Shown piece by piece: positions 1 through 64,000 of a stretch of 64,000 bases of DNA. The notes under the pieces were generated by a model, which was not told the origin of the DNA, ran no database searches, and saw only the letters and a program-made list of their open reading frames with translations. Within the stretch, counting starts at the first letter, position 1. Every line of letters starts with the position of its first letter. Source of the stretch: Oerskovia jenensis (lineage in GTDB: Bacteria; Actinomycetota; Actinomycetes; Actinomycetales; Cellulomonadaceae). A program made the position numbers and the translations under genes. The DNA lies in NCBI RefSeq assembly GCF_016907235.1, contig NZ_JAFBBO010000001.1:3968001-4032000 (forward strand), read 5' to 3'.

Positions 1-2
1 CG

Positions 3-932
3 CTCGACGACATCAACGCCGCCCTGACCGGGCTGCCCGAGACGTCGACCGTCGCCGACCTGGCGCAGGCGATCGAGGCCGTCCTGACCGACGACATCAC
101 CATGGTCGGGTTCTCGCCCGAGGCCGTCGCGATCGCGGTGCGCCGCGCGCTCGGTCACGCGACCGGCTGGGGTGACCACGTCTTCGAGATCATCCACGAG
201 GGACCCGAGCAGCCCGCGATGCACCTCGCGCTCGACCAGGTCCTGACCGAGGAGCTCGACGCCGGCCGGCGCGGCCCGACGCTGCGCATCTGGGAGTGGG
301 GCGCGCCCGCGGTCATCATCGGGTCGTTCCAGTCGCTCGCGAACGAGGTCGACCCCGAGGGGGCCGCGAAGCACGGCATCACCGTGGTCCGCCGGATCTC
401 GGGCGGCGGCGCCATGTTCGTCGAGCCCGGCAACACCATCACGTACTCGTTGACCGTCCCGGCCTCGCTCGTCGAGGGGCTGAGCTTCGAGCGCTCGTAC
501 GCGTTCCTCGACGACTGGGTGCTGGGGGCGCTCGCCGACGTCGGCGTGCACGCCACGTACAAGCCGCTCAACGACATCGCGTCCCCGGCCGGCAAGATCG
601 CGGGCGCCGCGCAGAAGCGCCTGCGCGGGGGAGCGGTGCTGCACCACGTGACCATGGCGTACGACATCGACGCCGACAAGATGCTCGAGGTCCTGCGCAT
701 CGGTCGCGAGAAGATGAGCGACAAGGGCACCAAGAGCGCCAACAAGCGCGTCGACCCGGTGCGCTCGCAGACCGGCATGGCGCGCGAGGAGGTCATCGAG
801 GCCTTCAAGGCGCACTTCCGGTCGCGGTACCGCACGGTCGACGGTGCCGTGACGGCCGACGAGCGCGCGCAGGCCGAGGAGCTCGTGCGCACGAAGTTCG
901 GCACCGAGGAGTGGACCGCGCGCGTGCCGTGA
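3..932 (+). CDS. lplA: Lipoate-protein ligase A family protein (5' end outside window)
   Basis: Likely attaches lipoate (or octanoate) to E2 and GcvH lipoyl domains in the cytoplasm. The frame is open from the window edge (309 residues visible), so the start lies upstream; an internal ATG at 102 is not the start. The first ~35 residues match the helical tail of the accessory domain that actinobacterial LplA proteins carry before the ligase fold. The catalytic domain follows, with RRISGGGAMF (lipoate-binding loop) and SPAGKIAGAAQ, whose Lys is the conserved binding Lys of the BPL/LplA/LipB fold. The C-terminus has the usual helical region. No linked lipoyl-domain gene is visible. Confidence 0.85.
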   Translation, partial: LDDINAALTGLPETSTVADLAQAIEAVLTDDITMVGFSPEAVAIAVRRALGHATGWGDHVFEIIHEGPEQPAMHLALDQVLTEELDAGRRGPTLRIWEWGAPAVIIGSFQSLANEVDPEGAAKHGITVVRRISGGGAMFVEPGNTITYSLTVPASLVEGLSFERSYAFLDDWVLGALADVGVHATYKPLNDIASPAGKIAGAAQKRLRGGAVLHHVTMAYDIDADKMLEVLRIGREKMSDKGTKSANKRVDPVRSQTGMAREEVIEAFKAHFRSRYRTVDGAVTADERAQAEELVRTKFGTEEWTARVP

Positions 933-1079
933 CGCGGTAGCCGTCGGGTCGTCGCCGGGTGACGCTCCGTGCCGTCGCCCGGCGCCCTCTGCTGGGGTCT
1001 CGTGCGGGGGCGAGCCCCCGTGGCGGGGCGCCGAGGTCACCGGCAGGTCACAACTTCGCGGCGGACTTCCCTCTGCCAT

Positions 1080-1232
1080 CGTTTGGCGGTAATCTTCACG
1101 AACACCCAACCTGATGTAAGTTTGTTTCAGAGTCGAAGGGCCCCGACGATCCGGCGCCTTCACGAACGATCAGGTCCGCAGGGACGAACGGCTGGCCGCG
1201 ACGCGGCAGCCGACCAGAAAGGAAGTCACGGC
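1080..1232 (+). promoter_or_regulatory. Promoter and leader of the amino-sugar ABC/NagZ/AnmK/MurQ operon
   Basis: The 933-1232 gap has no gene. Its second half holds an A/T-richer island (about 1076-1135), rare in this genome, with a TAATCT -10-like box at 1090-1095. A site around 1111-1130 has CTGA and TCAG ends enclosing an AGTTTGTTT core, a plausible operator for a sugar-responsive repressor. No repressor gene is linked. A GAAAGGAAG Shine-Dalgarno lies just before the ATG at 1233. Confidence 0.45.
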
Positions 1233-2540
1233 ATGCAGCGACGCAGCACGGTGGCCGTCACGGGCACCCTCCTCCTGGCGCTCGGCCTCACCGCGTGTGG
1301 CGGCGGGGACAACAGCGGCGGCGAGGCCACGGGGGACGCAGCCTCCGCCGACCACACCGGCGAGACCCTCACCGTCTGGATCATGGAGGGCACCAACCCC
1401 GACGGGGACGCCTTCTTCGACGAGGTCACCACCGCGTTCAAGGAAGAGACCGGCGCCGACCTCCAGATCGAGTTCCAGCCGTGGGCCAGCGCGCACGACA
1501 AGTTCACGACCTCCATCGCGGGCAACACCACGCCGGACGTCGCCGAGCTCGGCACCACCTGGACCGGTGAGTTCGCCGACGTCGGCGCCCTGTCCGACCT
1601 GACCGACCGGATCAAGGACGCGGGCCTCGAGGAGGACCTCGTCCCCGGGCTCGTCGAGTCCGCGACGCTCGACGGCGCGCAGTACGGCATGCCCTGGTAC
1701 GCCGGGGTGCGCTCGGTCATCTACCGCAAGGACCTCTTCGAGGCGGCCGGCATCGCGATCCCCACGACGTGGGCCGAGCTCCAGGCCGCGGCCGAGACGC
1801 TCAAGGCCGCGAACCCGGGTCTCATCCCCTTCCCGATCGCCGGTGACTCCCAGTACGGCGCCATGCCCTTCATCTGGGGCGCGGGCGGCGACCTGGCCGT
1901 CAAGGACGGCGACACCTGGAAGTCCGAGATCAACTCCGCGGACTCCGTCAAGGGCCTCGAGTTCTACACGGGTCTCGCGACCGACGCGGGTCTGTCGACC
2001 GCTGCGGCCACGACGTGGAAGGAGACCGACCTCCTGTCGAACTTCGAGCAGGGCAACGTCGGCATGATGATCTCCGGCAGCTGGACCCCGGGCAAGATCC
2101 TCACGGACGTCCCGGACATGGCCGACAAGATCGGCGCGTTCCCCATCCCGGGCGAGACCGACGGCCTGTCGGACTCGTTCCTGGGCGGCTCGCACCTGGG
2201 TGTCTTCGCGGCCAGCGAGAAGCAGGACCTCGCGTGGGAGTTCGTCGAGATGATGACGACCGGCGAGTTCGCGCAGGAGTGGGGCAACCAGTCCGGGTAC
2301 TTCCCCGGCCAGACCTCGCTCCTCGAGAAGGTCATCGAGGAGAACGACCCGCTCGTCGCGCCGTTCGCCCAGCAGATGGTCGAGGCCGGCGCCTCGGTCC
2401 CGGTGACGCCGCTCTACGGCCAGATCCAGGGCAAGAAGACCGTCGAGACGATGCTGCAGTCGATCCTCTCGGGCAGCGCCACGGTCAAGGAGGCCGCGGA
2501 CACCGCGGCCGCCGACATGAACGAGACCTTCGGGTCCTGA
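1233..2540 (+). CDS. Sugar ABC transporter substrate-binding lipoprotein (family 1)
   Basis: Extracellular solute-binding protein of a CUT1-type importer, 435 aa. The ATG at 1233 is chosen over the upstream in-frame ATG at 969 because it has a good Shine-Dalgarno and begins a classical lipoprotein signal: RR, a hydrophobic stretch, lipobox LTAC with Cys22, then a Gly/Ser/Asp-rich linker. The mature part starts with TLTVWIMEG, typical of family 1 binding proteins. It is the first gene of an operon whose last three genes catabolise peptidoglycan amino sugars, so the ligand is probably a GlcNAc/MurNAc-type sugar; that is inferred from context only. Confidence 0.85.
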   Translation: MQRRSTVAVTGTLLLALGLTACGGGDNSGGEATGDAASADHTGETLTVWIMEGTNPDGDAFFDEVTTAFKEETGADLQIEFQPWASAHDKFTTSIAGNTTPDVAELGTTWTGEFADVGALSDLTDRIKDAGLEEDLVPGLVESATLDGAQYGMPWYAGVRSVIYRKDLFEAAGIAIPTTWAELQAAAETLKAANPGLIPFPIAGDSQYGAMPFIWGAGGDLAVKDGDTWKSEINSADSVKGLEFYTGLATDAGLSTAAATTWKETDLLSNFEQGNVGMMISGSWTPGKILTDVPDMADKIGAFPIPGETDGLSDSFLGGSHLGVFAASEKQDLAWEFVEMMTTGEFAQEWGNQSGYFPGQTSLLEKVIEENDPLVAPFAQQMVEAGASVPVTPLYGQIQGKKTVETMLQSILSGSATVKEAADTAAADMNETFGS

Positions 2541-2547
2541 CGAACCC

Positions 2548-3564
2548 ATGGCAGATCTGCACCAGGTTCCCGGCGCGTCGGCCGACAAGCTGACGCGCCG
2601 GGCTCCGGCCCCGGTTTCTCCGTCCACCCCGGGCCGCAGCACGGGCCGGCGCGGCATGCACGGCGCGCTCGGCCACAAGTCTCCGCTGCGCCCCTGGCTG
2701 CTCCTGGCCCCCGCGCTCGGTGTCCTCGGCATCCTGCTCCTGTGGCCCCTGGCCCGCGTCGTGATGATCTCGCTGCAGGACTACGGCCTGCGGCAGATCG
2801 CCTCGGGCGAGTCGAACTACATCGGCTTCGACAACTACGCCGCGATCTTCGGTGACTCGTTCCTGTGGACCGTCGTCCTGCCCAACACGATCGGCTTCGC
2901 GGTCGCGTGCGTGGTGCTCACGGTGGTCCTCGGTACGGCGGTCGCGCTGTTCCTCAACAACCTCGGGACGTTCTGGCGCACGATCTGCTCGACGGCGATC
3001 ATGGTCGCCTGGGCCGTCCCGGCCATCACCGGCACGTACGTGTGGATCTGGATCTTCGACCCGCTCAACGGTCTGGTCTCCTCGGTGCTCGACTCGGTCG
3101 GTCTGATCGACCCGGCGACCACGAACTGGTTCACCGAGCGCCTGAGCTTCTACGCGATCGCGACCCTCAACGTCGTGCACCACGGGTTCCCCTTCGTGGC
3201 GATCACGGTCCTCGCGGGCCTGCTGACGATCCCCAAGGAGCTGCACGAGGCCGCGATGATGGACGGCGCCACGCCCTGGCGCCGGTTCTGGACCATCACC
3301 GCGCCGATCCTGCGCCCCGTCTTCGCGGTCGTGACGATCCTGTCGACCATCTGGGACTTCAAGGTCTTCACCCAGATCTACCTGATGCCCGGCGGCAACG
3401 GCGGCAACAAGGAGGTCTTCAACCTCGGCGTGTGGTCGTACATCCAGTCCTTCGCGCAGGGCAAGTACGGGATGGGCTCGGCGATCGCCGTGCTGCTCAC
3501 CCTGATCCTGCTCGGGATCACCGTCGTGTACATGCGCACCCTGTTCAAGGAGGAGGAGCTGTGA
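2548..3564 (+). CDS. Sugar ABC transporter permease, MalF/UgpA type
   Basis: Inner-membrane permease (338 aa) of the CUT1 importer, starting 8 nt after the binding-protein stop. A cytoplasmic Ser/Pro/Arg-rich N-terminus (~45 aa) precedes six predicted membrane segments. The EAA loop contacting the ATPase is visible (ELHEAAMMDGATPWRRFW). Its last codons overlap the next permease start. No ATP-binding gene is in the operon, so a shared MsiK-like ATPase encoded elsewhere probably energises it, as is common in actinobacteria. Confidence 0.88.
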   Translation: MADLHQVPGASADKLTRRAPAPVSPSTPGRSTGRRGMHGALGHKSPLRPWLLLAPALGVLGILLLWPLARVVMISLQDYGLRQIASGESNYIGFDNYAAIFGDSFLWTVVLPNTIGFAVACVVLTVVLGTAVALFLNNLGTFWRTICSTAIMVAWAVPAITGTYVWIWIFDPLNGLVSSVLDSVGLIDPATTNWFTERLSFYAIATLNVVHHGFPFVAITVLAGLLTIPKELHEAAMMDGATPWRRFWTITAPILRPVFAVVTILSTIWDFKVFTQIYLMPGGNGGNKEVFNLGVWSYIQSFAQGKYGMGSAIAVLLTLILLGITVVYMRTLFKEEEL

Positions 3565-4505
3565 GCGCCCTGACCGGTACCCCGTCCAGCACCCCGCGCA
3601 CGGCCGGCCGCGCGGGTCGCACGGAGGCCGCATCGATCGACGGAGACGCCCCGCGCCCCCCGCAGGTCCTGCGCGTCAAGGCACGCAAGCGTCCCCTGCC
3701 CACCGCGGGCAAGGTCGTGGGCATCGTCGCGCTGCTCGCCTTCGCGCTGTTCCCGGCGTACTGGATGTTCTCCTCGGCGATCGACCCCGAGGCCGCGACC
3801 CGTGGCGCCCGGCTCCTTCCCGCAGGCGTCACGTGGGACAACTTCGTGACCGTGATCGACGACGGAGGGTTCGGCAACTACCTGCGCAACTCGATCGTCG
3901 TCGCGATCGGCGCGGTCGTGTTCTCGTCGGTGCTCGCGCTGCTCGCGGCCGTCGCGGTGAGCCGGTTCAGGTTCCGCTTCCGCAAGTCGATCCTCGTGCT
4001 CGTCCTCATGGTGCAGATGGTGCCCCTCGAGGCCCTCGTCATCCCGCTGTTCCTCCAGATGCGCACCCTCGGCATGCTCAACTCGCTCCTGGGTCTGACG
4101 ATCGTCTACATCGCCTTCTCGCTGTCGTTCGCGATCTGGATGCTGCGCGGGTTCGTCGCGGCCGTCCCGGTCGAGCTCGAGGAGGCCGCGTACCTCGACG
4201 GCGCCTCGTGGGGCCGCATGTTCTGGAAGATCCTGCTGCCGCTCGTCGCCCCCGGCGTCGTCGCCACGAGCGTCTTCTCGTTCATCACCGCCTGGAACGA
4301 GTTCATCTTCGCCCTGACCTTCCTCCAGCAGTCGGCCAAGTACACCGTGCCGATCGGCCTGCAGAAGTTCTTCGGCGAGAACACGACCGACTGGGGCGCC
4401 GTCATGGCCGCCTCGACCCTCATCACGCTGCCCGTGATCGTCTTCTTCGTCCTCGTGCAGCGCAACCTGTCCTCCGGCCTGACTGCTGGGTCGGTGAAGG
4501 GATGA
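3561..4505 (+). CDS. Sugar ABC transporter permease, MalG/UgpE type
   Basis: Second permease of the importer, 314 aa. The start is GTG at 3561, overlapping the upstream TGA (GTGA) with a strong AGGAGGAG before it, which indicates translational coupling. Six membrane segments follow a ~50-residue Arg-rich N-terminal extension. The EAA loop reads ELEEAAYLDGASWGRMF. The C-terminus SGLTAGSVKG is typical of MalG-like subunits. It forms the heterodimeric channel with the upstream permease. Confidence 0.88.
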   Translation: MSALTGTPSSTPRTAGRAGRTEAASIDGDAPRPPQVLRVKARKRPLPTAGKVVGIVALLAFALFPAYWMFSSAIDPEAATRGARLLPAGVTWDNFVTVIDDGGFGNYLRNSIVVAIGAVVFSSVLALLAAVAVSRFRFRFRKSILVLVLMVQMVPLEALVIPLFLQMRTLGMLNSLLGLTIVYIAFSLSFAIWMLRGFVAAVPVELEEAAYLDGASWGRMFWKILLPLVAPGVVATSVFSFITAWNEFIFALTFLQQSAKYTVPIGLQKFFGENTTDWGAVMAASTLITLPVIVFFVLVQRNLSSGLTAGSVKG

Positions 4506-6064
4506 CCACCGTGCACCACGACGCGCTGCGCGCCGTCAACGGCGTCCTGCTCCCCGGTTTCACGGGGACGGACGCCCCGGACTGGCTCCTCGCGGCCTGC
4601 GAGGAGGGCCTCGTGGGCGTGATCTACTTCGCGTACAACACGCCCGACGTCGCCACGACCGCCCGCCTCTCGGCCCGCCTGCACGAGGTCTCGCCCGACC
4701 TGCTGATCGCGATCGACGAGGAGGGCGGGGACGTCAGCCGCCTCGAGGCGGTCACGGGGTCGAGCATCCCGGGGGCCGCTGCCCTCGGGGCGGTCGACGA
4801 CGAGGACCTCACCGAGCGGGTCGCGCTCGCCCTCGGGCGGCTGATCGCGGCGACCGGGGTGGACCTCGACCTGGCACCCGTGCTCGACGTGAACTCCCGC
4901 ACCGAGAACCCCGTCGTGGGGGTCCGTGCGTTCGGCGCGACGCCCGGGCTGGTGTCCCGGCACGGCGCCGCGTTCGTGCAGGGCCTGCACCGCGCGGGCG
5001 TCGGGGCGTGCGGCAAGCACTTCCCGGGGCACGGCGCGACCGACGTGGACTCCCACCTGTCGCTGCCCGTGGTCGACGACTCGCTCGCCACGATCCGCGA
5101 GCGCGACCTGCCGCCGTTCCTGCGGGCCTTCGAGCCCGACGTCGACCTCGACTCGATCATGACCGCGCACCTGCTGGTCCCCGCGATCGGACCGCGACCC
5201 GTCTCGCTCGAGCCCGCCGCCGCAGCCCTGGCGCGCGAGCTCGGCTTCGAGGGCCCCATCATCACCGACGCGCTCGACATGGGCGCGGTCACGGGCGGTG
5301 ACGGGATCGGCGAGGTCGCCGTCCAGGCCATCGAGGGCGGCGCGGACCTGCTGTGCCTCGGCACGACGGTCGGCCGCGACGACGAGGCGCTGTTCCGCCA
5401 GGCGCAGACCGCGCTCCTCGCCGCGGTCGAGGAGGGCCGGGTCACGATCGAGCGCCTCCACGAGTCCGCGGCCCGCACCGCGCGCACGGTGCGCCGGGTA
5501 CGCGAGCTCCAGACCGCCGCGGGGGCGACCTGCGGTCCCGTCGAGGCGACGGCCGCGCTCGAGGCGCTCGCCGTCGTCGGGCAGGAGGCCGCCGAGCGGG
5601 CCGTGCGCGTCCACGGTCCCGCCACGCACCTCGACCCGTCCGGCCCCGCGCCCGACGTCGTCGACCTGCGCCAGCGGTTCGACCACGCCGCCGGGCGCAC
5701 CGCCCAGCACGTCCAGACCGCGCTCGTCGCGGCCTTCCCGGACACGGCCCTCCACGCCTTCTCCGACCCGGCCGGGTGGGAGGGCGTGCTCGTCGCGGTC
5801 TCGGCGCGGCAGGCGGACGGCCCCGCTCGACCGCTCGTCGTCATCACGCGCGAGCCCGTCCCGGGCAGCCGCGAGGCCGGCATGCTCGACGCCCTGCGCG
5901 CCGCCCGGCCCGACCTCGTCGCGGTCCACACCGGCTTCCCCGACGCCGTCCCCGCCTGGTTCGGCGACCGGACCACCGTCGTCGTCGCCTGCGGCACCGG
6001 ACGCGCGAACGCGTGCGCCGCCGTCGGACGGCTGACCGCGCTCACCTCGGAGGTACCCCGATGA
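4502..6064 (+). CDS. nagZ: Beta-N-acetylglucosaminidase, glycoside hydrolase family 3 (NagZ-like)
   Basis: Hydrolyses beta-GlcNAc from muropeptide sugars such as GlcNAc-MurNAc or GlcNAc-anhydroMurNAc. The NagZ hallmark KHFPGHGATDVDSH lies at residues 172-185, giving the Asp183/His185 acid-base dyad, and the nucleophile is Asp256 in ITDALDMG. At 520 aa it has a catalytic TIM barrel (~1-345) plus a C-terminal alpha/beta domain; Gram-negative NagZ is ~340 aa. There is no signal peptide, so it should be cytoplasmic, unlike secreted Bacillus NagZ, which fits a model of sugar import before cleavage. The ATG overlaps the permease stop (ATGA), and its own stop overlaps anmK the same way. Confidence 0.88.
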   Translation: MTTVHHDALRAVNGVLLPGFTGTDAPDWLLAACEEGLVGVIYFAYNTPDVATTARLSARLHEVSPDLLIAIDEEGGDVSRLEAVTGSSIPGAAALGAVDDEDLTERVALALGRLIAATGVDLDLAPVLDVNSRTENPVVGVRAFGATPGLVSRHGAAFVQGLHRAGVGACGKHFPGHGATDVDSHLSLPVVDDSLATIRERDLPPFLRAFEPDVDLDSIMTAHLLVPAIGPRPVSLEPAAAALARELGFEGPIITDALDMGAVTGGDGIGEVAVQAIEGGADLLCLGTTVGRDDEALFRQAQTALLAAVEEGRVTIERLHESAARTARTVRRVRELQTAAGATCGPVEATAALEALAVVGQEAAERAVRVHGPATHLDPSGPAPDVVDLRQRFDHAAGRTAQHVQTALVAAFPDTALHAFSDPAGWEGVLVAVSARQADGPARPLVVITREPVPGSREAGMLDALRAARPDLVAVHTGFPDAVPAWFGDRTTVVVACGTGRANACAAVGRLTALTSEVPR

Positions 6065-7371
6065 TCGTCCTCGGCCTGTCCTCCGGCACGTCGGTCGACG
6101 CGATCGACGCGGCCGCCGCCGACTTCCACCTCGGCCCCGACGGGGTCCTGCGCATGCGGCCCCTCGGGCACACCGAGTACGAGTGGCCTGCCGCGCTGCG
6201 CGAACGCATCCTCAAGGCGCTGCCGCCCGCCGCGGTCGACATGGGCGAGGTCACGCAGCTCGACACGCTCATCGGGCAGGAGTTCGGCAAGACCGGACGC
6301 CAGGCCATCGACGACGTCGCCGGCGGTGACGTCGACCTGGTCGCCTCGCACGGGCAGACGCTGTACCACTGGGTCGTCGGCGCCCGCGCGCACGGCAGCC
6401 TCCAGCTCGGCAACGCCGCCTGGATCGCCGAGCGCACCAAGCGGCCCGTCATCAGCGACTTCCGCGTCGCCGACATCGCCGCGGGCGGCCAGGGCGCGCC
6501 CCTCGTGAGCGTCCTCGACGCGCTGTGGCTCGGCCGCGACCCGCAGTCGCCCGACGGCGCGCCGGCCGGGCTGAGCGCGGCGCTCAACATCGGCGGGATC
6601 GCGAACGTCACGCTCGTCGGCGAGGTCGAGGCGCCCGTGACCGGGTGGGACACCGGGCCCGGCAACTGCCTCATCGACCTGGCGGCCCACGAACTCACGG
6701 GTGAGCCGTTCGACCGCGACGGCGCCCTGGGCGCCGCCGGGACCGTGGACCAGGCCGCGCTGCGTGCCCTGCTCGACGACCCGTACTTCGCGGCCAGGGC
6801 CCCCAAGTCGACCGGCCGCGAGCTGTTCGACGCGACCTACGTGCCGCGCAAGCTCGCGTCCGTGCGCCCCGACCTCACGGGTCCCGACCTCGTCGCGACC
6901 CTCACCGAGCTCACCGCGGTCACCATCGCCGAGGGACTGCTCAGCGTGGCCCAGGCCGTCCCCGCCGACCGGCGCCCCGGGGGAGACGCCACCGCCGAAC
7001 CCCAGCGGGAGGTGCGCCGCGTCGTCGTCTCTGGCGGCGGCGCGCACAACCCGACGCTGCTCGCGCGCCTGCGCGCCTACCTGCCGGGCGGCTGCGAGCT
7101 CCTCACGGCCGACCAGCTCGGCATGCCGATCGACGCCAAGGAGGCGTACCTCTTCGCGCTCCTCGGCTTCCTGTCGGCGCACGGCGTCGCAGGGACCGCC
7201 AAGGGGGCCCAGCGCCGGCGGTCGACCGGGGCGCGCCGCGCCGCCGTCCTGGGCTCGCTGACCCCACCCACCCCGCTCGTCTGGCCCGCGTTCACCGGGC
7301 CCATCCGCCGGCTCGTGCTGGCCAACACCCCGTTCGGGCTCGTCCCGATGCCGAAGGGAACGCACCGATGA
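6061..7371 (+). CDS. anmK: Anhydro-N-acetylmuramic acid kinase
   Basis: Opens and phosphorylates 1,6-anhydroMurNAc to MurNAc-6-phosphate using ATP. This is the step that salvages lytic-transglycosylase products. The 436-aa ASKHA-fold protein has the N-terminal phosphate loop GLSSGTSVDAID, the HGQTLYHW segment, the sugar-binding and catalytic TGWDTGPGN motif, and a C-terminal VVSGGGAHNP adenosine loop. It is ATGA-coupled on both sides, between nagZ and murQ, which supplies its substrate and consumes its product. The C-terminus is slightly longer than in E. coli AnmK (~370 aa), with an Arg-rich insert near residues 381-400. Confidence 0.92.
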   Translation: MIVLGLSSGTSVDAIDAAAADFHLGPDGVLRMRPLGHTEYEWPAALRERILKALPPAAVDMGEVTQLDTLIGQEFGKTGRQAIDDVAGGDVDLVASHGQTLYHWVVGARAHGSLQLGNAAWIAERTKRPVISDFRVADIAAGGQGAPLVSVLDALWLGRDPQSPDGAPAGLSAALNIGGIANVTLVGEVEAPVTGWDTGPGNCLIDLAAHELTGEPFDRDGALGAAGTVDQAALRALLDDPYFAARAPKSTGRELFDATYVPRKLASVRPDLTGPDLVATLTELTAVTIAEGLLSVAQAVPADRRPGGDATAEPQREVRRVVVSGGGAHNPTLLARLRAYLPGGCELLTADQLGMPIDAKEAYLFALLGFLSAHGVAGTAKGAQRRRSTGARRAAVLGSLTPPTPLVWPAFTGPIRRLVLANTPFGLVPMPKGTHR

Positions 7372-8339
7372 CCGAGACCCGCCCCGCGACGGACGCCGGA
7401 CCGGCAGGACTCACCTCCGCCGACGAGGACTGGCAGGACGTGCTCCGGCTCGCCTCCCCGACCGAGGAGCGCAACCCGCGCACCACGGACATCGACCTGC
7501 TCCCCACGGCTGAGGTCGTGCGCCGCATCACCGACGAGGACGCGGGGGTCGCCGACGCCGTGCGCGCCCAGGCCGACCACATCACCGCGGCCGTCGACCT
7601 GGCCGTGGCCGCGCTGCGCGGCGGCGGCAAGGTCCACTACTTCGGGTCCGGCACGTCGGGACGCCTCGGCGTCCTCGACGCGGTCGAGCTGCTGCCCACG
7701 TACGGCGTGGGCGACGAGTGGTTCGAGGCGCACCTCGCAGGCGGCGCCGGCGCCATGATGCTCGCGGTCGAAGGGGCCGAGGACGACGTCGAGCTCGGAC
7801 GCCGCGACGCCGACGGCGTGCGAGCGGGCGACCTGGTCGTGGGGCTCGCGGCCAGCGGCCGCACCCCCTACGTGGGTGGGGCGTTCGACGTCGCCGCCGA
7901 GCGAGGCGCCGCGACCGTGCTCGTGAGCGCCAACCCGCAGGCGCGCCTCGCCTCGCGCGTCGATGTCGCGATCCTCCTCGACACGGGCCCCGAGGTCGTG
8001 ACGGGCTCGACCCGCATGAAGGCCGCCACGGCGCAGAAGCTCGTGCTCAACACCTTCTCGACCGCGACCATGATCCGGCTCGGCAAGACGTACTCGAACC
8101 TCATGATCGACGTGCGCCCGACCAACCAGAAGCTGCGCGCGCGCATCGTGCGCATGCTCGTCCAGGCCACGGGGCTCGGCACCGACGAGTGCGAGCAGGT
8201 CCTCGCACGGGCGGGCGGCGAGATCCACGTCGCGCTCGTGATGCTGCTCGCCGGCGTCGGGGTCGACGAGGCCCGCGAGGCCCTGCGCGGGGCCGGGGCA
8301 CCCGGCGTGCGCCGCGCGCTCGAGCTGCTGGGGGCCTGA
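7368..8339 (+). CDS. murQ: N-acetylmuramic acid 6-phosphate etherase
   Basis: Cleaves the lactyl ether of MurNAc-6-P to GlcNAc-6-P and D-lactate, the last dedicated step of MurNAc catabolism. It is a 323-aa SIS-domain protein. The family signature TEERNPRTTDID is near residue 32. The phosphosugar loop GSGTSGRLG precedes catalytic Glu107 (VELLPTYG), and the second acidic residue is in VEGAEDD. STRMKAATAQK is the other SIS signature. It is the last gene of the operon (ATGA overlap with anmK) and faces yggS across a GC-rich repeat region. Confidence 0.93.
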   Translation: MTETRPATDAGPAGLTSADEDWQDVLRLASPTEERNPRTTDIDLLPTAEVVRRITDEDAGVADAVRAQADHITAAVDLAVAALRGGGKVHYFGSGTSGRLGVLDAVELLPTYGVGDEWFEAHLAGGAGAMMLAVEGAEDDVELGRRDADGVRAGDLVVGLAASGRTPYVGGAFDVAAERGAATVLVSANPQARLASRVDVAILLDTGPEVVTGSTRMKAATAQKLVLNTFSTATMIRLGKTYSNLMIDVRPTNQKLRARIVRMLVQATGLGTDECEQVLARAGGEIHVALVMLLAGVGVDEAREALRGAGAPGVRRALELLGA

Positions 8340-8490
8340 GCGCGAGCGGGTCGTCGGGCGGCCGACCGGGCACTGGGGCCCGGCCGGCGGCTCGGCGCTC
8401 GACGAGGCACGGCCGCCCGACGAGGCCCGGCCACCTTACGGAGACGCGGCCGCCGGCCGACGGAGACGCGGCCGCCCGACGGAGGCCGGG
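8340..8490. repeat. Repeat-rich gap between convergent murQ and yggS
   Basis: A 14-nt inverted repeat (TCGTCGGGCGGCCG at 8351-8364, its complement at 8410-8423) encloses a GC-only loop. Beyond it a 16-nt direct repeat CGGAGACGCGGCCGCC occurs at 8439-8454 and 8461-8476. The position between convergent stops suggests a bidirectional terminator that has accumulated short duplications. Confidence 0.6.
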
Positions 8491-9264
8491 TCAGCCGGCG
8501 GGCGCGGTGCCGTCACGCGCTGTGCCGGCGCGCGCGCCGAACACCGCGGTCCCCACGCGCACGATCGTGGCCCCCTCGGCGATCGCCGCCTCCAGGTCGC
8601 CGCTCATGCCCATCGACAGCTCGCGCGCCTCACCCGTCCCCGGGGCCCCGCTCGCGAGCACCTCGTCGCGGATCGCGCGCAGCCGCTCGAACCCGGCGCG
8701 CACCAGCGCGGTGTCGGGGGAGTGCGCCCCGATCGTCATGAACCCCGTGAGGCGCAGACCCTCCAGGGCGGCGACCTGACGGGAGAGGTGCGCGGCGTCG
8801 TCGGGCCCCGTCCCCGCCTTGGACTCCTCGCCCGACACGTTGACCTGGACCATGACGTCGAGCGTGCGGCCCTCGCGCACGCAGCGGCTCGCGAGCGCCT
8901 CGGCGAGCGCGAGCGAGTCGACGGACTCGACGCCCGTGGCCGTGGCCAGGACCTGGTTGACCTTGTTGCGCTGCAGGTGCCCGATCATGTGGACGCGCAC
9001 CCCGCCGTCCGCGACCAGGTCGGCGAGGTCGGGCGCCTTGGCGACGAGCTCCTGGACGCGGTTCTCGCCGATCAGCGTCGCGCCCGCCGCGACGACCTCG
9101 CGGATCGCCGCGGGACCTTGCGTCTTGGTCGCGACGAGGAGCGCCACCTCTTCCGGAGTGCGGCCCGCGGCGAGCGCTGCGGCATCGATGCGCGCACGCA
9201 CCGCGGCGTAGCGGTCGGCGATGGTCGAGGGTGGGTCGAGGGTGGCGTCATGAGGGGAGGGCAC
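8491..9264 (-). CDS. yggS: YggS/PROSC family pyridoxal phosphate homeostasis protein
   Basis: Alanine-racemase-like TIM barrel that binds PLP and buffers free cofactor in the cytoplasm. It is 257 aa, usual for the family with a short N-terminal extension. The PLP Lys is Lys47 in LLVATKTQ, followed by family blocks IGENRVQE, HMIGHLQRNK and LSMGMSGDLEAAI. The GTG at 9264 sits 6 nt after a TAGACT box (9271-9276 on this strand), so the mRNA is probably leaderless. In many actinobacteria yggS lies near ftsZ; here it does not. Confidence 0.9.
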   Translation of the reverse strand: MPSPHDATLDPPSTIADRYAAVRARIDAAALAAGRTPEEVALLVATKTQGPAAIREVVAAGATLIGENRVQELVAKAPDLADLVADGGVRVHMIGHLQRNKVNQVLATATGVESVDSLALAEALASRCVREGRTLDVMVQVNVSGEESKAGTGPDDAAHLSRQVAALEGLRLTGFMTIGAHSPDTALVRAGFERLRAIRDEVLASGAPGTGEARELSMGMSGDLEAAIAEGATIVRVGTAVFGARAGTARDGTAPAG

Positions 9265-9270
9265 CGCAGC

Positions 9271-9276
9271 AGTCTA
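9271..9276 (-). promoter_or_regulatory. -10 box (TAGACT) for leaderless yggS transcript
   Basis: TAGACT is followed by exactly 6 nt and then the GTG start, which places the expected transcription start on the start codon. No Shine-Dalgarno is present. Confidence 0.6.
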
Positions 9277-9456
9277 GTTTCGGCGGCGCGCGTCGGGCCG
9301 GGGCGAGTCCTGCCCGACGGCGTCGCGCACCCCGGGAGGGCCGCGCGCCGGGGGCGGGGCGAGCCGGACGGTCGCGGTGCTGCGCCGGTCGCCTGCTGCG
9401 CCGGTCACGAGGCGCGGGCGACCCACCACGAGACCTGGCTGGGGGAGAATCGGGGC

Positions 9457-9846
9457 ATGAACGCGATCCTGAACGTCATCTGGCTGATCTTCGCGGGCCT
9501 CTGGCTCGCGCTCGGCTACGTCCTGGCCGGCATCATCTGCTGCGTCCTCATCATCACCATCCCGTTCGGCATCGCGAGCTTCCGCATCGCCGGGTACGCG
9601 CTGTGGCCGTTCGGGCGGACCGTCGTCGACAAGTCCACGGCCGGTGCGTTCTCCACGATCGGCAACGTGATCTGGGTGATCTTCGCGGGGCTCTGGCTCG
9701 CGATCGGGCACGTGGTCACCTCGATCCCGCTGTTCGTCTCGATCATCGGGATCCCCCTGGGCATCGCGAACCTCAAGATGATCCCGATCTCCCTGCTCCC
9801 GCTCGGCAAGCAGATCGTGCCGACGAACGCGCGCTTCGGGGCCTGA
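9457..9846 (+). CDS. yccF: YccF domain (DUF307) membrane protein
   Basis: Small integral membrane protein of unknown function, 129 aa. It contains two near-duplicate YccF repeats (NVIWLIFAGLWLALGY near residue 6, NVIWVIFAGLWLAIGH near residue 70). Each is followed by a conserved Pro-Phe-Gly or Pro-Leu-Gly turn, and there are about four membrane segments in total. The ATG at 9457 is preceded by GGGGAG. It stands alone between yggS (divergent) and a hydrolase gene. Confidence 0.88.
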   Translation: MNAILNVIWLIFAGLWLALGYVLAGIICCVLIITIPFGIASFRIAGYALWPFGRTVVDKSTAGAFSTIGNVIWVIFAGLWLAIGHVVTSIPLFVSIIGIPLGIANLKMIPISLLPLGKQIVPTNARFGA

Positions 9847-9964
9847 CGCGCCAGGATCGGGTGGGGCCCGGGGAGTCCGGGCGACCGCGCGGCACGGACG
9901 GGCCGGCGGTCCGAGGGCGACCGCGGGCCACGGAGTCCGGGGCCTGCGACGACGGGAGCGAGAC

Positions 9965-10690
9965 ATGGACGACGCTCGGCGGAGCCAGGTGCCGTACCTC
10001 GGACGAGCGCTGCGACGCACGTGGTGGCGCGCGCTCGACTACGCCTGCGTGCTGCGCTGGCAGGTGGCCGGACTGCTGTCCCGCACGGGACCCGACGAGC
10101 TCCGCCGACCGGACCACCCGGTCGGGCCACCCGTCGTCCTCGTCCCCGGGGTGTACGAGTCCTGGCGCTTCCTCCTGCCGCTCGCCACGCTGCTCCACGA
10201 CCACGGGGTCGCGGTCCACGTGCTCCCGGAGCTCCGGGACAACCGGAGACCCGTCGCCGACGGGGCCGTCCTCCTCGCGCGGTACCTCCGGGAGCAGGAC
10301 CTGCACGACGTCGTCGTCGTCGCGCACAGCAAGGGCGGGCTCATCGGGAAGCTCGCCATGGTGCGCCAGAGTCCGGACGGCCGGATCGCGTCGATGATCG
10401 CGATCAACACGCCGTTCGCGGGCTCCGTCTACGCGCGCTGGTTCCTTGCCCCCGCGGTCCGTGCGTTCGTCCCGAACGACGCCACGATCGTCGCGCTGTC
10501 CGCCGAGCGGGCGGTCAACGAGCGCATCACGTCGGTGCACAGCCGCTGGGACCCGCACATCCCCGCCGGAAGCATGCTCGACGGCGCGCAGGACGTGGTG
10601 CTCGAGACCCCGGGGCACTTCCGACCGCTCGCCGACCCGAGGCTGCACGCTCTCCTGATCGAACGGATCGTCGCACCGCAGCGGTCCTGA
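9965..10690 (+). CDS. Alpha/beta hydrolase, putative esterase/lipase
   Basis: A 241-aa cytoplasmic-looking alpha/beta hydrolase. The oxyanion region VLVPGVYESW is near residue 60 and the nucleophile elbow AHSKGG places Ser122. A late His in ETPGHFRPL fits the triad. Resemblance is to triacylglycerol-lipase-like proteins that act on acyl esters, but the substrate is unknown. GGGAG precedes the ATG. Confidence 0.75.
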   Translation: MDDARRSQVPYLGRALRRTWWRALDYACVLRWQVAGLLSRTGPDELRRPDHPVGPPVVLVPGVYESWRFLLPLATLLHDHGVAVHVLPELRDNRRPVADGAVLLARYLREQDLHDVVVVAHSKGGLIGKLAMVRQSPDGRIASMIAINTPFAGSVYARWFLAPAVRAFVPNDATIVALSAERAVNERITSVHSRWDPHIPAGSMLDGAQDVVLETPGHFRPLADPRLHALLIERIVAPQRS

Positions 10691-10874
10691 GCGGGCCGGC
10701 CGCCGACCTGCTCTTTCGCCCTCAGGCTCGTCGGGGCGTGAGCGCCGTCGTCGCGCCGGCCCGGACGCGACGGCCGAGGGGTGCGTTCGACGGTGTCCGT
10801 GACCAGGCGGACCGGGCAGCGAGACGTTGGCGAGCCCTGTTGGTCCACGAAGCGAGGCGCCCGCCCGGCGGCGC

Positions 10875-10880
10875 TAGGAT
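10875..10880 (+). promoter_or_regulatory. -10 box (TAGGAT) for leaderless HAD transcript
   Basis: TAGGAT, then 6 nt, then the GTG at 10887; no Shine-Dalgarno. Confidence 0.55.
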
Positions 10881-10886
10881 CGCGCC

Positions 10887-11618
10887 GTGACCGCGCCTGC
10901 GAGGACCGTGCCCGCTCCTGCGTTCCGGGGGGTCCTCCTCGACTGGCGGGGGACGCTCGTCGTCGCGCCGACCTACCGGTGGCTCGTCGTGACGGCGTTG
11001 GTACGGCTCGGTCGGTGCACCGCAGACGCTGACGTCGAACGGGTGCTGATCGCGTTGCGGGGCGCCGACAGCACGCGGGTCGACTCGTCGGAGATCGACA
11101 CCGACGTCGTCGAGCATCGTGCGGCGTACGCGGACTGGTTCCGGTCGGCGGGGCTCGACGACGAGCTCGCCGCGACGCTCTACGCCGTCGAGTCGGACGT
11201 CTCGCTCAACGCGTTCGCGCAGGACGTCGAGCCCCTGCTGACCGGACTCGCCGAGGCCGGCGTGCGCGTCGGGGTGGTGAGCGACGTCCACGTCGACCTG
11301 CGACCGACGTTCGCAGCCCACCTGTTGCCCGACGGGCGCTCGTGGGCGGACCTCGTCCACACCTGGGCGCTCTCCTACGAGCTGGGGGTCGCGAAACCGG
11401 ACCCGGCGATCTTCCGGACGGCTCTCGACGGACTCGGCATGTCCGCGTCCGACGTCCTGATGGTCGGGGACCGGGCCGGCTGGGACGGCGCAGCGGTCGA
11501 CGTCGGCATGACGACCCTCCTGCTACCGGCGCTCGCGGACCCCGCGGACGAGCGGCTGCACCGGGTGCTGGACCTGGTGCTCCCGGGACATCCTCGCGCT
11601 GAGCGGGGGAGCGACTGA
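10887..11618 (+). CDS. HAD-superfamily hydrolase with altered motif I
   Basis: A 243-aa HAD protein of unknown substrate. Motif I reads LLDWRGTL: the nucleophile Asp19 is present, but the second Asp of the usual DxDGT is Arg21. Motif III Lys (GVAKPDPAIF) and motif IV (VLMVGDRAGWDG) are intact, and a C1-type cap lies between. The second Asp is the general acid/base in HAD phosphatases, so an ordinary phosphatase reaction is doubtful. A dehalogenase-like, phosphonatase-like or non-catalytic role is possible. GTG start, apparently leaderless. Confidence 0.75.
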   Translation: MTAPARTVPAPAFRGVLLDWRGTLVVAPTYRWLVVTALVRLGRCTADADVERVLIALRGADSTRVDSSEIDTDVVEHRAAYADWFRSAGLDDELAATLYAVESDVSLNAFAQDVEPLLTGLAEAGVRVGVVSDVHVDLRPTFAAHLLPDGRSWADLVHTWALSYELGVAKPDPAIFRTALDGLGMSASDVLMVGDRAGWDGAAVDVGMTTLLLPALADPADERLHRVLDLVLPGHPRAERGSD

Positions 11619-11627
11619 CGGGTTCGA

Positions 11628-11670
11628 TCGGGCGTGGGGCAGGCGCGGACTCCAGCGGACCCCACCCCGA
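11628..11670. terminator. Bidirectional terminator-like hairpin between convergent genes
   Basis: TCGGGCGTGGGG (11628-11639) pairs with CCCCACCCCGA (11660-11670), 11 bp with one bulged C, between the HAD stop and the hydrolase stop. No T-run. Confidence 0.5.
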
Positions 11671-11685
11671 CAGGGGAGACGTGCC

Positions 11686-12513
11686 CTAGCCGCGCGGCAG
11701 CTGCAGGACGCGCGTCAGGCCGGGGGAGTCCGGGTCGTCGACGATCTCGACGCCGTCGAGCCACGACCCGATCACGTGCGCGAGCTCGCCCGGGTGGCTG
11801 AAGTTGATCGCGTGCGCGGCACCCTCGATGAGGGCGACCGTGGTCAGGTCCCCCGCCAGTCGGCCGACCTCCCGGACCCGCGCAGGTGGTGGCATGAGCG
11901 GGTCTCTGCTCCCGACGACGGCGAGCGTCGGCACCGTCGAGGTGATGATCCGCTCCAACGAGGGGAAGCGGGTGAGCTCGCTGAACAGGTTGAACGTGTT
12001 GACGGGCCCGAACCGCAGGTAGTCCGGGACCGCGAGGCGTGCCATCCTCGGGCTCTCGCGAGGACCGTCGAGCGCGAGCTGGCCGATGGCGCGTGCGAGC
12101 CCCTGGTTGTGGCGGCCCCCGGCGGGCGACACGAGCACCATGCGGTCCACCCGTTCCGGCGCGCTGTGCGCGATCTCGAGGCTGACCGGGCAGCCCATCG
12201 AGTTGCCCACCAGCACGACCTTCTCGAGTCCCAGGGCGTCGAGGATGCGGATCAGGGCGTGCGCGAGCCCAGGGATGCCGAGGGTGTAGTCCCACCGTTC
12301 GCTCCGGCCGTGCCCCGGCAGGTCGGGGACGAGGTTCGTCGCCCGTGCGGCCAGGACCTCGGCCGTGGGCAGGAGGGACGAGCCGGAGATCCCGAAGCCG
12401 TGCACGTGGACGATCGGCAGGGCGTCGGGGACGTCGGGACTGCGCCGGTAGAACACGCGGTGCCCGTCGATCTCCGCCGTGTCCTCGGTCCATCCGGCGG
12501 TGTTCGCGGCCAT
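11686..12513 (-). CDS. Alpha/beta fold hydrolase (MhpC-like)
   Basis: A 275-aa hydrolase. The N-terminus has the oxyanion segment HVHGFGISG and DLPGHGRSERW, typical of the MhpC/epoxide-hydrolase group. The nucleophile is Ser105 in GNSMGCP. The acid is probably in VVGSRDPLMPP and the His in EGAAHAINF. Substrate unknown. I use the ATG at 12513 rather than the GTG at 12549: it leaves the standard N-terminus and has a CACGAT box 6 nt upstream, a degenerate leaderless arrangement. The next minus-strand gene, 75 nt upstream, is the exported PKD-like protein. Confidence 0.8.
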   Translation of the reverse strand: MAANTAGWTEDTAEIDGHRVFYRRSPDVPDALPIVHVHGFGISGSSLLPTAEVLAARATNLVPDLPGHGRSERWDYTLGIPGLAHALIRILDALGLEKVVLVGNSMGCPVSLEIAHSAPERVDRMVLVSPAGGRHNQGLARAIGQLALDGPRESPRMARLAVPDYLRFGPVNTFNLFSELTRFPSLERIITSTVPTLAVVGSRDPLMPPPARVREVGRLAGDLTTVALIEGAAHAINFSHPGELAHVIGSWLDGVEIVDDPDSPGLTRVLQLPRG

Positions 12514-12588
12514 GAGCCGATCGTGGCAGAGCAGTGGGGCGTGGGCCACCCGTGCGGTGATCCGCTTGCTGGGTGCGCCGGTCGCGTC

Positions 12589-13512
12589 TCAGGGCAGGGG
12601 TTCGGTGACGAGGCGGGAGCGGGCTTCGTGGACCTGGAGGGGTGCGGCAGTGCTGGTGGTTGTCGCAGTGCCGGTGATGGGGGTCCAGGTGGGGGCGCCG
12701 GTGATGCGGAAGCGGGCGGTCCAGGTGGTGGTCAGGGTGATGGTGACCTGGTCGGCGGGCTGGGTGTAGGTGTGGTGGACCGTGTGGTCGGGGTAGGGGG
12801 CGCCGGGGTCGGTCGTGACCAGGGGTGGGGTGGCGTCGTCGTAGTCCCAGGTGAAGGTGTCGGGGTCGACGCGCAGGGTGACGGGGATGCCGAGGAGCGT
12901 CGTGGCGAGCTCCTGGGAGTCGTCGGTGGTGTGGGTGATGGTCGGGATGTTGACCAGGGTCCACCCGTCGGGGGGTTGGACGCTCACCGGGGAGGGGCTG
13001 ATGGCCAAGGTGGCCAGGGCGCGCTCGGCCTCGGCGGTGAGGTCGGCCGGGGTGACGCAGGACTGGTCGACGACGGGCTCCCCGGCAGGTGACCACGCAC
13101 CGGGGACACCGTCGGCGTCGATGGTGCGGGTCTGGCGGTACAGGGCGCCGAGGTAGTAGGAGTCCGCGGCGCACTCGATCCCGGCCTCGACGAGGCGCCT
13201 GGCCTGGCCACAGCCGCGCGAGAGGTCCGTGTCGGCGTCCAGGCCGTGGAAGACCTCGCACTGCTCGGGAGTCGCCCGGAAGAACTTCTCCGTCGCCGGT
13301 CCACCCGTGCTGCCGGCCTCGAACGCGCCACCACCGCGGGTCGCGTACTCCGCCTCGAGATTGACCGACTGACCGTCGGTCCTGCCAGTGAAGCCCCAAT
13401 CTCCTGGAGGTAGTTCGGTAGTCGTCGAAGAGGGAGATGGGAGGAGGGGTGCCGTCAAGGCGAGGAGAACGGTGAGTACTCTTCCGCGGAGCGGAAGCAT
13501 CCTATGCGCCAT
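12589..13512 (-). CDS. Exported PKD-like hypothetical protein
   Basis: A 307-aa secreted protein of unknown function. Residues 1-26 form a signal peptide (Arg-rich start, hydrophobic core, APLLPSPSS). The middle contains four Cys (CEVFHGL, RGCGQAR, IECAADS, QSCVTP), probably disulfides. The C-terminal ~130 residues (FTWDYDD, then HHTYTQPADQVTITLTTTW) have the W-D-Y-D and terminal T-Y-x-x-P spacing of PKD-like beta-sandwich domains. It begins 6 nt after the DUF6318 lipoprotein stop, so the two form an operon and probably work together at the cell surface. There is no membrane anchor after the signal. Confidence 0.65.
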   Translation of the reverse strand: MAHRMLPLRGRVLTVLLALTAPLLPSPSSTTTELPPGDWGFTGRTDGQSVNLEAEYATRGGGAFEAGSTGGPATEKFFRATPEQCEVFHGLDADTDLSRGCGQARRLVEAGIECAADSYYLGALYRQTRTIDADGVPGAWSPAGEPVVDQSCVTPADLTAEAERALATLAISPSPVSVQPPDGWTLVNIPTITHTTDDSQELATTLLGIPVTLRVDPDTFTWDYDDATPPLVTTDPGAPYPDHTVHHTYTQPADQVTITLTTTWTARFRITGAPTWTPITGTATTTSTAAPLQVHEARSRLVTEPLP

Positions 13513-13518
13513 GTCCGC

Positions 13519-14142
13519 CTAGCCCTCTGGAACCGATGCGATCTCGACGATCACCCAGCTGCCGTCGCTTCGCCCGACCTCAACTCGGGCGGTCGCGACG
13601 GAGGTCGGCTCCGAGGCGATTTCCACCCCGTCGCGATCGACCACGGTCAGGGCTTCTTGTGTCACCGTCACGTCGAGCGGATAGATTCCCGTCTGCTCGT
13701 CGCGTACGTACTTGCCGGGGTCGTCGACCGACGCGTCCATCTCACCTCCGGCGTATGACCCGCCAGACGAAGCGAGCCACGCCACTTGCTCCAAGGTCTC
13801 TGAGCAGTATCCGCACGTGCGGTGAGACATTGCCTTCAGATCCGAGTCGTCGACAGCGGCGAGCGCATACCCCGACAGCTCGACGTAGTACTCCGCCGCC
13901 GCGGCCGCTCCCTCGGCGTCGTCGGTGTCCATCGCGGGAGGGCGCTCGGGCTTGACGGGCCCGCTCGGGGACGGTGTCGGGCTCGGCGCGGGTGCCGGTT
14001 CGTCGACGGTCTCGGGGGGTGGTGACGGCGTCGGCTCCTGCGCGCCTGCGCACCCGGCGACCAGTCCACCCGCGACGACCAGGACGACAGCCGCCCGTAC
14101 GCACTGGATGGCGTGACGGGACCTGCGGGCACGACGAGACAT
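13519..14142 (-). CDS. DUF6318 family lipoprotein
   Basis: A 207-aa surface lipoprotein of unknown function. The ATG at 14142 follows AGGGGGT and begins an Arg-rich signal with lipobox VAGC. A Pro/Ser/Thr/Glu-rich linker of ~45 residues follows. The DUF6318 domain comes next, with AAEYYVELSGYALA and the conserved Cys pair CGYCSE. The longer frame up to 14343 lacks a better start. First gene of a two-gene operon with the PKD-like protein. Confidence 0.75.
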   Translation of the reverse strand: MSRRARRSRHAIQCVRAAVVLVVAGGLVAGCAGAQEPTPSPPPETVDEPAPAPSPTPSPSGPVKPERPPAMDTDDAEGAAAAAEYYVELSGYALAAVDDSDLKAMSHRTCGYCSETLEQVAWLASSGGSYAGGEMDASVDDPGKYVRDEQTGIYPLDVTVTQEALTVVDRDGVEIASEPTSVATARVEVGRSDGSWVIVEIASVPEG

Positions 14143-14520
14143 GAGACCCCCTGCATGGCACGGACGACGATGCCGACCTTGGCACCCCCGCGAACTCCCC
14201 ACAGAACCTAGCGAAACGGACCACTCCAGGGAACCCCACCGTCCCGCCCTGTGGACAACCTCCCGACCCAGGGCGGCCGGCGGAGCAAGGCACCAGCACC
14301 GAGATGCTGTTCGTCGTCGCTCATCCACGGAGCCGAGCGACAACCCCCAGCATCTCGGAGAACCCGTGGGCTGACTCGCGCGCGACGGAGCGGACAGTTC
14401 ACCCGGTTGCTCGCGTCGGATCGTCTGCTTCTGGACTAATGTCCCAAACGCTCGCTGCCCTCCTCCCTCGGGGCGACGCGTCCTTCCCGCGATGTCGCCA
14501 CACCTGACGAACGGCCTGCC
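14143..14520. other. Non-coding gap between divergent DUF6318 and DUF4041 genes
   Basis: This 378-nt stretch holds the upstream copy of the 58-nt nested hairpin and a TAATGT -10-like box at about 14437-14442, which would give the downstream gene a leader of ~75 nt. The GC content is a little lower than its surroundings. I find no reading frame with a credible start. Confidence 0.5.
14300..14357. repeat. 58-nt nested hairpin element, copy 1
   Basis: The outer arms CGAGATGCTG (14300-14309) and CAGCATCTCG (14348-14357) pair perfectly, with one more C-G pair outside. The inner arms GTCGCTC (14316-14322) and GAGCGAC (14335-14341) pair perfectly around the loop ATCCACGGAGCC. The internal loop is TTCGTC on the left and AACCCC on the right. 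A second copy in the same orientation lies beyond the DUF4041 gene. Confidence 0.85.
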
Positions 14521-16215
14521 ATGACCTCACCAGAGCTTCGCTACGTCTCACCCCCGAACTGGCCCGCGCCCCCAGACGGCTGGAGCCCGCCGGACGGGTG
14601 GTCTCCGCCCGCGAGCTGGCCGGCCCCTCCGCCAGACTGGCAGTTCTGGGTCCCGGTCGCGGCACCCACGCCGATGCCCCAGCAGCCCACCGCGTCGGCA
14701 CCGGTGCCCGCGCGGACGCCGGCGCCCGCTCCCGCGCCAGCGCCCGCTCCCGCCGCGGCATTCCCGCCGGCCCAGACCCCGCCGGCCCAGTCGAGCCCCG
14801 TCTTTGCCGCAGCCACCCCTGCGGTGGGCATGCCGCCGTCGGGCACGGGACAGGTCCCTACTCAGACCGGCGCGCCGTCCGGCTCCGCGATCCCGTTCTT
14901 CGGCGCGCGGAAGAAGGCGCGTGAGCTCGCCGGCGAGACCGACGCGCTCCGCGCGGAGGTCGAGCTTCTGCGTGCCGAGCTGACACGCATCGGTGCGATG
15001 GACGTCGCTCAGATCGAGCAGGAGCGTGTCACGGCGCAGCGGCGCTATGTCGAGGAGCGGACGGCTCGCGAGGTCGAGCAGGAGGCCGCCCGCCAGCGGT
15101 TCGCTCGCGAGCTCGCGGACCTCGGGGCGCAGGTCGGGACGCGCGATGCCCAGGTGCGCGACCTGAGCCGGCTCGTCGTGCAGCTGGAGGAGACTGCGCT
15201 CCTGCAGGAGGTCGGGATCTACGACTACCAGCACCCTCTGGAGAACGCCGAGGCCTACAAGGTGCGTCTCGCGCAGCTCAGGGTCCGGATCAAGGAGATG
15301 ACGACGGCCAACGGAGGCGCCGTCGAGGCATCGACGACCTGGCAGGTCAACGGCTCGGCGGCGCAGGGACGCAAGATGGTCTCCGACATCTCGAAGCTCA
15401 TGCTCCGGGCCTACAACGCTGAGGCGGACACCTTGGTGCGCGGGCTCAAGCCCCATCGCCTTGCCGCGAGCGTCGAGAAGCTCGAGAAGACCACCCTCAC
15501 CATCCAGAAGCTCGGCACCTCCATGAGCATCAAGATCTCGCCGCGCTACCACCAGCTGCGTATCCAGGAGCTCGAGCTGACGGCCGACTTCGTCGCCAAG
15601 CTCGCCGCCGAGAAGGAGGCCGAGCGTGAAGCGCGCGAGGCCCTGCGCGAGCAGCGCAAGGTCGAGCTCGAGACGGCCCGTGAGCGCGAACGCCTGAGCA
15701 AGGAGCGCAGCCACTACGAGAACGCGATGGCTGCGCTCGTCGCCAAGGGAGACGCCGAGGCGGTCGAGCGGATGCGGGCCCAGATCGAGGACATCGAGAA
15801 GGCCATCGCCGACCTCGACTACCGCGCAGCCAACCAGCGCGCTGGCTACGTGTACGTCATCTCCAACATCGGTGCCTTCGGCGAGCAGATGATCAAGGTC
15901 GGCATGACCCGTCGCCTCGACCCCATGGACCGCGTCAAGGAGCTCGGTGATGCCTCGGTACCGTTCGGGTTCGACGTGCACGCCATCTTCTTCTCGGACG
16001 ATGCCGTCGGGATCGAGAACAAGATGCACCAGCGGCTCGCCGACCGACGCGTCAACCGCATCAACCTCCGTCGCGAGTTCTTCTACGCGACCCCCAACGA
16101 GGCGCTCGGGCACCTGCGCGACCTCACGGGCGACGTCCTCACGTTCGAGGAGATTCCCGAGGCGCTCGAGTTCCGGCAGAGCCGCGGCCAGGGGGTGGCC
16201 GTCCCGCACGCCTGA
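14521..16215 (+). CDS. DUF4041 / GIY-YIG nuclease (SNIPE-like candidate anti-phage protein)
   Basis: A 564-aa multidomain protein. Residues 1-45 are a Pro/Trp-rich repeat (PPDGWSPPDGWSPPASW), an N-terminal module found on unrelated actinobacterial proteins. Residues 46-120 are a Pro/Ala linker, and ~130-215 is coiled coil. The DUF4041 domain starts near 228 (VGIYDYQHPLENAEAYK), and a second charged coiled coil spans ~345-435. The C-terminal T5orf172/Mug113 GIY-YIG domain begins at 442 (GYVYVISN, then KVGMTRR) with metal-binding Glu499 in GIENKMHQRL. DUF4041 plus GIY-YIG is the architecture of SNIPE, a membrane-associated nuclease that cuts phage DNA at injection. Here no transmembrane helix is seen, so localisation would have to come from the Pro/Trp region. 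Function is inferred. Confidence 0.8.
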   Translation: MTSPELRYVSPPNWPAPPDGWSPPDGWSPPASWPAPPPDWQFWVPVAAPTPMPQQPTASAPVPARTPAPAPAPAPAPAAAFPPAQTPPAQSSPVFAAATPAVGMPPSGTGQVPTQTGAPSGSAIPFFGARKKARELAGETDALRAEVELLRAELTRIGAMDVAQIEQERVTAQRRYVEERTAREVEQEAARQRFARELADLGAQVGTRDAQVRDLSRLVVQLEETALLQEVGIYDYQHPLENAEAYKVRLAQLRVRIKEMTTANGGAVEASTTWQVNGSAAQGRKMVSDISKLMLRAYNAEADTLVRGLKPHRLAASVEKLEKTTLTIQKLGTSMSIKISPRYHQLRIQELELTADFVAKLAAEKEAEREAREALREQRKVELETARERERLSKERSHYENAMAALVAKGDAEAVERMRAQIEDIEKAIADLDYRAANQRAGYVYVISNIGAFGEQMIKVGMTRRLDPMDRVKELGDASVPFGFDVHAIFFSDDAVGIENKMHQRLADRRVNRINLRREFFYATPNEALGHLRDLTGDVLTFEEIPEALEFRQSRGQGVAVPHA

Positions 16216-16259
16216 GGGCGGCGCCGACGGCGGCTCCGATCCCGGGCGGCCCGCAGACG

Positions 16260-16317
16260 CGAGATGCTGTTCGTCGTCGCTCATCCACGGAGCCGGGCGA
16301 CGATGGGCAGCATCTCG
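16260..16317. repeat. 58-nt nested hairpin element, copy 2
   Basis: Identical to copy 1 over its first 36 nt and over the right outer arm; 52 of 58 positions match. The inner right arm is GGGCGAC instead of GAGCGAC, which turns one A-U pair into a G-U pair and keeps the stem. The other changes are in the unpaired right internal loop (GATGGG). Direct orientation relative to copy 1. It begins 44 nt after the nuclease stop codon. Confidence 0.85.
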
Positions 16318-16485
16318 ACAGGCCCGGTGGTTCCCGCGTGGTGCTCTGGGCAGAGCCTCTGCGTGGGCCACGGCACGTACAGTGGCTTCGGCCGTTCCCG
16401 CCCCCTACCTGTCGGAGGACCTGTTGCCCGTCCACGTGCCAGCAGCACCGGTGGCACCCGACGATGACGTGTCGGCGGACCCCGC

Positions 16486-17031
16486 ATGAGCGACGTCCGC
16501 CTGGGCCGGTGCGAGCAGTGCGGCGGCGACGTGCAGTGGCTGCCGTGCTACGACGGCCGCCGTCGGGCCTTCGCTCTCGACGAGGTCCGCAGCGTGCACG
16601 CGGGGGACGAGGTGCGCTGGTTCCTGACGTCGAACCGGGGAGCGGTGCCGGGCACACAGCTCGCGTACAGGCCGACCATGCCGTTCAGGGTCCGGCACGT
16701 GTGCCAGCGCCAGCCCCAGGGCTACGGCACGGGCGGCGAGGACGGCATCGACAAGGCCAAGGCGCTGCGCTCGGCGCCGCAGGTTCGCGAGTTCCAGGTG
16801 CGCCCGCCCTACCGCTTCGGGTACCGCTGGGAGTCGGAGTGGGGGCACATCGTGCACCCGGACCGGGGCCTGTGCGGTGCCAAGGTCATCGGTGAGATGA
16901 CGCCGCGCGAGGCCGCGCGCCTGCCGACCATGCCCATGTGCAAGGAGTGCGTCGTGAGGTACCGTCGCCGCCACCCGCAGGACCCGGTCTTCCGGCCCGT
17001 CGAGCCCGACGGCCCGGCCGAGCCCTCCTGA
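16486..17031 (+). CDS. Hypothetical zinc-ribbon-like protein
   Basis: A 181-aa soluble protein I do not recognise. The N-terminus has CEQCGG and the C-terminal part has LCGAK and CKECVVRY, giving two CxxC-type knuckles that could bind zinc. The middle contains RVRHVCQRQ. The C-terminus is Arg- and Pro-rich. The ATG at 16486 is the first possible start after an in-frame stop; its Shine-Dalgarno is weak. It is followed after 49 nt by the 5'-nucleotidase gene and may be co-transcribed. Confidence 0.6.
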   Translation: MSDVRLGRCEQCGGDVQWLPCYDGRRRAFALDEVRSVHAGDEVRWFLTSNRGAVPGTQLAYRPTMPFRVRHVCQRQPQGYGTGGEDGIDKAKALRSAPQVREFQVRPPYRFGYRWESEWGHIVHPDRGLCGAKVIGEMTPREAARLPTMPMCKECVVRYRRRHPQDPVFRPVEPDGPAEPS

Positions 17032-17036
17032 GGCTC

Positions 17037-17072
17037 CCCGCCAGTCCCGACGAACCCGCCAGTCCCGACGAA
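17037..17072 (+). repeat. Perfect tandem duplication of an 18-mer
   Basis: CCCGCCAGTCCCGACGAA occurs at 17037-17054 and immediately again at 17055-17072, just before the AAGGAG Shine-Dalgarno of the 5'-nucleotidase gene. It looks like recent slippage. Confidence 0.9.
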
Positions 17073-17080
17073 GGAGCGCC

Positions 17081-18181
17081 GTGCCGCCCTACGACCTCGA
17101 TCACCGGCTCGTCGTCGGTGTCTCCTCGAGCGCCCTGTTCGACCTCTCGACGTCCCAGCGGGTCTTCGACGAGCAGGGGATCGACGCGTACCGCGCGTAC
17201 CAGGACCGGTACCGTGAGCGCACGCTCCGGCGCGGGGTCGCGTTCGAGTTCGTGCAGCGCCTCCTGAGCCTCAACGATCTCTCGCCCGACGCGCAGGACC
17301 CGCTCGTCGAGGTCTTCGTCCTGTCCAAGAACGACCCGTCGACGGGGCTGCGGGTCATGAGCTCGGTCGCGGCGTACGGGCTGCCCATCAGCCGGGCGAT
17401 CTTCACGCAGGGCCTCGCGCCGTACGCGTACATCCCGGCGCTCAACGTCTCGCTCTTCCTGTCGGGGGACGCGCGCGACGTCCGGACGGCGACCACGCTG
17501 GGGCACCCGGCCGGGCAGGTCCTGGGGAGCGCCGCCGTCGGGCATCTCGCCGCACCCGGCCCGACGGCGGAGCACCCGCCGGGAGCGCCCGTCCTCCCGG
17601 GTGGGAGCCCGGGCGAGGACCCGGACGGCGCGGCCGACGACGGCACCCTGCGCGTGGCCTTCGACTTCGACGGCGTGCTCGCCGACGACAGCGCCGAGCG
17701 CGTCTACCAGTCGAGCGGGATCGAGCAGTTCCACCAGTACGAGAGCGCGCGCAAGGTCACCGAGCACCACGCCGGGCCGATCCTGCCGTTCCTGCGGGCG
17801 CTGGGCACGATCCAGCGGCGCGAGGAGGAGCGTGCCGCCGAGGACCCGGCGTACCGGCCCCGGGTGCGCGTCTCGATCGTCACGGCCCGCAGCGCCCCGT
17901 CGCACGAGCGCGCCGTGAACACGCTGCGCTCGTGGGGAGTGACGGTGAACGACGCGTTCTTCCTGGGCGGCGCAGACAAGGGCCGCGTGCTGAGGGTCCT
18001 GCGGCCGCACATCTTCTTCGACGACCAGCGCGGGCACCTCGACCCGGTCTCGCGGGAGGTCGCGAGCGTCCTGGTGCCGTACGGCGTGACGAACGAGGCG
18101 CCGGTGACGGACGAGACGCCAGGTCCGGCACCCGAGCCCGGCGTGGCCGAGCCCGCGCCGGTTCCCGCACAGGTCGGCTGA
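17081..18181 (+). CDS. 5'-nucleotidase family protein (PF06189 type)
   Basis: Predicted cytosolic 5'-nucleotidase that dephosphorylates nucleoside monophosphates, 366 aa. The N-terminal part VVGVSSSALFDL and VEVFVLSKNDPSTGLR matches the family. The HAD-like catalytic motif is in VAFDFDGVLADD, with SIVTARSAPSHER and HIFFDDQRGHL completing motifs II-IV. A Gly/Pro-rich insert (~residues 145-185) separates the halves, and the C-terminus is a Pro/Glu tail. GTG start with AAGGAG 4 nt upstream. It lies between a zinc-ribbon protein and a DUF1353 protein on the same strand. Confidence 0.78.
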   Translation: MPPYDLDHRLVVGVSSSALFDLSTSQRVFDEQGIDAYRAYQDRYRERTLRRGVAFEFVQRLLSLNDLSPDAQDPLVEVFVLSKNDPSTGLRVMSSVAAYGLPISRAIFTQGLAPYAYIPALNVSLFLSGDARDVRTATTLGHPAGQVLGSAAVGHLAAPGPTAEHPPGAPVLPGGSPGEDPDGAADDGTLRVAFDFDGVLADDSAERVYQSSGIEQFHQYESARKVTEHHAGPILPFLRALGTIQRREEERAAEDPAYRPRVRVSIVTARSAPSHERAVNTLRSWGVTVNDAFFLGGADKGRVLRVLRPHIFFDDQRGHLDPVSREVASVLVPYGVTNEAPVTDETPGPAPEPGVAEPAPVPAQVG

Positions 18182-18191
18182 GGCGGTCCCC

Positions 18192-19088
18192 GTGCCGTTC
18201 GTCGCGCCGCTGCCGGGCGACCCGGACCGCTGGGCCCCGGCCGCGACGGTCGACCTGCGCCAGCTACCCGTCTCGGGGCGGTGGAAGGTCTGGTTCGAGG
18301 TGCTGACCCCGTTCGGGTACACCTCTCGCCCCGCCGATGAGCAGACGGCGTCCGGGCCGGTGTGGCACCGGGAGGCGGTCGAGCAGACCGTCCCGACCGG
18401 CCTCGTGACCGACCTCGCGTCGGTCCCCATGCCGTTGTGGGGAGTGGTCGCGAGCTACGGGCGCCAGACGCTCCCCGCGATCCTGCACGACGCGACCTCG
18501 CGGGCGCTCGCGGACTCCGACCGACCGGCGAGCAGCAGGCGGGCCGCACGCCGCGACGCCGACCGCCTCTTCCGAGGCACCCTGCGCGAGACGGGCACGG
18601 GCCCGGTCCGTCGGTGGCTCATGTGGGCCGCGGTCCGGATCTTCGGGAGCCTGCCGGTTGCGGTCGTGTTCCTGCTCGCCGTGGTCGCCGGGCTCGTCGC
18701 GCTCGGCCTGCGGGTGGCCGGGGCGGGGACCGGCGGGGGGAGCCCGTGGTTCGTGGGTGCCGTCGTCGTGGCTGCCGCCTGCCTCGGTGTGCTGCTCGTG
18801 CTGGCGGTCTGGGTCGGGTTCGAGTCGCGCCCGCGCCCTACCCCGGGCGGCACCGAGCGGGTCCGCTGGGTGCCCGCCGCGTCCGGCAGCGTGCTCGGCG
18901 CGGTCGCGACCGGTCTCGTCGCGCTGCCCGTGCTGCTCCCGCTGATCCTGCTCACGTTCGTGACCGAGCTCGTCGTCGGGCTGGGGGAGGGCGGCCGAGC
19001 GGGTGTCCGGGCGCAGGGCGCTCCGACGGGCCGGGGCTCGACGGACGCGCTCCCGACCACCCGCATCACGTACCCGGCGGCCGGGTGA
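18192..19088 (+). CDS. DUF1353 domain membrane protein
   Basis: A 298-aa protein. The N-terminal ~130 residues form a DUF1353 domain (VTDLASVPMPLWG, then ILHDATSRAL), a family of unknown function often seen in phage and gene-transfer-agent neighbourhoods. After it come three to four predicted membrane segments (about residues 145-170, 180-205, 235-265) and a short tail. The fusion of DUF1353 to membrane segments is not what I expect of the phage versions. The GTG at 18192 lies 10 nt after the nucleotidase stop. Confidence 0.7.
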   Translation: MPFVAPLPGDPDRWAPAATVDLRQLPVSGRWKVWFEVLTPFGYTSRPADEQTASGPVWHREAVEQTVPTGLVTDLASVPMPLWGVVASYGRQTLPAILHDATSRALADSDRPASSRRAARRDADRLFRGTLRETGTGPVRRWLMWAAVRIFGSLPVAVVFLLAVVAGLVALGLRVAGAGTGGGSPWFVGAVVVAAACLGVLLVLAVWVGFESRPRPTPGGTERVRWVPAASGSVLGAVATGLVALPVLLPLILLTFVTELVVGLGEGGRAGVRAQGAPTGRGSTDALPTTRITYPAAG

Positions 19089-19147
19089 CTTCTCGCCCAG
19101 CCCGCCTCCGAGACCGCTGGGCTCACCGGCGCCCGTCGTCGCGCCCG

Positions 19148-19153
19148 TAGGCT
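19148..19153 (+). promoter_or_regulatory. -10 box (TAGGCT) for leaderless GDPD transcript
   Basis: TAGGCT, 6 nt, then the GTG at 19160; no Shine-Dalgarno. Confidence 0.6.
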
Positions 19154-19159
19154 GCGCTC

Positions 19160-21112
19160 GTGCCCTCCGCCGCCCGCACCGCTCCGCGACCCCTCGACGG
19201 CCAGGAGGGGCCGAAGCTCCTGCTCCCCGCGGCCCGCACGGTCCGCGCGCACCTGCCGACCTACCTCCTGACCGTCGTCCTCCTCCAGGGCGTCACGGGC
19301 CTGGTCGTCGTCCCGTTCATGGTGTGGCTGTTCGACCGGGCGCTCGCGGTCGCGGGCGTTCCCTCGTTCACGCACCTCGACGTGGTGCGGGTCCTGTCGA
19401 GCCCGGGCGCGGTGCTCCTGCTGGTGCTGCTGGCTCTGGGCGCCTCGGTCGTGGTCCTCGTCCAGCAGGGGGCGTTCCTCGCGATCGGCGCGCGCGTGCG
19501 GGCGGGGGAGCCCGTCTCGGTGCGCGGCGTCGCGCACGACCTCGCCCGCGCGAGCCGCCGGCTCCTCGGCCCTCAGCTCGCGCTGTTCGTCGGGTACTTC
19601 TTCGTGCTCGTCCCGGTGGGTGGGTTCGGCATGGCGGCGTTCCTCGTGCGGGGCATCGCGATCCCGGACTTCGTCGTCGGGGAGCTCCTGAAGTTCGACG
19701 GCGGCCTGTCCGTCTACCTCGTGTTCCTCGCGGGAGTCCTGTTCCTCAACCTGCGCCTGGTGCTGACGCTCGCGGTCCTGCTGACCTCCGACGAGTCCGT
19801 CGCGGGGGCCATGGCCGCGAGCTGGCGCGCGACCCGTCGGTCGTGGCCGCGCCTCCTGGGGGTGTTCGCGGTCGTGGGGCTGGGGGTGCTCGTGGTCGCC
19901 GCGGGGGTCGTGACGCTCGCGCTCGTCCCGACGCGGGTCGCGGACCTGCACGCGCCCGGCCTCGCACCCGTGGTCGCGGGAGCGACGCTCACGGTCGTGC
20001 AGGTGGTCGGGTTCGTGCTCGCGGGGTTCGTCACGGCGCTCCTCACCCAGGTCGTGGTCGCGTTCGCGGCGGAGCACCGGGCGTCGCTGCCCGACGGCGC
20101 CGCTCGGGCCGGGAGCAGCGCGCCCGCGACCGAGGTGGTCGTCCCGTCCGCCGGGGCAGGACCAGGAGCGCCCGCGGGAGACTCCGCAGTGTCGGCGCAC
20201 GGGTCGGCGAGCGTACCGCGGGTCCTGCGCCGCGGCCTGGCGGGCCGACCGCGCGCTGTGCGCGCCGCCGTCGGGCTGGTTGCCGTGCTGGTGCTCCTCG
20301 CCGTCACGGTGGCCAACACCCGCGCCATGACGACCCTCGCGCGCGAGGAGCCCGGCGCGGTGATCGCGCACCGGGGCGACCCGGGCGGCGGGGTCGAGAA
20401 CTCGATCGCGTCGCTCGAGTCGGCCGCGGCGCTCGGTGCGGACTACGTCGAGCTCGACGTGCTCCAGGCCGCGGACGGCGGGCTCGTCGTCTTCCACGAC
20501 CTGACCCTGCGCCGGCTCGCGGGCTCCGACCGTGCCGTGCACACCATGACCCTCGACGAGCTGACCGCGACCACGATCCGCCAGGGCGGGTTCGAGGCGA
20601 CGATCCCGTCGCTCGAGGAGTTCGTGGAGCGTGCCCGCGAGCTCGACGTACCGCTCCTGGTCGAGCTCAAGGCGCACGGCCACGAGACACCGACGTTCGT
20701 CGCGGACGTCGTCGCGCTCCTGCGGGCGCAGGGTGTCGCGGACGACTACCTGGTCCAGTCGATCTACCCCGAGCAGGCCGACGAGGTGCGGGCGCTCGGC
20801 CCCGAGATCGCGGTCGGCTACGTCGTCCCGTTCCTGCGTGGAGCACTGGGCGACCTGCCCGTCGACTTCGTGGCGATCGAGCAGTCCTCCGACTCCTCCC
20901 GCGTGCGCGCCGAGGCCCGTGCGGCCGGAATCGACGTCTACGTCTGGACCGTGAACGACCCCGCCGCGATGCGCGCCCAGCTCCGGAGCGGCGTCGACGG
21001 CATCATCACGAGCAGCCCGCGCCGTGCCGTAGCCGAGCGCGCCGTGGTGCGCGACGACACGGCGCTGTCCACGCGGCTCGAGGACGAGCTGCGCGACGCG
21101 CTCGCCTGGTGA
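19160..21112 (+). CDS. Membrane-anchored glycerophosphodiester phosphodiesterase
   Basis: Hydrolyses glycerophosphodiesters to glycerol-3-phosphate and an alcohol. The 650-aa protein has an N-terminal GDPD-associated membrane domain (about seven segments to residue ~305), a Pro/Ala/Gly linker, another segment near 375-390, then a GDPD TIM barrel. The active site shows AHRGDPGGGVENS (His404, Glu and Asn) and YVELDVLQ (metal Glu and Asp), with VVFHDLTLRR holding the second His. The catalytic domain is probably outside the membrane, acting on lipid or teichoic-acid-derived diesters. GTG start with no Shine-Dalgarno. It converges on the 21141 gene with a 28-nt gap. Confidence 0.88.
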   Translation: MPSAARTAPRPLDGQEGPKLLLPAARTVRAHLPTYLLTVVLLQGVTGLVVVPFMVWLFDRALAVAGVPSFTHLDVVRVLSSPGAVLLLVLLALGASVVVLVQQGAFLAIGARVRAGEPVSVRGVAHDLARASRRLLGPQLALFVGYFFVLVPVGGFGMAAFLVRGIAIPDFVVGELLKFDGGLSVYLVFLAGVLFLNLRLVLTLAVLLTSDESVAGAMAASWRATRRSWPRLLGVFAVVGLGVLVVAAGVVTLALVPTRVADLHAPGLAPVVAGATLTVVQVVGFVLAGFVTALLTQVVVAFAAEHRASLPDGAARAGSSAPATEVVVPSAGAGPGAPAGDSAVSAHGSASVPRVLRRGLAGRPRAVRAAVGLVAVLVLLAVTVANTRAMTTLAREEPGAVIAHRGDPGGGVENSIASLESAAALGADYVELDVLQAADGGLVVFHDLTLRRLAGSDRAVHTMTLDELTATTIRQGGFEATIPSLEEFVERARELDVPLLVELKAHGHETPTFVADVVALLRAQGVADDYLVQSIYPEQADEVRALGPEIAVGYVVPFLRGALGDLPVDFVAIEQSSDSSRVRAEARAAGIDVYVWTVNDPAAMRAQLRSGVDGIITSSPRRAVAERAVVRDDTALSTRLEDELRDALAW

Positions 21113-21140
21113 CGGCCGGCCTCCGCGGACCCGCGAGGTC

Positions 21141-22166
21141 TCAGGACTCGGTGGTCGATGGGTCGGTGGTCAGGTAGACCGGCATGTAGTCGTCGATCGT
21201 GAGTCGCCACAGGCCGGGGGCGCCCGCGGGCACGGGGAGGCAGACGTTGCCCGAGACGGACTCGTCCGTGGACATGAACCCCTTGCCCGTCAGGCCGTCG
21301 GGCACGACGCCGCACCGGCCGTCGAAGACGGTCCCCGTCCCGTCGACCAGCTCCAGGGTGATGGACTGCGGCGCGCTCGCCTCGAGCGAGGGGCCGAAGT
21401 ACGTCGCGTGGACGGGGACGATCCAGTACTCCATGCCGTCGGCGGGCGGCACGTTGACGTCGTTGTGCGCGAGGACCTCGGCGGTCGCCTCGTAGGGTGC
21501 GTCGAGCAGGACCGACCACTCCTCGGTGTAGACCTCGTCCGAGAGGAGCCAGGGGTCCTCGACCGTGCCACCGTCGCGGCCCGCGACGTCCTCGTCGCCG
21601 TAGGTGTCCCACGACTCCTCGTCGGGGACCGGTCCCAGGGGCCACGGGTCGGCCGCCGCGCCCGCGTCCGCGAACAGCTCGTTGCCCGCCACCACGGCCA
21701 GGGTCACGCTGGTCGCGCCGACGCCCCCGATCACCAGGCCCGCGACCCCCGCGAGCACACCGACCAGGACGCGCGAGGGCCCCGTCCTCCCCCCGGGAGT
21801 GCCCGGGACGACCGGGGGGCTCGCGTACGGGGACAGGGGCGCGGCCGAGCGGTGCGAGGCCTCGTGACCCGGGCCGTACGCGCCGCCGTGCCCGGCGTAC
21901 GGACCGGGGGCGCCCGGGCCGCCGTCCCCGTGCTGCGGGGCTGGTGGGTACGCGGCGTACGGGTTGCGTGCCGCAGCCCCGGCCGGTGCGGCCGTCCCGG
22001 GGCCGGGGTACGCCGTCGCCACGGGGTACCCCGCGGCCGGAGGAGCCGTCGCAGCCGGGCTCGCCGGCGGGACGGGCGACGGGGCCGTCGGGGAGGCGGG
22101 ACCGGGTGCCCCCGCGCCGGAGGGATGGTTCGGGGACGACGAGGGCGGGGCGAACAGGTCACTCAC
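21141..22166 (-). CDS. Pro-rich single-pass membrane protein of unknown function
   Basis: A 341-aa protein. Residues 1-130 are Pro/Ala/Gly/Tyr-rich and disordered, typical of cytoplasmic tails on actinobacterial membrane proteins. One hydrophobic helix (~132-162, VLVGVLAGVAGLVIGGVG) is followed by an extracellular beta-rich domain of ~180 residues, with a Cys pair (GRCGVVPDG and NVCLPVP) and a DUF4352-like feel (EYWIVPVHATYFGPS). GTG start with GGAG upstream. The aceBA operon terminator lies just upstream. Confidence 0.6.
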   Translation of the reverse strand: MSDLFAPPSSSPNHPSGAGAPGPASPTAPSPVPPASPAATAPPAAGYPVATAYPGPGTAAPAGAAARNPYAAYPPAPQHGDGGPGAPGPYAGHGGAYGPGHEASHRSAAPLSPYASPPVVPGTPGGRTGPSRVLVGVLAGVAGLVIGGVGATSVTLAVVAGNELFADAGAAADPWPLGPVPDEESWDTYGDEDVAGRDGGTVEDPWLLSDEVYTEEWSVLLDAPYEATAEVLAHNDVNVPPADGMEYWIVPVHATYFGPSLEASAPQSITLELVDGTGTVFDGRCGVVPDGLTGKGFMSTDESVSGNVCLPVPAGAPGLWRLTIDDYMPVYLTTDPSTTES

Positions 22167-22307
22167 GAAGGCTCCACGGGGCGACGGGACCGGACGGTCC
22201 AGGAAGGGTGTCGCTCGGCAGCTCGCGCGCCGTGCGGGTGGATCATCGCACCCTCCGGACCTGGCGCGCCAGTGGTATCTGTGCAGTTCAGCCGGTGTTC
22301 TGTGTGC

Positions 22308-22364
22308 GCGAGAACGGGGTTGAGGTCGTCATCCCCTCGATGACGACCTCAACCCCGTTCTCGC
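22308..22364 (-). terminator. 26-bp perfect hairpin downstream of aceB
   Basis: 22308-22333 and 22339-22364 are perfect inverted repeats with a 5-nt CCCTC loop. It sits between the aceB stop and the start of the next minus-strand gene, so it most likely ends the aceA-aceB message. Confidence 0.8.
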
Positions 22365-22442
22365 CAGCCGGCCAGACCGTCGGCCGGCCAGTCAGCCAGC
22401 CAGTCAGCCGGCCAGCCAGCTCGCCAGCCAGCCAGCCGGCGC
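22364..22442. repeat. Degenerate tetranucleotide run (CCAG/CCGG)
   Basis: About 80 nt made almost entirely of CCAG, TCAG, CCGG and close variants in 4-nt steps, between the terminator hairpin and the aceB stop. It lies in the 3' untranslated part of aceB. Typical slippage-prone low complexity. Confidence 0.75.
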
Positions 22443-22450
22443 TCAGGTGG

Positions 22451-24232
22451 TCAGCCCTCGCGCGGGCCGTCCACGGCCGACCCGACCAGGAACTGCGAGT
22501 ACGCCCCGATGGTCAGGAACGTCGGGAAGTCCTCGGCGAGGGCGACGGCGCGGAACACGTGCGCGGCGTCGTCGATCCGGTTGCCCTCGCCGCGCGGCAG
22601 GTCGTCGACGACCTCCGCGAGCAGCGCCTCGACGCGGGCCCGCGTGATGGGCACCCCGTTGTCGGTGCGCGTGCCGGACGCGATCCACTGCCACACCTGC
22701 GAGCGCGAGATCTCGGCCGTCGCGGCGTCCTCCATGAGGTGGTCGATCGCCGCGGCCCCCACGCCGCGCAGCCACGACTCGATGTACCGGACGCCCACCG
22801 AGACGTTGGACCGCAGCCCGGCCGCGGTGACCGTCGCGCCCGCACGGCGCACCGACCCGATGTCGAGCAGCTCGTGCTGCCCCACCCTCACGTCGTCGCG
22901 CAGGCGCGAGACCTGGTGCGGCCGGTCGCCCAGCACGGCGTCGAACTCGGCGCGCGCCGCGGGGATGAGGTCGGGGTGCGCGACCCAGGTGCCGTCGAAC
23001 CCGTCGCCCGCCTCGCGCCGCTTGTCCGCGCGGACCTGCTCGAACGCCTTCTCGGTCACGTCCGGGCGGCGGCGGTCGGGGATGAACGCGCTCATGCCGC
23101 CGATCGCGTGCGCCCCGCGCCGGTGGCACGTCGCGACGAGGAGCTCGGTGTAGGCCCGCATGAACGGGGCGGTCATGGGCACCTGCGAACGGTCGGGCAG
23201 GACGTATTGGTCGCCGCGCGTGCGGAACGACTTGATGACGGAGAAGAGGTAGTCCCAGCGCCCCGCGTTGAGCCCCGCGCAGTGGTCGCGCAGCTCGTGC
23301 AGGATCTCCTCCATCTCGAACGCGGCGGGCAGGGTCTCGACGAGCACGGTCGCGCGGATCGTGCCCTGCTCGATCCCCAGGTACTCCTGCGCGAACACGA
23401 ACACGTCGTTCCAGACGCGCGCCTCGCGGTAGCCCTCGAGCTTGGGCAGGTAGAAGTACGGTCCGCGGCCGCGCTCGACGAGCTCGCGCGCGTTGTGGAA
23501 GAAGTACAGCCCGAAGTCCACGAGCGAGGCCGACGCCGAGACCGCCACGCCCGCACGGTCGACGTAGCGCAGGTGCTTCTCGATGAGGTGCCAGCCGCGG
23601 GGCCGGAACACGATGGTCGGCAGGTCGGTCAGCTCGGTCGAGCGCAGCGCGTACTCCTTGCCCTCGGGTGAGGTGAACGCGAGCGTGCCGCGGATCGCGT
23701 CGTGCAGCGCGAGCTGGCCCTCGATCACGTTGCGCCACGTGGGCGACGACGCGTCCTCCTGGTCGGCGAGCCACACCTTGGCGTCCGAGTTGAGCGCGTT
23801 GATCGCCATCTTGGGGTCGGTGGGGCCGGTGATCTCGACGCGGCGGTCCTCGAGCCCGGGGGCGCCGTGCGAGCCGGCGACGCGCCACGAGGGGTCGTCG
23901 CGCACGGGCCGGGTCGCGGCGCGAAAGTCGGGGTCGATCCCGTCGGCCACGTCCTGGCGGCGCTGCTGGCGGTCCATGAGCAGCCCGTGGCGGGCGGCCA
24001 GGAAGCGGTCGTGCAGGGCGGTCAGGAAGTCGAGGGCGCCCGGGGTCAGGATCTCGCGGTAGCGCTCGCCGAGGGACCCGGTGACGTCCAGGGTGCCCGA
24101 CGGTGTCGCGCGCCGCGCGTCGTCGTCGCGCCCGTCGTGGTGGCCCGGCTGGGGGCCGGGGGAGGCGGGTTGGTCGGACGAGGTGCGTGACGTCGTCGGG
24201 CCGGAGGAGTGGGTCGTGAGGGTGCTGGGCAT
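22451..24232 (-). CDS. aceB: Malate synthase A
   Basis: Condenses glyoxylate and acetyl-CoA to malate in the glyoxylate shunt, 593 aa. A ~50-residue Ser/Thr/Pro/Asp-rich N-terminal extension precedes the malate synthase A fold. Characteristic blocks are KVWLADQEDASSPTW (metal and substrate Asp/Glu), FRPRGWHLIEKH, MEEILHELRDH, GRWDYLFS and RWHGAHAIGGMSAF-like CHRRGAHAIGGMSA. The C-terminal WLRGVGAAAIDHLMEDAAT segment carries the catalytic Asp region. It is transcribed after aceA across a 113-nt gap full of inverted repeats and has its own GGAG before the ATG. Confidence 0.95.
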   Translation of the reverse strand: MPSTLTTHSSGPTTSRTSSDQPASPGPQPGHHDGRDDDARRATPSGTLDVTGSLGERYREILTPGALDFLTALHDRFLAARHGLLMDRQQRRQDVADGIDPDFRAATRPVRDDPSWRVAGSHGAPGLEDRRVEITGPTDPKMAINALNSDAKVWLADQEDASSPTWRNVIEGQLALHDAIRGTLAFTSPEGKEYALRSTELTDLPTIVFRPRGWHLIEKHLRYVDRAGVAVSASASLVDFGLYFFHNARELVERGRGPYFYLPKLEGYREARVWNDVFVFAQEYLGIEQGTIRATVLVETLPAAFEMEEILHELRDHCAGLNAGRWDYLFSVIKSFRTRGDQYVLPDRSQVPMTAPFMRAYTELLVATCHRRGAHAIGGMSAFIPDRRRPDVTEKAFEQVRADKRREAGDGFDGTWVAHPDLIPAARAEFDAVLGDRPHQVSRLRDDVRVGQHELLDIGSVRRAGATVTAAGLRSNVSVGVRYIESWLRGVGAAAIDHLMEDAATAEISRSQVWQWIASGTRTDNGVPITRARVEALLAEVVDDLPRGEGNRIDDAAHVFRAVALAEDFPTFLTIGAYSQFLVGSAVDGPREG

Positions 24233-24256
24233 GGCGTGCTCCGATGGTCTGTGCCG

Positions 24257-24324
24257 CGAGGTAGAGGGGAGTGGTCGAGGTAGAGGGCTGGAGCCCTCTA
24301 CCTCGACGCGAGACCTCTACCTCG
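24257..24324 (-). repeat. Nested intercistronic hairpins between aceA and aceB
   Basis: The 11-mer CGAGGTAGAGG occurs at 24257-24267 and 24276-24286, and its complement at 24295-24305 and 24314-24324. The inner pair forms a 15-bp perfect stem with a GG loop (24275-24306) and the outer pair an 11-bp stem. It lies between two co-directional genes of one pathway, so it may act as a partial terminator or mRNA stabiliser. Confidence 0.8.
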
Positions 24325-24345
24325 GCGCGGCGGGCGGGGCGGGGC

Positions 24346-25785
24346 TTAGTGGAACTGGGCGGTCTCGGTGGACCCGGCGAGCGCGAGGGTGGCGCTGTCG
24401 GGGTTGAGAGCCGTGGCGACGCGGTCGAAGTAGCCGGTGCCGACCTCCCGCTGGTGGCGGGTGGCCGTGTAGCCGTCGGACTCGGAGGCGAACTCGGCCT
24501 CCTGGAGCTCGACGTAGGCGCTCATCGCGCGGTCGTTGTAGCCGCGGGCGAGCTCGAACATGGAGTGGGACACGGCGTGGAAGCCGGCCAGGGTGATGAA
24601 CTGGAACGCGTAGCCCATCGCGGCGAGCTCCTTCTGGAAGCTCGCGATCTGGGCGTCGTCGAGGTGCTTCTTCCAGTTGAACGAGGGCGAGCAGTTGTAC
24701 GCGAGCTTCTTGTCGGGGTACTGCGCGTGGACGACCTCGGCGAACCGGCGGGCCAGCTCGAGGTCGGGCTCGCCGGTCTCGACCCAGATGAGGTCGGCGT
24801 ACGGGGCGTACGCGAGGCCGCGCGAGATGACCGTGTCGATGCCAGGACGCGTCCGGTAGAAGCCCTCGGCCGTGCGCTCACCCGTGAGGAACTCCTGGTC
24901 GCGCGGGTCGACGTCGGACGTGATGAGGTCCGCGGCGAGCGCGTCGGTGCGGGCGATGATGACGGTCGGGACGCCCGCGACGTCCGCGGCGAGGCGGGCC
25001 GCGTTGAGGGTGCGGATGTGCTGCGCGGTCGGGACGAGGACCTTGCCGCCCAGGTGGCCGCACTTCTTCTCGGACGCGAGCTGGTCCTCCCAGTGCACGC
25101 CCGCCGCGCCCGCCTCGATCATCGAGTGCATGAGCTCGTAGGCGTTGAGGGGCCCGCCGAAACCGGCCTCGGCGTCGGCGACGATGGGGGCGATCCAGTC
25201 GCGCTCGGGCGTCTGCCCAGCGGGGGATCCCGACCGCTCAGCGGTCTCGATCTGGTCGGCGCGCAGCAGGGCGTTGTTGATGCGGCGCACGACGGCCGGC
25301 ACCGAGTTCGCGGGGTACAGCGACTGGTCGGGGTAGGTCTGACCCGACAGGTTGGCGTCGGCCGCGACCTGCCACCCGGACAGGTAGATGGCCTTGAGGC
25401 CCGCGCGCACCTGCTGCACGGCCTGGTTGCCGGTCATGGCGCCGAGCGCGGCGACCCACTCCTCGGTGTGGATGAGGTCCCACAGCTTCTCGGCGCCGCG
25501 GCGGGCCAGGGTGCGCTCCTCGCGCACCGAGCCGCGCAGGGCCACGACGTCCTCGGCCGTGTAGTCGCGCTGCACGTCGGCCCAGCGGGGGTCGGTCGCC
25601 CAGGACAGGGCGAGGTCGGCGGCGGACTGGCGCTGGTCGCCGGGCCGCGCGGGCAGGTGGCCGGGGGCGCTGGTCGTGGGCTGCGTGACGGGGGCCGTGA
25701 CGGCCTCGGACCGGGAGGTCGCGGACGCCCGGGGCGTGGCGTACTCGTTCTCGGAGCGGCGGCTGATGATGGGCGGGGTGGTCAC
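24346..25785 (-). CDS. aceA: Isocitrate lyase
   Basis: Cleaves isocitrate to succinate and glyoxylate, 479 aa. The signature [11 protein letters not shown] contains catalytic Cys242, and other blocks are [30 protein letters not shown] and [16 protein letters not shown]. An N-terminal extension of ~45 residues is rich in Ser, Thr and Ala. The GTG at 25785 is chosen because GGAGG lies 6 nt upstream; the frame continues to 25953 without a better start. It is divergent from the RamB-like regulator with a ~160-nt shared control region, and followed by aceB. Confidence 0.95.
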
Positions 25786-25875
25786 GGGGTGCCTCCAGAG
25801 CTTCGTTGCGTGCGGTGGTACTCGTTCCGGCCGCCGCCCGGGTGAGCGGTGGCCGTAGAACGACCTTCCTGCGCC

Positions 25876-25938
25876 GCGCAAGGGGTGCACAAGGACTTCC
25901 CTGGCAGAAGAAATGAACTTCTTCTGTTGTGCGCAAGG
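25876..25938. promoter_or_regulatory. Shared aceA/ramB control region with palindrome and CAAGG repeats
   Basis: A palindrome CAGAAGAA (25905-25912), 6-nt spacer, TTCTTCTG (25919-25926) lies between the divergent genes in an A/T-richer patch. Flanking it are three similar words: GCGCAAGG (25876), TGCACAAGG (25886) and TGCGCAAGG (25930). These recall, but do not equal, the TTTGCAA-type core reported for RamB in corynebacteria. The last copy overlaps the regulator's Shine-Dalgarno. Confidence 0.5.
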
Positions 25939-25946
25939 AGTGGCGT

Positions 25947-27521
25947 GTGTCACCCTCAGTCATGGCATCTGACTCGCCGTCAGCACAGAAGTTCCCCGTA
26001 CCGCGCGCCACGACCGGTGCGCCGCGTGTCACGGCCCCGCCGGGCAGCGGCAGAACGGTCGGTGGCACCCTGCCCGTCGAGGACGAGGCCGACGCCCTGA
26101 CCATCGGGCGCCGCGTCCGGCACCTGCGGACCGAGCGCGGCATGACCCTCGACGAGCTCGGGGCCGCGATCGGGCGGGCACCCTCGCAGGTGTCCGTGAT
26201 CGAGAACGGGCGCCGCGAGCCCAAGTTCTCCCAGCTCCAGGCCATCGCCCGTGCCCTCGGCGCGAGCGTCGAGGACCTGCTCTCGGCCGAGCCGCCCACG
26301 CGCCGCGCCGCCCTGGAGATCGAGCTCGAACGCGCGCAGCGCGGCCCGCTGTTCGCCTCGCTCGGGCTCGGCACGGTACGGGTCGGCAAGTCGCTCCCGA
26401 GCGACGCCCTCGAGGCCATCGTCGGTCTCCAGCGTGAGCTCGAGCGCCTGCACACCGAGCGCGCCGCGACGCCCGAGGAGGCTCGCCGCGCGAACACCGA
26501 GCTCCGCGCGACCATGCGCGCCCAGGACAACCACTTCCCCGAGCTCGAGGCCACCGCGCGCGAGCTGCTCGACGGCGTCGGGCACGCGCGCGGTCCCATG
26601 TCCCAGCGCGTGGCCGCGGACCTCGCGACGCACCTGGGCTTCTCGCTGCACTACGTGCACGACCTGCCGCACTCGACGCGCTCGGTCATCGACCTGCGGC
26701 ACCACCGCGTGTACCTGCCGAGCACCGGCACGCGCGCGTCGAGCGACCCGCGCTCGGCCCTGCTCCAGGCGCTCGCGTCGCACGTGCTGGGTCACCACGA
26801 GCCGCGCGACTACGGCGAGTTCCTGCGCCAGCGCGTCGAGGCCAACTACCTGTCGGCCGCGCTCCTGCTGCCCGAGCGGGACGCGGTCAAGCTCCTCAAG
26901 GAGGCCAAGGAGGCGCGCGAGATCTCGGTCGAGGACCTGCGCGACGCGTTCTCGGTGTCCTACGAGACCGCGGCCCACCGGTTCACGAACCTCGCTACGA
27001 CGCACCTGGGCATCGGCGTGCACTTCATGAAGATCCACGAGTCGGGGATCATCCACAAGGCGTACGAGAACGACGGCGTGCGCTTCCCCGCGGACCCCCT
27101 CGGGGCCGTCGAGGGGCAGTACGTGTGCCGCCACTGGACCGCGCGCACGGTCTTCGCGGTCGAGGACCGGCTGAGCCCGTTCAGCCAGTACACCGACACC
27201 CCGACCGGCACCTACTGGTGCACCTCGCGCGTGCAGGACTCCGACGACGGCCAGTTCTCGGTGAGCGTCGGCGTGCCGTTCGGGCACGTCAAGTGGTTCC
27301 GCGGGCGCGAGACGACCGAGCGCACGGTCTCGCGCTGCCCCGACGAGTCGTGCTGCCGGCGCCCGCCCGCAGCCCTGACCGAGCGGTGGGCGGACCGGTC
27401 GTGGCCGAGTGCGCGCCCGCACGCGAGCATGCTCGCCGCGATGCCGGTCGGGGCGTTCCCGGGCGTCGACCAGACCGAGGTGTTCCGGTTCCTGGAGGCG
27501 CACGCCCCGGCGCTGCGGTAG
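25947..27521 (+). CDS. ramB: RamB-like transcriptional regulator (XRE - IrrE-like - ScfR)
   Basis: Predicted regulator of acetate and glyoxylate metabolism, 524 aa with this start (GTG at 25947, AGGAG 6 nt upstream; GTG 25929 and ATG 25962 are alternatives). After ~45 disordered residues comes an XRE helix-turn-helix ([18 protein letters not shown]). A central IrrE-like domain follows ([20 protein letters not shown]), in which the HExxH motif is HVLGH and so probably not a protease. The C-terminal ScfR domain, proposed to sense short-chain acyl groups, contains [10 protein letters not shown] and a Cys cluster CPDESCC. Its divergent placement from aceA strongly supports control of the shunt and of itself. 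Confidence 0.88.
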
Positions 27522-27540
27522 CCGCCGGCCGCCGGCCGAT

Positions 27541-27595
27541 GAGTGCGGAGCAGTTGTCGTGCGACCCGGCGTGTCGCGACACGTACTCCGCACTC
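27541..27595. terminator. Bidirectional terminator-like hairpin between ramB and metG
   Basis: GAGTGCGGAG (27541-27550) pairs with CTCCGCACTC (27586-27595). The 35-nt interior holds further self-complementary TGTCG/CGACA words. It lies between two convergent stops. Confidence 0.6.
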
Positions 27596-27608
27596 GGCGG
27601 GGCGCCGG

Positions 27609-29204
27609 TCAGCCCAGGCGCGGGAAGGCCGGTGTCGGGGTGCCCACGCGGTCGGGTCCGGCCGCCTGGTGGCCCTGCGGGGAGCCGAGCTGCTCGCGCA
27701 GGCGCGCGGCGCCGTCGGGCACGAACGGCGAGAGCTCGACCGCGACGACCCGGCACGCCTCGACGAGCCGCGCGAGCACCTCGTCCAGTCGCTCACCCGC
27801 GTCCGCGTCCCCGGCGCGCTCGCGGGCCGCGAGCTCCCACGGCTTCTCCGCGTCGACGTACCGGTTGGCCGCGTCGACGATGCGACGGACGGCCCCGGTC
27901 GCGGTCCGCAGGTCCGCGTCCGCGAGGGCCGCGTCCACGGCCGCCTCCACCTGCCCGACGGCGGCGCTCAGCTCGTCGGGGTCCGTCGCCCGGGTGCGGG
28001 GGAGCGCGGGCACGACGCCGTCCCGGAACCGGTGCACGAGCGTGAGCGTGCGGTTGACCAGGTTCCCCACGCCGTGCGCGAGCTCGTCGTCGTGCCGCGC
28101 GACGAGGCGCTCGGTCGTGAACTCGGTGTCGCCCAGGAGCGGGACCTCGCGCGCGAACCACCACCGCAGGGCGTCGGCGCCGTACGCGTCCACGAGCCCG
28201 ACGGGGTGCACTGCGGTGCCCGCGGACTTGGCGAGCTTGGCGCCCCCGGCCGTGACGTAGTCGTGCACGTGGATCGTGGTGGGCAGCGGCTCGCCCGCCG
28301 AGAGCAGCAGCGCGAGCCAGTAGACCGCGTGGAAGCGCGTGATGCCCTTGCCGATCACGTGCACGCGCTCGTCGCCGCCGGACCACCAGGTGCGGTAGTC
28401 GTCCGCCGCGGCCGGGGCGGCGGGGTCCGCGCCGTAGCCCAGCGCGGTGACGTAGTTGGTCAGCGCGTCCCACCACACGTAGACGACCTGGGACGGGTCC
28501 CCGGGGACCGGGACGCCCCAGCCGTCCGAGCGGGTCGCGGGCCGCGAGACGCTGAAGTCCTCGAGCCCGGCGTCGAGGAACGCGAGCACCTCGTTGCGCT
28601 TGGCGGCCGGGTTGACGCGCACGCGGCCCGAGACGATCGCGTCGCGGATCGCGTCGGCGTGGCGGGACAGCCGGAAGAACCAGTTCTCCTCGACCACGCG
28701 CTCGGGCAACGGCAGGTGCTCGGGGCAGCGGCCCGACGCGTCGAGCTCGTCGGGGGAGTAGAACTGCTCGCAGCCCGCGCAGTACAGGCCCTCGTAGGAG
28801 CGGCGGTAGAAGTCCCCGGCGTCGGCGCAGCATCGCCACAGCGCCTCGACGCCGGGGCGGTGCCGGGGGTCGGTCGACGTCGACAGGAAGTCGTCCGTGG
28901 ACAGGGACAGCGCGGGGCGCAGCGCGCGGAAGTCCTCGACGTGCTCGGCGACGAAGTCACGGACCTCGCGACCCGCGGCGCGGGCCGCGCTGACGTTCTT
29001 GAGGGCGTGGTCGTCGGTGCCCGTGAGGAAGCGGGTCGGGCGTCCGCGCAGGCGTGCGTGGCGGGCCAGGACGTCGGTCTGGACGAGCTCGAGCGCGTGG
29101 CCCAGGTGCGCGTCGCCGTTGACGTAGGGGATGGCGGTCGTGACGTAGAAGGTGGGGGCCGTCGGCTGGGCGGACGTGCCGGTGGGGGTGGTCTGGGTGG
29201 TCAT
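27609..29204 (-). CDS. metG: Methionyl-tRNA synthetase with degenerate KMSKS loop
   Basis: Charges tRNA-Met with methionine, 531 aa. The class I signature HLGH is at residues 33-36. The connective insert has CAGC and CPEH, a CxxC...CxxH zinc knuckle. The second signature reads KLAKS at 323-327 instead of KMSKS, keeping both Lys and the final Ser. An anticodon-binding helical domain follows, and there is no C-terminal tRNA-binding OB domain. Divergence from a canonical housekeeping enzyme and the elaborate leader suggest a second, regulated MetRS, but I cannot see whether another metG exists. AGAGGA precedes the ATG. Regulation is probably by attenuation in the leader. Confidence 0.85.
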   Translation of the reverse strand: MTTQTTPTGTSAQPTAPTFYVTTAIPYVNGDAHLGHALELVQTDVLARHARLRGRPTRFLTGTDDHALKNVSAARAAGREVRDFVAEHVEDFRALRPALSLSTDDFLSTSTDPRHRPGVEALWRCCADAGDFYRRSYEGLYCAGCEQFYSPDELDASGRCPEHLPLPERVVEENWFFRLSRHADAIRDAIVSGRVRVNPAAKRNEVLAFLDAGLEDFSVSRPATRSDGWGVPVPGDPSQVVYVWWDALTNYVTALGYGADPAAPAAADDYRTWWSGGDERVHVIGKGITRFHAVYWLALLLSAGEPLPTTIHVHDYVTAGGAKLAKSAGTAVHPVGLVDAYGADALRWWFAREVPLLGDTEFTTERLVARHDDELAHGVGNLVNRTLTLVHRFRDGVVPALPRTRATDPDELSAAVGQVEAAVDAALADADLRTATGAVRRIVDAANRYVDAEKPWELAARERAGDADAGERLDEVLARLVEACRVVAVELSPFVPDGAARLREQLGSPQGHQAAGPDRVGTPTPAFPRLG

Positions 29205-29282
29205 GGCGGGTGTCCTCTCGGGACGGCGGGCACCCTTGGCGGGTGCTGCGGCGCCTCGACCGCACCGCGCCCGGACACACGA

Positions 29283-29306
29283 AAGGCCTCGCTGCGGCGA
29301 GGCCTT
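29283..29306 (-). terminator. Putative attenuator hairpin in the metG leader
   Basis: AAGGCCTCGC (29306-29297) and GCGAGGCCTT (29292-29283) form a perfect 10-bp stem with a CGCA loop. On the minus strand TTC follows the stem. It lies ~80 nt before the metG start and 23 nt after the leader-peptide stop, where a regulated terminator would be expected. Confidence 0.7.
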
Positions 29307-29329
29307 GGGTGGTGGAGCGCGTCAGCGCA

Positions 29330-29380
29330 TCACGAAGGGCCCCGGGTGGGGCGCATCATGACGGTCGACGAGAAGCTCAT
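29330..29380 (-). CDS. Candidate metG leader peptide with tandem Met codons
   Basis: A 16-codon frame, MSFSSTVMMRPTRGPS, lies just upstream of the terminator-like hairpin in the metG leader. Met codons at positions 8 and 9 are adjacent, as expected of a leader that senses charged tRNA-Met by ribosome stalling. Its ATG is exactly 6 nt after a TAGGGT -10 box, so the transcript would start on this ATG. The frame is very short, so its reality rests on the combined layout of box, start, Met codons, stop and hairpin. Confidence 0.6.
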   Translation of the reverse strand: MSFSSTVMMRPTRGPS

Positions 29381-29386
29381 GCGTCG

Positions 29387-29392
29387 ACCCTA
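29387..29392 (-). promoter_or_regulatory. -10 box (TAGGGT) of the metG leader transcript
   Basis: TAGGGT reading on the minus strand, 6 nt before the leader-peptide ATG at 29380. A TTGCAG -35-like word lies at 29417-29412 (19-nt spacer). Confidence 0.6.
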
Positions 29393-29605
29393 GCAGCGGC
29401 GGGTGGTGGGCCTGCAACCCGGTGAGCCCGGTCTCCGGCACGTGCTCCTACCGGGTCGAGCACCGGCACCGGCACATGGCGGTGCGAGCGCGTGCGAGCC
29501 CTCCCGGGCCGTGCCTACGGTGGCGGGTCCGCAGGCTCCGGACGCCACGAGCGACCGGAGACGCCACCGGACCGACCACCGACGCCCCGACCGAAGGGAT
29601 CACCC

Positions 29606-31765
29606 ATGAGCGCGCGACGAACCCCCGACCAGGAGCCCCCGGCGGACGTGAGCCCCACGGGCGTGCCCGCCGACCAGAAGGACCCGGACCCCCGCGCCCA
29701 GCAGGGCGACCGGCTGACCACGGCCCAGGGGCTGCGGGTCCACGACACCGACCATTCGCTCAAGGCCGGACCTCGCGGACCGGTCCTGCTCGAGGACCAC
29801 CACCTGCGCGAGAAGATCACGCACTTCGACCACGAGCGGATCCCGGAGCGGGTCGTGCACGCGCGGGGCGCGGCCGCCCACGGTGTCTTCACCTCGTACG
29901 GCAACGCGTCCGCGGTCACGAAGGCCGGCTTCCTGGCGCAGGAGGGCAAGGAGACCGAGGTCTTCGTCCGTTTCTCGACGGTGGCGGGGTCGCGGGGATC
30001 GGCGGACACCGTGCGTGACGTCCGGGGCTTCTCGACGAAGTTCTACACCGACGAGGGCGTGTACGACCTCGTCGGGAACGTGATCCCGGTGTTCTTCGTC
30101 CAGGACGCGATCAAGTTCCCCGACCTCATCCACGCGGTCAAGCCCGAGCCGGACCGTGAGATCCCGCAGGCGCAGAGCGCGCACGACACGTTCTGGGACT
30201 TCGTGTCCCGGCACACCGAGGCGCAGCACACGACGATCTGGGTCATGTCGCCGCGCGGGCTCGCGGCGTCGTACCGGACGACCGAGGGGTTCGGCGTCCA
30301 CACCTTCCGCATGGAGAACGCCGCCGGGGAGACCTCGTTGGTCAAGCTCCACTGGAAGCCCGTGGCGGGCGTGCACAACATGGTCTGGGAGGAGGCGCAG
30401 CTCGCGGCCGGCTTCGACCCCGACTTCCACCGTCGTGACCTCGCGGACGCGATCGAGGCGGGTGCGTTCCCCGAGTGGGAGCTGGGTCTGCAGGTCATGC
30501 CCGACACCGCGGACGAGATGTTCATGGGCATCGACCTCCTCGACCCGACCAAGATCGTGCCCGAGGAGCTGTGCCCGGTGCAGAAGGTGGGGCGGCTGCG
30601 GCTCACCGCGAACCCGTCGAACTACTTCGCCGAGACCGAGCAGGTGGCGTTCCACCCGGGCCACCTGGTGCCGGGCATCCAGGTCACGAACGACCCGCTC
30701 CTCCAGGGGCGCCTGTTCTCCTACCTGGACACGCAGATCAGCCGCCTGGGCGGGCCGAACTTCGCGCAGCTCCCGATCAACCGGCCGCACGCCCCGGTCG
30801 ACGACATGCTGCGCGACGGGATGCACCAGACGGCGGTGCACGAGGGGTTGGGGACGTACCAGCCGAACACGATGGCGGACGGCCTCCCGGCCGTGTGTCC
30901 CGTGAGCGACCCGGGCGTCTACGTGACGCTCCCGACCCCGGTGTCGGGCGAGAAGGTCCGGGAGAACCCCGTGTCGTTCGCCGACCACTTCACGCAGCCG
31001 CGCATGTTCTGGAACTCGCTCACGCCCATCGAGCAGACGCAGACCGTGGCTGCCTACACGTTCGAGCTCGGCAAGTGCGAGAGCGAGGACGTGCGGGTGC
31101 ACCAGCTGCGCGCCCTGGCGAAGATCGACGCCGACCTGGTCGCCCGCGTCGCGACGGGCCTGGGCCTGCCGGTCCCCGGCGGCGAGCCGGGCGACGGCCG
31201 TGACGGCGCGGGAGAAGGGCCGGGGGCGGGGGAGCCCGACGGCATCACGCGGTCGGCCGCGATCTCGGAGGTCAGCGACGTGCCCGGTCCGATCGCGGGG
31301 AGGAACCTCGGCGTCTTCGTCGGCGAGGACCTGGTCGACGGCCTTCGTGCGGTCCGGGAGCGGATCGGCGCCGAGCAGGCGCTCGTCAAGGTCGTCGCCG
31401 CACGCGGTGGCGTGGTCGGCTCGGGGGCCGACGAGCAGAAGGTGGACCGCACCGCGGCGACCGTCCGCTCGATCGAGCTCGACGCGGTCGTGGTCGCGGA
31501 CGGCATGGCCGGGTCTGCGCTCGGGACCCACCCGCGGACGCTGACCGTGCTCCAGGAGGCCTTCCGCCACGGCAAGGCGATCGCGGCCTGGGGCGACGGC
31601 GTCGACGTCCTGGTCGCGGCCGGGATCGACACCGAGGCCGAAGGAGTTCTGACGGCCGACGAACTGTCGGACGGCCTGCTCGACGACCTGGTCGAGGCCG
31701 TCGGCCTGCACCGTGCGTGGGGCCGGCTCTCGGCGTTGGACGCCGCGGGCACCCAGGCCTGGTAG
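29606..31765 (+). CDS. katE: Large-subunit catalase (KatE/HPII type)
   Basis: Decomposes hydrogen peroxide with heme, 719 aa, the size of clade 2 large catalases. The distal His is His85 in VVHARGAAAHG, the NADPH/heme-side block is VFVRFSTVAGSRGSAD, and the proximal heme ligand is Tyr373 in RLFSYLDTQISRLG. A Gly/Glu-rich linker (~525-550) leads to the C-terminal flavodoxin/DJ-1-like domain (NLGVFVGEDLVDG and VVVADGMAGSAL) that marks this subgroup. The ATG at 29606 follows GAAGGGA. A TACGGT box at 29516-29521 could be its promoter. Confidence 0.93.
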   Translation: MSARRTPDQEPPADVSPTGVPADQKDPDPRAQQGDRLTTAQGLRVHDTDHSLKAGPRGPVLLEDHHLREKITHFDHERIPERVVHARGAAAHGVFTSYGNASAVTKAGFLAQEGKETEVFVRFSTVAGSRGSADTVRDVRGFSTKFYTDEGVYDLVGNVIPVFFVQDAIKFPDLIHAVKPEPDREIPQAQSAHDTFWDFVSRHTEAQHTTIWVMSPRGLAASYRTTEGFGVHTFRMENAAGETSLVKLHWKPVAGVHNMVWEEAQLAAGFDPDFHRRDLADAIEAGAFPEWELGLQVMPDTADEMFMGIDLLDPTKIVPEELCPVQKVGRLRLTANPSNYFAETEQVAFHPGHLVPGIQVTNDPLLQGRLFSYLDTQISRLGGPNFAQLPINRPHAPVDDMLRDGMHQTAVHEGLGTYQPNTMADGLPAVCPVSDPGVYVTLPTPVSGEKVRENPVSFADHFTQPRMFWNSLTPIEQTQTVAAYTFELGKCESEDVRVHQLRALAKIDADLVARVATGLGLPVPGGEPGDGRDGAGEGPGAGEPDGITRSAAISEVSDVPGPIAGRNLGVFVGEDLVDGLRAVRERIGAEQALVKVVAARGGVVGSGADEQKVDRTAATVRSIELDAVVVADGMAGSALGTHPRTLTVLQEAFRHGKAIAAWGDGVDVLVAAGIDTEAEGVLTADELSDGLLDDLVEAVGLHRAWGRLSALDAAGTQAW

Positions 31766-31779
31766 CTGTCCCCTCGTCC

Positions 31780-31828
31780 CCCGACGGCGGCGCGCACCTT
31801 CACGCGGAAGGTGCGCGCCGCCGTCGGG
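31780..31828. terminator. 22-bp perfect bidirectional terminator hairpin
   Basis: 31780-31801 and 31807-31828 are perfect inverted repeats with an ACGCG loop, between the convergent catalase and membrane-hydrolase genes. Confidence 0.85.
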
Positions 31829-31844
31829 CAGCAGGGAGGGCGGC

Positions 31845-33713
31845 TCAGCCCGTCGAGCTCGACGCCGCGGGCTGCTCGGTGAGCATCTGTTCCTTGAGCC
31901 GCGCGGTGTCGGCCTCGTCCCAGCCGCCGGGCGCGTTGAGCGCCGACCAGCCGTCGGCGTACTCGAGGTAGTACACGTGCCCGTGACCTGCGGGGATGTC
32001 GGAGGCAGCCGCGACGAACAGGTCGCCCGTGAGCTGCCAGAACGTGACGAAGGGTCGCCACTGCACGGCGTCGAGCACGTCGGGGCCGCGGGGCTCGCGC
32101 ATCCAGTCGGGCTCGGACCACAGGGTCGTGGGCGACCACCACGTGACGCCGTCGGACGCGTGCTGGACGTAGACGACGCGCGGGGTCTCCCACGTGCCAG
32201 GCACGGACCAGACGTTCGCGGCGCTCGAGACCTCGGTGCCCCAGCGGATCTGACGCCCGTCCCCGTACACGGGCGAGTACTCGAGCGAGCCCGGGTCGCG
32301 GTTCGTCGTGAAGTACGTCCAGTTGGGCGTGAAGTTGGGCGTGCCCACGAACAGGGCGCCGTCGGTGCGGGTCGTCATGTCCTGGAGGCCGCTGAATGCG
32401 CCCTGCGCGCCGAACGAGCCGAGCGAGATCCCGAACGCCATGAGCTGCGGCCGCGAGTCCTCGGGCTGCTCGGACCACGCCGCGTACACGGCCTCGTAGA
32501 GGGCCTTGCCCGCGTCCGGCGGGGTGCTGCGGTCACCCACGAAGCTGATCCAGCTCGGCAGGTAGGAGTACTGCATCGAGGCGATCGCGGTGTCGCCGCC
32601 GTGCATGAGCTCGAGCGAGTTGCTCATGCCCGGGTCCACCCAGCCCGTTCCCGTCGTGGTGGCGACGACCAGGACGGACCGGTCCCACGCGTTCGTGCGG
32701 TCGAGCTCGTCGACCACGCGCTGCGCGGTCGCGTCGAGGTCTCCCGCAGGGTCGAGGCCCGCGTACACGCGGATCGGGACCTGGACGTCCGCCGGGTCGA
32801 CCACGTCGCCGCCTGCCGCGAACTCGGTGAGCTCGGCCTGGGTCGGGCCGAGGGCCACGAAGCGCCGTCCCTCGGCGCCGAGCGACTCCCACGACGAACC
32901 GGACTCCGGGGAGCCGGACCTCTCGGGCGAGGTCGGTGGGGAGAGCTTCGGGTCGATCTGCTCGTTGGCGCTCGCGTAGACGTTGTTGAGCAGGTGCAGC
33001 ACCCCGGCCCAGATCACGCCGTTGAAGAGCAGCACGACCACGACCGCGACGATCACGCCGCTTAGGAAGCGGGCGACCGGCTTCGGCATGACGTTGTCGA
33101 CCACCAGGCTCACCCACTGCGCGACGCGACGCAGCGCTCGCGCGAGCTGCAGGACGCCGATCGCGATGAGCAGGGCCACGAACACGGTCGCGACGTCGTT
33201 GGCCGGGGCCTGCTCGGGCATGCCGAACAGGGCGCGCAGCTCGTGCTGCCAGCGCGCGCCCAGGACGAGGAACAGGGGGACGAGCACGAGCGTCGCGGCG
33301 CCCAGCACCCACCACGCGATGCGGCTCACGCGCGGGCTCCAGCGGATCCGCAGCCCGACCTTGAGGGCGAACCACTCGACGAACGCCCCGATCCCGTACC
33401 CGCCCACCATGCTCATGCCCGTGATGAGCGCCTGGTAGTACCAGGCGCGGGGGATGAGCGAGGGGGTCAGGGAGTAGCAGAAGAACAGGAGGGCGAGGAC
33501 GAGCCCGGTCGTGGAGAAGCGCCGCACGTAGTGCTGGAGCCACGCCCACGCCCGACGGCGCAGCGGGGGCCGGGCGGCCGGCTCGCCGCCGGCTCCGGGG
33601 GCGGCCGGAGAGGTCGGCCGGGCTGCCTCGTCGCCCAGGACCACGGTGTCCGCGCCCCCCGGAGCGGTGCTGCGGGGGGTGGACTCGGACCGGCGCGTGG
33701 CGTCTGGCTGCAC
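31845..33713 (-). CDS. Membrane alpha/beta-hydrolase family protein (Abhydrolase_9 type)
   Basis: A 622-aa actinobacterial protein of unknown substrate. After ~55 disordered residues there are four to five membrane segments (e.g. TTGLVLALLFFCYSLTPSLI, ending near residue 235). An extracytoplasmic alpha/beta hydrolase domain follows, with nucleophile Ser in FGISLGSFGAQ and conserved TTGTGWVDPGMSNS and YLPSWISFVGD. This matches PF15420 plus PF10081. GTG at 33713 is chosen because a TACGAT box lies 7 nt upstream (leaderless). The open frame continues to 34895 only because it overlaps the next gene out of frame. Confidence 0.82.
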   Translation of the reverse strand: MQPDATRRSESTPRSTAPGGADTVVLGDEAARPTSPAAPGAGGEPAARPPLRRRAWAWLQHYVRRFSTTGLVLALLFFCYSLTPSLIPRAWYYQALITGMSMVGGYGIGAFVEWFALKVGLRIRWSPRVSRIAWWVLGAATLVLVPLFLVLGARWQHELRALFGMPEQAPANDVATVFVALLIAIGVLQLARALRRVAQWVSLVVDNVMPKPVARFLSGVIVAVVVVLLFNGVIWAGVLHLLNNVYASANEQIDPKLSPPTSPERSGSPESGSSWESLGAEGRRFVALGPTQAELTEFAAGGDVVDPADVQVPIRVYAGLDPAGDLDATAQRVVDELDRTNAWDRSVLVVATTTGTGWVDPGMSNSLELMHGGDTAIASMQYSYLPSWISFVGDRSTPPDAGKALYEAVYAAWSEQPEDSRPQLMAFGISLGSFGAQGAFSGLQDMTTRTDGALFVGTPNFTPNWTYFTTNRDPGSLEYSPVYGDGRQIRWGTEVSSAANVWSVPGTWETPRVVYVQHASDGVTWWSPTTLWSEPDWMREPRGPDVLDAVQWRPFVTFWQLTGDLFVAAASDIPAGHGHVYYLEYADGWSALNAPGGWDEADTARLKEQMLTEQPAASSSTG

Positions 33714-33720
33714 GGGTGCG

Positions 33721-33726
33721 ATCGTA
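33721..33726 (-). promoter_or_regulatory. -10 box (TACGAT) for leaderless membrane-hydrolase transcript
   Basis: TACGAT, 7 nt, then the GTG at 33713 on the minus strand. Confidence 0.5.
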
Positions 33727-33781
33727 CGTGGCTGGTGGGATCGCGCCACCGAGAGCGGTGTGGGGCGCCGGTCCGCCGTCC

Positions 33782-34957
33782 TCAGGGCAGGTAGCCGCCG
33801 ATGAAGGCGTCGACCCAGGCCTGCTTGTCCGCGCCCGAGCAGTCGCTCGTGTAGTTGACCCAGGAGGCGCCGAAGCGGATCGCGACGCAGTCCGCGACCT
33901 TCTCGCTCGCGTTGCCGCCGAACGCCCCGGACAGCAGGCCGTCGATCTGCGACCACGTCATGCCGTGCGCGGCCATGAGGCGGCCCTGGTAGATGTGGGC
34001 CATCTCGTGCCGGATGACGTCCTTGGTCTTCGACGGTTGCCCGGCCAGGCGCGACGCGTTGACGAGGATGGTCGAGGTGTTGCCCTTCCACACGCCACCG
34101 AGGTGACCGGAGAGGCCCGGGTCGTCCCACGAGAGGGACACGCCGCCGTTGCCGGGGAGGCTGCGCAGGGTCGCCTCCCCGACCTCGTGGATCGACTGCG
34201 CGGGGGCCGGGGGTGCGGTCGCGGTGGCGCCGGGCTGCGGGGTCGTGGCGGCCTGTGCGGCTGCTGCCTGTGCGGCGCGCTCGGCCGCGGCCTGCTCGGC
34301 GGCGGCCTGTTCGGCGGCCGCCTGCTCTGCGGCTGCTCGTTCGGCGGCGGCCTGCTCTGCGGCGGCTTGTTCGGCGGCGGCCTGTTCCGCCGCGGCCTGC
34401 TCGGCTGCCGCCTGCTCCGCTGCGGCCTTCTCGGCCGCAGCCGCCTTCGACCGCTCGACCTCGAAGCTCGCGACGGCCAGGCGGACCTGGGCGTCGAGCC
34501 CCTCGGCGTGCTCGACGGCGTTGCGCAGGCGCACGAGCCCCCGGGCGAGGAGGGGACGGGGCGTCCGTGCGGCGCTCTCGGCCTGCACGTTCACCTCGTC
34601 GACGGCGCGGCGCAGGGAGGTGCGCAGGGCCTCGTCGACCTTGCCGGTCGCTCGTGCGAGGGTGCGGTTCGCGCGCTCGACGAACCTGGCCGCCTTGTCC
34701 TGGGCGCTCGCACGTTCCGAGGCGCCGGTCGCGGCGGCGATGGCGGCGCTCGTCGCGGACGCGGGGGAGTCGCCGGTGCGGATCGCCGCGGTCCCGCTCG
34801 CAAGGACCACCACGAGCGCGACCCCGAGGAGTCGGAGCCCGAGCCTGCGACGGCGTCGACCCTGCGCAGGTCGCGGTGACGACGCGCACCGGCACGGGGT
34901 CTCGTCGCAGCCGGCGACGCAGGTGCGGTCGGCGGTCGAGGTGAGGGAGTCGCGCAT
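33782..34957 (-). CDS. Exported HExxH protein with AAAEQ repeats
   Basis: A 391-aa protein of unknown function. A cytoplasmic N-terminus with four Cys (VAGC, PCRC) is followed by RRRRR, a hydrophobic segment (~40-58, signal or anchor) and a helical region. Residues ~170-230 consist of about twelve Ala-Ala-Ala-Glu-Gln pentads, a probable rigid helix. A Pro/Ala/Thr linker leads to a C-terminal domain with RHEMAHIYQ (His317, Glu318, His321), a zincin motif, then FGGNASEKVADC and YTSDCSG, whose Cys may form a disulfide. A cell-wall peptidase-like role is plausible but not shown. The start codon sits in a hairpin loop. Confidence 0.7.
   Translation of the reverse strand: MRDSLTSTADRTCVAGCDETPCRCASSPRPAQGRRRRRLGLRLLGVALVVVLASGTAAIRTGDSPASATSAAIAAATGASERASAQDKAARFVERANRTLARATGKVDEALRTSLRRAVDEVNVQAESAARTPRPLLARGLVRLRNAVEHAEGLDAQVRLAVASFEVERSKAAAAEKAAAEQAAAEQAAAEQAAAEQAAAEQAAAERAAAEQAAAEQAAAEQAAAERAAQAAAAQAATTPQPGATATAPPAPAQSIHEVGEATLRSLPGNGGVSLSWDDPGLSGHLGGVWKGNTSTILVNASRLAGQPSKTKDVIRHEMAHIYQGRLMAAHGMTWSQIDGLLSGAFGGNASEKVADCVAIRFGASWVNYTSDCSGADKQAWVDAFIGGYLP
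34255..34445 (-). repeat. Degenerate 15-nt tandem repeat encoding AAAEQ pentads
   Basis: About twelve 15-nt units related to GCGGCGGCCTGTTCG/CTCTGC (plus strand) encode the Ala-Ala-Ala-Glu-Gln/Arg helix. Copy number is likely to vary between strains. Confidence 0.8.
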
Positions 34958-34967
34958 GACTCCCTCA
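34942..34967 (-). promoter_or_regulatory. Start-codon hairpin of the HExxH gene
   Basis: TGAGGGAGTC and GACTCCCTCA are perfect 10-nt inverted repeats separated by 6 nt. In the mRNA the 5' arm contains the Shine-Dalgarno GAGGGAG and the loop begins with the AUG (34957). The structure would hide the ribosome site. Confidence 0.7.
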
Positions 34968-35029
34968 ATGCAGCTGCCCGGGGCGTCAGCAGTCGCGCTG
35001 GGGGCGGGGGCAGGCGCGGACCTGCCGCG

Positions 35030-36412
35030 TCAGCGCTCCTCGTCCGCGGTGTCGCCGATGTACGCCGAGACGTCGTCGGGCAGGCCGTCCTCGTTCATGT
35101 CGTCCGAACGCTTGCGGCGGGCGTCCCAGCGCAGCGCGGCGGCCGCGAGCAGGGCCGAGACGACCGAGGCGAGGAGCACCGCGGCCTTGGCCGACTCGGT
35201 GTGCTCGGAGTCGGGGAAGGACAGCTCGGCGATGAGCAGCGAGACCGTGAAGCCGATGCCCGCGAGCAGGCCCACGGGGAGCAGGTCGCGGACGCCGATG
35301 CCGGGTGCGAGGCGCAGCGGCGTGAGCTTCGTGACGAGCGCCGTGACGCCCAGCACGCCGATCCCCTTGCCGACCACGAGCCCGACGATGATGCCGATCG
35401 CGACGGGCTGGCCGATCATCTCCCCGACCCCGCCACCGTCGACCAGCGAGACGCCCGCGGCGAAGAACGCGAAGATCGGCAGGGCGATCCCTGCGGAGAT
35501 CGGCTTGATGCGGTGCTCGTACTGCTGGGTCCGCGAGGTCTTCTCGCCGTGGATGACGAGGGCGGGGACCATGAACCCGAGCAGCACGCCCGCGACGGTC
35601 GCGTGGATGCCGGACGCGTGGACGAGCGCCCACACCACGAACGCGAGCGGGAGCAGCAGCCACCAGTGCGTCCGGCGCCGGCGCACCAGGAACGCGAACA
35701 GCGCGACGCCCACGAGGGCGAGGCCCAGCGGTGCCCAGTGCAGGGTCTCGGTGTAGAAGACGGCGATGACGATGATCGCGAGCAGGTCGTCGACCACCGC
35801 GAGCGTCAGCAGGAAGGTGCGGATCGCCGTCGGGAGGCCGCGGCCGAACACCGCGAGGACCGCGAGCGCGAAGGCGATGTCGGTCGCGGTCGGGATGGCC
35901 CAGCCGTGCACGGCGTCCGCGCCGCCGCCCCAGAGGGCGACCGCGACGAAGAGGACCGCGGGCACGATCATGCCGCCCACGGCCGCGAGCATGGGCACTC
36001 CGGCCTCGCGCGGGTTGCGCAGAGACCCGGCGACGAACTCCTGCTTGAGCTCGACGCCCACGACGAAGAAGAAGATCGCGAGCAGGCCGTCGGCGGCCCA
36101 CGTCGACAGCGACAGGTTCAGGTGCAGCGCCTCGGGGCCGACGGTGAGCGCCGCGAGGTCGAAGTACGCCGCGCGCCAGGGGGAGTTCGCCCACAGCAGC
36201 GCCAGGATCGCGGCGCCGATGAGGAGTGCTCCGCCCGTGGTCTCGCGGGTCACCCAGCGCTTCCAGCGCTGCGCCCCGCTGGGCCGTGCGGCCGGGAGCG
36301 CGGCAGTCGAAGGGCTCTCGCTGCCCGACGGCGTCGCGCCCGTCGGGTGGGTCGGCTCTCCGTCGTGAGGGGTCTCGTCCGGGGCGGGGGTGTGCTGCTC
36401 GTGCGTGCTCAC
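35030..36412 (-). CDS. nhaA: Na+/H+ antiporter NhaA
   Basis: Exchanges sodium for protons across the cytoplasmic membrane, 460 aa. The paired transport Asp residues are in LAVVDDLLAI, preceded by TATDIAFALAVLAVFG, and FFFVVGVELKQEF matches the early family block. There are about twelve membrane segments. A ~45-residue polar N-terminal tail and a charged C-terminal tail extend the family's ~390-aa core. GTG start with GGAG 4-5 nt upstream. Confidence 0.93.
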   Translation of the reverse strand: MSTHEQHTPAPDETPHDGEPTHPTGATPSGSESPSTAALPAARPSGAQRWKRWVTRETTGGALLIGAAILALLWANSPWRAAYFDLAALTVGPEALHLNLSLSTWAADGLLAIFFFVVGVELKQEFVAGSLRNPREAGVPMLAAVGGMIVPAVLFVAVALWGGGADAVHGWAIPTATDIAFALAVLAVFGRGLPTAIRTFLLTLAVVDDLLAIIVIAVFYTETLHWAPLGLALVGVALFAFLVRRRRTHWWLLLPLAFVVWALVHASGIHATVAGVLLGFMVPALVIHGEKTSRTQQYEHRIKPISAGIALPIFAFFAAGVSLVDGGGVGEMIGQPVAIGIIVGLVVGKGIGVLGVTALVTKLTPLRLAPGIGVRDLLPVGLLAGIGFTVSLLIAELSFPDSEHTESAKAAVLLASVVSALLAAAALRWDARRKRSDDMNEDGLPDDVSAYIGDTADEER

Positions 36413-36676
36413 AGGTCTCCTGTGGTTGAGGGGTCGTCGACGTCACGCCGACCAGACTTCCCGGCACACCAGCGTCCCACCCTACCGGGTGCGCGGCTCG
36501 ACGGACGAAGGGGTCGGGAGGCCGGGCGAGGCCGACCGGGGGGAGATCGCGGGGTGCCGTGGGCTCGGGGCCGGGTGCCGTGGTCCGCGGGTGCCGCCGC
36601 AAGGACGACACGGCCCGGGGCGAAGTCCACCCAAAGAGGGATGTCTCGGTCCTGCGGATCGCGGGAGCATGACCAG

Positions 36677-37450
36677 GTGCACGAGAAGATCCACGATTCC
36701 CTGACCACCGACGCCGTCTCTCGCGACCCCGCGGAGACGGTCGTCGGCGCTTCCTCGGGCGAGACCCGCTTCCTCCGGGTGGTCGTGCCGGTCCTCGGCC
36801 TGGCTGCGGGCGTCGGCCTGCGCTGGCTCGCGGCCTGGATGGCGAGCCTGCCCTGGATCCCCTGGCAGGGGCTGGCGCGGTCGGTCGACGCGCTGGCCGA
36901 CGTCGGGGGCACCTGGACGCTCGTCGGGCTCGGGATCGTGGGCGCTGTCGTCGGGGCGTGCTTCGCGCAGCACCTCGTGGAGACCATGGGCCGGATCGCG
37001 GTCACGTCCACCGGGGCCGGGTTCAAGAACGAGGACACGCTCGAGACGGTCGGTCGCACGGAGGTCACCGACGTGTTCGTCGAGGGCGCGTCGATCGTGC
37101 TCCTCGCGGGTGGCCGAGAGCTCCACCGATGGCCCGCCGACCTGCCGGTCCGTGAGGTGGGCGCGGCGTTCACCCACCACGGCTGGCCCTGGCGCGAGGG
37201 CGGAGACCCGTTCCGCTCCTCGTACCGGCGCTGGGAGATCGGGGACGAGACGCTCCCCGCAGGGGCGGACGCCCTGTTCAGGGCCCGGGCGGGGCTGATC
37301 GAGGCCGGCAAGACGGTCCATGTCCGCGAGGTGCGCGCGGACCTTGCGGCGATCGGGGTCGTCGTGCGGGACGAGGGCAAGGTCCAGCACTGGCGTCTCG
37401 CGACGGACGGGGCCGGGGTCGGGGCGGTCGGCGTCGAGCGTCGCGCCTGA
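36677..37450 (+). CDS. YqeB-like membrane protein
   Basis: A 257-aa protein resembling Bacillus YqeB, function unknown. Two hydrophobic segments (~30-55 and ~75-100) flank SLPWIPWQGL. A cytoplasmic domain follows with DVFVEGASIVLLAGGREL, a conserved HGWPWREGGDPFRSSYRRW block, and a C-terminal VVVRDEGKVQHWR, each characteristic of the family. GTG 36677 follows GGGAG. Divergent from nhaA across ~260 nt that contains the word GGGTGCCGTGG twice and no clear operator. Confidence 0.75.
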   Translation: MHEKIHDSLTTDAVSRDPAETVVGASSGETRFLRVVVPVLGLAAGVGLRWLAAWMASLPWIPWQGLARSVDALADVGGTWTLVGLGIVGAVVGACFAQHLVETMGRIAVTSTGAGFKNEDTLETVGRTEVTDVFVEGASIVLLAGGRELHRWPADLPVREVGAAFTHHGWPWREGGDPFRSSYRRWEIGDETLPAGADALFRARAGLIEAGKTVHVREVRADLAAIGVVVRDEGKVQHWRLATDGAGVGAVGVERRA

Positions 37451-37461
37451 AGGGTGTGCGG

Positions 37462-38022
37462 TCAGGCCGCCTCGTCCACGAGCACGGCCAGCTTCTCCAC
37501 GGTGTTCCAGTTCCTGGCCGTGCCCCACACCCCGAGGGTCCGGAGCAGGACCGCGGGCGTGAGCTTCGACGTACCGACCCCGCCCTGGAACCACGTGTAG
37601 CTCACGGGTCCCGACCACGCCATGTGCTCGATCCCGTACCGGGCAGGTTCGAGGGCCGCGAGCCTGTCCGGGTCGGGAGGTCGCGGGTGGAACGTCAGCA
37701 GGAGGTGGGACGGGTCCACGCGGGCGGCCTCGTCGAAGGGGTTCGCGGCGATCGCGGCCGCCAGGTCCTCACCGGTCAGCGCGAGCACGTCGACGTCCAG
37801 TCCCAGACGGTCGGCGAGTCCCGCGCGCACGAGGCGGGCGACGTCGTCGGGACCGGTGGCTCCCGACGCGCCGGACGAGACGACCAGGTTCCCGCTGTTG
37901 AGGATCGTGCGCGCCCCCGTGAACCCGGCGTCCTGCGCGACCGCGCGCAGGTCTGCGGACGGGACCTTGCGACCGCCACCCACGTTCACCCCTCGCAGCA
38001 GCACCGCGAACCTCGACGCCAC
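37462..38022 (-). CDS. DUF1697 domain protein
   Basis: A 186-aa soluble protein of unknown function. The family start FAVLLRGVNVGGGRKV and LNSGNLVVSS are clear, and the C-terminal ARNWNTVEKL is the conserved end block. The GTG lies 3 nt after the stop of the formylglycine-generating enzyme gene, so the two are co-transcribed, though I know of no functional link. Confidence 0.88.
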   Translation of the reverse strand: MASRFAVLLRGVNVGGGRKVPSADLRAVAQDAGFTGARTILNSGNLVVSSGASGATGPDDVARLVRAGLADRLGLDVDVLALTGEDLAAAIAANPFDEAARVDPSHLLLTFHPRPPDPDRLAALEPARYGIEHMAWSGPVSYTWFQGGVGTSKLTPAVLLRTLGVWGTARNWNTVEKLAVLVDEAA

Positions 38023-38025
38023 GGC

Positions 38026-39183
38026 TCAGCCCAGCAGGTTGCGCGCCGACGCGGGGGGCGACACCGCGACAGGGGGCACGGTGACCGGGGGACGCACGAC
38101 GCAGCGGAAGCCGATGTGGCTCGTGGCGGTGTCGATCGCCTGCGGCGAGCGGGCCGCCGGCCGGTACCGCAGGCAGTACTCCGGGGCGCACAGGTGCGAC
38201 CCTCCCTTGAGCGCCTTGCGGGGGATCGAGGACCCCGGTTCGGCGCTCGCTGCGGCGCGCGGGTCGTCGTCGGGCGCACCGGACCGGCCTGCGGAGTGCG
38301 CATCGGCGCGGCCCGCCCTGGCCTGTCCGGTGCTCGGTGAGCAGCACGCCGGCATCTCGACCGTGAGCGCGGACCGAGCCGCCTCGGCCTGCGCGGCGGA
38401 ACGGGCCTCGGCCGCATGGTTCGGCGTGTAGAACGACGTGGTCCACTCCCAGACGTTGCCGGTCATGTCGACCAGGCCGAAGCCGTTCGGTGGGAACGTC
38501 CCCACGGGGCTCGTGCCGACCCAGCCCTGTGCACCGGTGTTGCGGTAGGGGAACGAGCCCTGCCAGTGGTTGGTGAGGAGCTCGCCGTCCGGGCGGTACT
38601 CGTCTCCCCAGGCGAAGCGCGTGCCGTCGAGCCCGCCGCGCGCGGCGTACTCCCACTCGGCCTCGGTCGGCAGAGACCGGCCCGCCCACCGGGCGTACGC
38701 CTGCGCGTCCTCGAACGAGACCTGCACGACGGGATGGTCCTCGCGACCCTCGATCGAGCTCCCCGGACCGTGCGGTGCGCTCCACCGGGCACCCGGCTGC
38801 CAGCGCCACCACTGCCGCCAGTCCGCGAGGTTCACCGGGCCTGCGGTCGGCGTGAACACGAGCGCCCCCGGCTGGAGGTCCTCGGGTGCGACCCCCGGGT
38901 AGTCGGACGGGTCGAGCGGGCGCTCGGCGACGGTCACGTAGCCCGTGTCGGCGACGAACGCGGCGAACTGTGCGTTGGTGACGGGATGCTGCTCGATCTC
39001 GAACGGTGCGACGGTCGCTTCGTGGACGGGCCCCTCGTCGGCGTAGAACTCGGTCGAGCCCATGCGGAACGAGCCACCGGGCAGGGCGACGAGCGGGGAC
39101 GGGCCCTCGTCGGAGCCGGTCGTCGTGCGTGCCGGCCCTCGCGTCGGGTCCGTCGCCCGTGCTGCGCCCGCTGCCGTGTCCAT
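38026..39183 (-). CDS. Formylglycine-generating enzyme (SUMF1/FGE family)
   Basis: Oxidises a Cys in a CxPxR motif of type I sulfatases to formylglycine using copper and oxygen. The 385-aa protein has the N-terminal FGE start PGGSFRMGS, core blocks LPTEAEWEYAARGG and MTGNVWEWTT, and the copper-binding pair Cys332 and Cys337 in GSHLCAPEYCLRYR. That pair separates true FGE from the many SUMF1-fold proteins without it. The usual ACC motif (PACCSPS) is present, followed by an unusually long Ala/Asp/Ser-rich insert of ~40 residues. No sulfatase gene is in the window. It heads a two-gene operon with DUF1697. Confidence 0.88.
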   Translation of the reverse strand: MDTAAGAARATDPTRGPARTTTGSDEGPSPLVALPGGSFRMGSTEFYADEGPVHEATVAPFEIEQHPVTNAQFAAFVADTGYVTVAERPLDPSDYPGVAPEDLQPGALVFTPTAGPVNLADWRQWWRWQPGARWSAPHGPGSSIEGREDHPVVQVSFEDAQAYARWAGRSLPTEAEWEYAARGGLDGTRFAWGDEYRPDGELLTNHWQGSFPYRNTGAQGWVGTSPVGTFPPNGFGLVDMTGNVWEWTTSFYTPNHAAEARSAAQAEAARSALTVEMPACCSPSTGQARAGRADAHSAGRSGAPDDDPRAAASAEPGSSIPRKALKGGSHLCAPEYCLRYRPAARSPQAIDTATSHIGFRCVVRPPVTVPPVAVSPPASARNLLG

Positions 39184-39569
39184 GTGTCTCCTCGTGTCGG
39201 GCTCGTTCTCGATGCGGCCGGGGCCGCTCGTGGGCGGGGCTCCGATGCGCCGGCAGGGGCGGACCGGTGCCCGGGGGAGCGGCGCCTCGGGCCTGTGACC
39301 TGCGACGACGCCGAGCCTCCGGGGACCCGCGACCTGCTACCCCCGACCCTAGCGCTGCGGGCGCGCACGCGTCTGCACGGGGAACGGGCGGCAGGCCCGG
39401 GCGGGTGTCCCCGGGCCGGTGCCGTGACGCCGCTCACGACGGGACCGAATCCCTCGACCGAACCGTTGACCGAGGCGTATATTCCAACCGGAATATTCCG
39501 TCAGGAAGGATGTCGCGCGCCGCGCGGTCGTCCGGCGGGACGCCCGCCGGTCACGGAGGAGGTGAGGGG
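39184..39569. other. Intergenic region between FGE (minus) and PadR (plus)
   Basis: 386 nt without a credible gene. The left part (to ~39420) is GC-rich with nothing I recognise. The right end has TTGACC at 39465-39470 and the ATTCC/GGAAT palindrome described separately, then GGAGGAGGTGAGGGG before the padR start. Confidence 0.5.
39479..39499 (+). promoter_or_regulatory. Candidate PadR operator
   Basis: ATATTCC (39479-39485), AACC, GGAATAT (39490-39496) is a perfect palindrome, and GGAATATTCC (39490-39499) is a second overlapping one, giving three half sites. It lies 9 nt after a TTGACC -35-like word and ~70 nt before padR, in an A/T-rich patch that stands out in this genome. Confidence 0.6.
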
Positions 39570-40205
39570 ATGGCACGCAAGGAGCTCTCCGCGGCTGCCC
39601 TGCTCCTCCTCGGGCTGCTCCACGAACGACCCATGCACCCCTACCAGGTGCACCAGACGCTCAAGCAGCGCGGGGACGACCGGCTCGCGAGCATCACCCC
39701 GGGCTCGGTCTACCACGCCATGGACCGCCTGGAGTCGGAGGGCCTCGTCGAGGCGGTCGGTACGGACCGTGAGGGCAACCGGCCCCAGCGGACCACCTAC
39801 CGACTCACCGACGCGGGGCGCGAGGCGTTCGCCGCGCGCACGGCGCTGCTGCTCGGCGAACCACGACGAGAGCACCCCTGCTTCCCGCTCGCGCTCTCCC
39901 AGGCCCACGCGATCGACCGGGCCAGCGCGCTCGCGGCGACGCGGGCCCGTCGTGCGGCGCTGGCCGACGAGCTCGCCGCCTACACCAGCAGGTACGACGT
40001 CGTCCGGCACCACGGGCTGCCCCGCCGCCTCCTGCTCGACGTCGAGTACGACATCCACCGGATCGAGTCCGAGCTGACGTGGCTCGACGGCCTCCTCGCG
40101 GACCTCGACTCCGGTGCCCTGGACTGGGACGAGCCCGTCCCGCAGTCCTTCCGTGACTTCGTCGCCGCCCGTTCGCGGGCCCAGACCACGGACCACGTGC
40201 CCTGA
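39570..40205 (+). CDS. PadR family transcriptional regulator
   Basis: A 211-aa winged-helix repressor. The N-terminal DNA-binding domain (LLLGLLHERPMHPYQVHQTL and TPGSVYHAMDRLESEGLV) is clear. The C-terminal half is a helical dimerisation domain (PadR_C/Vir type). The ATG at 39570 follows a very strong GGAGG. The MFS exporter starts 84 nt downstream, the usual partner of PadR repressors, so it probably represses both genes until a drug-like ligand binds. Confidence 0.88.
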   Translation: MARKELSAAALLLLGLLHERPMHPYQVHQTLKQRGDDRLASITPGSVYHAMDRLESEGLVEAVGTDREGNRPQRTTYRLTDAGREAFAARTALLLGEPRREHPCFPLALSQAHAIDRASALAATRARRAALADELAAYTSRYDVVRHHGLPRRLLLDVEYDIHRIESELTWLDGLLADLDSGALDWDEPVPQSFRDFVAARSRAQTTDHVP

Positions 40206-40289
40206 CCGGCCACCGGGCTCGCGCCCGGTCACGGCTGCTCGCGCAGCCTTCCCGAACGTCCTTCACCTCGTCGACCCCAGAGGATCCCC

Positions 40290-41963
40290 ATGACCACGAC
40301 CCCTCCTTCAGGGAGCCTTCCAGCGCCCGCCGCGGCGCCCGCGATACCGACCGGCCCGGCCGCCCCGGCACCCGCAGGGCCCCCGCTCGTCGATCTCGGC
40401 GGGCGCAGCCCGTGGAGCATCCTGCCGGCCCTGTGCCTGGGCTTCTTCATGATCATGGTCGACACCACGATCGTGAACATCGCCGTCCCCACCCTCGTCG
40501 ACACGTTCGACACGACCCTGACCGCGGTGGGCTGGGTCAACAGCGCCTACCTGCTCACGTACGCGGTGCTGCTGCTCCTGGCGGGGCGCCTCGGTGACCG
40601 CTTCGGCCCCAAGCCCGTGTTCGTCCTGGGGCTCGTGATCTTCACGCTCTCCTCGCTGTGGTGCGGGTTGTCCGGCTCGGTCGAGATGCTCATCGTGGCG
40701 CGCGCGGTCCAGGGCGTCGGTGCGGCGCTCATGACCCCGCAGACCATGTCGATGATCACGCGCGTCTTCCCGCCGCGTCAGCGCGGGGCCGCGATGGGGC
40801 TGTGGGGAGCGGTCGCGGGTGTCGCGACCATCGCCGGCCCGTTGCTCGGCGGTGTGTTCGTCGAGACGTGGGGCTGGGAGTGGATCTTCTTCGTGAACAT
40901 CCCGGTGGGCGTGGTCGCCCTGGTCCTGGCGCTGCGCAGCCTGCCGTCCCTGCCCACGAGCAAGCGCAGCTTCGACATGGTCGGCGTGGCCCTGTCGATC
41001 GTGGGGCTCTTCCTGTTCGTGTTCGGACTGCAGGAGGGCGAGACGTACCACTGGGGCACGGTCGTCGGGCCGCTGAACATCTGGACGATCATCGGCCTGG
41101 GCGTGCTGGTCCTGGCGGCCTTCGTGCTGTGGCAGCGCCACCTCGGTGACCGGGCGCTCCTGCCGCTCACGCTGTTCCACTCGCGCAACTTCTCGCTCGC
41201 CAACGTGGCCGGCATGGCCGTGTCGTTCGGCATGATCGGGATCTTCTTCCCGCTGACGATCTTCCTGCAGTCGATCCTGGGCCTCTCGCCCCTCGAAGCG
41301 GCGCTCATCAACCTGCCCGGCTCGCTCGTGTCGGGGGTCGTGGCGCCGTTCGCGGGTCGGCTCTCGGACCGGATCCCGGGCAAGTGGGTCGTCGCGACGG
41401 GCTTCGCGCTGCTCTCGGCCTCGGTCGTGTGGTTGAGCATCGCGGCCACGCCCGATGCGAGCGTGTGGGCGATCGTCGCCCCCATGACCCTGTTCGGGAT
41501 CGGGACGGGCGCGCTCTTCTCGCCGCTCGCGAACCTCGCGACCTCGGGGCTCGACCACCGCACGGCCGGCGCCGGCGCGGGCGCGTTCAACACGTTCCGT
41601 CAGGTGGGTGGTGTGATCGGCTCGGCCGCGATCGTCGCGACGCTCACGAGCAGGCTGTCGGCGACCCTGCCGGCCGCTGCACGCGACGCCGCGGCGGGGC
41701 TGCCCGCCGAGTTCCGCCAGCAGTTCGTCGACGGCTTCGCCTCGGCGGGTGGGGCGTTCACCGGGGGAGCCCAGCACATGGAGCTCCCCGCGGGCATCCC
41801 GCCCGAGGTCGCCGAGCAGATCCGCGAGGCCGCGACCACGGCCCTGCACCAGGGCTTCTCGGTCGCGGTCGGGCAGACGCTGCTCGTCACGGCAGGCGTG
41901 CTGGTCGTGGGTCTCGTCGCGGCACTCAGCATGCGCGCGACGCACGTCGTGCACGCGGACTGA
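40290..41963 (+). CDS. MFS multidrug exporter, DHA2 (EmrB/QacA) family
   Basis: Proton-driven drug exporter, 557 aa with 14 predicted membrane segments. After a 45-residue Pro/Ala tail the first segment reads LCLGFFMIMVDTTIVNIAVP, containing the D-x-T motif of DHA2 proteins. Motif A is GRLGDRFGPK, motif C lies in AVAGVATIAGPLLGG, and the last loop before segment 14 is long. AGAGGA precedes the ATG. Linked to padR. The substrate cannot be told from sequence. Confidence 0.9.
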   Translation: MTTTPPSGSLPAPAAAPAIPTGPAAPAPAGPPLVDLGGRSPWSILPALCLGFFMIMVDTTIVNIAVPTLVDTFDTTLTAVGWVNSAYLLTYAVLLLLAGRLGDRFGPKPVFVLGLVIFTLSSLWCGLSGSVEMLIVARAVQGVGAALMTPQTMSMITRVFPPRQRGAAMGLWGAVAGVATIAGPLLGGVFVETWGWEWIFFVNIPVGVVALVLALRSLPSLPTSKRSFDMVGVALSIVGLFLFVFGLQEGETYHWGTVVGPLNIWTIIGLGVLVLAAFVLWQRHLGDRALLPLTLFHSRNFSLANVAGMAVSFGMIGIFFPLTIFLQSILGLSPLEAALINLPGSLVSGVVAPFAGRLSDRIPGKWVVATGFALLSASVVWLSIAATPDASVWAIVAPMTLFGIGTGALFSPLANLATSGLDHRTAGAGAGAFNTFRQVGGVIGSAAIVATLTSRLSATLPAAARDAAAGLPAEFRQQFVDGFASAGGAFTGGAQHMELPAGIPPEVAEQIREAATTALHQGFSVAVGQTLLVTAGVLVVGLVAALSMRATHVVHAD

Positions 41964-42325
41964 GCCACCGCGCGACCAGGGCCCGACGGCGGCACGCGAG
42001 CGCCGTCGTCGGGCGGGCTCGGGCCTCGTCGCGCACGGGCGCGGCGACCGGGGCGCCCGGAGCGTCCCGCCCCACCCCGTCCCAGGGGGTGGGCGGGACG
42101 TCGTCGCGTGAACGGCAGGTGACAACTCGGACGCGCGGCGTGTCCCCTCGACACGGGAGAACGTCACGGGCGTAGTTTCGAACGTGACGGACGACACACG
42201 TCGTCCTCCGGGAGGCCATCCGATGGAGTTCTTGCTCCGCGCAGGAGGGCCGGCACCGGCCCTCCGTCGGCCGGTCGCCTGCCCCACCCAGCGAGAACGG
42301 CGCTGAGCGCCGGAGGGAGCCTGCT
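41964..42325 (+). promoter_or_regulatory. phoH upstream region with promoter and hairpins
   Basis: 362 nt without a gene. A terminator-like hairpin at its left end is listed separately. A TAGTTT -10-like box (42174-42179) is framed by CGTCAC (42163-42168) and GTGACG (42184-42189). About 65 nt further, GGAGGGCCGG and CCGGCCCTCC (42244-42265) form a strong GC hairpin ahead of the GAGGGAG Shine-Dalgarno of phoH. So the message appears to have a ~140-nt structured leader. Confidence 0.45.
41981..42014 (+). terminator. Terminator-like hairpin after the MFS gene
   Basis: GCCCGACGGCG pairs with CGCCGTCG-TCGGGC; a 3-nt duplication in the right arm allows two registers. It begins 17 nt after the MFS stop. 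Confidence 0.55.
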
Positions 42326-43702
42326 GTGGCCCGAACCGCTTCTGCTTCTGGAGCTGCACCCGACGTCACGGACGTCGCGTCCCCTGAAGGTCGTCGCACC
42401 TTCGTCATCGACACGTCCGTGCTCCTGTCCGACCCGCGCGCCATGCTGCGGTTCGCCGAGCACGACGTCGTCCTCCCCGTCGTCGTCATCACCGAGCTCG
42501 AGGCCAAGCGTCACCACGCCGAGCTCGGGTACTTCGCCCGCAGCGCGTTGCGCATGCTCGACGACCTGCGGGTCAAGCACGGCCGCCTCGACGCCCCGCT
42601 CCCCGTGGGCGCCGTGGGCGGGACGCTGCGCGTCGAGCTCAACCACACGGACTCGGGCGTGCTCCCCGCCGGGTTCCGCCTGGGGGACAACGACACCCGC
42701 ATCCTGTCGGTCGCGGCGAACCTCGCGAGCGAGGGGTGCGACGTGACCGTGGTGTCGAAGGACCTGCCCATGCGCGTCAAGGCGTCCGCGGTGGGCCTGC
42801 GCGCCGAGGAGTACCGGGCCGAGCTCGCGATCGACTCGGGCTGGACGGGCATGGGCGAGATCGACGTGAGCGACGAGCAGATGGCCGCGCTGTGGGAGCA
42901 CGAGTCGGTCGAGCTCCTGAGCCTCGACCCGGCCACGGTCGCCGCCGCCGAACCGCTCCTGGTCCACGCGGGGCTCGTGATCCACTCGCCGCGGGGGTCC
43001 GCGCTGGGCCGGGTCACGGCCGACAAGCACGTGCAGCTCGTCCGGGGCGACCGGGAGGTGTTCGGTGTGCACGGGCGCTCGGCCGAGCAGCGCATCGCGA
43101 TCGACCTGCTGCTCGACGAGGAGATCGGGATCGTGTCCCTCGGGGGGCGCGCGGGGACGGGCAAGTCGGCGCTCGCGCTGTGCGCGGGCCTCGAGGCGGT
43201 GCTCGAGAAGAGGCAGCACCGCAAGATCATGGTCTTCCGGCCCCTGTACGCCGTGGGCGGGCAGGAGCTCGGCTACCTGCCCGGCTCGGAGAGCGAGAAG
43301 ATGAACCCGTGGGCCCAGGCGGTCTTCGACACCCTGGGCGCGGTCGTGTCCAAGGAGGTCATGGACGAGATCGTGGACCGCGACGTGCTCGAGGTCCTGC
43401 CCCTGACGCACATCCGTGGGCGGTCGTTGCACGACGCGTTCGTCATCGTCGACGAGGCCCAGTCCCTCGAGCGCAACGTCCTGCTCACGGTGCTCTCGCG
43501 CATCGGGCAGTCCTCGCGGGTCGTCCTCACGCACGACGTCGCGCAGCGCGACAACCTGCGCGTCGGACGGCACGACGGCGTCGCGGCCGTGATCGAGGCG
43601 CTCAAGGGGCACCCGTTGTTCGCGCACGTGACACTGACCCGGTCCGAGCGCTCGCCCGTCGCGGCGCTCGTGACGGAGATGCTGGAGAGCATCGAGGTCT
43701 GA
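42326..43702 (+). CDS. PhoH family protein (PIN domain fused to PhoH ATPase)
   Basis: Predicted ATP-dependent RNA helicase-RNase of the PhoH2 type, 458 aa. The N-terminal PIN domain starts [12 protein letters not shown] with its first metal Asp and continues through [10 protein letters not shown] and LGDNDTRIL. The C-terminal PhoH ATPase has Walker [11 protein letters not shown] (Lys280), [18 protein letters not shown] (Walker B and signature) and [15 protein letters not shown] start with GAGGGAG upstream. Ended by an 18-bp hairpin. No antitoxin gene precedes it, unlike mycobacterial phoAT-phoH2. Confidence 0.9.
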
Positions 43703-43721
43703 GTCCCGGCCCGTCCGGCAC

Positions 43722-43762
43722 GCGTCGTGGCCCCGGTCCGCGGGGGACCGGGGCCACGACGC
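43722..43762 (+). terminator. 18-bp perfect terminator hairpin after phoH
   Basis: 43722-43739 and 43745-43762 are perfect inverted repeats with a GCGGG loop, between convergent phoH and the FUSC gene. Confidence 0.85.
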
Positions 43763-43802
43763 CGCGAGCGGGGGACCGGCCCGGTGGGGTCCGTCCCGGG
43801 CG

Positions 43803-45167
43803 TCACGCAGCCTCGTGAGGTCGCGTCCGCGCGTGCACCAGCACGACCGCGAGGACACCGACGACTGCACCGACCGCCGTGTCGAGCGCCCGGTCGAGCG
43901 CGATGCCCTGGCTCGACCCGCCGAGCGACGTCATGAGCAGGGCCATGGGCGTGATGGTCAGCATCGCGAGGCCGTAGTGGCGCCCCACGACGATCTCCGT
44001 GACGACCTGCAGCCCGACGACGAGGGCTGCGGTCGCCCAGAAGCCGAGGTGCAGCTCGAGCAGCGGCCAGGCGATCAGGGCGCCCGCGACCGTGCCGAGG
44101 GCTCGTTGGAGCGCGCGGACCACGGCGTGCTGCGTCGTCGTACCCTGGAGTGTCGCGGTCGCACCCATCGCGGCCCAGGCGGGGTGCCCGAACCCTGCGA
44201 CCTGCGCGACCACCGCCGCGGTCGCGGCCGCGAGCGTCACGCGCACCGAGCGCAGCCGCCAGCTCGCTCCCGCGAGGGACTCGCGCGCGGTCGCGCGCAG
44301 GGTCAGGCGCGGTGGCAGGTCGGCGGGTGTCCCGGCGGCCCCCGAGAGCTCGTCGGCGAGCCGCAGCGCGGTCGCGCGCGTGCGGCGGTGCGACGCGTCG
44401 TCGGCGAGGACGGTCCGTGCGAGGGCGACGGCGTCGCGCGCCCGCCCGACGGCGCCGCGGTCGTCGGGAGCGAGGGCTGCGGCCTCGGCGGCGAGGGTCG
44501 CGCGCCGCACGGCGAGCCGCGCCGGACCGCTCGGACGGACCAGGAATCCCGCGACGCACACGGCCCAGGCGACCGCGACGCCCAGGAGTCCGGCGAGCCC
44601 CCGGGGCGCGAGGTCGGCGAACGTGGGTGCCCCCGCGAGCCCTGCGCCTGCCGCGAAGACGACGATCGTCGCGCCGGGAGGGCCCGTGCGCAGGAGCTGG
44701 CACAGCGCGGTCATGCCTCCCGCGAGGAGCGCGACGATCGCGAGCGAGACCCAGGTCGGGGCGCCCGCCGCGGTGACCGCGGTCGTGACCAGGATCGCGC
44801 CGACCATGACCGCGCCGACCGACGCGAGCAGCGCCGCCCGGCGCCGGTACGGGTCGAAGCGCCCGTACAGCGAGGTCAGGGCGCCGAGGGCGGCGAAGCC
44901 CGCAAGGTCCTGATGGCCGCTCGTCGCGGCGATCACGAGCGCGACGGCGACGCTCGCCCCGCACAGCAGGGCCGCGACGAGCGTCGCGTCGACCGAGGTG
45001 AGCCGCAGGGCGGCGCGCAGGTGCGCGGGGTCGAGGACCTCGCGCGCGGCGGCGCGGACCGGCGAGCGGCGACCGGTCGGTGCCGGCTGGGTCGTCGGCG
45101 CGTGCCGGGGTGCTGTCGTGGCTGGGGGCGTGGACGGGGGAGCGAGGGGCGAGGAGGAGGGTGGCAT
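43803..45167 (-). CDS. FUSC family membrane protein (aromatic-acid-exporter-like)
   Basis: A 454-aa protein with two sets of membrane segments (~65-190 and ~305-430) separated by a soluble helical region, the FUSC/AaeB layout; a small aromatic compound is a likely substrate. The second half reads AMGATATLQGTTTQHAVVRALQRALGT, close to the family block. I use the ATG at 45167 because TATCCT lies 7 nt upstream; an in-frame ATG at 45203 would place the start inside the operator. Divergent from a MarR gene. Confidence 0.82.
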   Translation of the reverse strand: MPPSSSPLAPPSTPPATTAPRHAPTTQPAPTGRRSPVRAAAREVLDPAHLRAALRLTSVDATLVAALLCGASVAVALVIAATSGHQDLAGFAALGALTSLYGRFDPYRRRAALLASVGAVMVGAILVTTAVTAAGAPTWVSLAIVALLAGGMTALCQLLRTGPPGATIVVFAAGAGLAGAPTFADLAPRGLAGLLGVAVAWAVCVAGFLVRPSGPARLAVRRATLAAEAAALAPDDRGAVGRARDAVALARTVLADDASHRRTRATALRLADELSGAAGTPADLPPRLTLRATARESLAGASWRLRSVRVTLAAATAAVVAQVAGFGHPAWAAMGATATLQGTTTQHAVVRALQRALGTVAGALIAWPLLELHLGFWATAALVVGLQVVTEIVVGRHYGLAMLTITPMALLMTSLGGSSQGIALDRALDTAVGAVVGVLAVVLVHARTRPHEAA

Positions 45168-45174
45168 CCCGTCC

Positions 45175-45180
45175 AGGATA
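45175..45180 (-). promoter_or_regulatory. -10 box (TATCCT) for leaderless FUSC transcript
   Basis: TATCCT on the minus strand, 7 nt before the ATG at 45167. Its -35 position falls inside the 45199-45210 palindrome. Confidence 0.55.
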
Positions 45181-45198
45181 CGCCTCGTTCGTAGATGT

Positions 45199-45210
45199 TT
45201 CACAAGTGAA
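45199..45210. promoter_or_regulatory. Candidate MarR operator shared by FUSC and marR
   Basis: TTCACAAGTGAA is a perfect 12-bp palindrome in an A/T-rich patch between the divergent genes. It overlaps the expected -35 positions of both promoters (-10 boxes at 45175-45180 and 45229-45234), so one bound dimer could block both. Confidence 0.65.
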
Positions 45211-45228
45211 CTATTGAGGTGTAGGCCA

Positions 45229-45234
45229 TAGGCT
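45229..45234 (+). promoter_or_regulatory. -10 box (TAGGCT) for leaderless marR transcript
   Basis: TAGGCT, 6 nt, then the GTG at 45241; no Shine-Dalgarno. Confidence 0.6.
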
Positions 45235-45240
45235 GGACCC

Positions 45241-45729
45241 GTGGACTACGTGGAACGCCTGCGGGCGCAGTGGGTCGAACGGCTGCCCGACGTCGACTTC
45301 TCGCCCGTGGACTCGATCGGCAGGATCACCCGCATCGCGGCGCTCCTGGCCGAGTCGAGCGACGCGGCCCTCGCGCAACGCTCCCTGACCCGGCCCGAGT
45401 TCGAGGTCCTCGCCGCGCTCCGCCGCGCGGGACGCCCTCTGCGGGCCCGCGAGGTCACGACCATCACGCGCGCGCCCGGCGCCTCGATCACCAAGCGGCT
45501 CGACCACCTCCAGCGCGAGGGGCTCGTCGAGCGCACCGTCGTCGAGCGCGACCGGCGCGGGGTGCTGCTCTCGCTCACCGAGGAGGGCGAACGGCTCGTC
45601 GACGAGCTCTTCCCCGCCCAGCTCGACCGCGAACGTGCGGCGCTCGACGGGCTCACCGACGACCAGCGCGAACGGCTCGGCGAGCTGCTCGCGATCGTGC
45701 TGCGACGGGTGGACCCGGTCGACTACTGA
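45241..45729 (+). CDS. MarR family transcriptional regulator
   Basis: A 162-aa winged-helix regulator. The recognition region ALRRAGRPLRAREVTTITRA is followed by ASITKRLDHLQREGLVER and the wing ERDRRGVLLSLTEEG, all typical. It is divergent from the FUSC exporter and both promoters face the same palindrome, which argues for autorepression and for ligand-induced expression of the exporter. GTG start, apparently leaderless. Confidence 0.9.
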   Translation: MDYVERLRAQWVERLPDVDFSPVDSIGRITRIAALLAESSDAALAQRSLTRPEFEVLAALRRAGRPLRAREVTTITRAPGASITKRLDHLQREGLVERTVVERDRRGVLLSLTEEGERLVDELFPAQLDRERAALDGLTDDQRERLGELLAIVLRRVDPVDY

Positions 45730-45830
45730 CCGGTGGAGCCCCGAAGGACAGGGCGCGTCCCCGGTGGCGTCGCGGTGGCGGGCTACGGTGGGGCGCTCGT
45801 GCCCGACTCGGCTGAAGGCGTCCTCGCACC

Positions 45831-46358
45831 ATGATCTCCACCCTCCTGGTCCAGTACCCGTGGTTCTCCCCGGCGGTCCTCGCTCTGCTCGTGGTCGCCG
45901 GCCCCCTCGCGGGAAGGTGGCTGTACGGGCGCCCTCACGTCGCCTGGGCCCTGTTCTGGATCTCGCTCGTGCCGATCGTGCTGCTCACGCTCGTGCCGTC
46001 CGGTCGGGAGATCGTCGAACGGTGCGCCGTCGCCTGGACGCTCCCGACGTTCGGCCGCGTCGAGCTGATGGCCAACGTGATCCTCTGCGTGCCGCCCGTC
46101 CTGCTCGCCGCGATCGCGAGCCGCCGCCCGCTGGTCGCGTTCCTCGGTGGCGTCGCGGGCTCCGCCGCGGTCGAGCTGGTGCAGGCGCTGGCCCCCGCAC
46201 TGGGGCGCTCGTGCGACACGAACGACTGGCTCACCAACTCGATCGGGGCCGCGATCGGCGCCCTCCTGGCCGGTGCCGCGATCTGGGCCGCCCGACGTCG
46301 GCCGGCTCAGGAGCCCGAACCCGGCCGGACCGAGCACCGGGTCGGCGACAGGCCGTGA
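45831..46358 (+). CDS. VanZ-like membrane protein
   Basis: A 175-aa membrane protein with four to five hydrophobic segments. The VanZ family blocks are LVPIVLLTLVPSG, ELMANVILCVPPVLL and, at the end, RSCDTNDWLTNSIGAAIGA. VanZ homologues have been linked to low-level glycopeptide resistance and envelope processes, but most are uncharacterised. ATG start with a poor Shine-Dalgarno; a TACGGT box at 45784-45789 could be its promoter. Confidence 0.82.
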   Translation: MISTLLVQYPWFSPAVLALLVVAGPLAGRWLYGRPHVAWALFWISLVPIVLLTLVPSGREIVERCAVAWTLPTFGRVELMANVILCVPPVLLAAIASRRPLVAFLGGVAGSAAVELVQALAPALGRSCDTNDWLTNSIGAAIGALLAGAAIWAARRRPAQEPEPGRTEHRVGDRP

Positions 46359-46429
46359 CCGGTTCCACCCGTGGAGCGCCGACGCGAGTCCATCGCGGAC
46401 CGCGGTGCCGAGGAACGCGCTGGTCGCCC

Positions 46430-46488
46430 GGAACGACGAACGGCGTGGGCCGGGTGACGAGCACCCGGCCCACGCCGTTCGTCGTTCC
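46430..46488. terminator. 27-bp perfect bidirectional terminator hairpin
   Basis: 46430-46456 and 46462-46488 are perfect inverted repeats with an ACGAG loop, between convergent VanZ and fumC. It is the longest stem in the window. Confidence 0.9.
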
Positions 46489-46530
46489 TCCCGAGGCACC
46501 GCCCTCTCGGGCAGGAGCCTCAGCGAGCGG

Positions 46531-47940
46531 TCACGCCTGCGGCGGGCGCGTCATCGACAGGACGTCGAGCGCCGTGTCGAGCTGTTCCTCGGTGACCTCG
46601 CCGCGCTCGACGAAGCCCAGGTCGATCACGGCCTCGCGGACCGTCAGGCCCTGCTTGACCGAGTGCTTGGCGACCTTGGCCGCCGCCTCGTAGCCGATCA
46701 CGCGGTTGAGCGGCGTGACGATCGACGGCGAGGACTCCGCGAGCGCGCGCGCACGCTCGACGTTGGCCGTGATGCCCACGACCGTCTTGTCCGCGAGGAC
46801 GACCGACGCGTTCGACAGCAGGCGGATCGACTCGAGCACACCGAGCGCGATGACGGGGATCTGCACGTTGAGCTCGAACGAGCCGCTCGCACCGGCCCAC
46901 GCCACGGTCGCGTCGTTGCCGATCACGCGTGCGGCGATCATGAGGACGGCCTCGGGCACGACCGGGTTGACCTTGCCCGGCATGATCGACGAGCCGGGCT
47001 GCAGGTCGGGGATGAAGATCTCGCCCAGGCCCGTGTTGGGGCCCGAGCCCATCCAGCGCAGGTCGTTGCAGATCTTCGTGATCGAGACCGCGATGGTGCG
47101 TAGCGCGCCCGAGAGCTCGACGAGCCCGTCGCGCGAGCTCTGCGCCTCGAAGTGGTCGCGCGCCTCGGTCAGCGGCAGGCCCGTGTCCTCGACGAGCAGC
47201 GCGATGACGCGCTGCGGGAAGCCGGCCGGGGTGTTGATGCCCGTGCCGACGGCCGTCCCGCCCAGGGGCACCTCGGCCGCGCGGGGGAGCGCCGACTGCA
47301 GGCGCTCGATCCCGTAGCGCATGGCCGCCGCGTACCCGCCGAACTCCTGGCCGAGCGTGACGGGCGTCGCGTCCATGAGGTGCGTGCGGCCCGACTTCAC
47401 GACCGTCGCGAACTCGGCCGACTTGGCCTCGAGCGCCTCCGCGAGGTGCGTCAGAGCGGGGACCAGGTCGTGCACGACGCCCGCGGTCGCGGCCAGGTGC
47501 ACCGACGTCGGGAAGACGTCGTTCGACGACTGCGACGCGTTGACGTGGTCGTTGGGGTGGACCTCGCGGCCCAGCGAGCGCGTCGCGAGCGTCGCGAGGA
47601 CCTCGTTGGTGTTCATGTTCGACGACGTGCCGGAGCCCGTCTGGAAGATGTCGATCGGGAAGTGGGCGTCGTGGGCGCCCGAGGCGACCTCGTCGGCGGC
47701 GGCCACGATGGCGGCCGCGACGTCCTCGTCGAGCACCCCCAGCTCGGCGTTCGCGCGCGCGGCGGCCTTCTTGACGCGAGCGAGGGCCTCGATGTGGCTG
47801 CGCTCGAGAGGGGTGCCCGACAGCGGGAAGTTCTCCACGGCGCGCTGCGTCTGCGCGCGGTAGAGGGCGGCCGCGGGGACGCGGACCTCACCCATGGTGT
47901 CGTGCTCGATGCGGTAGTCGGAAGCTTCGGCAGAAGTCAT
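46531..47940 (-). CDS. fumC: Class II fumarate hydratase
   Basis: Interconverts fumarate and L-malate in the TCA cycle, 469 aa. Family landmarks are [14 protein letters not shown], the [18 protein letters not shown] block with catalytic His, and the signature loop [16 protein letters not shown]. The C-terminal [19 protein letters not shown] matches FumC rather than aspartase. The ATG at 47940 gives the standard N-terminus ([14 protein letters not shown]); the open frame continues upstream without a better start. The carbonic anhydrase gene lies ~100 nt upstream on the same strand. Confidence 0.95.
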
Positions 47941-48043
47941 GGGCCTAATGGTGCCGCACCGGGACGGGTGTTCTCGAACCGGTCCGCACGCGACCAGCGA
48001 GCGGAGCGTCGGGCAGGTCCCGCCCGCAGGCGGGACCCGGGCC

Positions 48044-48721
48044 TCACACGTCCGGGGTGTCGCCGACCTCGCCCACGACCTCGACCAGCCGGGCACGGCC
48101 GTCCGCGAGCGTGTACTCGACACCGACGATCGCGAGCCGTCCCTCGGCGACCGCGTCGGCGAGCGCCGCGGAGTAGCCGTGCAGCATGTCCACGGTGTGG
48201 CGCACGTGCTCGCGGCGCAGCGTGTCCGGGTCGACCGCGGACACGCCACCCTTGCTGCTCGTGATGTTGACGATCGAGGGGATGACCCGGTCGACGACCG
48301 CCCGGACGAACCCGTCGGCCTGCTCGCCCGTCGCGAGCGTGTGGGCGGCCGCGGCGATCGCGCCGCAGCTGTCGTGGCCGAGCACGACCACGAGCGGCGT
48401 CCCGAGGATGTTGACCCCGTACTCGATCGACCCGATCACCGTGGTGTCCAGGACGTGACCCGCGGTCCGCACGACGAACACGTCACCGAGCCCCTGGTCG
48501 AAGATGATCTCGGCCGCGACGCGCGAGTCCGCGCAGCCGAAGATCACGGTGTGGGGGTGCTGGGCCACGCTGACCTCGGCGCGGCGCGCGGCGCCCTGCG
48601 AGGGGTGCTCCATCTCGTCGCGCACGAATCGTCCGTTGCCGTCGCGGAGCTGGGCCCAGGCCTCGGCGGGGGTCATGGAGGTGGTCTCGGGGGTGCTGCT
48701 CGTCGTCGTCACAACCTCCAT
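48044..48721 (-). CDS. Beta-class carbonic anhydrase
   Basis: Interconverts CO2 and bicarbonate, 225 aa. Zinc ligands are the Cys and Asp-Arg dyad in FGCADSRV and the His and Cys in [23 protein letters not shown] is the typical N-terminal helix. There is no signal peptide, so it is cytoplasmic and should supply bicarbonate for carboxylations. The first ATG (48721) is used; GTG six codons later and ATG 16 codons later are possible, and the region lacks a clear Shine-Dalgarno. Confidence 0.92.
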
Positions 48722-48872
48722 GTTCGCTCACCGCGGGCCGTGCCGTGCGCGGCGTTCACGATCTGACCAGACCCCTGGACACCGCGACGTCCGCACCCGG
48801 GCGAGCGGCGCCGTCGGGCCTGGTGGAAATGTCCCTCGCGTGGCGAGACGTCCCGGAACCGGGTACCCCTAG

Positions 48873-48880
48873 AAGGAGGA
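48873..48880 (+). promoter_or_regulatory. Perfect Shine-Dalgarno without a start codon at normal spacing
   Basis: AAGGAGGA lies ~50 nt before the chosen lpqY start and 23 nt before an in-frame ATG at 48904. No ATG, GTG or TTG falls 5-10 nt downstream. It may be a ribosome standby site or the remnant of an earlier start. Confidence 0.5.
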
Positions 48881-48930
48881 ACCAACCACGGACGGGCGCA
48901 GCGATGCGTTCGTCGGACGAAGGGGAGACC

Positions 48931-50226
48931 GTGCACCGACGCACCCGGGCACTCGCCGCGGCGCTGGCCGTCGCGACGATCGTGCCGCTCGCCGCGTGCA
49001 GCACCGGGGAGGGCTCCGGTCCACCCGTGCTCACCTGGTACATCAACCCGGACAACGGGGGACAGGCCGCGATCGCGAAGTCCTGCAGCGACGCCTCGGG
49101 CGGCGCGTACAGCATCGAGACCTCGCTCCTGCCGCGCGACGCCGCGGCGCAGCGCGAGCAGCTCGCGCGCCGCCTCGCGGCCAAGGACTCGTCGATCGAC
49201 CTCATGAGCCTCGACCCGCCGTTCATCCCCGAGCTCGCCGAGGCGGGCTTCCTCGCCCCCGTGCCCGACGACGTGGCGGCCGCGACGACCCAGGACGTCG
49301 TGCAGGGCGCGATCGACGGGTCGACGTGGAAGGACGAGCTCGTCGCGATCCCGTTCTGGGCCAACACGCAGCTCCTCTGGTACCGCAAGTCCGTCGCGCA
49401 GGCCGCGGGTCTCGACCTGACGAAGCCCGTGACGTGGGACCAGATCATGACCGCCGCGACGGACCAGGACAAGTACCTCGCGGTGCAGGGTGCCAAGGCC
49501 GAGTCGCTGACCGTGTGGATCAACGCGCTCGTCGAGTCGGCGGGCGGGCAGATCCTCGAGAACCCCGAGGCCCCGGCCGCCGAGCTGAAGCTCGGCCTGG
49601 AGACCGACGCGGGCCGCGCCGCCGCACGGATCATCGGCGAGATCGGGAGCTCGGGCCTCGGCGGAGCGGGGCTGCCGAGCGAGGACGAGGCCGCGTCGCT
49701 GACCCTCTTCCAGGGGGACAAGGGCTCGTTCATGGTCAACTGGCCGTTCGTGTGGTCCTCGACCCTGAGCGGCGTCGACGCGGGGTCGATCGAGCAGTCC
49801 CTGCTCGACGACATCGGGTGGACCACCTACCCCCAGGTGGTCGAGGGGCAGGACGCGCGCCCGCCCTACGGCGGCATCAGCCTCGGCGTCGGGGCGTTCA
49901 GCGAGCACACCGACCTGTCCTACGAGGCCGCGCAGTGCATCGTGAGCGCCGAGAACCAGGCCGCGTACTTCGTGTCCGACGGCAACCCCGCGGCGAACAC
50001 CGCGGCCTACGACGACCCCGCCGTGCAGGAGGCCTATCCCATGTACGACGCGATCCGGCAGTCGCTCGAGCAGGCCGCGCCCCGGCCCCAGACTCCGTTC
50101 TACAACGAGGTCTCCACGGGGCTCCAGCAGACCTGGTACCCGCCCGCGAGCGTGACCGAGGACGGTACGCCCGTGACGTCGACCGACTTCATCACCGCCG
50201 TCCTGCGAGGGGAGCGACTGCTGTGA
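48931..50226 (+). CDS. lpqY: LpqY-like trehalose-type substrate-binding lipoprotein
   Basis: Binding lipoprotein of a disaccharide importer, 431 aa. The GTG at 48931 follows AGGGGAG and begins a signal with lipobox LAAC (Cys23); the ATG at 48904 would add a polar extension in front of it. The mature sequence aligns well from memory with mycobacterial LpqY: LLPRDAAAQREQLARRL, NTQLLWYRKS, LTVWINALVESAGG, FMVNWPFVW and AYPMYDAIRQSLEQAAPRPQTP. LpqY binds trehalose released from the cell envelope. First gene of a four-gene transporter operon. Confidence 0.85.
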   Translation: MHRRTRALAAALAVATIVPLAACSTGEGSGPPVLTWYINPDNGGQAAIAKSCSDASGGAYSIETSLLPRDAAAQREQLARRLAAKDSSIDLMSLDPPFIPELAEAGFLAPVPDDVAAATTQDVVQGAIDGSTWKDELVAIPFWANTQLLWYRKSVAQAAGLDLTKPVTWDQIMTAATDQDKYLAVQGAKAESLTVWINALVESAGGQILENPEAPAAELKLGLETDAGRAAARIIGEIGSSGLGGAGLPSEDEAASLTLFQGDKGSFMVNWPFVWSSTLSGVDAGSIEQSLLDDIGWTTYPQVVEGQDARPPYGGISLGVGAFSEHTDLSYEAAQCIVSAENQAAYFVSDGNPAANTAAYDDPAVQEAYPMYDAIRQSLEQAAPRPQTPFYNEVSTGLQQTWYPPASVTEDGTPVTSTDFITAVLRGERLL

Positions 50227-51221
50227 GCACCGACACCCGGGGCGCACGTCGACCCCAGCCCGAACCGGACCCCGCGCCCGACAGCCAGGACCTCGTCCCC
50301 GACAGGAAGGCCAAGGCCGCGCGCAGCGACCGGGCCCGGGCCGAGGCCCGCCTCGGCTGGTACCTCGCCGGGCCCGCATTCGTCGTCATGCTGGCCGTGA
50401 CGCTCTACCCGATCCTCCAGGCCGTCTACGACTCGCTGTTCAACTACAAGCTCACGGCCCCCGACGACCGCTCGTTCGTCGGCCTCGGCAACTACGTCGT
50501 GATCCTCACCGACCCCGTCTGGTGGCGCGACTTCGCGGTGACGTTCTTCATCATGGTCGTCTCCGTGGTCGTCGAGCTCGTCCTGGGCTTCGCGCTCGCG
50601 CTCGTGATGCACCGCGCGATCAAGCGCCTGCGAGGGCTCCTGCGCACCGCGATCCTGGTGCCCTACGGCATCATCACCGTCGTGTCGGCCTTCGCGTGGT
50701 TCTACGCGTTCGACATCACGTCCGGGTACGTCAACAGCTGGTTCGACTGGGTGCCCGGGATCGGGCCGGACCTCAACTGGTTCGCCCACCAGGGCACGAG
50801 CCTGTTCGTCATCATCGCGTCCGAGGTCTGGAAGACCACGCCCTTCATCTCGCTCCTGCTGCTCGCGGGCCTCGCCCAGGTCCCGGGCGAGCTCGAGGAG
50901 GCCGCGAAGGTCGACGGCGCCACCGCCTGGCAACGCTTCTCGCGCGTGATCGTGCCCAACATGAAGGCCGCGATCATGGTCGCCGTCCTGTTCCGCGCGC
51001 TCGACGCGTTCCGCATCTTCGACAACGTCTTCATCATGACCAACGGCGCGAACAACACGGAGGTGCTGTCCTTGCTGGCCTACCGGACCTCGATCGGTCA
51101 GCTCCAGATCGGCATGGGCTCGGCGATCTCCGTGCTGCTGTTCCTGTGCGTGATCGGGATCTGCTTCGTCGCGATCAAGCTGTTCAAGGTGGATCTTGCC
51201 GGCGCGAGAGGGGAGCGATGA
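50223..51221 (+). CDS. sugA: SugA-like ABC transporter permease
   Basis: Permease of the LpqY-SugABC-type importer, 332 aa. It starts at GTG 50223 overlapping the lpqY stop (GTGA). A ~45-residue charged N-terminus precedes six membrane segments, and the EAA loop reads ELEEAAKVDGATAWQRF. It pairs with SugB to form the channel, coupled through the EAA loops to SugC. Confidence 0.88.
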   Translation: MSTDTRGARRPQPEPDPAPDSQDLVPDRKAKAARSDRARAEARLGWYLAGPAFVVMLAVTLYPILQAVYDSLFNYKLTAPDDRSFVGLGNYVVILTDPVWWRDFAVTFFIMVVSVVVELVLGFALALVMHRAIKRLRGLLRTAILVPYGIITVVSAFAWFYAFDITSGYVNSWFDWVPGIGPDLNWFAHQGTSLFVIIASEVWKTTPFISLLLLAGLAQVPGELEEAAKVDGATAWQRFSRVIVPNMKAAIMVAVLFRALDAFRIFDNVFIMTNGANNTEVLSLLAYRTSIGQLQIGMGSAISVLLFLCVIGICFVAIKLFKVDLAGARGER

Positions 51222-52072
51222 TGGGGAGCGTCCTGAGCACCCGGGCCCGCGTGTGGTGGGCCGTCATCACGGTCGTCGTCCTCGTGGGGGCGCTGTTCCC
51301 GGTCCTGTCGATCCTCATGACGAGCTTCAAGGGACCGAGCGACCTCAACTCCGGCACGTTCCTGCCGCCGCAGTGGAGCACCGACAACTACGAGCAGATC
51401 CTGTCCTCGAGCGGTTCGGCCCAGGAGCTGTTCCTGTCGGCCCTGCGCAACTCGGTCGGCATCTCGCTCATCGCGACCGCGATCGCGGTCGTCCTCGCGA
51501 CGCTCGCCGCGTACGCGATCGCGCGCCTGAACTTCCCGGGCAAGCGCCTGATCCTCACGACCGCGCTGGGGGTCTCGATCTTCCCCGTGGTCTCGATCGT
51601 CACGCCCCTGTTCAACCTGTGGCGCAACATCGGCCTCTACGACACGTGGCTCGGCCTGATCATCCCGTACCTGTCGCTCACGCTCCCGATCTCCATCTGG
51701 ACCCTCGCGGCGTTCTTCCGCCAGATCCCGTGGGAGCTCGAGCAGGCCGCGCAGGTCGACGGCGCCACGCCGTGGCAGGCGTTCCGCAAGGTCATCGTGC
51801 CGCTCGCCGCACCCGGCGTCTTCACGACGGCGCTCATCGCGTTCTTCATCGCGTGGAACGACTTCATCTACGGCATCTCGCTCACGTCCACGAGCGCGGC
51901 GCGGCCCGTGCCGGCCGCCCTCGCGTTCTTCACGGGCGCGTCGTACTTCGAGGAGCCGACGGGCGCGATCTCGGCGGCAGCCGTGGTCGTGACCATCCCC
52001 GTGGTGATCCTCGTGGTGCTGTTCCAGCGCCAGATCGTCTCGGGCCTGACGCAGGGGGCGGTCAAGGGATGA
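51218..52072 (+). CDS. sugB: SugB-like ABC transporter permease
   Basis: Second permease, 284 aa and six membrane segments. It starts at ATG 51218, which overlaps the sugA stop; a second ATG follows at once (ATGATG). AGGGGAG is upstream. The EAA loop is ELEQAAQVDGATPWQAF and the C-terminus SGLTQGAVKG is typical of MalG/SugB proteins. Confidence 0.88.
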   Translation: MMGSVLSTRARVWWAVITVVVLVGALFPVLSILMTSFKGPSDLNSGTFLPPQWSTDNYEQILSSSGSAQELFLSALRNSVGISLIATAIAVVLATLAAYAIARLNFPGKRLILTTALGVSIFPVVSIVTPLFNLWRNIGLYDTWLGLIIPYLSLTLPISIWTLAAFFRQIPWELEQAAQVDGATPWQAFRKVIVPLAAPGVFTTALIAFFIAWNDFIYGISLTSTSAARPVPAALAFFTGASYFEEPTGAISAAAVVVTIPVVILVVLFQRQIVSGLTQGAVKG

Positions 52073-52145
52073 GCGCCACGACCTGCCCGACGGCACCCCA
52101 GCCCCGCACCCTTCGCCCCCCGTCCCCCGACCGAGGAGAGAGCTG

Positions 52146-53414
52146 ATGGCCTCCATCACCCTCAAGAACATCGTCAAGAAGTACGGCGACGGGTTCCCCG
52201 CCGTCAAAGGCGTCAGCATCGACATCGCCGACGGCGAGTTCGTGATCCTCGTCGGCCCCTCGGGCTGCGGGAAGTCGACGCTGCTGCGCATGATCGTCGG
52301 CCTCGAGGACATCACCTCGGGCGACCTGCTGATCGACGGCGAGCGCGTCAACGAGAAGGCCCCGCGCGACCGCGACCTCGCGATGGTCTTCCAGAACTAC
52401 GCGCTCTACCCCCACCTGACGGTCGCCGAGAACATCGCGTTCCCGCTGCGGCTGACCAAGGGCAAGTTCACCGACGCCGAGATCCGCGAGAAGGTCGAGC
52501 ACGCGGCCGACCTCCTCGACCTGAACGAGCACCTCGACCGCAAGCCCGCCAACCTCTCCGGTGGGCAGCGCCAGCGCGTCGCGATGGGTCGGGCGATCGT
52601 GCGCGACGCCAAGGCGTTCCTGTTCGACGAGCCCCTGTCCAACCTCGACGCCAAGCTGCGCGGGCAGATGCGCACCGAGATCGCGCGCCTCCAGCGACGC
52701 CTCGCGACCACGACGGTCTACGTGACGCACGACCAGACCGAGGCCATGACGCTCGGCGACCGCGTCGCCGTCCTGCGCAAGGGCGAGCTCCAGCAGATCG
52801 CGAGCCCCCGCGCGCTGTACGAGCAGCCCGTCAACCTGTTCGTCGCGGGGTTCATCGGTTCCCCGCCCATGAACTTCCTGCCCGGCGAGGTCTCCGGCAG
52901 CAGCATGGAGCTGCCGTTCGGCACGTTCGAGCTGCCCGAGCGGATCGTCTCGGCGATCGGGGAGCGCGAGCTCGTGATCGTGGGGCTGCGCCCCGAGCAC
53001 TTCGAGGACGCGCGCCTCGTCGACCCGACCAAGAAGGACCGGGGGCGGACGTTCGACGCGCAGATCGACGTGACCGAGTGGCTCGGCGCCGAGCTCTACG
53101 CCTACGTGCCGTTCGAGATGCACGCCTCGGTCGCGGCCCAGCTCGAGGAGCTCGACCGCGAGCTCGACGGCGAAGGACTGCGCACCCAGTTCGTCGTCGC
53201 CCTCAACTCGGCGTCCCGCGTGCGCGACGGCGACACGACCGAGCTCTGGTTCGACCCGGACAAGATGATGGTCTTCGACCCCGAGACGGGCGAGAACCTC
53301 ACGCACGACCAGGACGAGGTGGACCGGCTCGACAAGGAGAACGAGGAGGACCGGCGCGCCTCGCTCGAACGGGCTCAGGCGCAGTCCGAGGGTCAGGCGC
53401 GCAAGAGCGCGTGA
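52146..53414 (+). CDS. sugC: SugC/MalK-type ABC transporter ATP-binding protein
   Basis: ATPase of the importer, 422 aa. Walker A is GPSGCGKST, the Q-loop MVFQNYALYPHLTV, the signature NLSGGQRQRVAMGRAI, Walker B FLFDEPLSNLDA and the switch His VTHDQTEAMTLG. A C-terminal OB-type regulatory domain (~235-365) contains VGLRPEHFEDA. The last ~40 residues are an acidic, Gln/Glu-rich tail. A 73-nt gap separates it from sugB, ending in GAGGAGAG before the ATG. Having a dedicated ATPase contrasts with the ATPase-less importer at 1.2-4.5 kb, which may borrow this one or another. Confidence 0.92.
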   Translation: MASITLKNIVKKYGDGFPAVKGVSIDIADGEFVILVGPSGCGKSTLLRMIVGLEDITSGDLLIDGERVNEKAPRDRDLAMVFQNYALYPHLTVAENIAFPLRLTKGKFTDAEIREKVEHAADLLDLNEHLDRKPANLSGGQRQRVAMGRAIVRDAKAFLFDEPLSNLDAKLRGQMRTEIARLQRRLATTTVYVTHDQTEAMTLGDRVAVLRKGELQQIASPRALYEQPVNLFVAGFIGSPPMNFLPGEVSGSSMELPFGTFELPERIVSAIGERELVIVGLRPEHFEDARLVDPTKKDRGRTFDAQIDVTEWLGAELYAYVPFEMHASVAAQLEELDRELDGEGLRTQFVVALNSASRVRDGDTTELWFDPDKMMVFDPETGENLTHDQDEVDRLDKENEEDRRASLERAQAQSEGQARKSA

Positions 53415-53430
53415 CCCCCGGGCGACCCGG

Positions 53431-53700
53431 TCAGTCGTCCTCGGCGCCGGCGTCCTGCGCGTCGACCGAGGTGGTCGGGGCGCCGTCGGCCGCCCGGGCC
53501 GACGCGAGGCGCTCGCGTGCTCCGTCGAGCCACTGCTGGCACCGGGCCGCGAGGGCCTCGCCGCGCTCCCACAGGGCGAGCGAGGCCTCGAGCGGCTCGC
53601 CGCCGGCCTCGAGGCGGGACACGACCTGGACCAGCTCGTCGCGCGCCTGCTCGTAGCTGAGGTCCGCGACGTCGGCGGGGGGCGGGGTGGTGCTGCTCAT
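53431..53700 (-). CDS. xseB: Exodeoxyribonuclease VII small subunit
   Basis: Small subunit of the single-strand DNA exonuclease, 89 aa. The core [20 protein letters not shown] and [21 protein letters not shown] is unmistakable. A short acidic tail follows. The ATG at 53700 is preceded by GGAAGG. It follows xseA by 95 nt, and converges on sugC with a 16-nt gap. Confidence 0.93.
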
Positions 53701-53795
53701 GGTGAAGGGCCTTCCTGGAGCTGAGGGTCTGTGGTCGTCGGAGAGTGTGACGGTGGGCCGGGCGGGCTGTGCCCGGACCGGCCGGGGTGCTCGGG

Positions 53796-55082
53796 TCAGC
53801 GCACGGTCGCGTCGATCGCGCCGCTCGCGAGGCGCACGTGCAGGGCGTCGCCGGGGCTCACGTCCTCGGGGGAGCGGACGATCCCGCCGTCGGGGCCGTG
53901 CACGACGGCGTAGCCGCGCTCGAGCGTCGACGCGGGGGACAGGGCGCGCACCTGGGCCGCGAGGCGGTCCACCTCGCCGTGCGCGCGCAGCAGGATCGCG
54001 TCGAGCGAGCGCCGGGCCCGGTCCCTCGCGGCCAGGACCTGCTGCTCGCGCGTGGAGATCATGGTCTCGGGGGCCGCGAGGACGGGGCGTGAGCGTGCGC
54101 TGTCGAGTCGCGACTGCTCGCGCTGGAGCTGGTGCGTGATCGCGGCGCGGATGCGCGACCGGGCCTGCAGGACGCGCGCACGCTCCTCGCCCACGTCCGG
54201 GACGATGCGCTTGGCGGCGTCCGTGGGGGTCGAGGCGCGGTAGTCGGCGACGAGGTCCAGGAGCGGGGTGTCGGTCTCGTGGCCGATCGCGCTGACCAGG
54301 GGAGTGCGGCACGCCGCCGCGGCCCGGACGAGCGCCTCGTTGCTGAACGGCAGGAGGTCCTCGACCGCGCCACCGCCGCGCGCGACCACGATCACGTCGA
54401 CGTCGGGGCGCGCGTCGAGCTCGGCGATCGCGGCGCTCACCTGCGCGACGGCTCCCGTGCCCTGGACCGCGACCTCGCGGATCTCGAAGCGCACCTGGGG
54501 CCAGCGGGCGCGGGCGTTGACCACGACGTCGTGCTCGGCCTTGGACTCGCGCCCGCACACGAGCCCCACGACGGCGGGCAGGAAGGGGAGCGGGACCTTG
54601 CGGTCCGCGTCGAACAGCCCCTCGGCCGCGAGGATGCGCTTGAGGTGCTCGATCCGGGCCAGCAGCTCGCCGATCCCGACCGTGCGCACCTCGCTCGCCT
54701 GGAGCTGGAACGACCCGCGCTTGGGCCAGAACACGGGCTTGGCGTGGACGACGACGTGCGCGCCCTCGGTGAGCGGCGTGCTCGCCGCCTCGAAGACCTT
54801 GGCGAGGGCGGCGACCGGGAGCGACATGTCGGCATCGGTGTCGCGGAGCGTGAGGAAGGCCATCGAGGCGCCGGGACGACGGTTGAGCTGCACGACCTGC
54901 CCCTCGACCCAGACCGGCGACATCTTGTCGATGTACGCGGTGATCTTGCTCGACAGGAGCCGGACGGGCCAGGGGTGCTCGGCGCTCGTGTCGAGGGCCC
55001 GGACGGGGAGCGCGGTCGGCTGTGCGGGCGGCTGTACCGGGGAGGCCGGGGAGCCGGTGGGGTCGGCGGGTCGGTCGGTCAC
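53796..55082 (-). CDS. xseA: Exodeoxyribonuclease VII large subunit
   Basis: Catalytic subunit degrading single-stranded DNA, 428 aa. An N-terminal OB fold ([20 protein letters not shown]) is followed by the catalytic domain ([49 protein letters not shown]) and a coiled coil. The C-terminal [20 protein letters not shown] block is conserved. GTG start. Divergent from ispH by ~195 nt. Confidence 0.94.
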
Positions 55083-55265
55083 GGGGTCCAGCCTGCCTCA
55101 TGGGTGTGACAGGGTGCCGAGGGCGGCGGACCCGGCACCCTCGGCGCGCCGGTACGTGACCGTCCTGGACCCTGCGCCGTGGGGATCCTGTGGAGTTGCT
55201 GCCAGGACATGGCCCGGAGCTCGTCCGGACCCGTCCGCCAGGCCGAGCGCCGCAGACCCGTCGCC

Positions 55266-55271
55266 TAGACT
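55266..55271 (+). promoter_or_regulatory. -10 box (TAGACT) for leaderless ispH transcript
   Basis: TAGACT, 6 nt, then the GTG at 55278; no Shine-Dalgarno. Confidence 0.6.
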
Positions 55272-55277
55272 CGTGGG

Positions 55278-56297
55278 GTGACTTCCCCGACTGGTAAGCG
55301 TGTCCTTCTCGCCGCCCCCCGCGGCTACTGCGCGGGCGTCGACCGTGCCGTGATCGCGGTCGAGAAGGCGCTCGAGCACTACGGCGCCCCCGTGTACGTC
55401 CGCAAGGAGATCGTGCACAACAAGTACGTCGTCGAGTCGCTGAGCGACAAGGGCGCGGTCTTCGTCGACGAGACCGACGAGGTGCCCGAGGGCGCGCGCG
55501 TCGTGTTCTCGGCGCACGGCGTCTCGCCCGCGGTCCACGAGGCCGCGGCCCAGCGCAACCTCCAGACCATCGACGCGACCTGCCCCCTGGTCACCAAGGT
55601 GCACAAGGAGGCCGTGCGCTTCGCCGCGGACGACTACGACATCCTGCTGATCGGCCACGAGGGCCACGAGGAGGTCGAGGGCACCGCTGGGGAGGCGCCG
55701 GACCACGTGCAGATCGTCAACTCGCCCGACGACGCCGTGAACGTCACGGTCCGCGACCCGGACAAGGTCGTGTGGATCTCGCAGACGACGCTGTCGGTCG
55801 ACGAGACCATGGAGACGGTCGACCGGCTGCGCGAGCGCTTCCCGACGCTGCAGAACCCGCCGTCGGACGACATCTGCTACGCGACGCAGAACCGCCAGGT
55901 CGCCGTGAAGAAGCTCGCGCCCGAGTGCGAGCTCGTGATCGTGGTCGGTTCGGCGAACTCGTCGAACTCGGTGCGCCTCGTCGAGGTCGCGCTGAACGCC
56001 GGCGCGGACGCGTCGTACCGCATCGACCGCGCGCAGGAGATGGACGAGTCCTGGCTCGCGGGGGTCACGACGGTCGGCGTGACCTCGGGGGCCTCGGTCC
56101 CGGAGATCCTCGTGAACGACGTCCTGGCGTACCTGGCCGAGCGCGGCTACGGCGACGTCCAGGAGGTCCGCACCGCGACCGAGGACCTCATGTTCTCGCT
56201 CCCCAAGGAGCTGCGTGCCGACCTGAAGGCCGCGGGCAACGCCCCGGCGCGCCCACGCCGCGAGAACCGCACGTCGCTCTCGGTCGAGCCCGTCTGA
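55278..56297 (+). CDS. ispH: 4-hydroxy-3-methylbut-2-enyl diphosphate reductase
   Basis: Last enzyme of the MEP isoprenoid pathway, making IPP and DMAPP with a [4Fe-4S] cluster. The 339-aa protein has the three cluster Cys in [21 protein letters not shown] and [10 protein letters not shown], plus VFSAHGVSP and [12 protein letters not shown]. The C-terminal extension after LPKEL is short and Arg-rich. GTG start, apparently leaderless. Followed by a 16-bp hairpin. Confidence 0.96.
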
Positions 56298-56309
56298 CCC
56301 GCTGAACGT

Positions 56310-56344
56310 CGAGGCCCGTCCCGGAGCGTCCGGGACGGGCCTCG
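56310..56344. terminator. 16-bp perfect terminator hairpin after ispH
   Basis: CGAGGCCCGTCCCGGA (56310-56325), GCG loop, and its complement (56329-56344), between convergent ispH and rmuC. Confidence 0.85.
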
Positions 56345-56361
56345 TCCGTCGTCACGTCACG

Positions 56362-57966
56362 TCAGGACGCGTCCGCTCCCCGGTCGCGCTCGTGCCGTCC
56401 GGGGGCGTTGATGGTGCCGAGCATCCCGGCGTCGAGCGGGTCCTGCTCGTCGTCCTGCGCCGGAGCGGCACCCGCGCGCGACCCCGTGGCGATCTCGTCG
56501 ATCGCGACGAAGCTCTCGTGGACCGAGGCGAGGAGCTCAGGAGCGCTCACGGCGCTGAGCTGGGGGTCGGCCGCGGCGGGGGTCTCGAGGTCCTCGTCGA
56601 CGACGTTGAGGTCGGCGAAGCGGCGTGCGCTGACGAGCACGCGCGTCTCGAGGGACGCCACGGTCCGGTTGTAGGAGTCGGCCGCGCCCTGGATGGACCG
56701 GCCGAGCCGGGCGAGGTGGCTGCCCATGACGGCGAGCCGCCCGTGGAGCTCCTTGCCGAGCGTGAGCACCTGCTGGGCGTTCGCGGCGAGCGCGTCCTGC
56801 CGCCAGGCGTAGGCGACGGTCCGCAGCAGGGCGATCATGGTCATGGGGGCCGCGATGATGACGTTCTTCGCGACCGCGTACTCGAGGATCGACGGATCCT
56901 GCTCGATCGCGGCCGACAGGAACGACTCGGCGGGGACGAACATGACGACGAACTCCGGCGCGGGGCTGAACTGGTCCCAGTACCGCTTGCCCGCCAGGTC
57001 GTCGACGTGCTTGCGGAAGTGGCGGGCGTGCGCGGCGAGCCGCTCCGCCCGGACGCGGGCGTCGGTGGTCTGCTGGGCGTCGAGGTAGCCGAGGAAGGCG
57101 ACCTTGGCGTCGACCACGACGTTCTTGCCGCCCGCGAGCTTGATGACCATGTCGGGGCGCAGCGCGCCGTCGTCGGTCCTGACCTGGTCCTGCTCCACGA
57201 AGTCGACGTGCGGGATCATGCCCGCGGCCTCGACGACGCGGCGGAGCTGGAGCTCGCCCCACGCACCGCGCACCTGTGACGAGCGCAGCGCGGTCACGAG
57301 CTGAGAGGTCTCAGCACGCAGGGCCTCGGAGTCGTGACGCATGCCGCGGACCTGCTCGGCGAGCGTGCCGTGGGCCTCGCGGCGGGCCTGCTCGGCGGCC
57401 GAGACCTCGGCCTTGACCTGGTCGAGGGCCTTGCTGAGGGGCTCGACGAGCTGCTGCACGGCCTGCTCGCGCTTGGCGAGCTCCGCTTCTCCGACCTGCT
57501 GGCTGCGCTTGAAGCGTTCCTCGGCCTGCGTGAGGAACTGCTCGGAGCTGCTCGCGAGCGCCTTGCGGGCCAGGGCCTCGAACTGGGCCTCGAGCCGCGC
57601 CTGGTCGCCGCGGATCTCGGCGAGCCGCTTCTCGGAGCCCGCGCGCAGCTCCTCGATGGCTCGTTCGTGGTTGGCGCGCTCGATGTCGAAGCGCTCGTCC
57701 GCGGAGCGTTCGGTGCTCGTGAGCTGGCGGCCGAACGCCTCGCGCTCGGTACGGAGCTGGCGCTCGAACCCCTCGCGCTCGGCCGCGAGCCGCTCGGCCA
57801 GACCCGCGCCGCGCGCGGCCTCCTGCTGGGCCTGGGTCAGGAGCCCGGTGAGCCGACCGATCTCGGCGCGTCCCGAGTCGGGGGAGGTGCGGCGCGCGAG
57901 CCAGCCCAGGAGAGCTCCCACGAGGAGTCCGACGACGAGCATGAGCCACGGCAGGGCGTTGTCCAT
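56362..57966 (-). CDS. rmuC: DNA recombination protein RmuC
   Basis: A 534-aa RmuC-family protein implicated in limiting inverted-repeat recombination. An N-terminal membrane anchor (WLMLVVGLLVGALLGWLARR) is followed by a long coiled coil (~35-225). The nuclease-like RmuC domain then has VRGAWGELQLRRVVEAAGM, RPDMVIKLAGGKNVVVDAKV and FVVMFVPAESFLSAA. A ~60-residue acidic tail ends it. The start is ATG 57966 rather than the longer frame, since it begins with the anchor; CAGAGT lies 6 nt upstream. A protein acting on inverted repeats in a genome so rich in perfect hairpins is a notable coincidence. Confidence 0.92.
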   Translation of the reverse strand: MDNALPWLMLVVGLLVGALLGWLARRTSPDSGRAEIGRLTGLLTQAQQEAARGAGLAERLAAEREGFERQLRTEREAFGRQLTSTERSADERFDIERANHERAIEELRAGSEKRLAEIRGDQARLEAQFEALARKALASSSEQFLTQAEERFKRSQQVGEAELAKREQAVQQLVEPLSKALDQVKAEVSAAEQARREAHGTLAEQVRGMRHDSEALRAETSQLVTALRSSQVRGAWGELQLRRVVEAAGMIPHVDFVEQDQVRTDDGALRPDMVIKLAGGKNVVVDAKVAFLGYLDAQQTTDARVRAERLAAHARHFRKHVDDLAGKRYWDQFSPAPEFVVMFVPAESFLSAAIEQDPSILEYAVAKNVIIAAPMTMIALLRTVAYAWRQDALAANAQQVLTLGKELHGRLAVMGSHLARLGRSIQGAADSYNRTVASLETRVLVSARRFADLNVVDEDLETPAAADPQLSAVSAPELLASVHESFVAIDEIATGSRAGAAPAQDDEQDPLDAGMLGTINAPGRHERDRGADAS

Positions 57967-58117
57967 GCCCGCACTCTGCCAGGTGGCACCCACAGGCGAG
58001 GGGGAGCTGCGCCGTCGGGCGCGTCGCCGGTCCGCACGCGGGCCCTCGGCCGGGTGAATCCGCCTCCCACCTGGAAAGACGTGACATATCTCCTGGGGGG
58101 ACACGGTCCGGCTCCAC

Positions 58118-58123
58118 TAGGTT
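58118..58123 (+). promoter_or_regulatory. -10 box (TAGGTT) for leaderless ABC ATPase transcript
   Basis: TAGGTT, 7 nt, then the ATG at 58131; no Shine-Dalgarno. Confidence 0.55.
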
Positions 58124-58130
58124 TGTCCGT

Positions 58131-59063
58131 ATGGCCCACGAACCTGAGCCCCGCGACCAGCTCCCACCCCTCGACGACTTCGCCCCCGCAGCCCCCGCGA
58201 CCCCGGCAGCCACCGCAGCCCCGGTAGCGCCGGTGGCGCCCGGCCCGCAGGGCGCGGCGCCCGTGCTCGCGCCCGCCACGCCGCCGGCCACGACGCACGC
58301 GGCGGGCACCGCCCCCGCTCTGTCGGTGCGCGGGTTGTGGAAGAGGTTCGGCGAGAAGATCGCCGTGGCGGGCATCGACCTCGACGTCCCGGCGGGTTCG
58401 TTCTACGGGCTCGTCGGCCCCAACGGCGCGGGCAAGACGACCGCGCTGTCGATGTCCACGGGACTGCTCCGCCCGGACTTCGGCTCGGTCCACGTGCACG
58501 GTCTGGACCTGTGGGCCAACCCGCTCGAGGGCAAGCGCATGCTCGGCATCCTCCCGGACGGGGTGCGGCTCTTCGACCGCCTCACGGGCGCCCAGCTCAT
58601 CACCTACGCGGGTCTGCTGCGCGGCATGGACCGCGAGACGGTCGCCGAGCGCACCGCGGACCTGCTCGAGGCCCTGGGCCTGGCGGCCGACGCGAACACG
58701 TTCGTGGTCGACTACTCGGCGGGCATGACCAAGAAGATCGCGCTGGCCTCGGCGCTGATCCACGCCCCGAACCTGCTCGTGCTCGACGAGCCGTTCGAGG
58801 CCGTCGACCCGGTCTCCGCGGCCAACATCCGCGAGATCCTCAACGGCTACGTCGCGAGCGGCGGCACCGTGATCGTGTCCTCGCACGTCATGGACCTGGT
58901 CCAGCGCATGTGCGACCACGTCGCGGTCATCGCGGGCGGGCACGTGCTGGCGGCGGGCACCGTGGACGAGGTCCGTGCGGGCCAGAGCCTCGAGGACCGC
59001 TTCGTCGACCTGGTCGGCGGGCGTCAGACCACGGAGGGGCTGTCGTGGTTGCGCACCTCGTAA
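58131..59063 (+). CDS. ABC-2 type transporter ATP-binding protein
   Basis: A 310-aa ATPase. A ~60-residue Pro/Ala-rich N-terminus precedes the nucleotide-binding domain, with Walker A GPNGAGKTTALSMSTGL, the signature YSAGMTKKIALA (SAGM instead of SGGQ, common in this exporter subfamily), Walker B LLVLDEPFEAVDP and switch VSSHVMDLV. The C-terminus overlaps the permease gene by 19 nt. Substrate unknown. Confidence 0.88.
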   Translation: MAHEPEPRDQLPPLDDFAPAAPATPAATAAPVAPVAPGPQGAAPVLAPATPPATTHAAGTAPALSVRGLWKRFGEKIAVAGIDLDVPAGSFYGLVGPNGAGKTTALSMSTGLLRPDFGSVHVHGLDLWANPLEGKRMLGILPDGVRLFDRLTGAQLITYAGLLRGMDRETVAERTADLLEALGLAADANTFVVDYSAGMTKKIALASALIHAPNLLVLDEPFEAVDPVSAANIREILNGYVASGGTVIVSSHVMDLVQRMCDHVAVIAGGHVLAAGTVDEVRAGQSLEDRFVDLVGGRQTTEGLSWLRTS

Positions 59064-60631
59064 GGCTCAAGCTCACCCTCCTGCGCAACACGCTCAAGAA
59101 GAGCGTGTGGCAGACGGTCGGGCTGGTCCTCGGCATCCTCTACGGGCTGGGCGTCATCTCGATGGCCCTGATCGGCCTCGCGGTCCTCGGCACCACGGCC
59201 CCGGAGGTCGCGGGCCAGATCGTCACGATCGTGGGCGCCGTCGTGGTGCTCGCGTGGTGGATCGTGCCGCTCTTCGCGTTCGGGGTGGACGCGACGCTCG
59301 ACCCGCAGCGGTTCGTGACGTTCGCGGTGCCCCAGCGCCAGCTCCTCGCGGGCCTCGCGGTCGCGGGTCTCGTGGGCATCCCGGGGATCGTGACGCTCGT
59401 CGCCTCGGTCGGCACGACGCTCGCATGGTGGCGGACGCCGCTCGCGGCGCTCGCCGCGCTCGTGGGGGGTCTGCTCGCGGTCGCGCTGTGCGTCGTCGGG
59501 TCCCGTGCCACGACGACCGCGCTCGCCCCGCTGCTCGACTCGCGGCGCTACCGCGAGGTCCTGTCGATCGCGGCGTTCGTGCCGCTCATGCTCGCGGGGC
59601 CGATCATCGGCTGGGCGACGTCGGCGATCGCGCGCGGCCAGGAGGTCCTGCCGGTCATCGCGGACGTCCTGGGGTGGACGCCGTTCGGGGCGCCGTGGGC
59701 GCTCGCGTCCGCGGTGTCCGACGGCGCCTGGGGCCTCGCGCTCGCGCGGCTCGCCATCGCGGTGCTCGTCCTGGTCGCGGCGTGGGTCGTGTGGGACCGC
59801 GCGCTCGCCAAGGCCCTGGTCGCCCCGCACGGTGGTGCCTCGGCAGGCAAGTCCAAGGGGCTCGGCTGGTTCGACCGGTTCCCGGCGACGCCCGTGGGCG
59901 CCGTGGCGGCGCGCTGCCTGACGTACTGGTTCCGCGACCCGCGCTACTCGGGGTCCATCGCGGTCGTGCCGCTGCTCCCCGTCCTGCTGTGGTTCGTGGG
60001 GTCGAGCATGGGGATCGACGGCGGGGACGGGTTCCAGGAGCTCATGCTCGTGCTGGGGCCGGTCACGGCCTTCACGTTCGGGTTCGCGATCTCGGCCGAC
60101 GTCGCGTACGACCACACGGCGTTCTGGACCCAGGTGTCCTCGGGCGTGAGCGGCTTCGCGGACCGTGCGGGCCGGGTGGTCGCCGCTGCGGTGCTCGGCG
60201 TGCCGGTCGTGACGATCTTCGCGATCGCCTCGGTCGCGTTCACGGGCAGGTGGGACCTCCTGGTCGCAACGATCGGCCTGAGCCTGGGTGTGCTGGGGGC
60301 GGGCCTGGGCGTGTCGAGCGTGGTCTCGGCGCGGCTGCTCTACCCGGTGCCCAAGCCGGGGGACAGCCCCTTCAAGTCGCCGCAGGGCGCCGCGATGGCG
60401 ACGCTCTTCGCGCAGATGGTCACGATGCTCGTCCTCACGGCCCTGTGCCTGCCGGCCGCGGGGCTCGCGCTCACGAACGTCCTGACGGGGGCGGCGGTCT
60501 GGGGCTGGCTCACGCTCGTCGTGGGCGTCGGCCTCGGGGTCGTCTTCCTCGTGGTGGGCATGCGCTGGGGCGGCCGCCTGGTCGACCAGCGGGGCCCGGA
60601 GCTTCTCCAGCAGGTCATGAGCTACAAGTAG
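59045..60631 (+). CDS. ABC-2 type transporter permease
   Basis: A 528-aa membrane subunit with about 12-14 hydrophobic segments, partner of the upstream ATPase. The GTG at 59045 has GGAGGGG upstream and lies inside the end of the ATPase gene, so the two are translationally coupled. Landmarks include FVTFAVPQRQLLAGLAVAG, VAARCLTYWFRDPRYSG and LYPVPKPGDSPFKSPQGAA, typical of the large two-half permeases that occur with such ATPases in actinobacteria. No regulator or ligand clue is linked. Confidence 0.82.
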   Translation: MVAHLVRLKLTLLRNTLKKSVWQTVGLVLGILYGLGVISMALIGLAVLGTTAPEVAGQIVTIVGAVVVLAWWIVPLFAFGVDATLDPQRFVTFAVPQRQLLAGLAVAGLVGIPGIVTLVASVGTTLAWWRTPLAALAALVGGLLAVALCVVGSRATTTALAPLLDSRRYREVLSIAAFVPLMLAGPIIGWATSAIARGQEVLPVIADVLGWTPFGAPWALASAVSDGAWGLALARLAIAVLVLVAAWVVWDRALAKALVAPHGGASAGKSKGLGWFDRFPATPVGAVAARCLTYWFRDPRYSGSIAVVPLLPVLLWFVGSSMGIDGGDGFQELMLVLGPVTAFTFGFAISADVAYDHTAFWTQVSSGVSGFADRAGRVVAAAVLGVPVVTIFAIASVAFTGRWDLLVATIGLSLGVLGAGLGVSSVVSARLLYPVPKPGDSPFKSPQGAAMATLFAQMVTMLVLTALCLPAAGLALTNVLTGAAVWGWLTLVVGVGLGVVFLVVGMRWGGRLVDQRGPELLQQVMSYK

Positions 60632-60772
60632 GCGCGTACGCGAGCGGCCCGACGACGCCGCTCGCCCTGGGGGTGACCGTGCGGCAGCGCACCTGCGCAC
60701 CCGGGGCGAGCGCCGTCGTCGGGCCGTCGCCGTGCGGGGAGCCGGCGCGAGCGCCGCCCGCGGTCGCTCCCG

Positions 60773-60778
60773 TAGACT
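60773..60778 (+). promoter_or_regulatory. -10 box (TAGACT) upstream of ychF
   Basis: TAGACT followed by 8 nt and the GTG at 60787; leaderless or nearly so. Confidence 0.55.
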
Positions 60779-60786
60779 CAGGCCCC

Positions 60787-61872
60787 GTGGCTCTAACAAT
60801 CGGCATCGTCGGCCTGCCCAACGTCGGCAAGTCCACCCTCTTCAACGCCCTGACGCGCAACCAGGTCCTCGCGGCGAACTACCCGTTCGCGACGATCGAG
60901 CCGAACGTCGGCGTGGTGTCCCTCCCGGACCCGCGGCTGAACAAGCTCGCGGAGATCTTCGGCAGCGAGCGCATCCTGCCCGCGACCGTGTCCTTCGTGG
61001 ACATCGCGGGCATCGTCAAGGGAGCGAGCGAGGGCGAGGGTCTCGGCAACAAGTTCCTCGCGAACATCCGTGAGGCGGACGCGATCTGCCAGGTGACCCG
61101 CGCGTTCGACGACCCCGACGTGATCCGCGTCGAGGGGTCGACGGACTCGGCGGACGACATCGAGACCATCAGCACCGAGCTGATCCTCGCGGACCTCCAG
61201 ACCCTCGAGAAGGCGCTGCCGCGCCTCGAGAAGGAGGTCAAGATCAAGAAGGGCGACCCGGTCCTGGTCGCCGCGGCCCAGAAGGCCCAGTCGCTGCTCG
61301 AGCAGGGGATCACCCTGTTCCAGGGCGCGAAGGCCGCCGGGCTGGACCTGGCCGAGATCGCGAGCCTGCAGCTCATGACGGCCAAGCCGTTCATCTACGT
61401 CTTCAACACCGACGACGCGGGGCTCGTGGACGAGGACCGCAAGGCCGAGCTGCGCGCGCTCGTCGCGCCGGCGCAGGCCATCTTCCTCGACGCCAAGTTC
61501 GAGTCCGAGCTCTCCGAGCTCGAGCCCGAGGAGGCGGCCGAGATGCTCGCCGAGACGGGCCAGGAGGAGTCGGGCCTCGACCAGCTCGCGCGCGTCGGCT
61601 TCGACACGCTCGGTCTGCAGACCTATCTCACGGCCGGGCCCAAGGAGTCGCGCGCCTGGACGATCCGCAAGGGGTGGACCGCGCCGCAGGCGGCCGGGGT
61701 CATCCACACCGACTTCGAGCGCGGCTTCATCAAGGCCGAGGTCATCTCGTTCGACGACCTCGTCGAGACGGGCTCCGTGGCCGCGGCCCGGGCGGCCGGC
61801 AAGGCCCGGATCGAGGGCAAGGACTACGTCATGGTCGACGGTGACGTGGTGGAGTTCCGCTTCAACGTCTGA
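60787..61872 (+). CDS. ychF: YchF/OLA1 family ATPase
   Basis: Ribosome-associated Obg-related P-loop protein that prefers ATP, implicated in oxidative-stress response, 361 aa. G1 is GLPNVGKSTLFNAL, G2/G3 include YPFATIEPNVGVV and VDIAGIVKGASEGEGLGNKFL, and the NKxD motif is altered to FNTDDAG, as in YchF. A coiled-coil insert (~125-180) and a C-terminal TGS-like domain (GWTAPQAAGVIHTDFERGFI) complete it. Followed by a strong terminator. Confidence 0.96.
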   Translation: MALTIGIVGLPNVGKSTLFNALTRNQVLAANYPFATIEPNVGVVSLPDPRLNKLAEIFGSERILPATVSFVDIAGIVKGASEGEGLGNKFLANIREADAICQVTRAFDDPDVIRVEGSTDSADDIETISTELILADLQTLEKALPRLEKEVKIKKGDPVLVAAAQKAQSLLEQGITLFQGAKAAGLDLAEIASLQLMTAKPFIYVFNTDDAGLVDEDRKAELRALVAPAQAIFLDAKFESELSELEPEEAAEMLAETGQEESGLDQLARVGFDTLGLQTYLTAGPKESRAWTIRKGWTAPQAAGVIHTDFERGFIKAEVISFDDLVETGSVAAARAAGKARIEGKDYVMVDGDVVEFRFNV

Positions 61873-62204
61873 CCCGCGGCGGGCCGCTATGAGGTCTGCC
61901 ACATTCGCCGGTTATGGGACGGGCGCCGCCGCATCGTGAGATGCGGACGGCGCCCGTCCTGTGTTTCCGGTCCGTTACGTACCGGTTTCTCCGGGTATCG
62001 AACGGGAAACAGCACCGTACCGGCCAGTATCAACTCGGTAACGATCGGCCGCTCGAAAGGGGCAACCGGGTGAAGTCACCCATCTTGGTCGGTACCGTTG
62101 CCCCAAACCAATGGTGGGTCTCCCGCGAGTGTCGCCGAGCTCCGCGCGCAGTGCTGCTGCGGGGCGCGTCGACGGGGAACCCGCCATCCCCTTGAGGAGG
62201 AACA
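61873..62204 (+). other. Gap between ychF and the oligopeptide-binding gene
   Basis: 332 nt without a convincing gene. After the ychF terminator there is an A/T-richer segment (about 61960-62115) that should contain the promoter of the downstream gene; TACCGT at 62091-62096 is a possible -10. A 42-codon frame from GTG 62070 to the TGA at 62193 looks spurious. GAGGAGG at 62194-62200 is the ribosome site for the TTG start at 62205. Confidence 0.5.
61917..61959 (+). terminator. Strong hairpin terminator after ychF
   Basis: GGACGGGCGCCG plus CCGCATC, a GTGA loop, then GATGCGG, one bulged A, and CGGCGCCCGTCC: 19 bp in two blocks, followed by TGTGTTT. Confidence 0.8.
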
Positions 62205-64000
62205 TTGAAGATCTCACGGAAGTCTGCGGCTGTCGCAGCCGTGGCGGTGAGCGCCCTGGCGCTCTCCGCGTGCGCCGGTGGGTCCGGCGACGGCAACAGC
62301 GACGACGGCGCAGGCATCAACGACAGCGAGAGCGTCAACATCGCGTGGAACCAGCCGTTCTACTCGTACAACGGCAACTCCATGACCGGTAACGCCACGG
62401 CGAACAACGTCGTGCTCTACCTCATGCGTGCCGGCTTCAACTACTACGACGAGGACCTGAACCTGGTTCAGGACGAGTCGTACGGCACCTACGAGAAGGT
62501 CTCCGACGACCCGCTGACGATCAAGTACACCTACGCGGACACCGCCGGCTGGTCCGACGACGTCCCGGCCGGCCCTGCCGACCTCCTCCTCGAGTGGGTT
62601 GCCCAGACGGGTAAGTACAACAACGTCGAGCCGACGTACGACGAGGAGACCGGCGAGGTCACCAACCAGGCCGAGGTCGACGCAGGTGTCTACTTCGACG
62701 CCGCGTCCCCGGGCATCTCGCTCGTCACCGACGTGCCCGTCATCGAGGACAACTCGATCACGTTCACGTACTCCAAGCCCTTCGCCGACTGGGAGACCGC
62801 GATCGCCCCGAACCTCCCGGCGCACGTCGTCGGGCAGCGTGCGCTCGGCATCGAGGACGCGACCGAGGCGAGCGACGCCGTCGTCAAGGCCATCCAGGAC
62901 GGCGACATCGCGAGCCTGCAGAAGATCGCGAACGTCTGGAACAAGGACTTCAACTACGCCGAGCTCCCGGACGACGCGAACCTCTACCTCTCGAGCGGCG
63001 CGTACGTCATGACGGACTTCGTCAAGGACCAGTACGTCACGCTGAAGGCCAACGAGAAGTACAAGGGCGAGCACAAGGCCGGCATCGACCAGGTCACCAT
63101 CCGCTACAACGGCGACCCGATGGGCCAGGTCCAGGCACTGCAGAACGGTGAGGTCGACCTCATCAACCCGCAGTCCACGGCCGACATCCTCTCGGCAGTC
63201 AGCGCGCTCGACGGCGTCCAGGTCGAGTCCGCGACCGAGGGCACGTACGAGCACGTCGACCTGCAGTTCTCCAACGGTGGGCCCTTCGACCCGAACACCT
63301 ACGGTGGCGACGCCGAGAAGGCCAAGAAGGTCCGCCAGGCGTTCCTCAAGACGGTCCCGCGTCAGCAGATCATCGACAACCTGATCAAGCCGCTGAACCC
63401 GGACGCCGAGATCCGCAACTCGTACACCACGGTCCCCGGCTCGCCCGCCTACGACGAGATCGTCGCGGCGAACGGCCAGTCCCAGTACGACGAGGTCGAC
63501 ATCGAGGGCGCCAAGGCGCTCCTGGCCGAGGCCGGCGTCACCTCGCCCGTCTCCGTCCGCCTGCTGTTCGACCCCAACAACACGCGTCGTGTCAACCAGG
63601 CGCAGCTCATCACCGAGTCGGCCGCCCTCGCGGGCTTCACGGTCGCGCCGTACCAGGTCCAGACCGACTGGGGCACGGACCTGAGCAGCGCGAAGTCGTT
63701 CTACGACGCGGCGCTCTTCGGCTGGCAGTCGACCTCGACCGCAGTGACCGAGTCGGACGCGAACTACCGCACCGGCGCGACGAACAACCACTACGGGTAC
63801 TCGAACCCCGAGGTCGACGCGCTGTTCGACCAGCTGCAGCCCGAGACCGACCCGGCCGAGCAGACCCGCATCCTCGGTGAGGTCGAGAAGCACCTCGTCG
63901 ACGACGCGTTCGGCGTGACCATCTTCCAGTTCCCGGGCGTCACCGCCTGGAACGAGTCCAAGATCTCGGGCGTCAACCCGCTCACGATCGCCCCGGGCAT
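62205..64000 (+). CDS. Oligopeptide ABC transporter substrate-binding lipoprotein (family 5), 3' end outside window
   Basis: Peptide-binding lipoprotein of an Opp/Dpp-type importer; 598 full codons visible. The start must be TTG at 62205: an in-frame TGA at 62193 blocks anything upstream, GAGGAGG lies 4 nt before it, and later starts would destroy the signal peptide. The signal has KISRKS, a hydrophobic stretch and lipobox LSAC (Cys23), followed by a Gly/Ser/Asp linker. Family 5 blocks include INDSESVNIAWNQPFYSYNG, YLSSGAYVMTDFVKDQYVTL, IRYNGDPMGQVQALQNGEVD and the late NNHYGYSNPEVDALFDQ. Permease and ATPase genes presumably follow outside the window. Confidence 0.88.
   Translation, partial: MKISRKSAAVAAVAVSALALSACAGGSGDGNSDDGAGINDSESVNIAWNQPFYSYNGNSMTGNATANNVVLYLMRAGFNYYDEDLNLVQDESYGTYEKVSDDPLTIKYTYADTAGWSDDVPAGPADLLLEWVAQTGKYNNVEPTYDEETGEVTNQAEVDAGVYFDAASPGISLVTDVPVIEDNSITFTYSKPFADWETAIAPNLPAHVVGQRALGIEDATEASDAVVKAIQDGDIASLQKIANVWNKDFNYAELPDDANLYLSSGAYVMTDFVKDQYVTLKANEKYKGEHKAGIDQVTIRYNGDPMGQVQALQNGEVDLINPQSTADILSAVSALDGVQVESATEGTYEHVDLQFSNGGPFDPNTYGGDAEKAKKVRQAFLKTVPRQQIIDNLIKPLNPDAEIRNSYTTVPGSPAYDEIVAANGQSQYDEVDIEGAKALLAEAGVTSPVSVRLLFDPNNTRRVNQAQLITESAALAGFTVAPYQVQTDWGTDLSSAKSFYDAALFGWQSTSTAVTESDANYRTGATNNHYGYSNPEVDALFDQLQPETDPAEQTRILGEVEKHLVDDAFGVTIFQFPGVTAWNESKISGVNPLTIAPG

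What the first reader, a model, noticed from the sequence alone, without database searches (positions are those of the whole stretch)
14300..16317. SNIPE-like DUF4041/GIY-YIG nuclease bracketed by direct copies of a 58-nt hairpin
The protein at 14521-16215 joins coiled coils, DUF4041 and a GIY-YIG nuclease, the core of the SNIPE anti-phage protein. It lacks the membrane helix expected of SNIPE and instead carries a Pro/Trp-rich actinobacterial N-terminal module. The whole gene sits between two same-orientation copies (52/58 identical) of a nested hairpin found nowhere else in the window. That layout resembles a cassette that moves or is exchanged by recombination at the hairpins. A defence gene delivered between structured repeats would be a new kind of unit. 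The proteins before and after it look chromosomal.
Basis: partly seen in the sequence, partly recalled or inferred. Interest (0 to 1): 0.78.

Follow-up and report, generated by a model that had tools for sequence, protein, structure and literature searches.

The report
SNIPE-type nuclease in a defence hotspot
A bacterial gene that looks like the known anti-virus DNA cutter SNIPE sits at a chromosome spot where relatives keep other virus-defence genes; the two hairpins around it belong to a dispersed family usually found just after genes, so they are probably stop signals rather than ends of a mobile cassette.

Summary
The protein at 14521-16215 has DUF4041 plus GIY-YIG and matches PADLOC's PD-Lambda-1 (SNIPE) model at E=1.1e-106. 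Two direct 58-nt hairpins (52/58) bracket it.

The cassette reading is not supported. The hairpin is dispersed: at least 11 strong places in this genome, 9 and 8 in two sister species, mostly just 3' of stop codons (23 of 29 within 100 nt). At 13 other loci of this nuclease family only weak hits appear. The closest relative, G005, lacks the gene through a deletion with 6-nt microhomology that cuts through hairpin 2, not a hairpin-to-hairpin excision.

The locus is a defence hotspot: between the same flanking genes lie type I restriction genes in G003 and G006, a ZorA gene in G001, and a deletion scar in G005.

Lack of a membrane helix is not new: the SNIPE paper reports it for 34% of homologues. 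The Pro/Trp N-terminal module also heads host proteins that have a hydrophobic segment (8 of 8 examined), so membrane recruitment is plausible but untested.

Hairpin 1 is the real oddity: it shares its loop only with hairpin 2 and is the one of 30 classified intergenic copies lying between divergent genes.

The parts
14521..16215 (+). SNIPE/PD-lambda-1 family nuclease, 564 aa: P/W-rich module (about 1-48), low-confidence linker (49-123), long helices (128-230), DUF4041 (292-347), helices (341-438), GIY-YIG (442-533)
14521..14664 (+). Pro/Trp-rich N-terminal module shared with other proteins of the genus that carry a hydrophobic segment
   Evidence: no Pfam match
16015..16017 (+). codon of Glu499, aligned with Glu414 of the PD-lambda-1 control; E414A abolishes defence in E. 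coli SNIPE (PMC13190303, passage)
14300..14357 (.). hairpin copy 1, between the divergent DUF6318 gene and the nuclease gene; sister of copy 2, origin unresolved
16260..16317 (+). hairpin copy 2, 44 nt after the nuclease stop codon; stem fully paired as + strand RNA through G-U pairs; probable terminator or 3'-end stabiliser
14263..16480 (.). segment without counterpart in G003, whose contiguous DNA homology covers 11686-14262; in G002 and G003 homology resumes about where the 16486 gene starts
12589..14145 (-). gene for a predicted secreted protein and DUF6318 gene, also present at this locus in G003, deleted in G005
11686..12549 (-). alpha/beta hydrolase, left flank of the hotspot in G001, G002, G003, G005, G006
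16486..17031 (+). small protein with sub-threshold DUF6083 match, right flank of the hotspot, followed by 5'-nucleotidase

Best explanation
A chromosomal nuclease of the SNIPE (PD-lambda-1) anti-phage family sits in a defence hotspot between an alpha/beta hydrolase gene and a DUF6083-like/5'-nucleotidase gene pair. Inferred mode of action: the DUF4041 plus GIY-YIG body cuts incoming phage DNA during injection, as shown for E. coli SNIPE; the P/W-rich N-terminal module, which heads membrane-type proteins of this genus, takes the place of the membrane helix by recruiting the protein to a membrane complex. Hairpin 2 is the gene's 3'-end hairpin (terminator-like). Hairpin 1 is a sister copy left by an unresolved local duplication or exchange. 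Shown here: domains, aligned catalytic residue, no helix by hydropathy, hotspot, dispersal and 3' placement of the hairpin family, deletion in G005. Inferred: anti-phage activity, membrane recruitment, termination.
For: PD-Lambda-1 model E=1.1e-106; DUF4041 and GIY-YIG Pfam matches; 30% identity to an annotated PD-lambda-1, with Glu499 aligned to Glu414. Hotspot cargo by PADLOC: REase_I 6.6e-221 and MTase_I 1.4e-187 in G003, REase_I 7.2e-98 (fragment) in G006, ZorA1 5.9e-133 in G001, between the same flanking genes. Nuclease gene third-position GC 0.896 against a mean of 0.950, sd 0.024, of 48 predicted genes. Hairpins: 11 places at E<1e-8 in the genome; 29 of 30 classified intergenic copies lie 3' of at least one gene, 10 of 30 between convergent genes against 17% of random intergenic placements; stems kept through double changes at several pairs, among them 7/52, 8/51, 9/50 and 16/43. 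P/W module: 8 of 8 other carriers examined have a hydrophobic segment starting 42-77 residues from the module start, KD19 2.28-3.09.
Against: No phage test exists for this protein. The hairpins have no T-run and the terminator scan did not report them. Hairpin 1 lies between divergent genes, and weaker family members at one further locus (L045:14620, L057:13308, L096:6382) lie near gene starts, so termination does not explain every copy. Three of 34 copies fall inside or overlap a predicted gene. In the first 17-copy alignment only one pair showed a change on both sides, a count reached by 474 of 500 shuffles. The P/W module has no Pfam family and its function is unknown.
Confidence: 0.75

Rival explanations
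1. Hairpin-bounded cassette: the nuclease gene entered, and can leave, by recombination between the two sister hairpins.
For: The two copies share a loop found in none of the 27 other copies compared. The left limit of homology with G003 lies 38 nt before hairpin 1. A secreted-protein/DUF6318 unit present twice in this genome has its left edge of identity 4 nt outside a hairpin. G003 has one hairpin of the family within its different cargo.
Against: No relative seen has one intact hairpin of this subfamily in place of the gene. The G005 scar is a microhomology deletion through hairpin 2. The doubled unit sits at a site that has no such hairpin in G005. Beside 13 other loci of the nuclease family only weak hits, best E=0.0012. 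The only plausible gene between the hairpins is the nuclease itself.
Confidence: 0.08
2. The hairpins are mobile repeats (REP or MITE-like) that landed beside the gene and carry no function for it.
For: Dispersed, 3'-biased palindromes; a strict pattern was found in 4 of 149 relatives, all of this genus. At the greA locus G002 carries three copies of this subfamily where G000, G001, G003 and G005 carry a differently sequenced hairpin.
Against: Many copies have the same neighbours in two to four species (read by eye) and compensated stems, which suggests retention for a role. No associated transposase was looked for.
Confidence: 0.2
3. The DUF4041/GIY-YIG protein is a housekeeping or phage-remnant nuclease, not defence.
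For: tblastn matches occur in phage records (40 of 50,697; 1 covers 80% of the query) and on plasmids (185 of 72,556; 0 cover 80%).
Against: Patchy: a relative of the DUF4041/GIY-YIG body in 2 of 7 genomes of the genus; the locus holds restriction and ZorA genes in relatives; the family has tested anti-phage activity in E. coli (PMC13190303).
Confidence: 0.1

Closest known systems
SNIPE (PD-lambda-1), Saxton et al., Nature 2026, PMC13190303
   Same: DUF4041 followed by GIY-YIG with the catalytic Glu; long helices around them; variable N-terminal region
   Different: No membrane helix by hydropathy; P/W-rich module plus low-confidence linker at the N terminus. Section 9 (read) reports 34% of homologues without a predicted membrane helix and names DivIVA-like, type III secretion ATPase-like and PH domains; the P/W module is not named in section 9 or the passages seen. 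Its Supplementary Table 3 was not available.
DUF2510-headed DUF4041 nucleases of other actinobacteria (G006, Arthrobacter)
   Same: Same body, small Trp-containing N-terminal module (DUF2510 E=4.8e-14 and 4.4e-14)
   Different: The window's module is a different P/W repeat with no Pfam match
Rho-independent terminators / REP-like 3' palindromes (features recalled)
   Same: Extragenic hairpin just 3' of genes, often between convergent genes
   Different: No T-run; conserved CGAGA...TCTCG ends and a near-constant length of about 58 nt

Membership tests
SNIPE / PD-lambda-1 | DUF4041 domain | tested here: met
   PF13250 E=6.2e-18
SNIPE / PD-lambda-1 | GIY-YIG nuclease with catalytic Glu | tested here: met
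   PF13455 and PF10544; Glu499 aligned with Glu414
SNIPE / PD-lambda-1 | whole-protein model | tested here: met
   PDLC03976 E=1.1e-106 over residues 165-555
SNIPE / PD-lambda-1 | N-terminal membrane helix (66% of homologues per the paper, so not strictly defining) | tested here: not met
   KD19 maximum 1.03 against 3.37 in the control; hydropathy only
SNIPE / PD-lambda-1 | blocks phage by cutting DNA at injection, contacts tape measure protein | not testable with these tools
   needs experiment
Hairpin-bounded exchange cassette | empty site with one intact hairpin, or other cargo between two hairpins | tested here: not met
   0 of 5 relatives whose locus is visible; G005 scar keeps 13 nt of a hairpin; G003 cargo holds one hairpin with another loop; a weak hit lies in the G006 locus (L118:2860, E=2.4e-4); G004 contig ends before the locus
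Integron cassette (attC) | attC core sites RYYYAAC/GTTRRRY at the arm ends and unpaired extra bases (recalled) | tested here: not met
   read by eye: arm ends are CGAGATG/CATCTCG; no integrase search made
Intrinsic terminator | hairpin shortly after stop codons | tested here: met
   23 of 29 within 100 nt, median 41 nt (own simple gene caller, orthologous copies counted separately)
Intrinsic terminator | run of T after the hairpin | tested here: not met
   the scan of 13000-17000 does not list either copy; flanks of other copies

The most novel reading that the evidence does not exclude
The sister hairpins are traces of, and possibly sites for, an exchange that swapped an ancestral type I restriction island of this hotspot for the nuclease gene: terminator hairpins that double as short homologous joints for replacing defence genes.
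Probability: 0.08. Interest if true: 0.7.

Novelty: new member of a known kind. Interest (0 to 1): 0.35.

Why it matters
It extends SNIPE to an actinobacterial form whose N terminus copies the head of host membrane-type proteins instead of carrying a membrane helix, which makes the paper's idea of an exchangeable N-terminal adapter testable by swapping or deleting one 48-residue module. It also marks a chromosomal defence hotspot shared within a genus, and shows that hairpins on both sides of a gene are not by themselves evidence of a cassette.

Tried and rejected
Cassette exchange at the hairpins: rejected as the leading reading because of the dispersed family, the G005 scar and the greA comparison. 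Integron attC: rejected by eye on the sequence. Rfam: 0 matches at gathering scores in the window. tRNA as landing site: none found in the window. Phage origin of the hairpins: two exact-pattern scans of viral contigs gave 0. DNA search of 14263-16485 in plasmids: 120 records, none covering 80%; the 8 rows shown match only within the nuclease gene. Fold search of the full-length model gave no match at E<=0.001 and was uninformative (mean pLDDT 71.7, pTM 0.36); PDB sequence search gave 0. NCBIfam gave nothing for the nuclease and for five of the six neighbours scanned; the sixth, the hydrolase, matched many families, none of the 25 shown at its curated cut-off. The automatic gene caller placed the nuclease start at 14674; I keep 14521 because the RYxSPPNWP start matches other module carriers.

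Full report
The gene. The ORF at 14521-16215 codes for 564 residues. Pfam places DUF4041 at 292-347 and two overlapping GIY-YIG models, T5orf172 and MUG113, within 442-533. PADLOC's PD-Lambda-1 model covers residues 165-555 at E=1.1e-106. Aligned with a PD-lambda-1 annotated in Escherichia phage PhiR26_1, identity is 30%, and the window's Glu499 falls on Glu414, the residue whose change to Ala abolished defence in E. coli (PMC13190303, passage). Relatives of 41-55% identity are found in Bradyrhizobium, Arthrobacter, Bifidobacterium, Actinomyces and Mobiluncus; 7 of the 10 loci went into the alignment, the others (L107, L110, L113) did not.

The N terminus. Hydropathy shows no membrane helix: the best 19-residue mean is 1.03, against 3.37 for the PD-lambda-1 control. 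This is not new. The SNIPE paper (abstract, section 9 and search passages seen) states that 59% of its homologues have one predicted membrane helix, 7% two and 34% none (474 homologues), and proposes that the N terminus is a variable adapter. Residues 1-48 here are a Pro/Trp-rich module with no Pfam match. One search gave nine other module-type matches in the genus; eight became loci and were examined. They are 51-66% identical over 20-50 residues, and 8 of 8 have a hydrophobic segment starting 42-77 residues from the module start (KD19 2.28-3.09). In G006 and Arthrobacter the nuclease relatives start instead with DUF2510. I infer that the module recruits the nuclease to a membrane complex; this is untested. 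AlphaFold2 (9-row alignment, mean pLDDT 71.7, pTM 0.36) gives a small N-terminal element, a low-confidence linker at 49-123, long helices, and the nuclease domain.

The hairpins. Two direct copies, 52/58 identical, fold better than shuffles. Copy 2 is fully paired as + strand RNA thanks to G-U pairs (-43.2 kcal/mol) but weaker on the other strand (-31.3), as expected if the nuclease transcript is what matters; copy 1 shows no such bias (-34.1 against -40.3). The family is not confined to this gene. A strict pattern finds 6 places in the genome with 0 in the reversed control. A covariance model from 17 copies finds, at E<1e-8, 11 places in this genome, 9 in G002, 8 in G005, 3 in G003 and one each, weaker, in G001, G004 and G006; only 150 of about 24,000 first-look candidates per genome were scored there, so these are lower bounds. 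A pattern over 149 genomes, this one included, hit 4, all of this genus.

Where they lie. Of 34 places examined, 30 are intergenic with two neighbours, 3 lie in or overlap a predicted gene and 1 is at the edge of its stretch. Of the 30, 29 lie 3' of a gene, 23 within 100 nt of its stop, and 10 lie between convergent genes. The exception is copy 1, between divergent genes. The gene calls come from my own simple codon-usage caller, and copies with the same neighbours in sister species are counted separately. Left out of the 34: L054:449, L057:13308, L096:6382, L094:11336, L091:3179 and L047:2876, and the weaker places that were not fetched. The first three belong to a locus, together with L045:14620, where the hairpin lies near gene starts, which does not fit termination.

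Stem conservation. In 29 copies read as 58-mers (L094:6778 and the copies of other length were left out), double changes that keep the pair occur at several positions, among them 7/52, 8/51, 9/50 and 16/43. The automatic count on the first 17 copies was less clear: covariation score reached by 1 of 500 shuffles and cells paired by 4 of 500, but only one pair with a change on both sides, reached by 474 of 500. There is no T-run. Related hairpins with other stem sequences but the same CGAGA...TCTCG ends exist at other sites, including the greA site, where G002 carries this subfamily and G000, G001, G003 and G005 another. I read the family as terminator-like or 3'-end-stabilising elements of this genus.

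The locus. The alpha/beta hydrolase left of the segment and the 16486 gene right of it are conserved neighbours. In G005 their predicted genes are 261 bp apart. The G005 junction joins the left sequence up to 12597 to the right sequence from 16305, with six shared bases; the right part starts inside the 3' arm of hairpin 2 (13 nt kept) and the left part ends in the last codons of the 12589 gene. G003 keeps that gene (90% protein identity) and its DUF6318 neighbour (93%) at this place, contiguous with the window over 11686-14262 at 85% DNA identity, so the G005 state is best read as a deletion. Whether the nuclease gene was present before that deletion cannot be told with certainty; the retained half-arm matches hairpin 2 and not hairpin 1.

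The hotspot. Between the same flanks G003 has a type I restriction enzyme and methylase, G006 a type I restriction enzyme fragment (cut by the stretch given), and G001 a ZorA gene (PADLOC: nine proteins scanned, eight of them from this hotspot in G001, G003 and G006, the ninth from the greA locus; of the eight, three from G003 gave no match and one gave only weak capH/HTH matches). G001 and G006 also show, by eye, HsdM- and HsdR-like genes that were not all scanned. G002 has an operon that was not scanned, and no PADLOC search was made on it. G004's contig ends before the locus. The nuclease gene's third-position GC is 2.3 sd below the mean of 48 predicted genes of the window. So 14263-16480 is variable cargo in a defence hotspot. 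A relative of the nuclease body exists in 2 of the 7 genomes of the genus; in G006 it is elsewhere and without these hairpins. The search over more relatives failed three times.

What remains odd. The two copies share their loop with each other and with none of 27 others; their 5' arm also occurs in one G003 copy, L060. They are therefore local sisters, and copy 1 lies where no gene ends. A single exchange at a hairpin would give this layout, and a unit of about 2.1 kb elsewhere in the genome also has a sharp edge 4 nt outside a hairpin. But that unit sits at a site with no such hairpin in G005, and the one empty allele known here does not come from hairpin-to-hairpin recombination.

Literature. 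Full-text searches for DUF4041 with SNIPE, DUF4041 with phage, PD-lambda-1 with GIY-YIG, and DUF2510 with DUF4041 returned 2, 3, 2 and 0 papers. Three further searches, on terminators in actinobacteria, on a guessed genus with hairpins, and on SNIPE with defence islands, returned 2, 0 and 24 (10 listed); I saw listings only. Only PMC13190303 was opened, and in part.

Noticed in passing
G000:C1:893866 (L047) and G000:C1:4372182 (L050): A secreted-protein/DUF6318 gene pair with a hairpin abutting its stop codon is present twice, 97.7% identical over 831 nt, the identity starting 4 nt outside the hairpin; G005 lacks the pair at the first site.
   Followed up: partly
greA site in L082, L127, L128, L130, L131; pattern places in G000, G003, G005: A further hairpin subfamily (CGAGATGCGG...) with the same CGAGA...TCTCG ends; at the greA site the stem sequence differs between species at about the same position.
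   Followed up: partly
L125:2120-3796 (Mycobacterium phage Mask gene 44): A phage-borne relative of the nuclease (42.8% over 81% of the query) annotated only as hypothetical, near an integrase, an antitoxin and a methyltransferase.
   Followed up: no
phage records H17 and H19 (Corynebacterium phages Poushou, Colleen): Relatives of the nuclease are annotated as ATPase and AAA-ATPase, which does not fit DUF4041/GIY-YIG.
   Followed up: no
L117:11678-13618 and onward (G001:C46): A ZorA gene, with downstream genes that by eye could be the rest of a Zorya system, lies in the same hotspot.
   Followed up: partly
L052:6576 and L086:6729: Two hairpins at corresponding places in G005 and G000 whose two arms come from different subfamilies (GATGCTG on one side, GATCGGG on the other), as if arms had been exchanged.
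   Followed up: no
window 46429-46489: A weaker match to the hairpin model (E=7e-5) in the same window.
   Followed up: no
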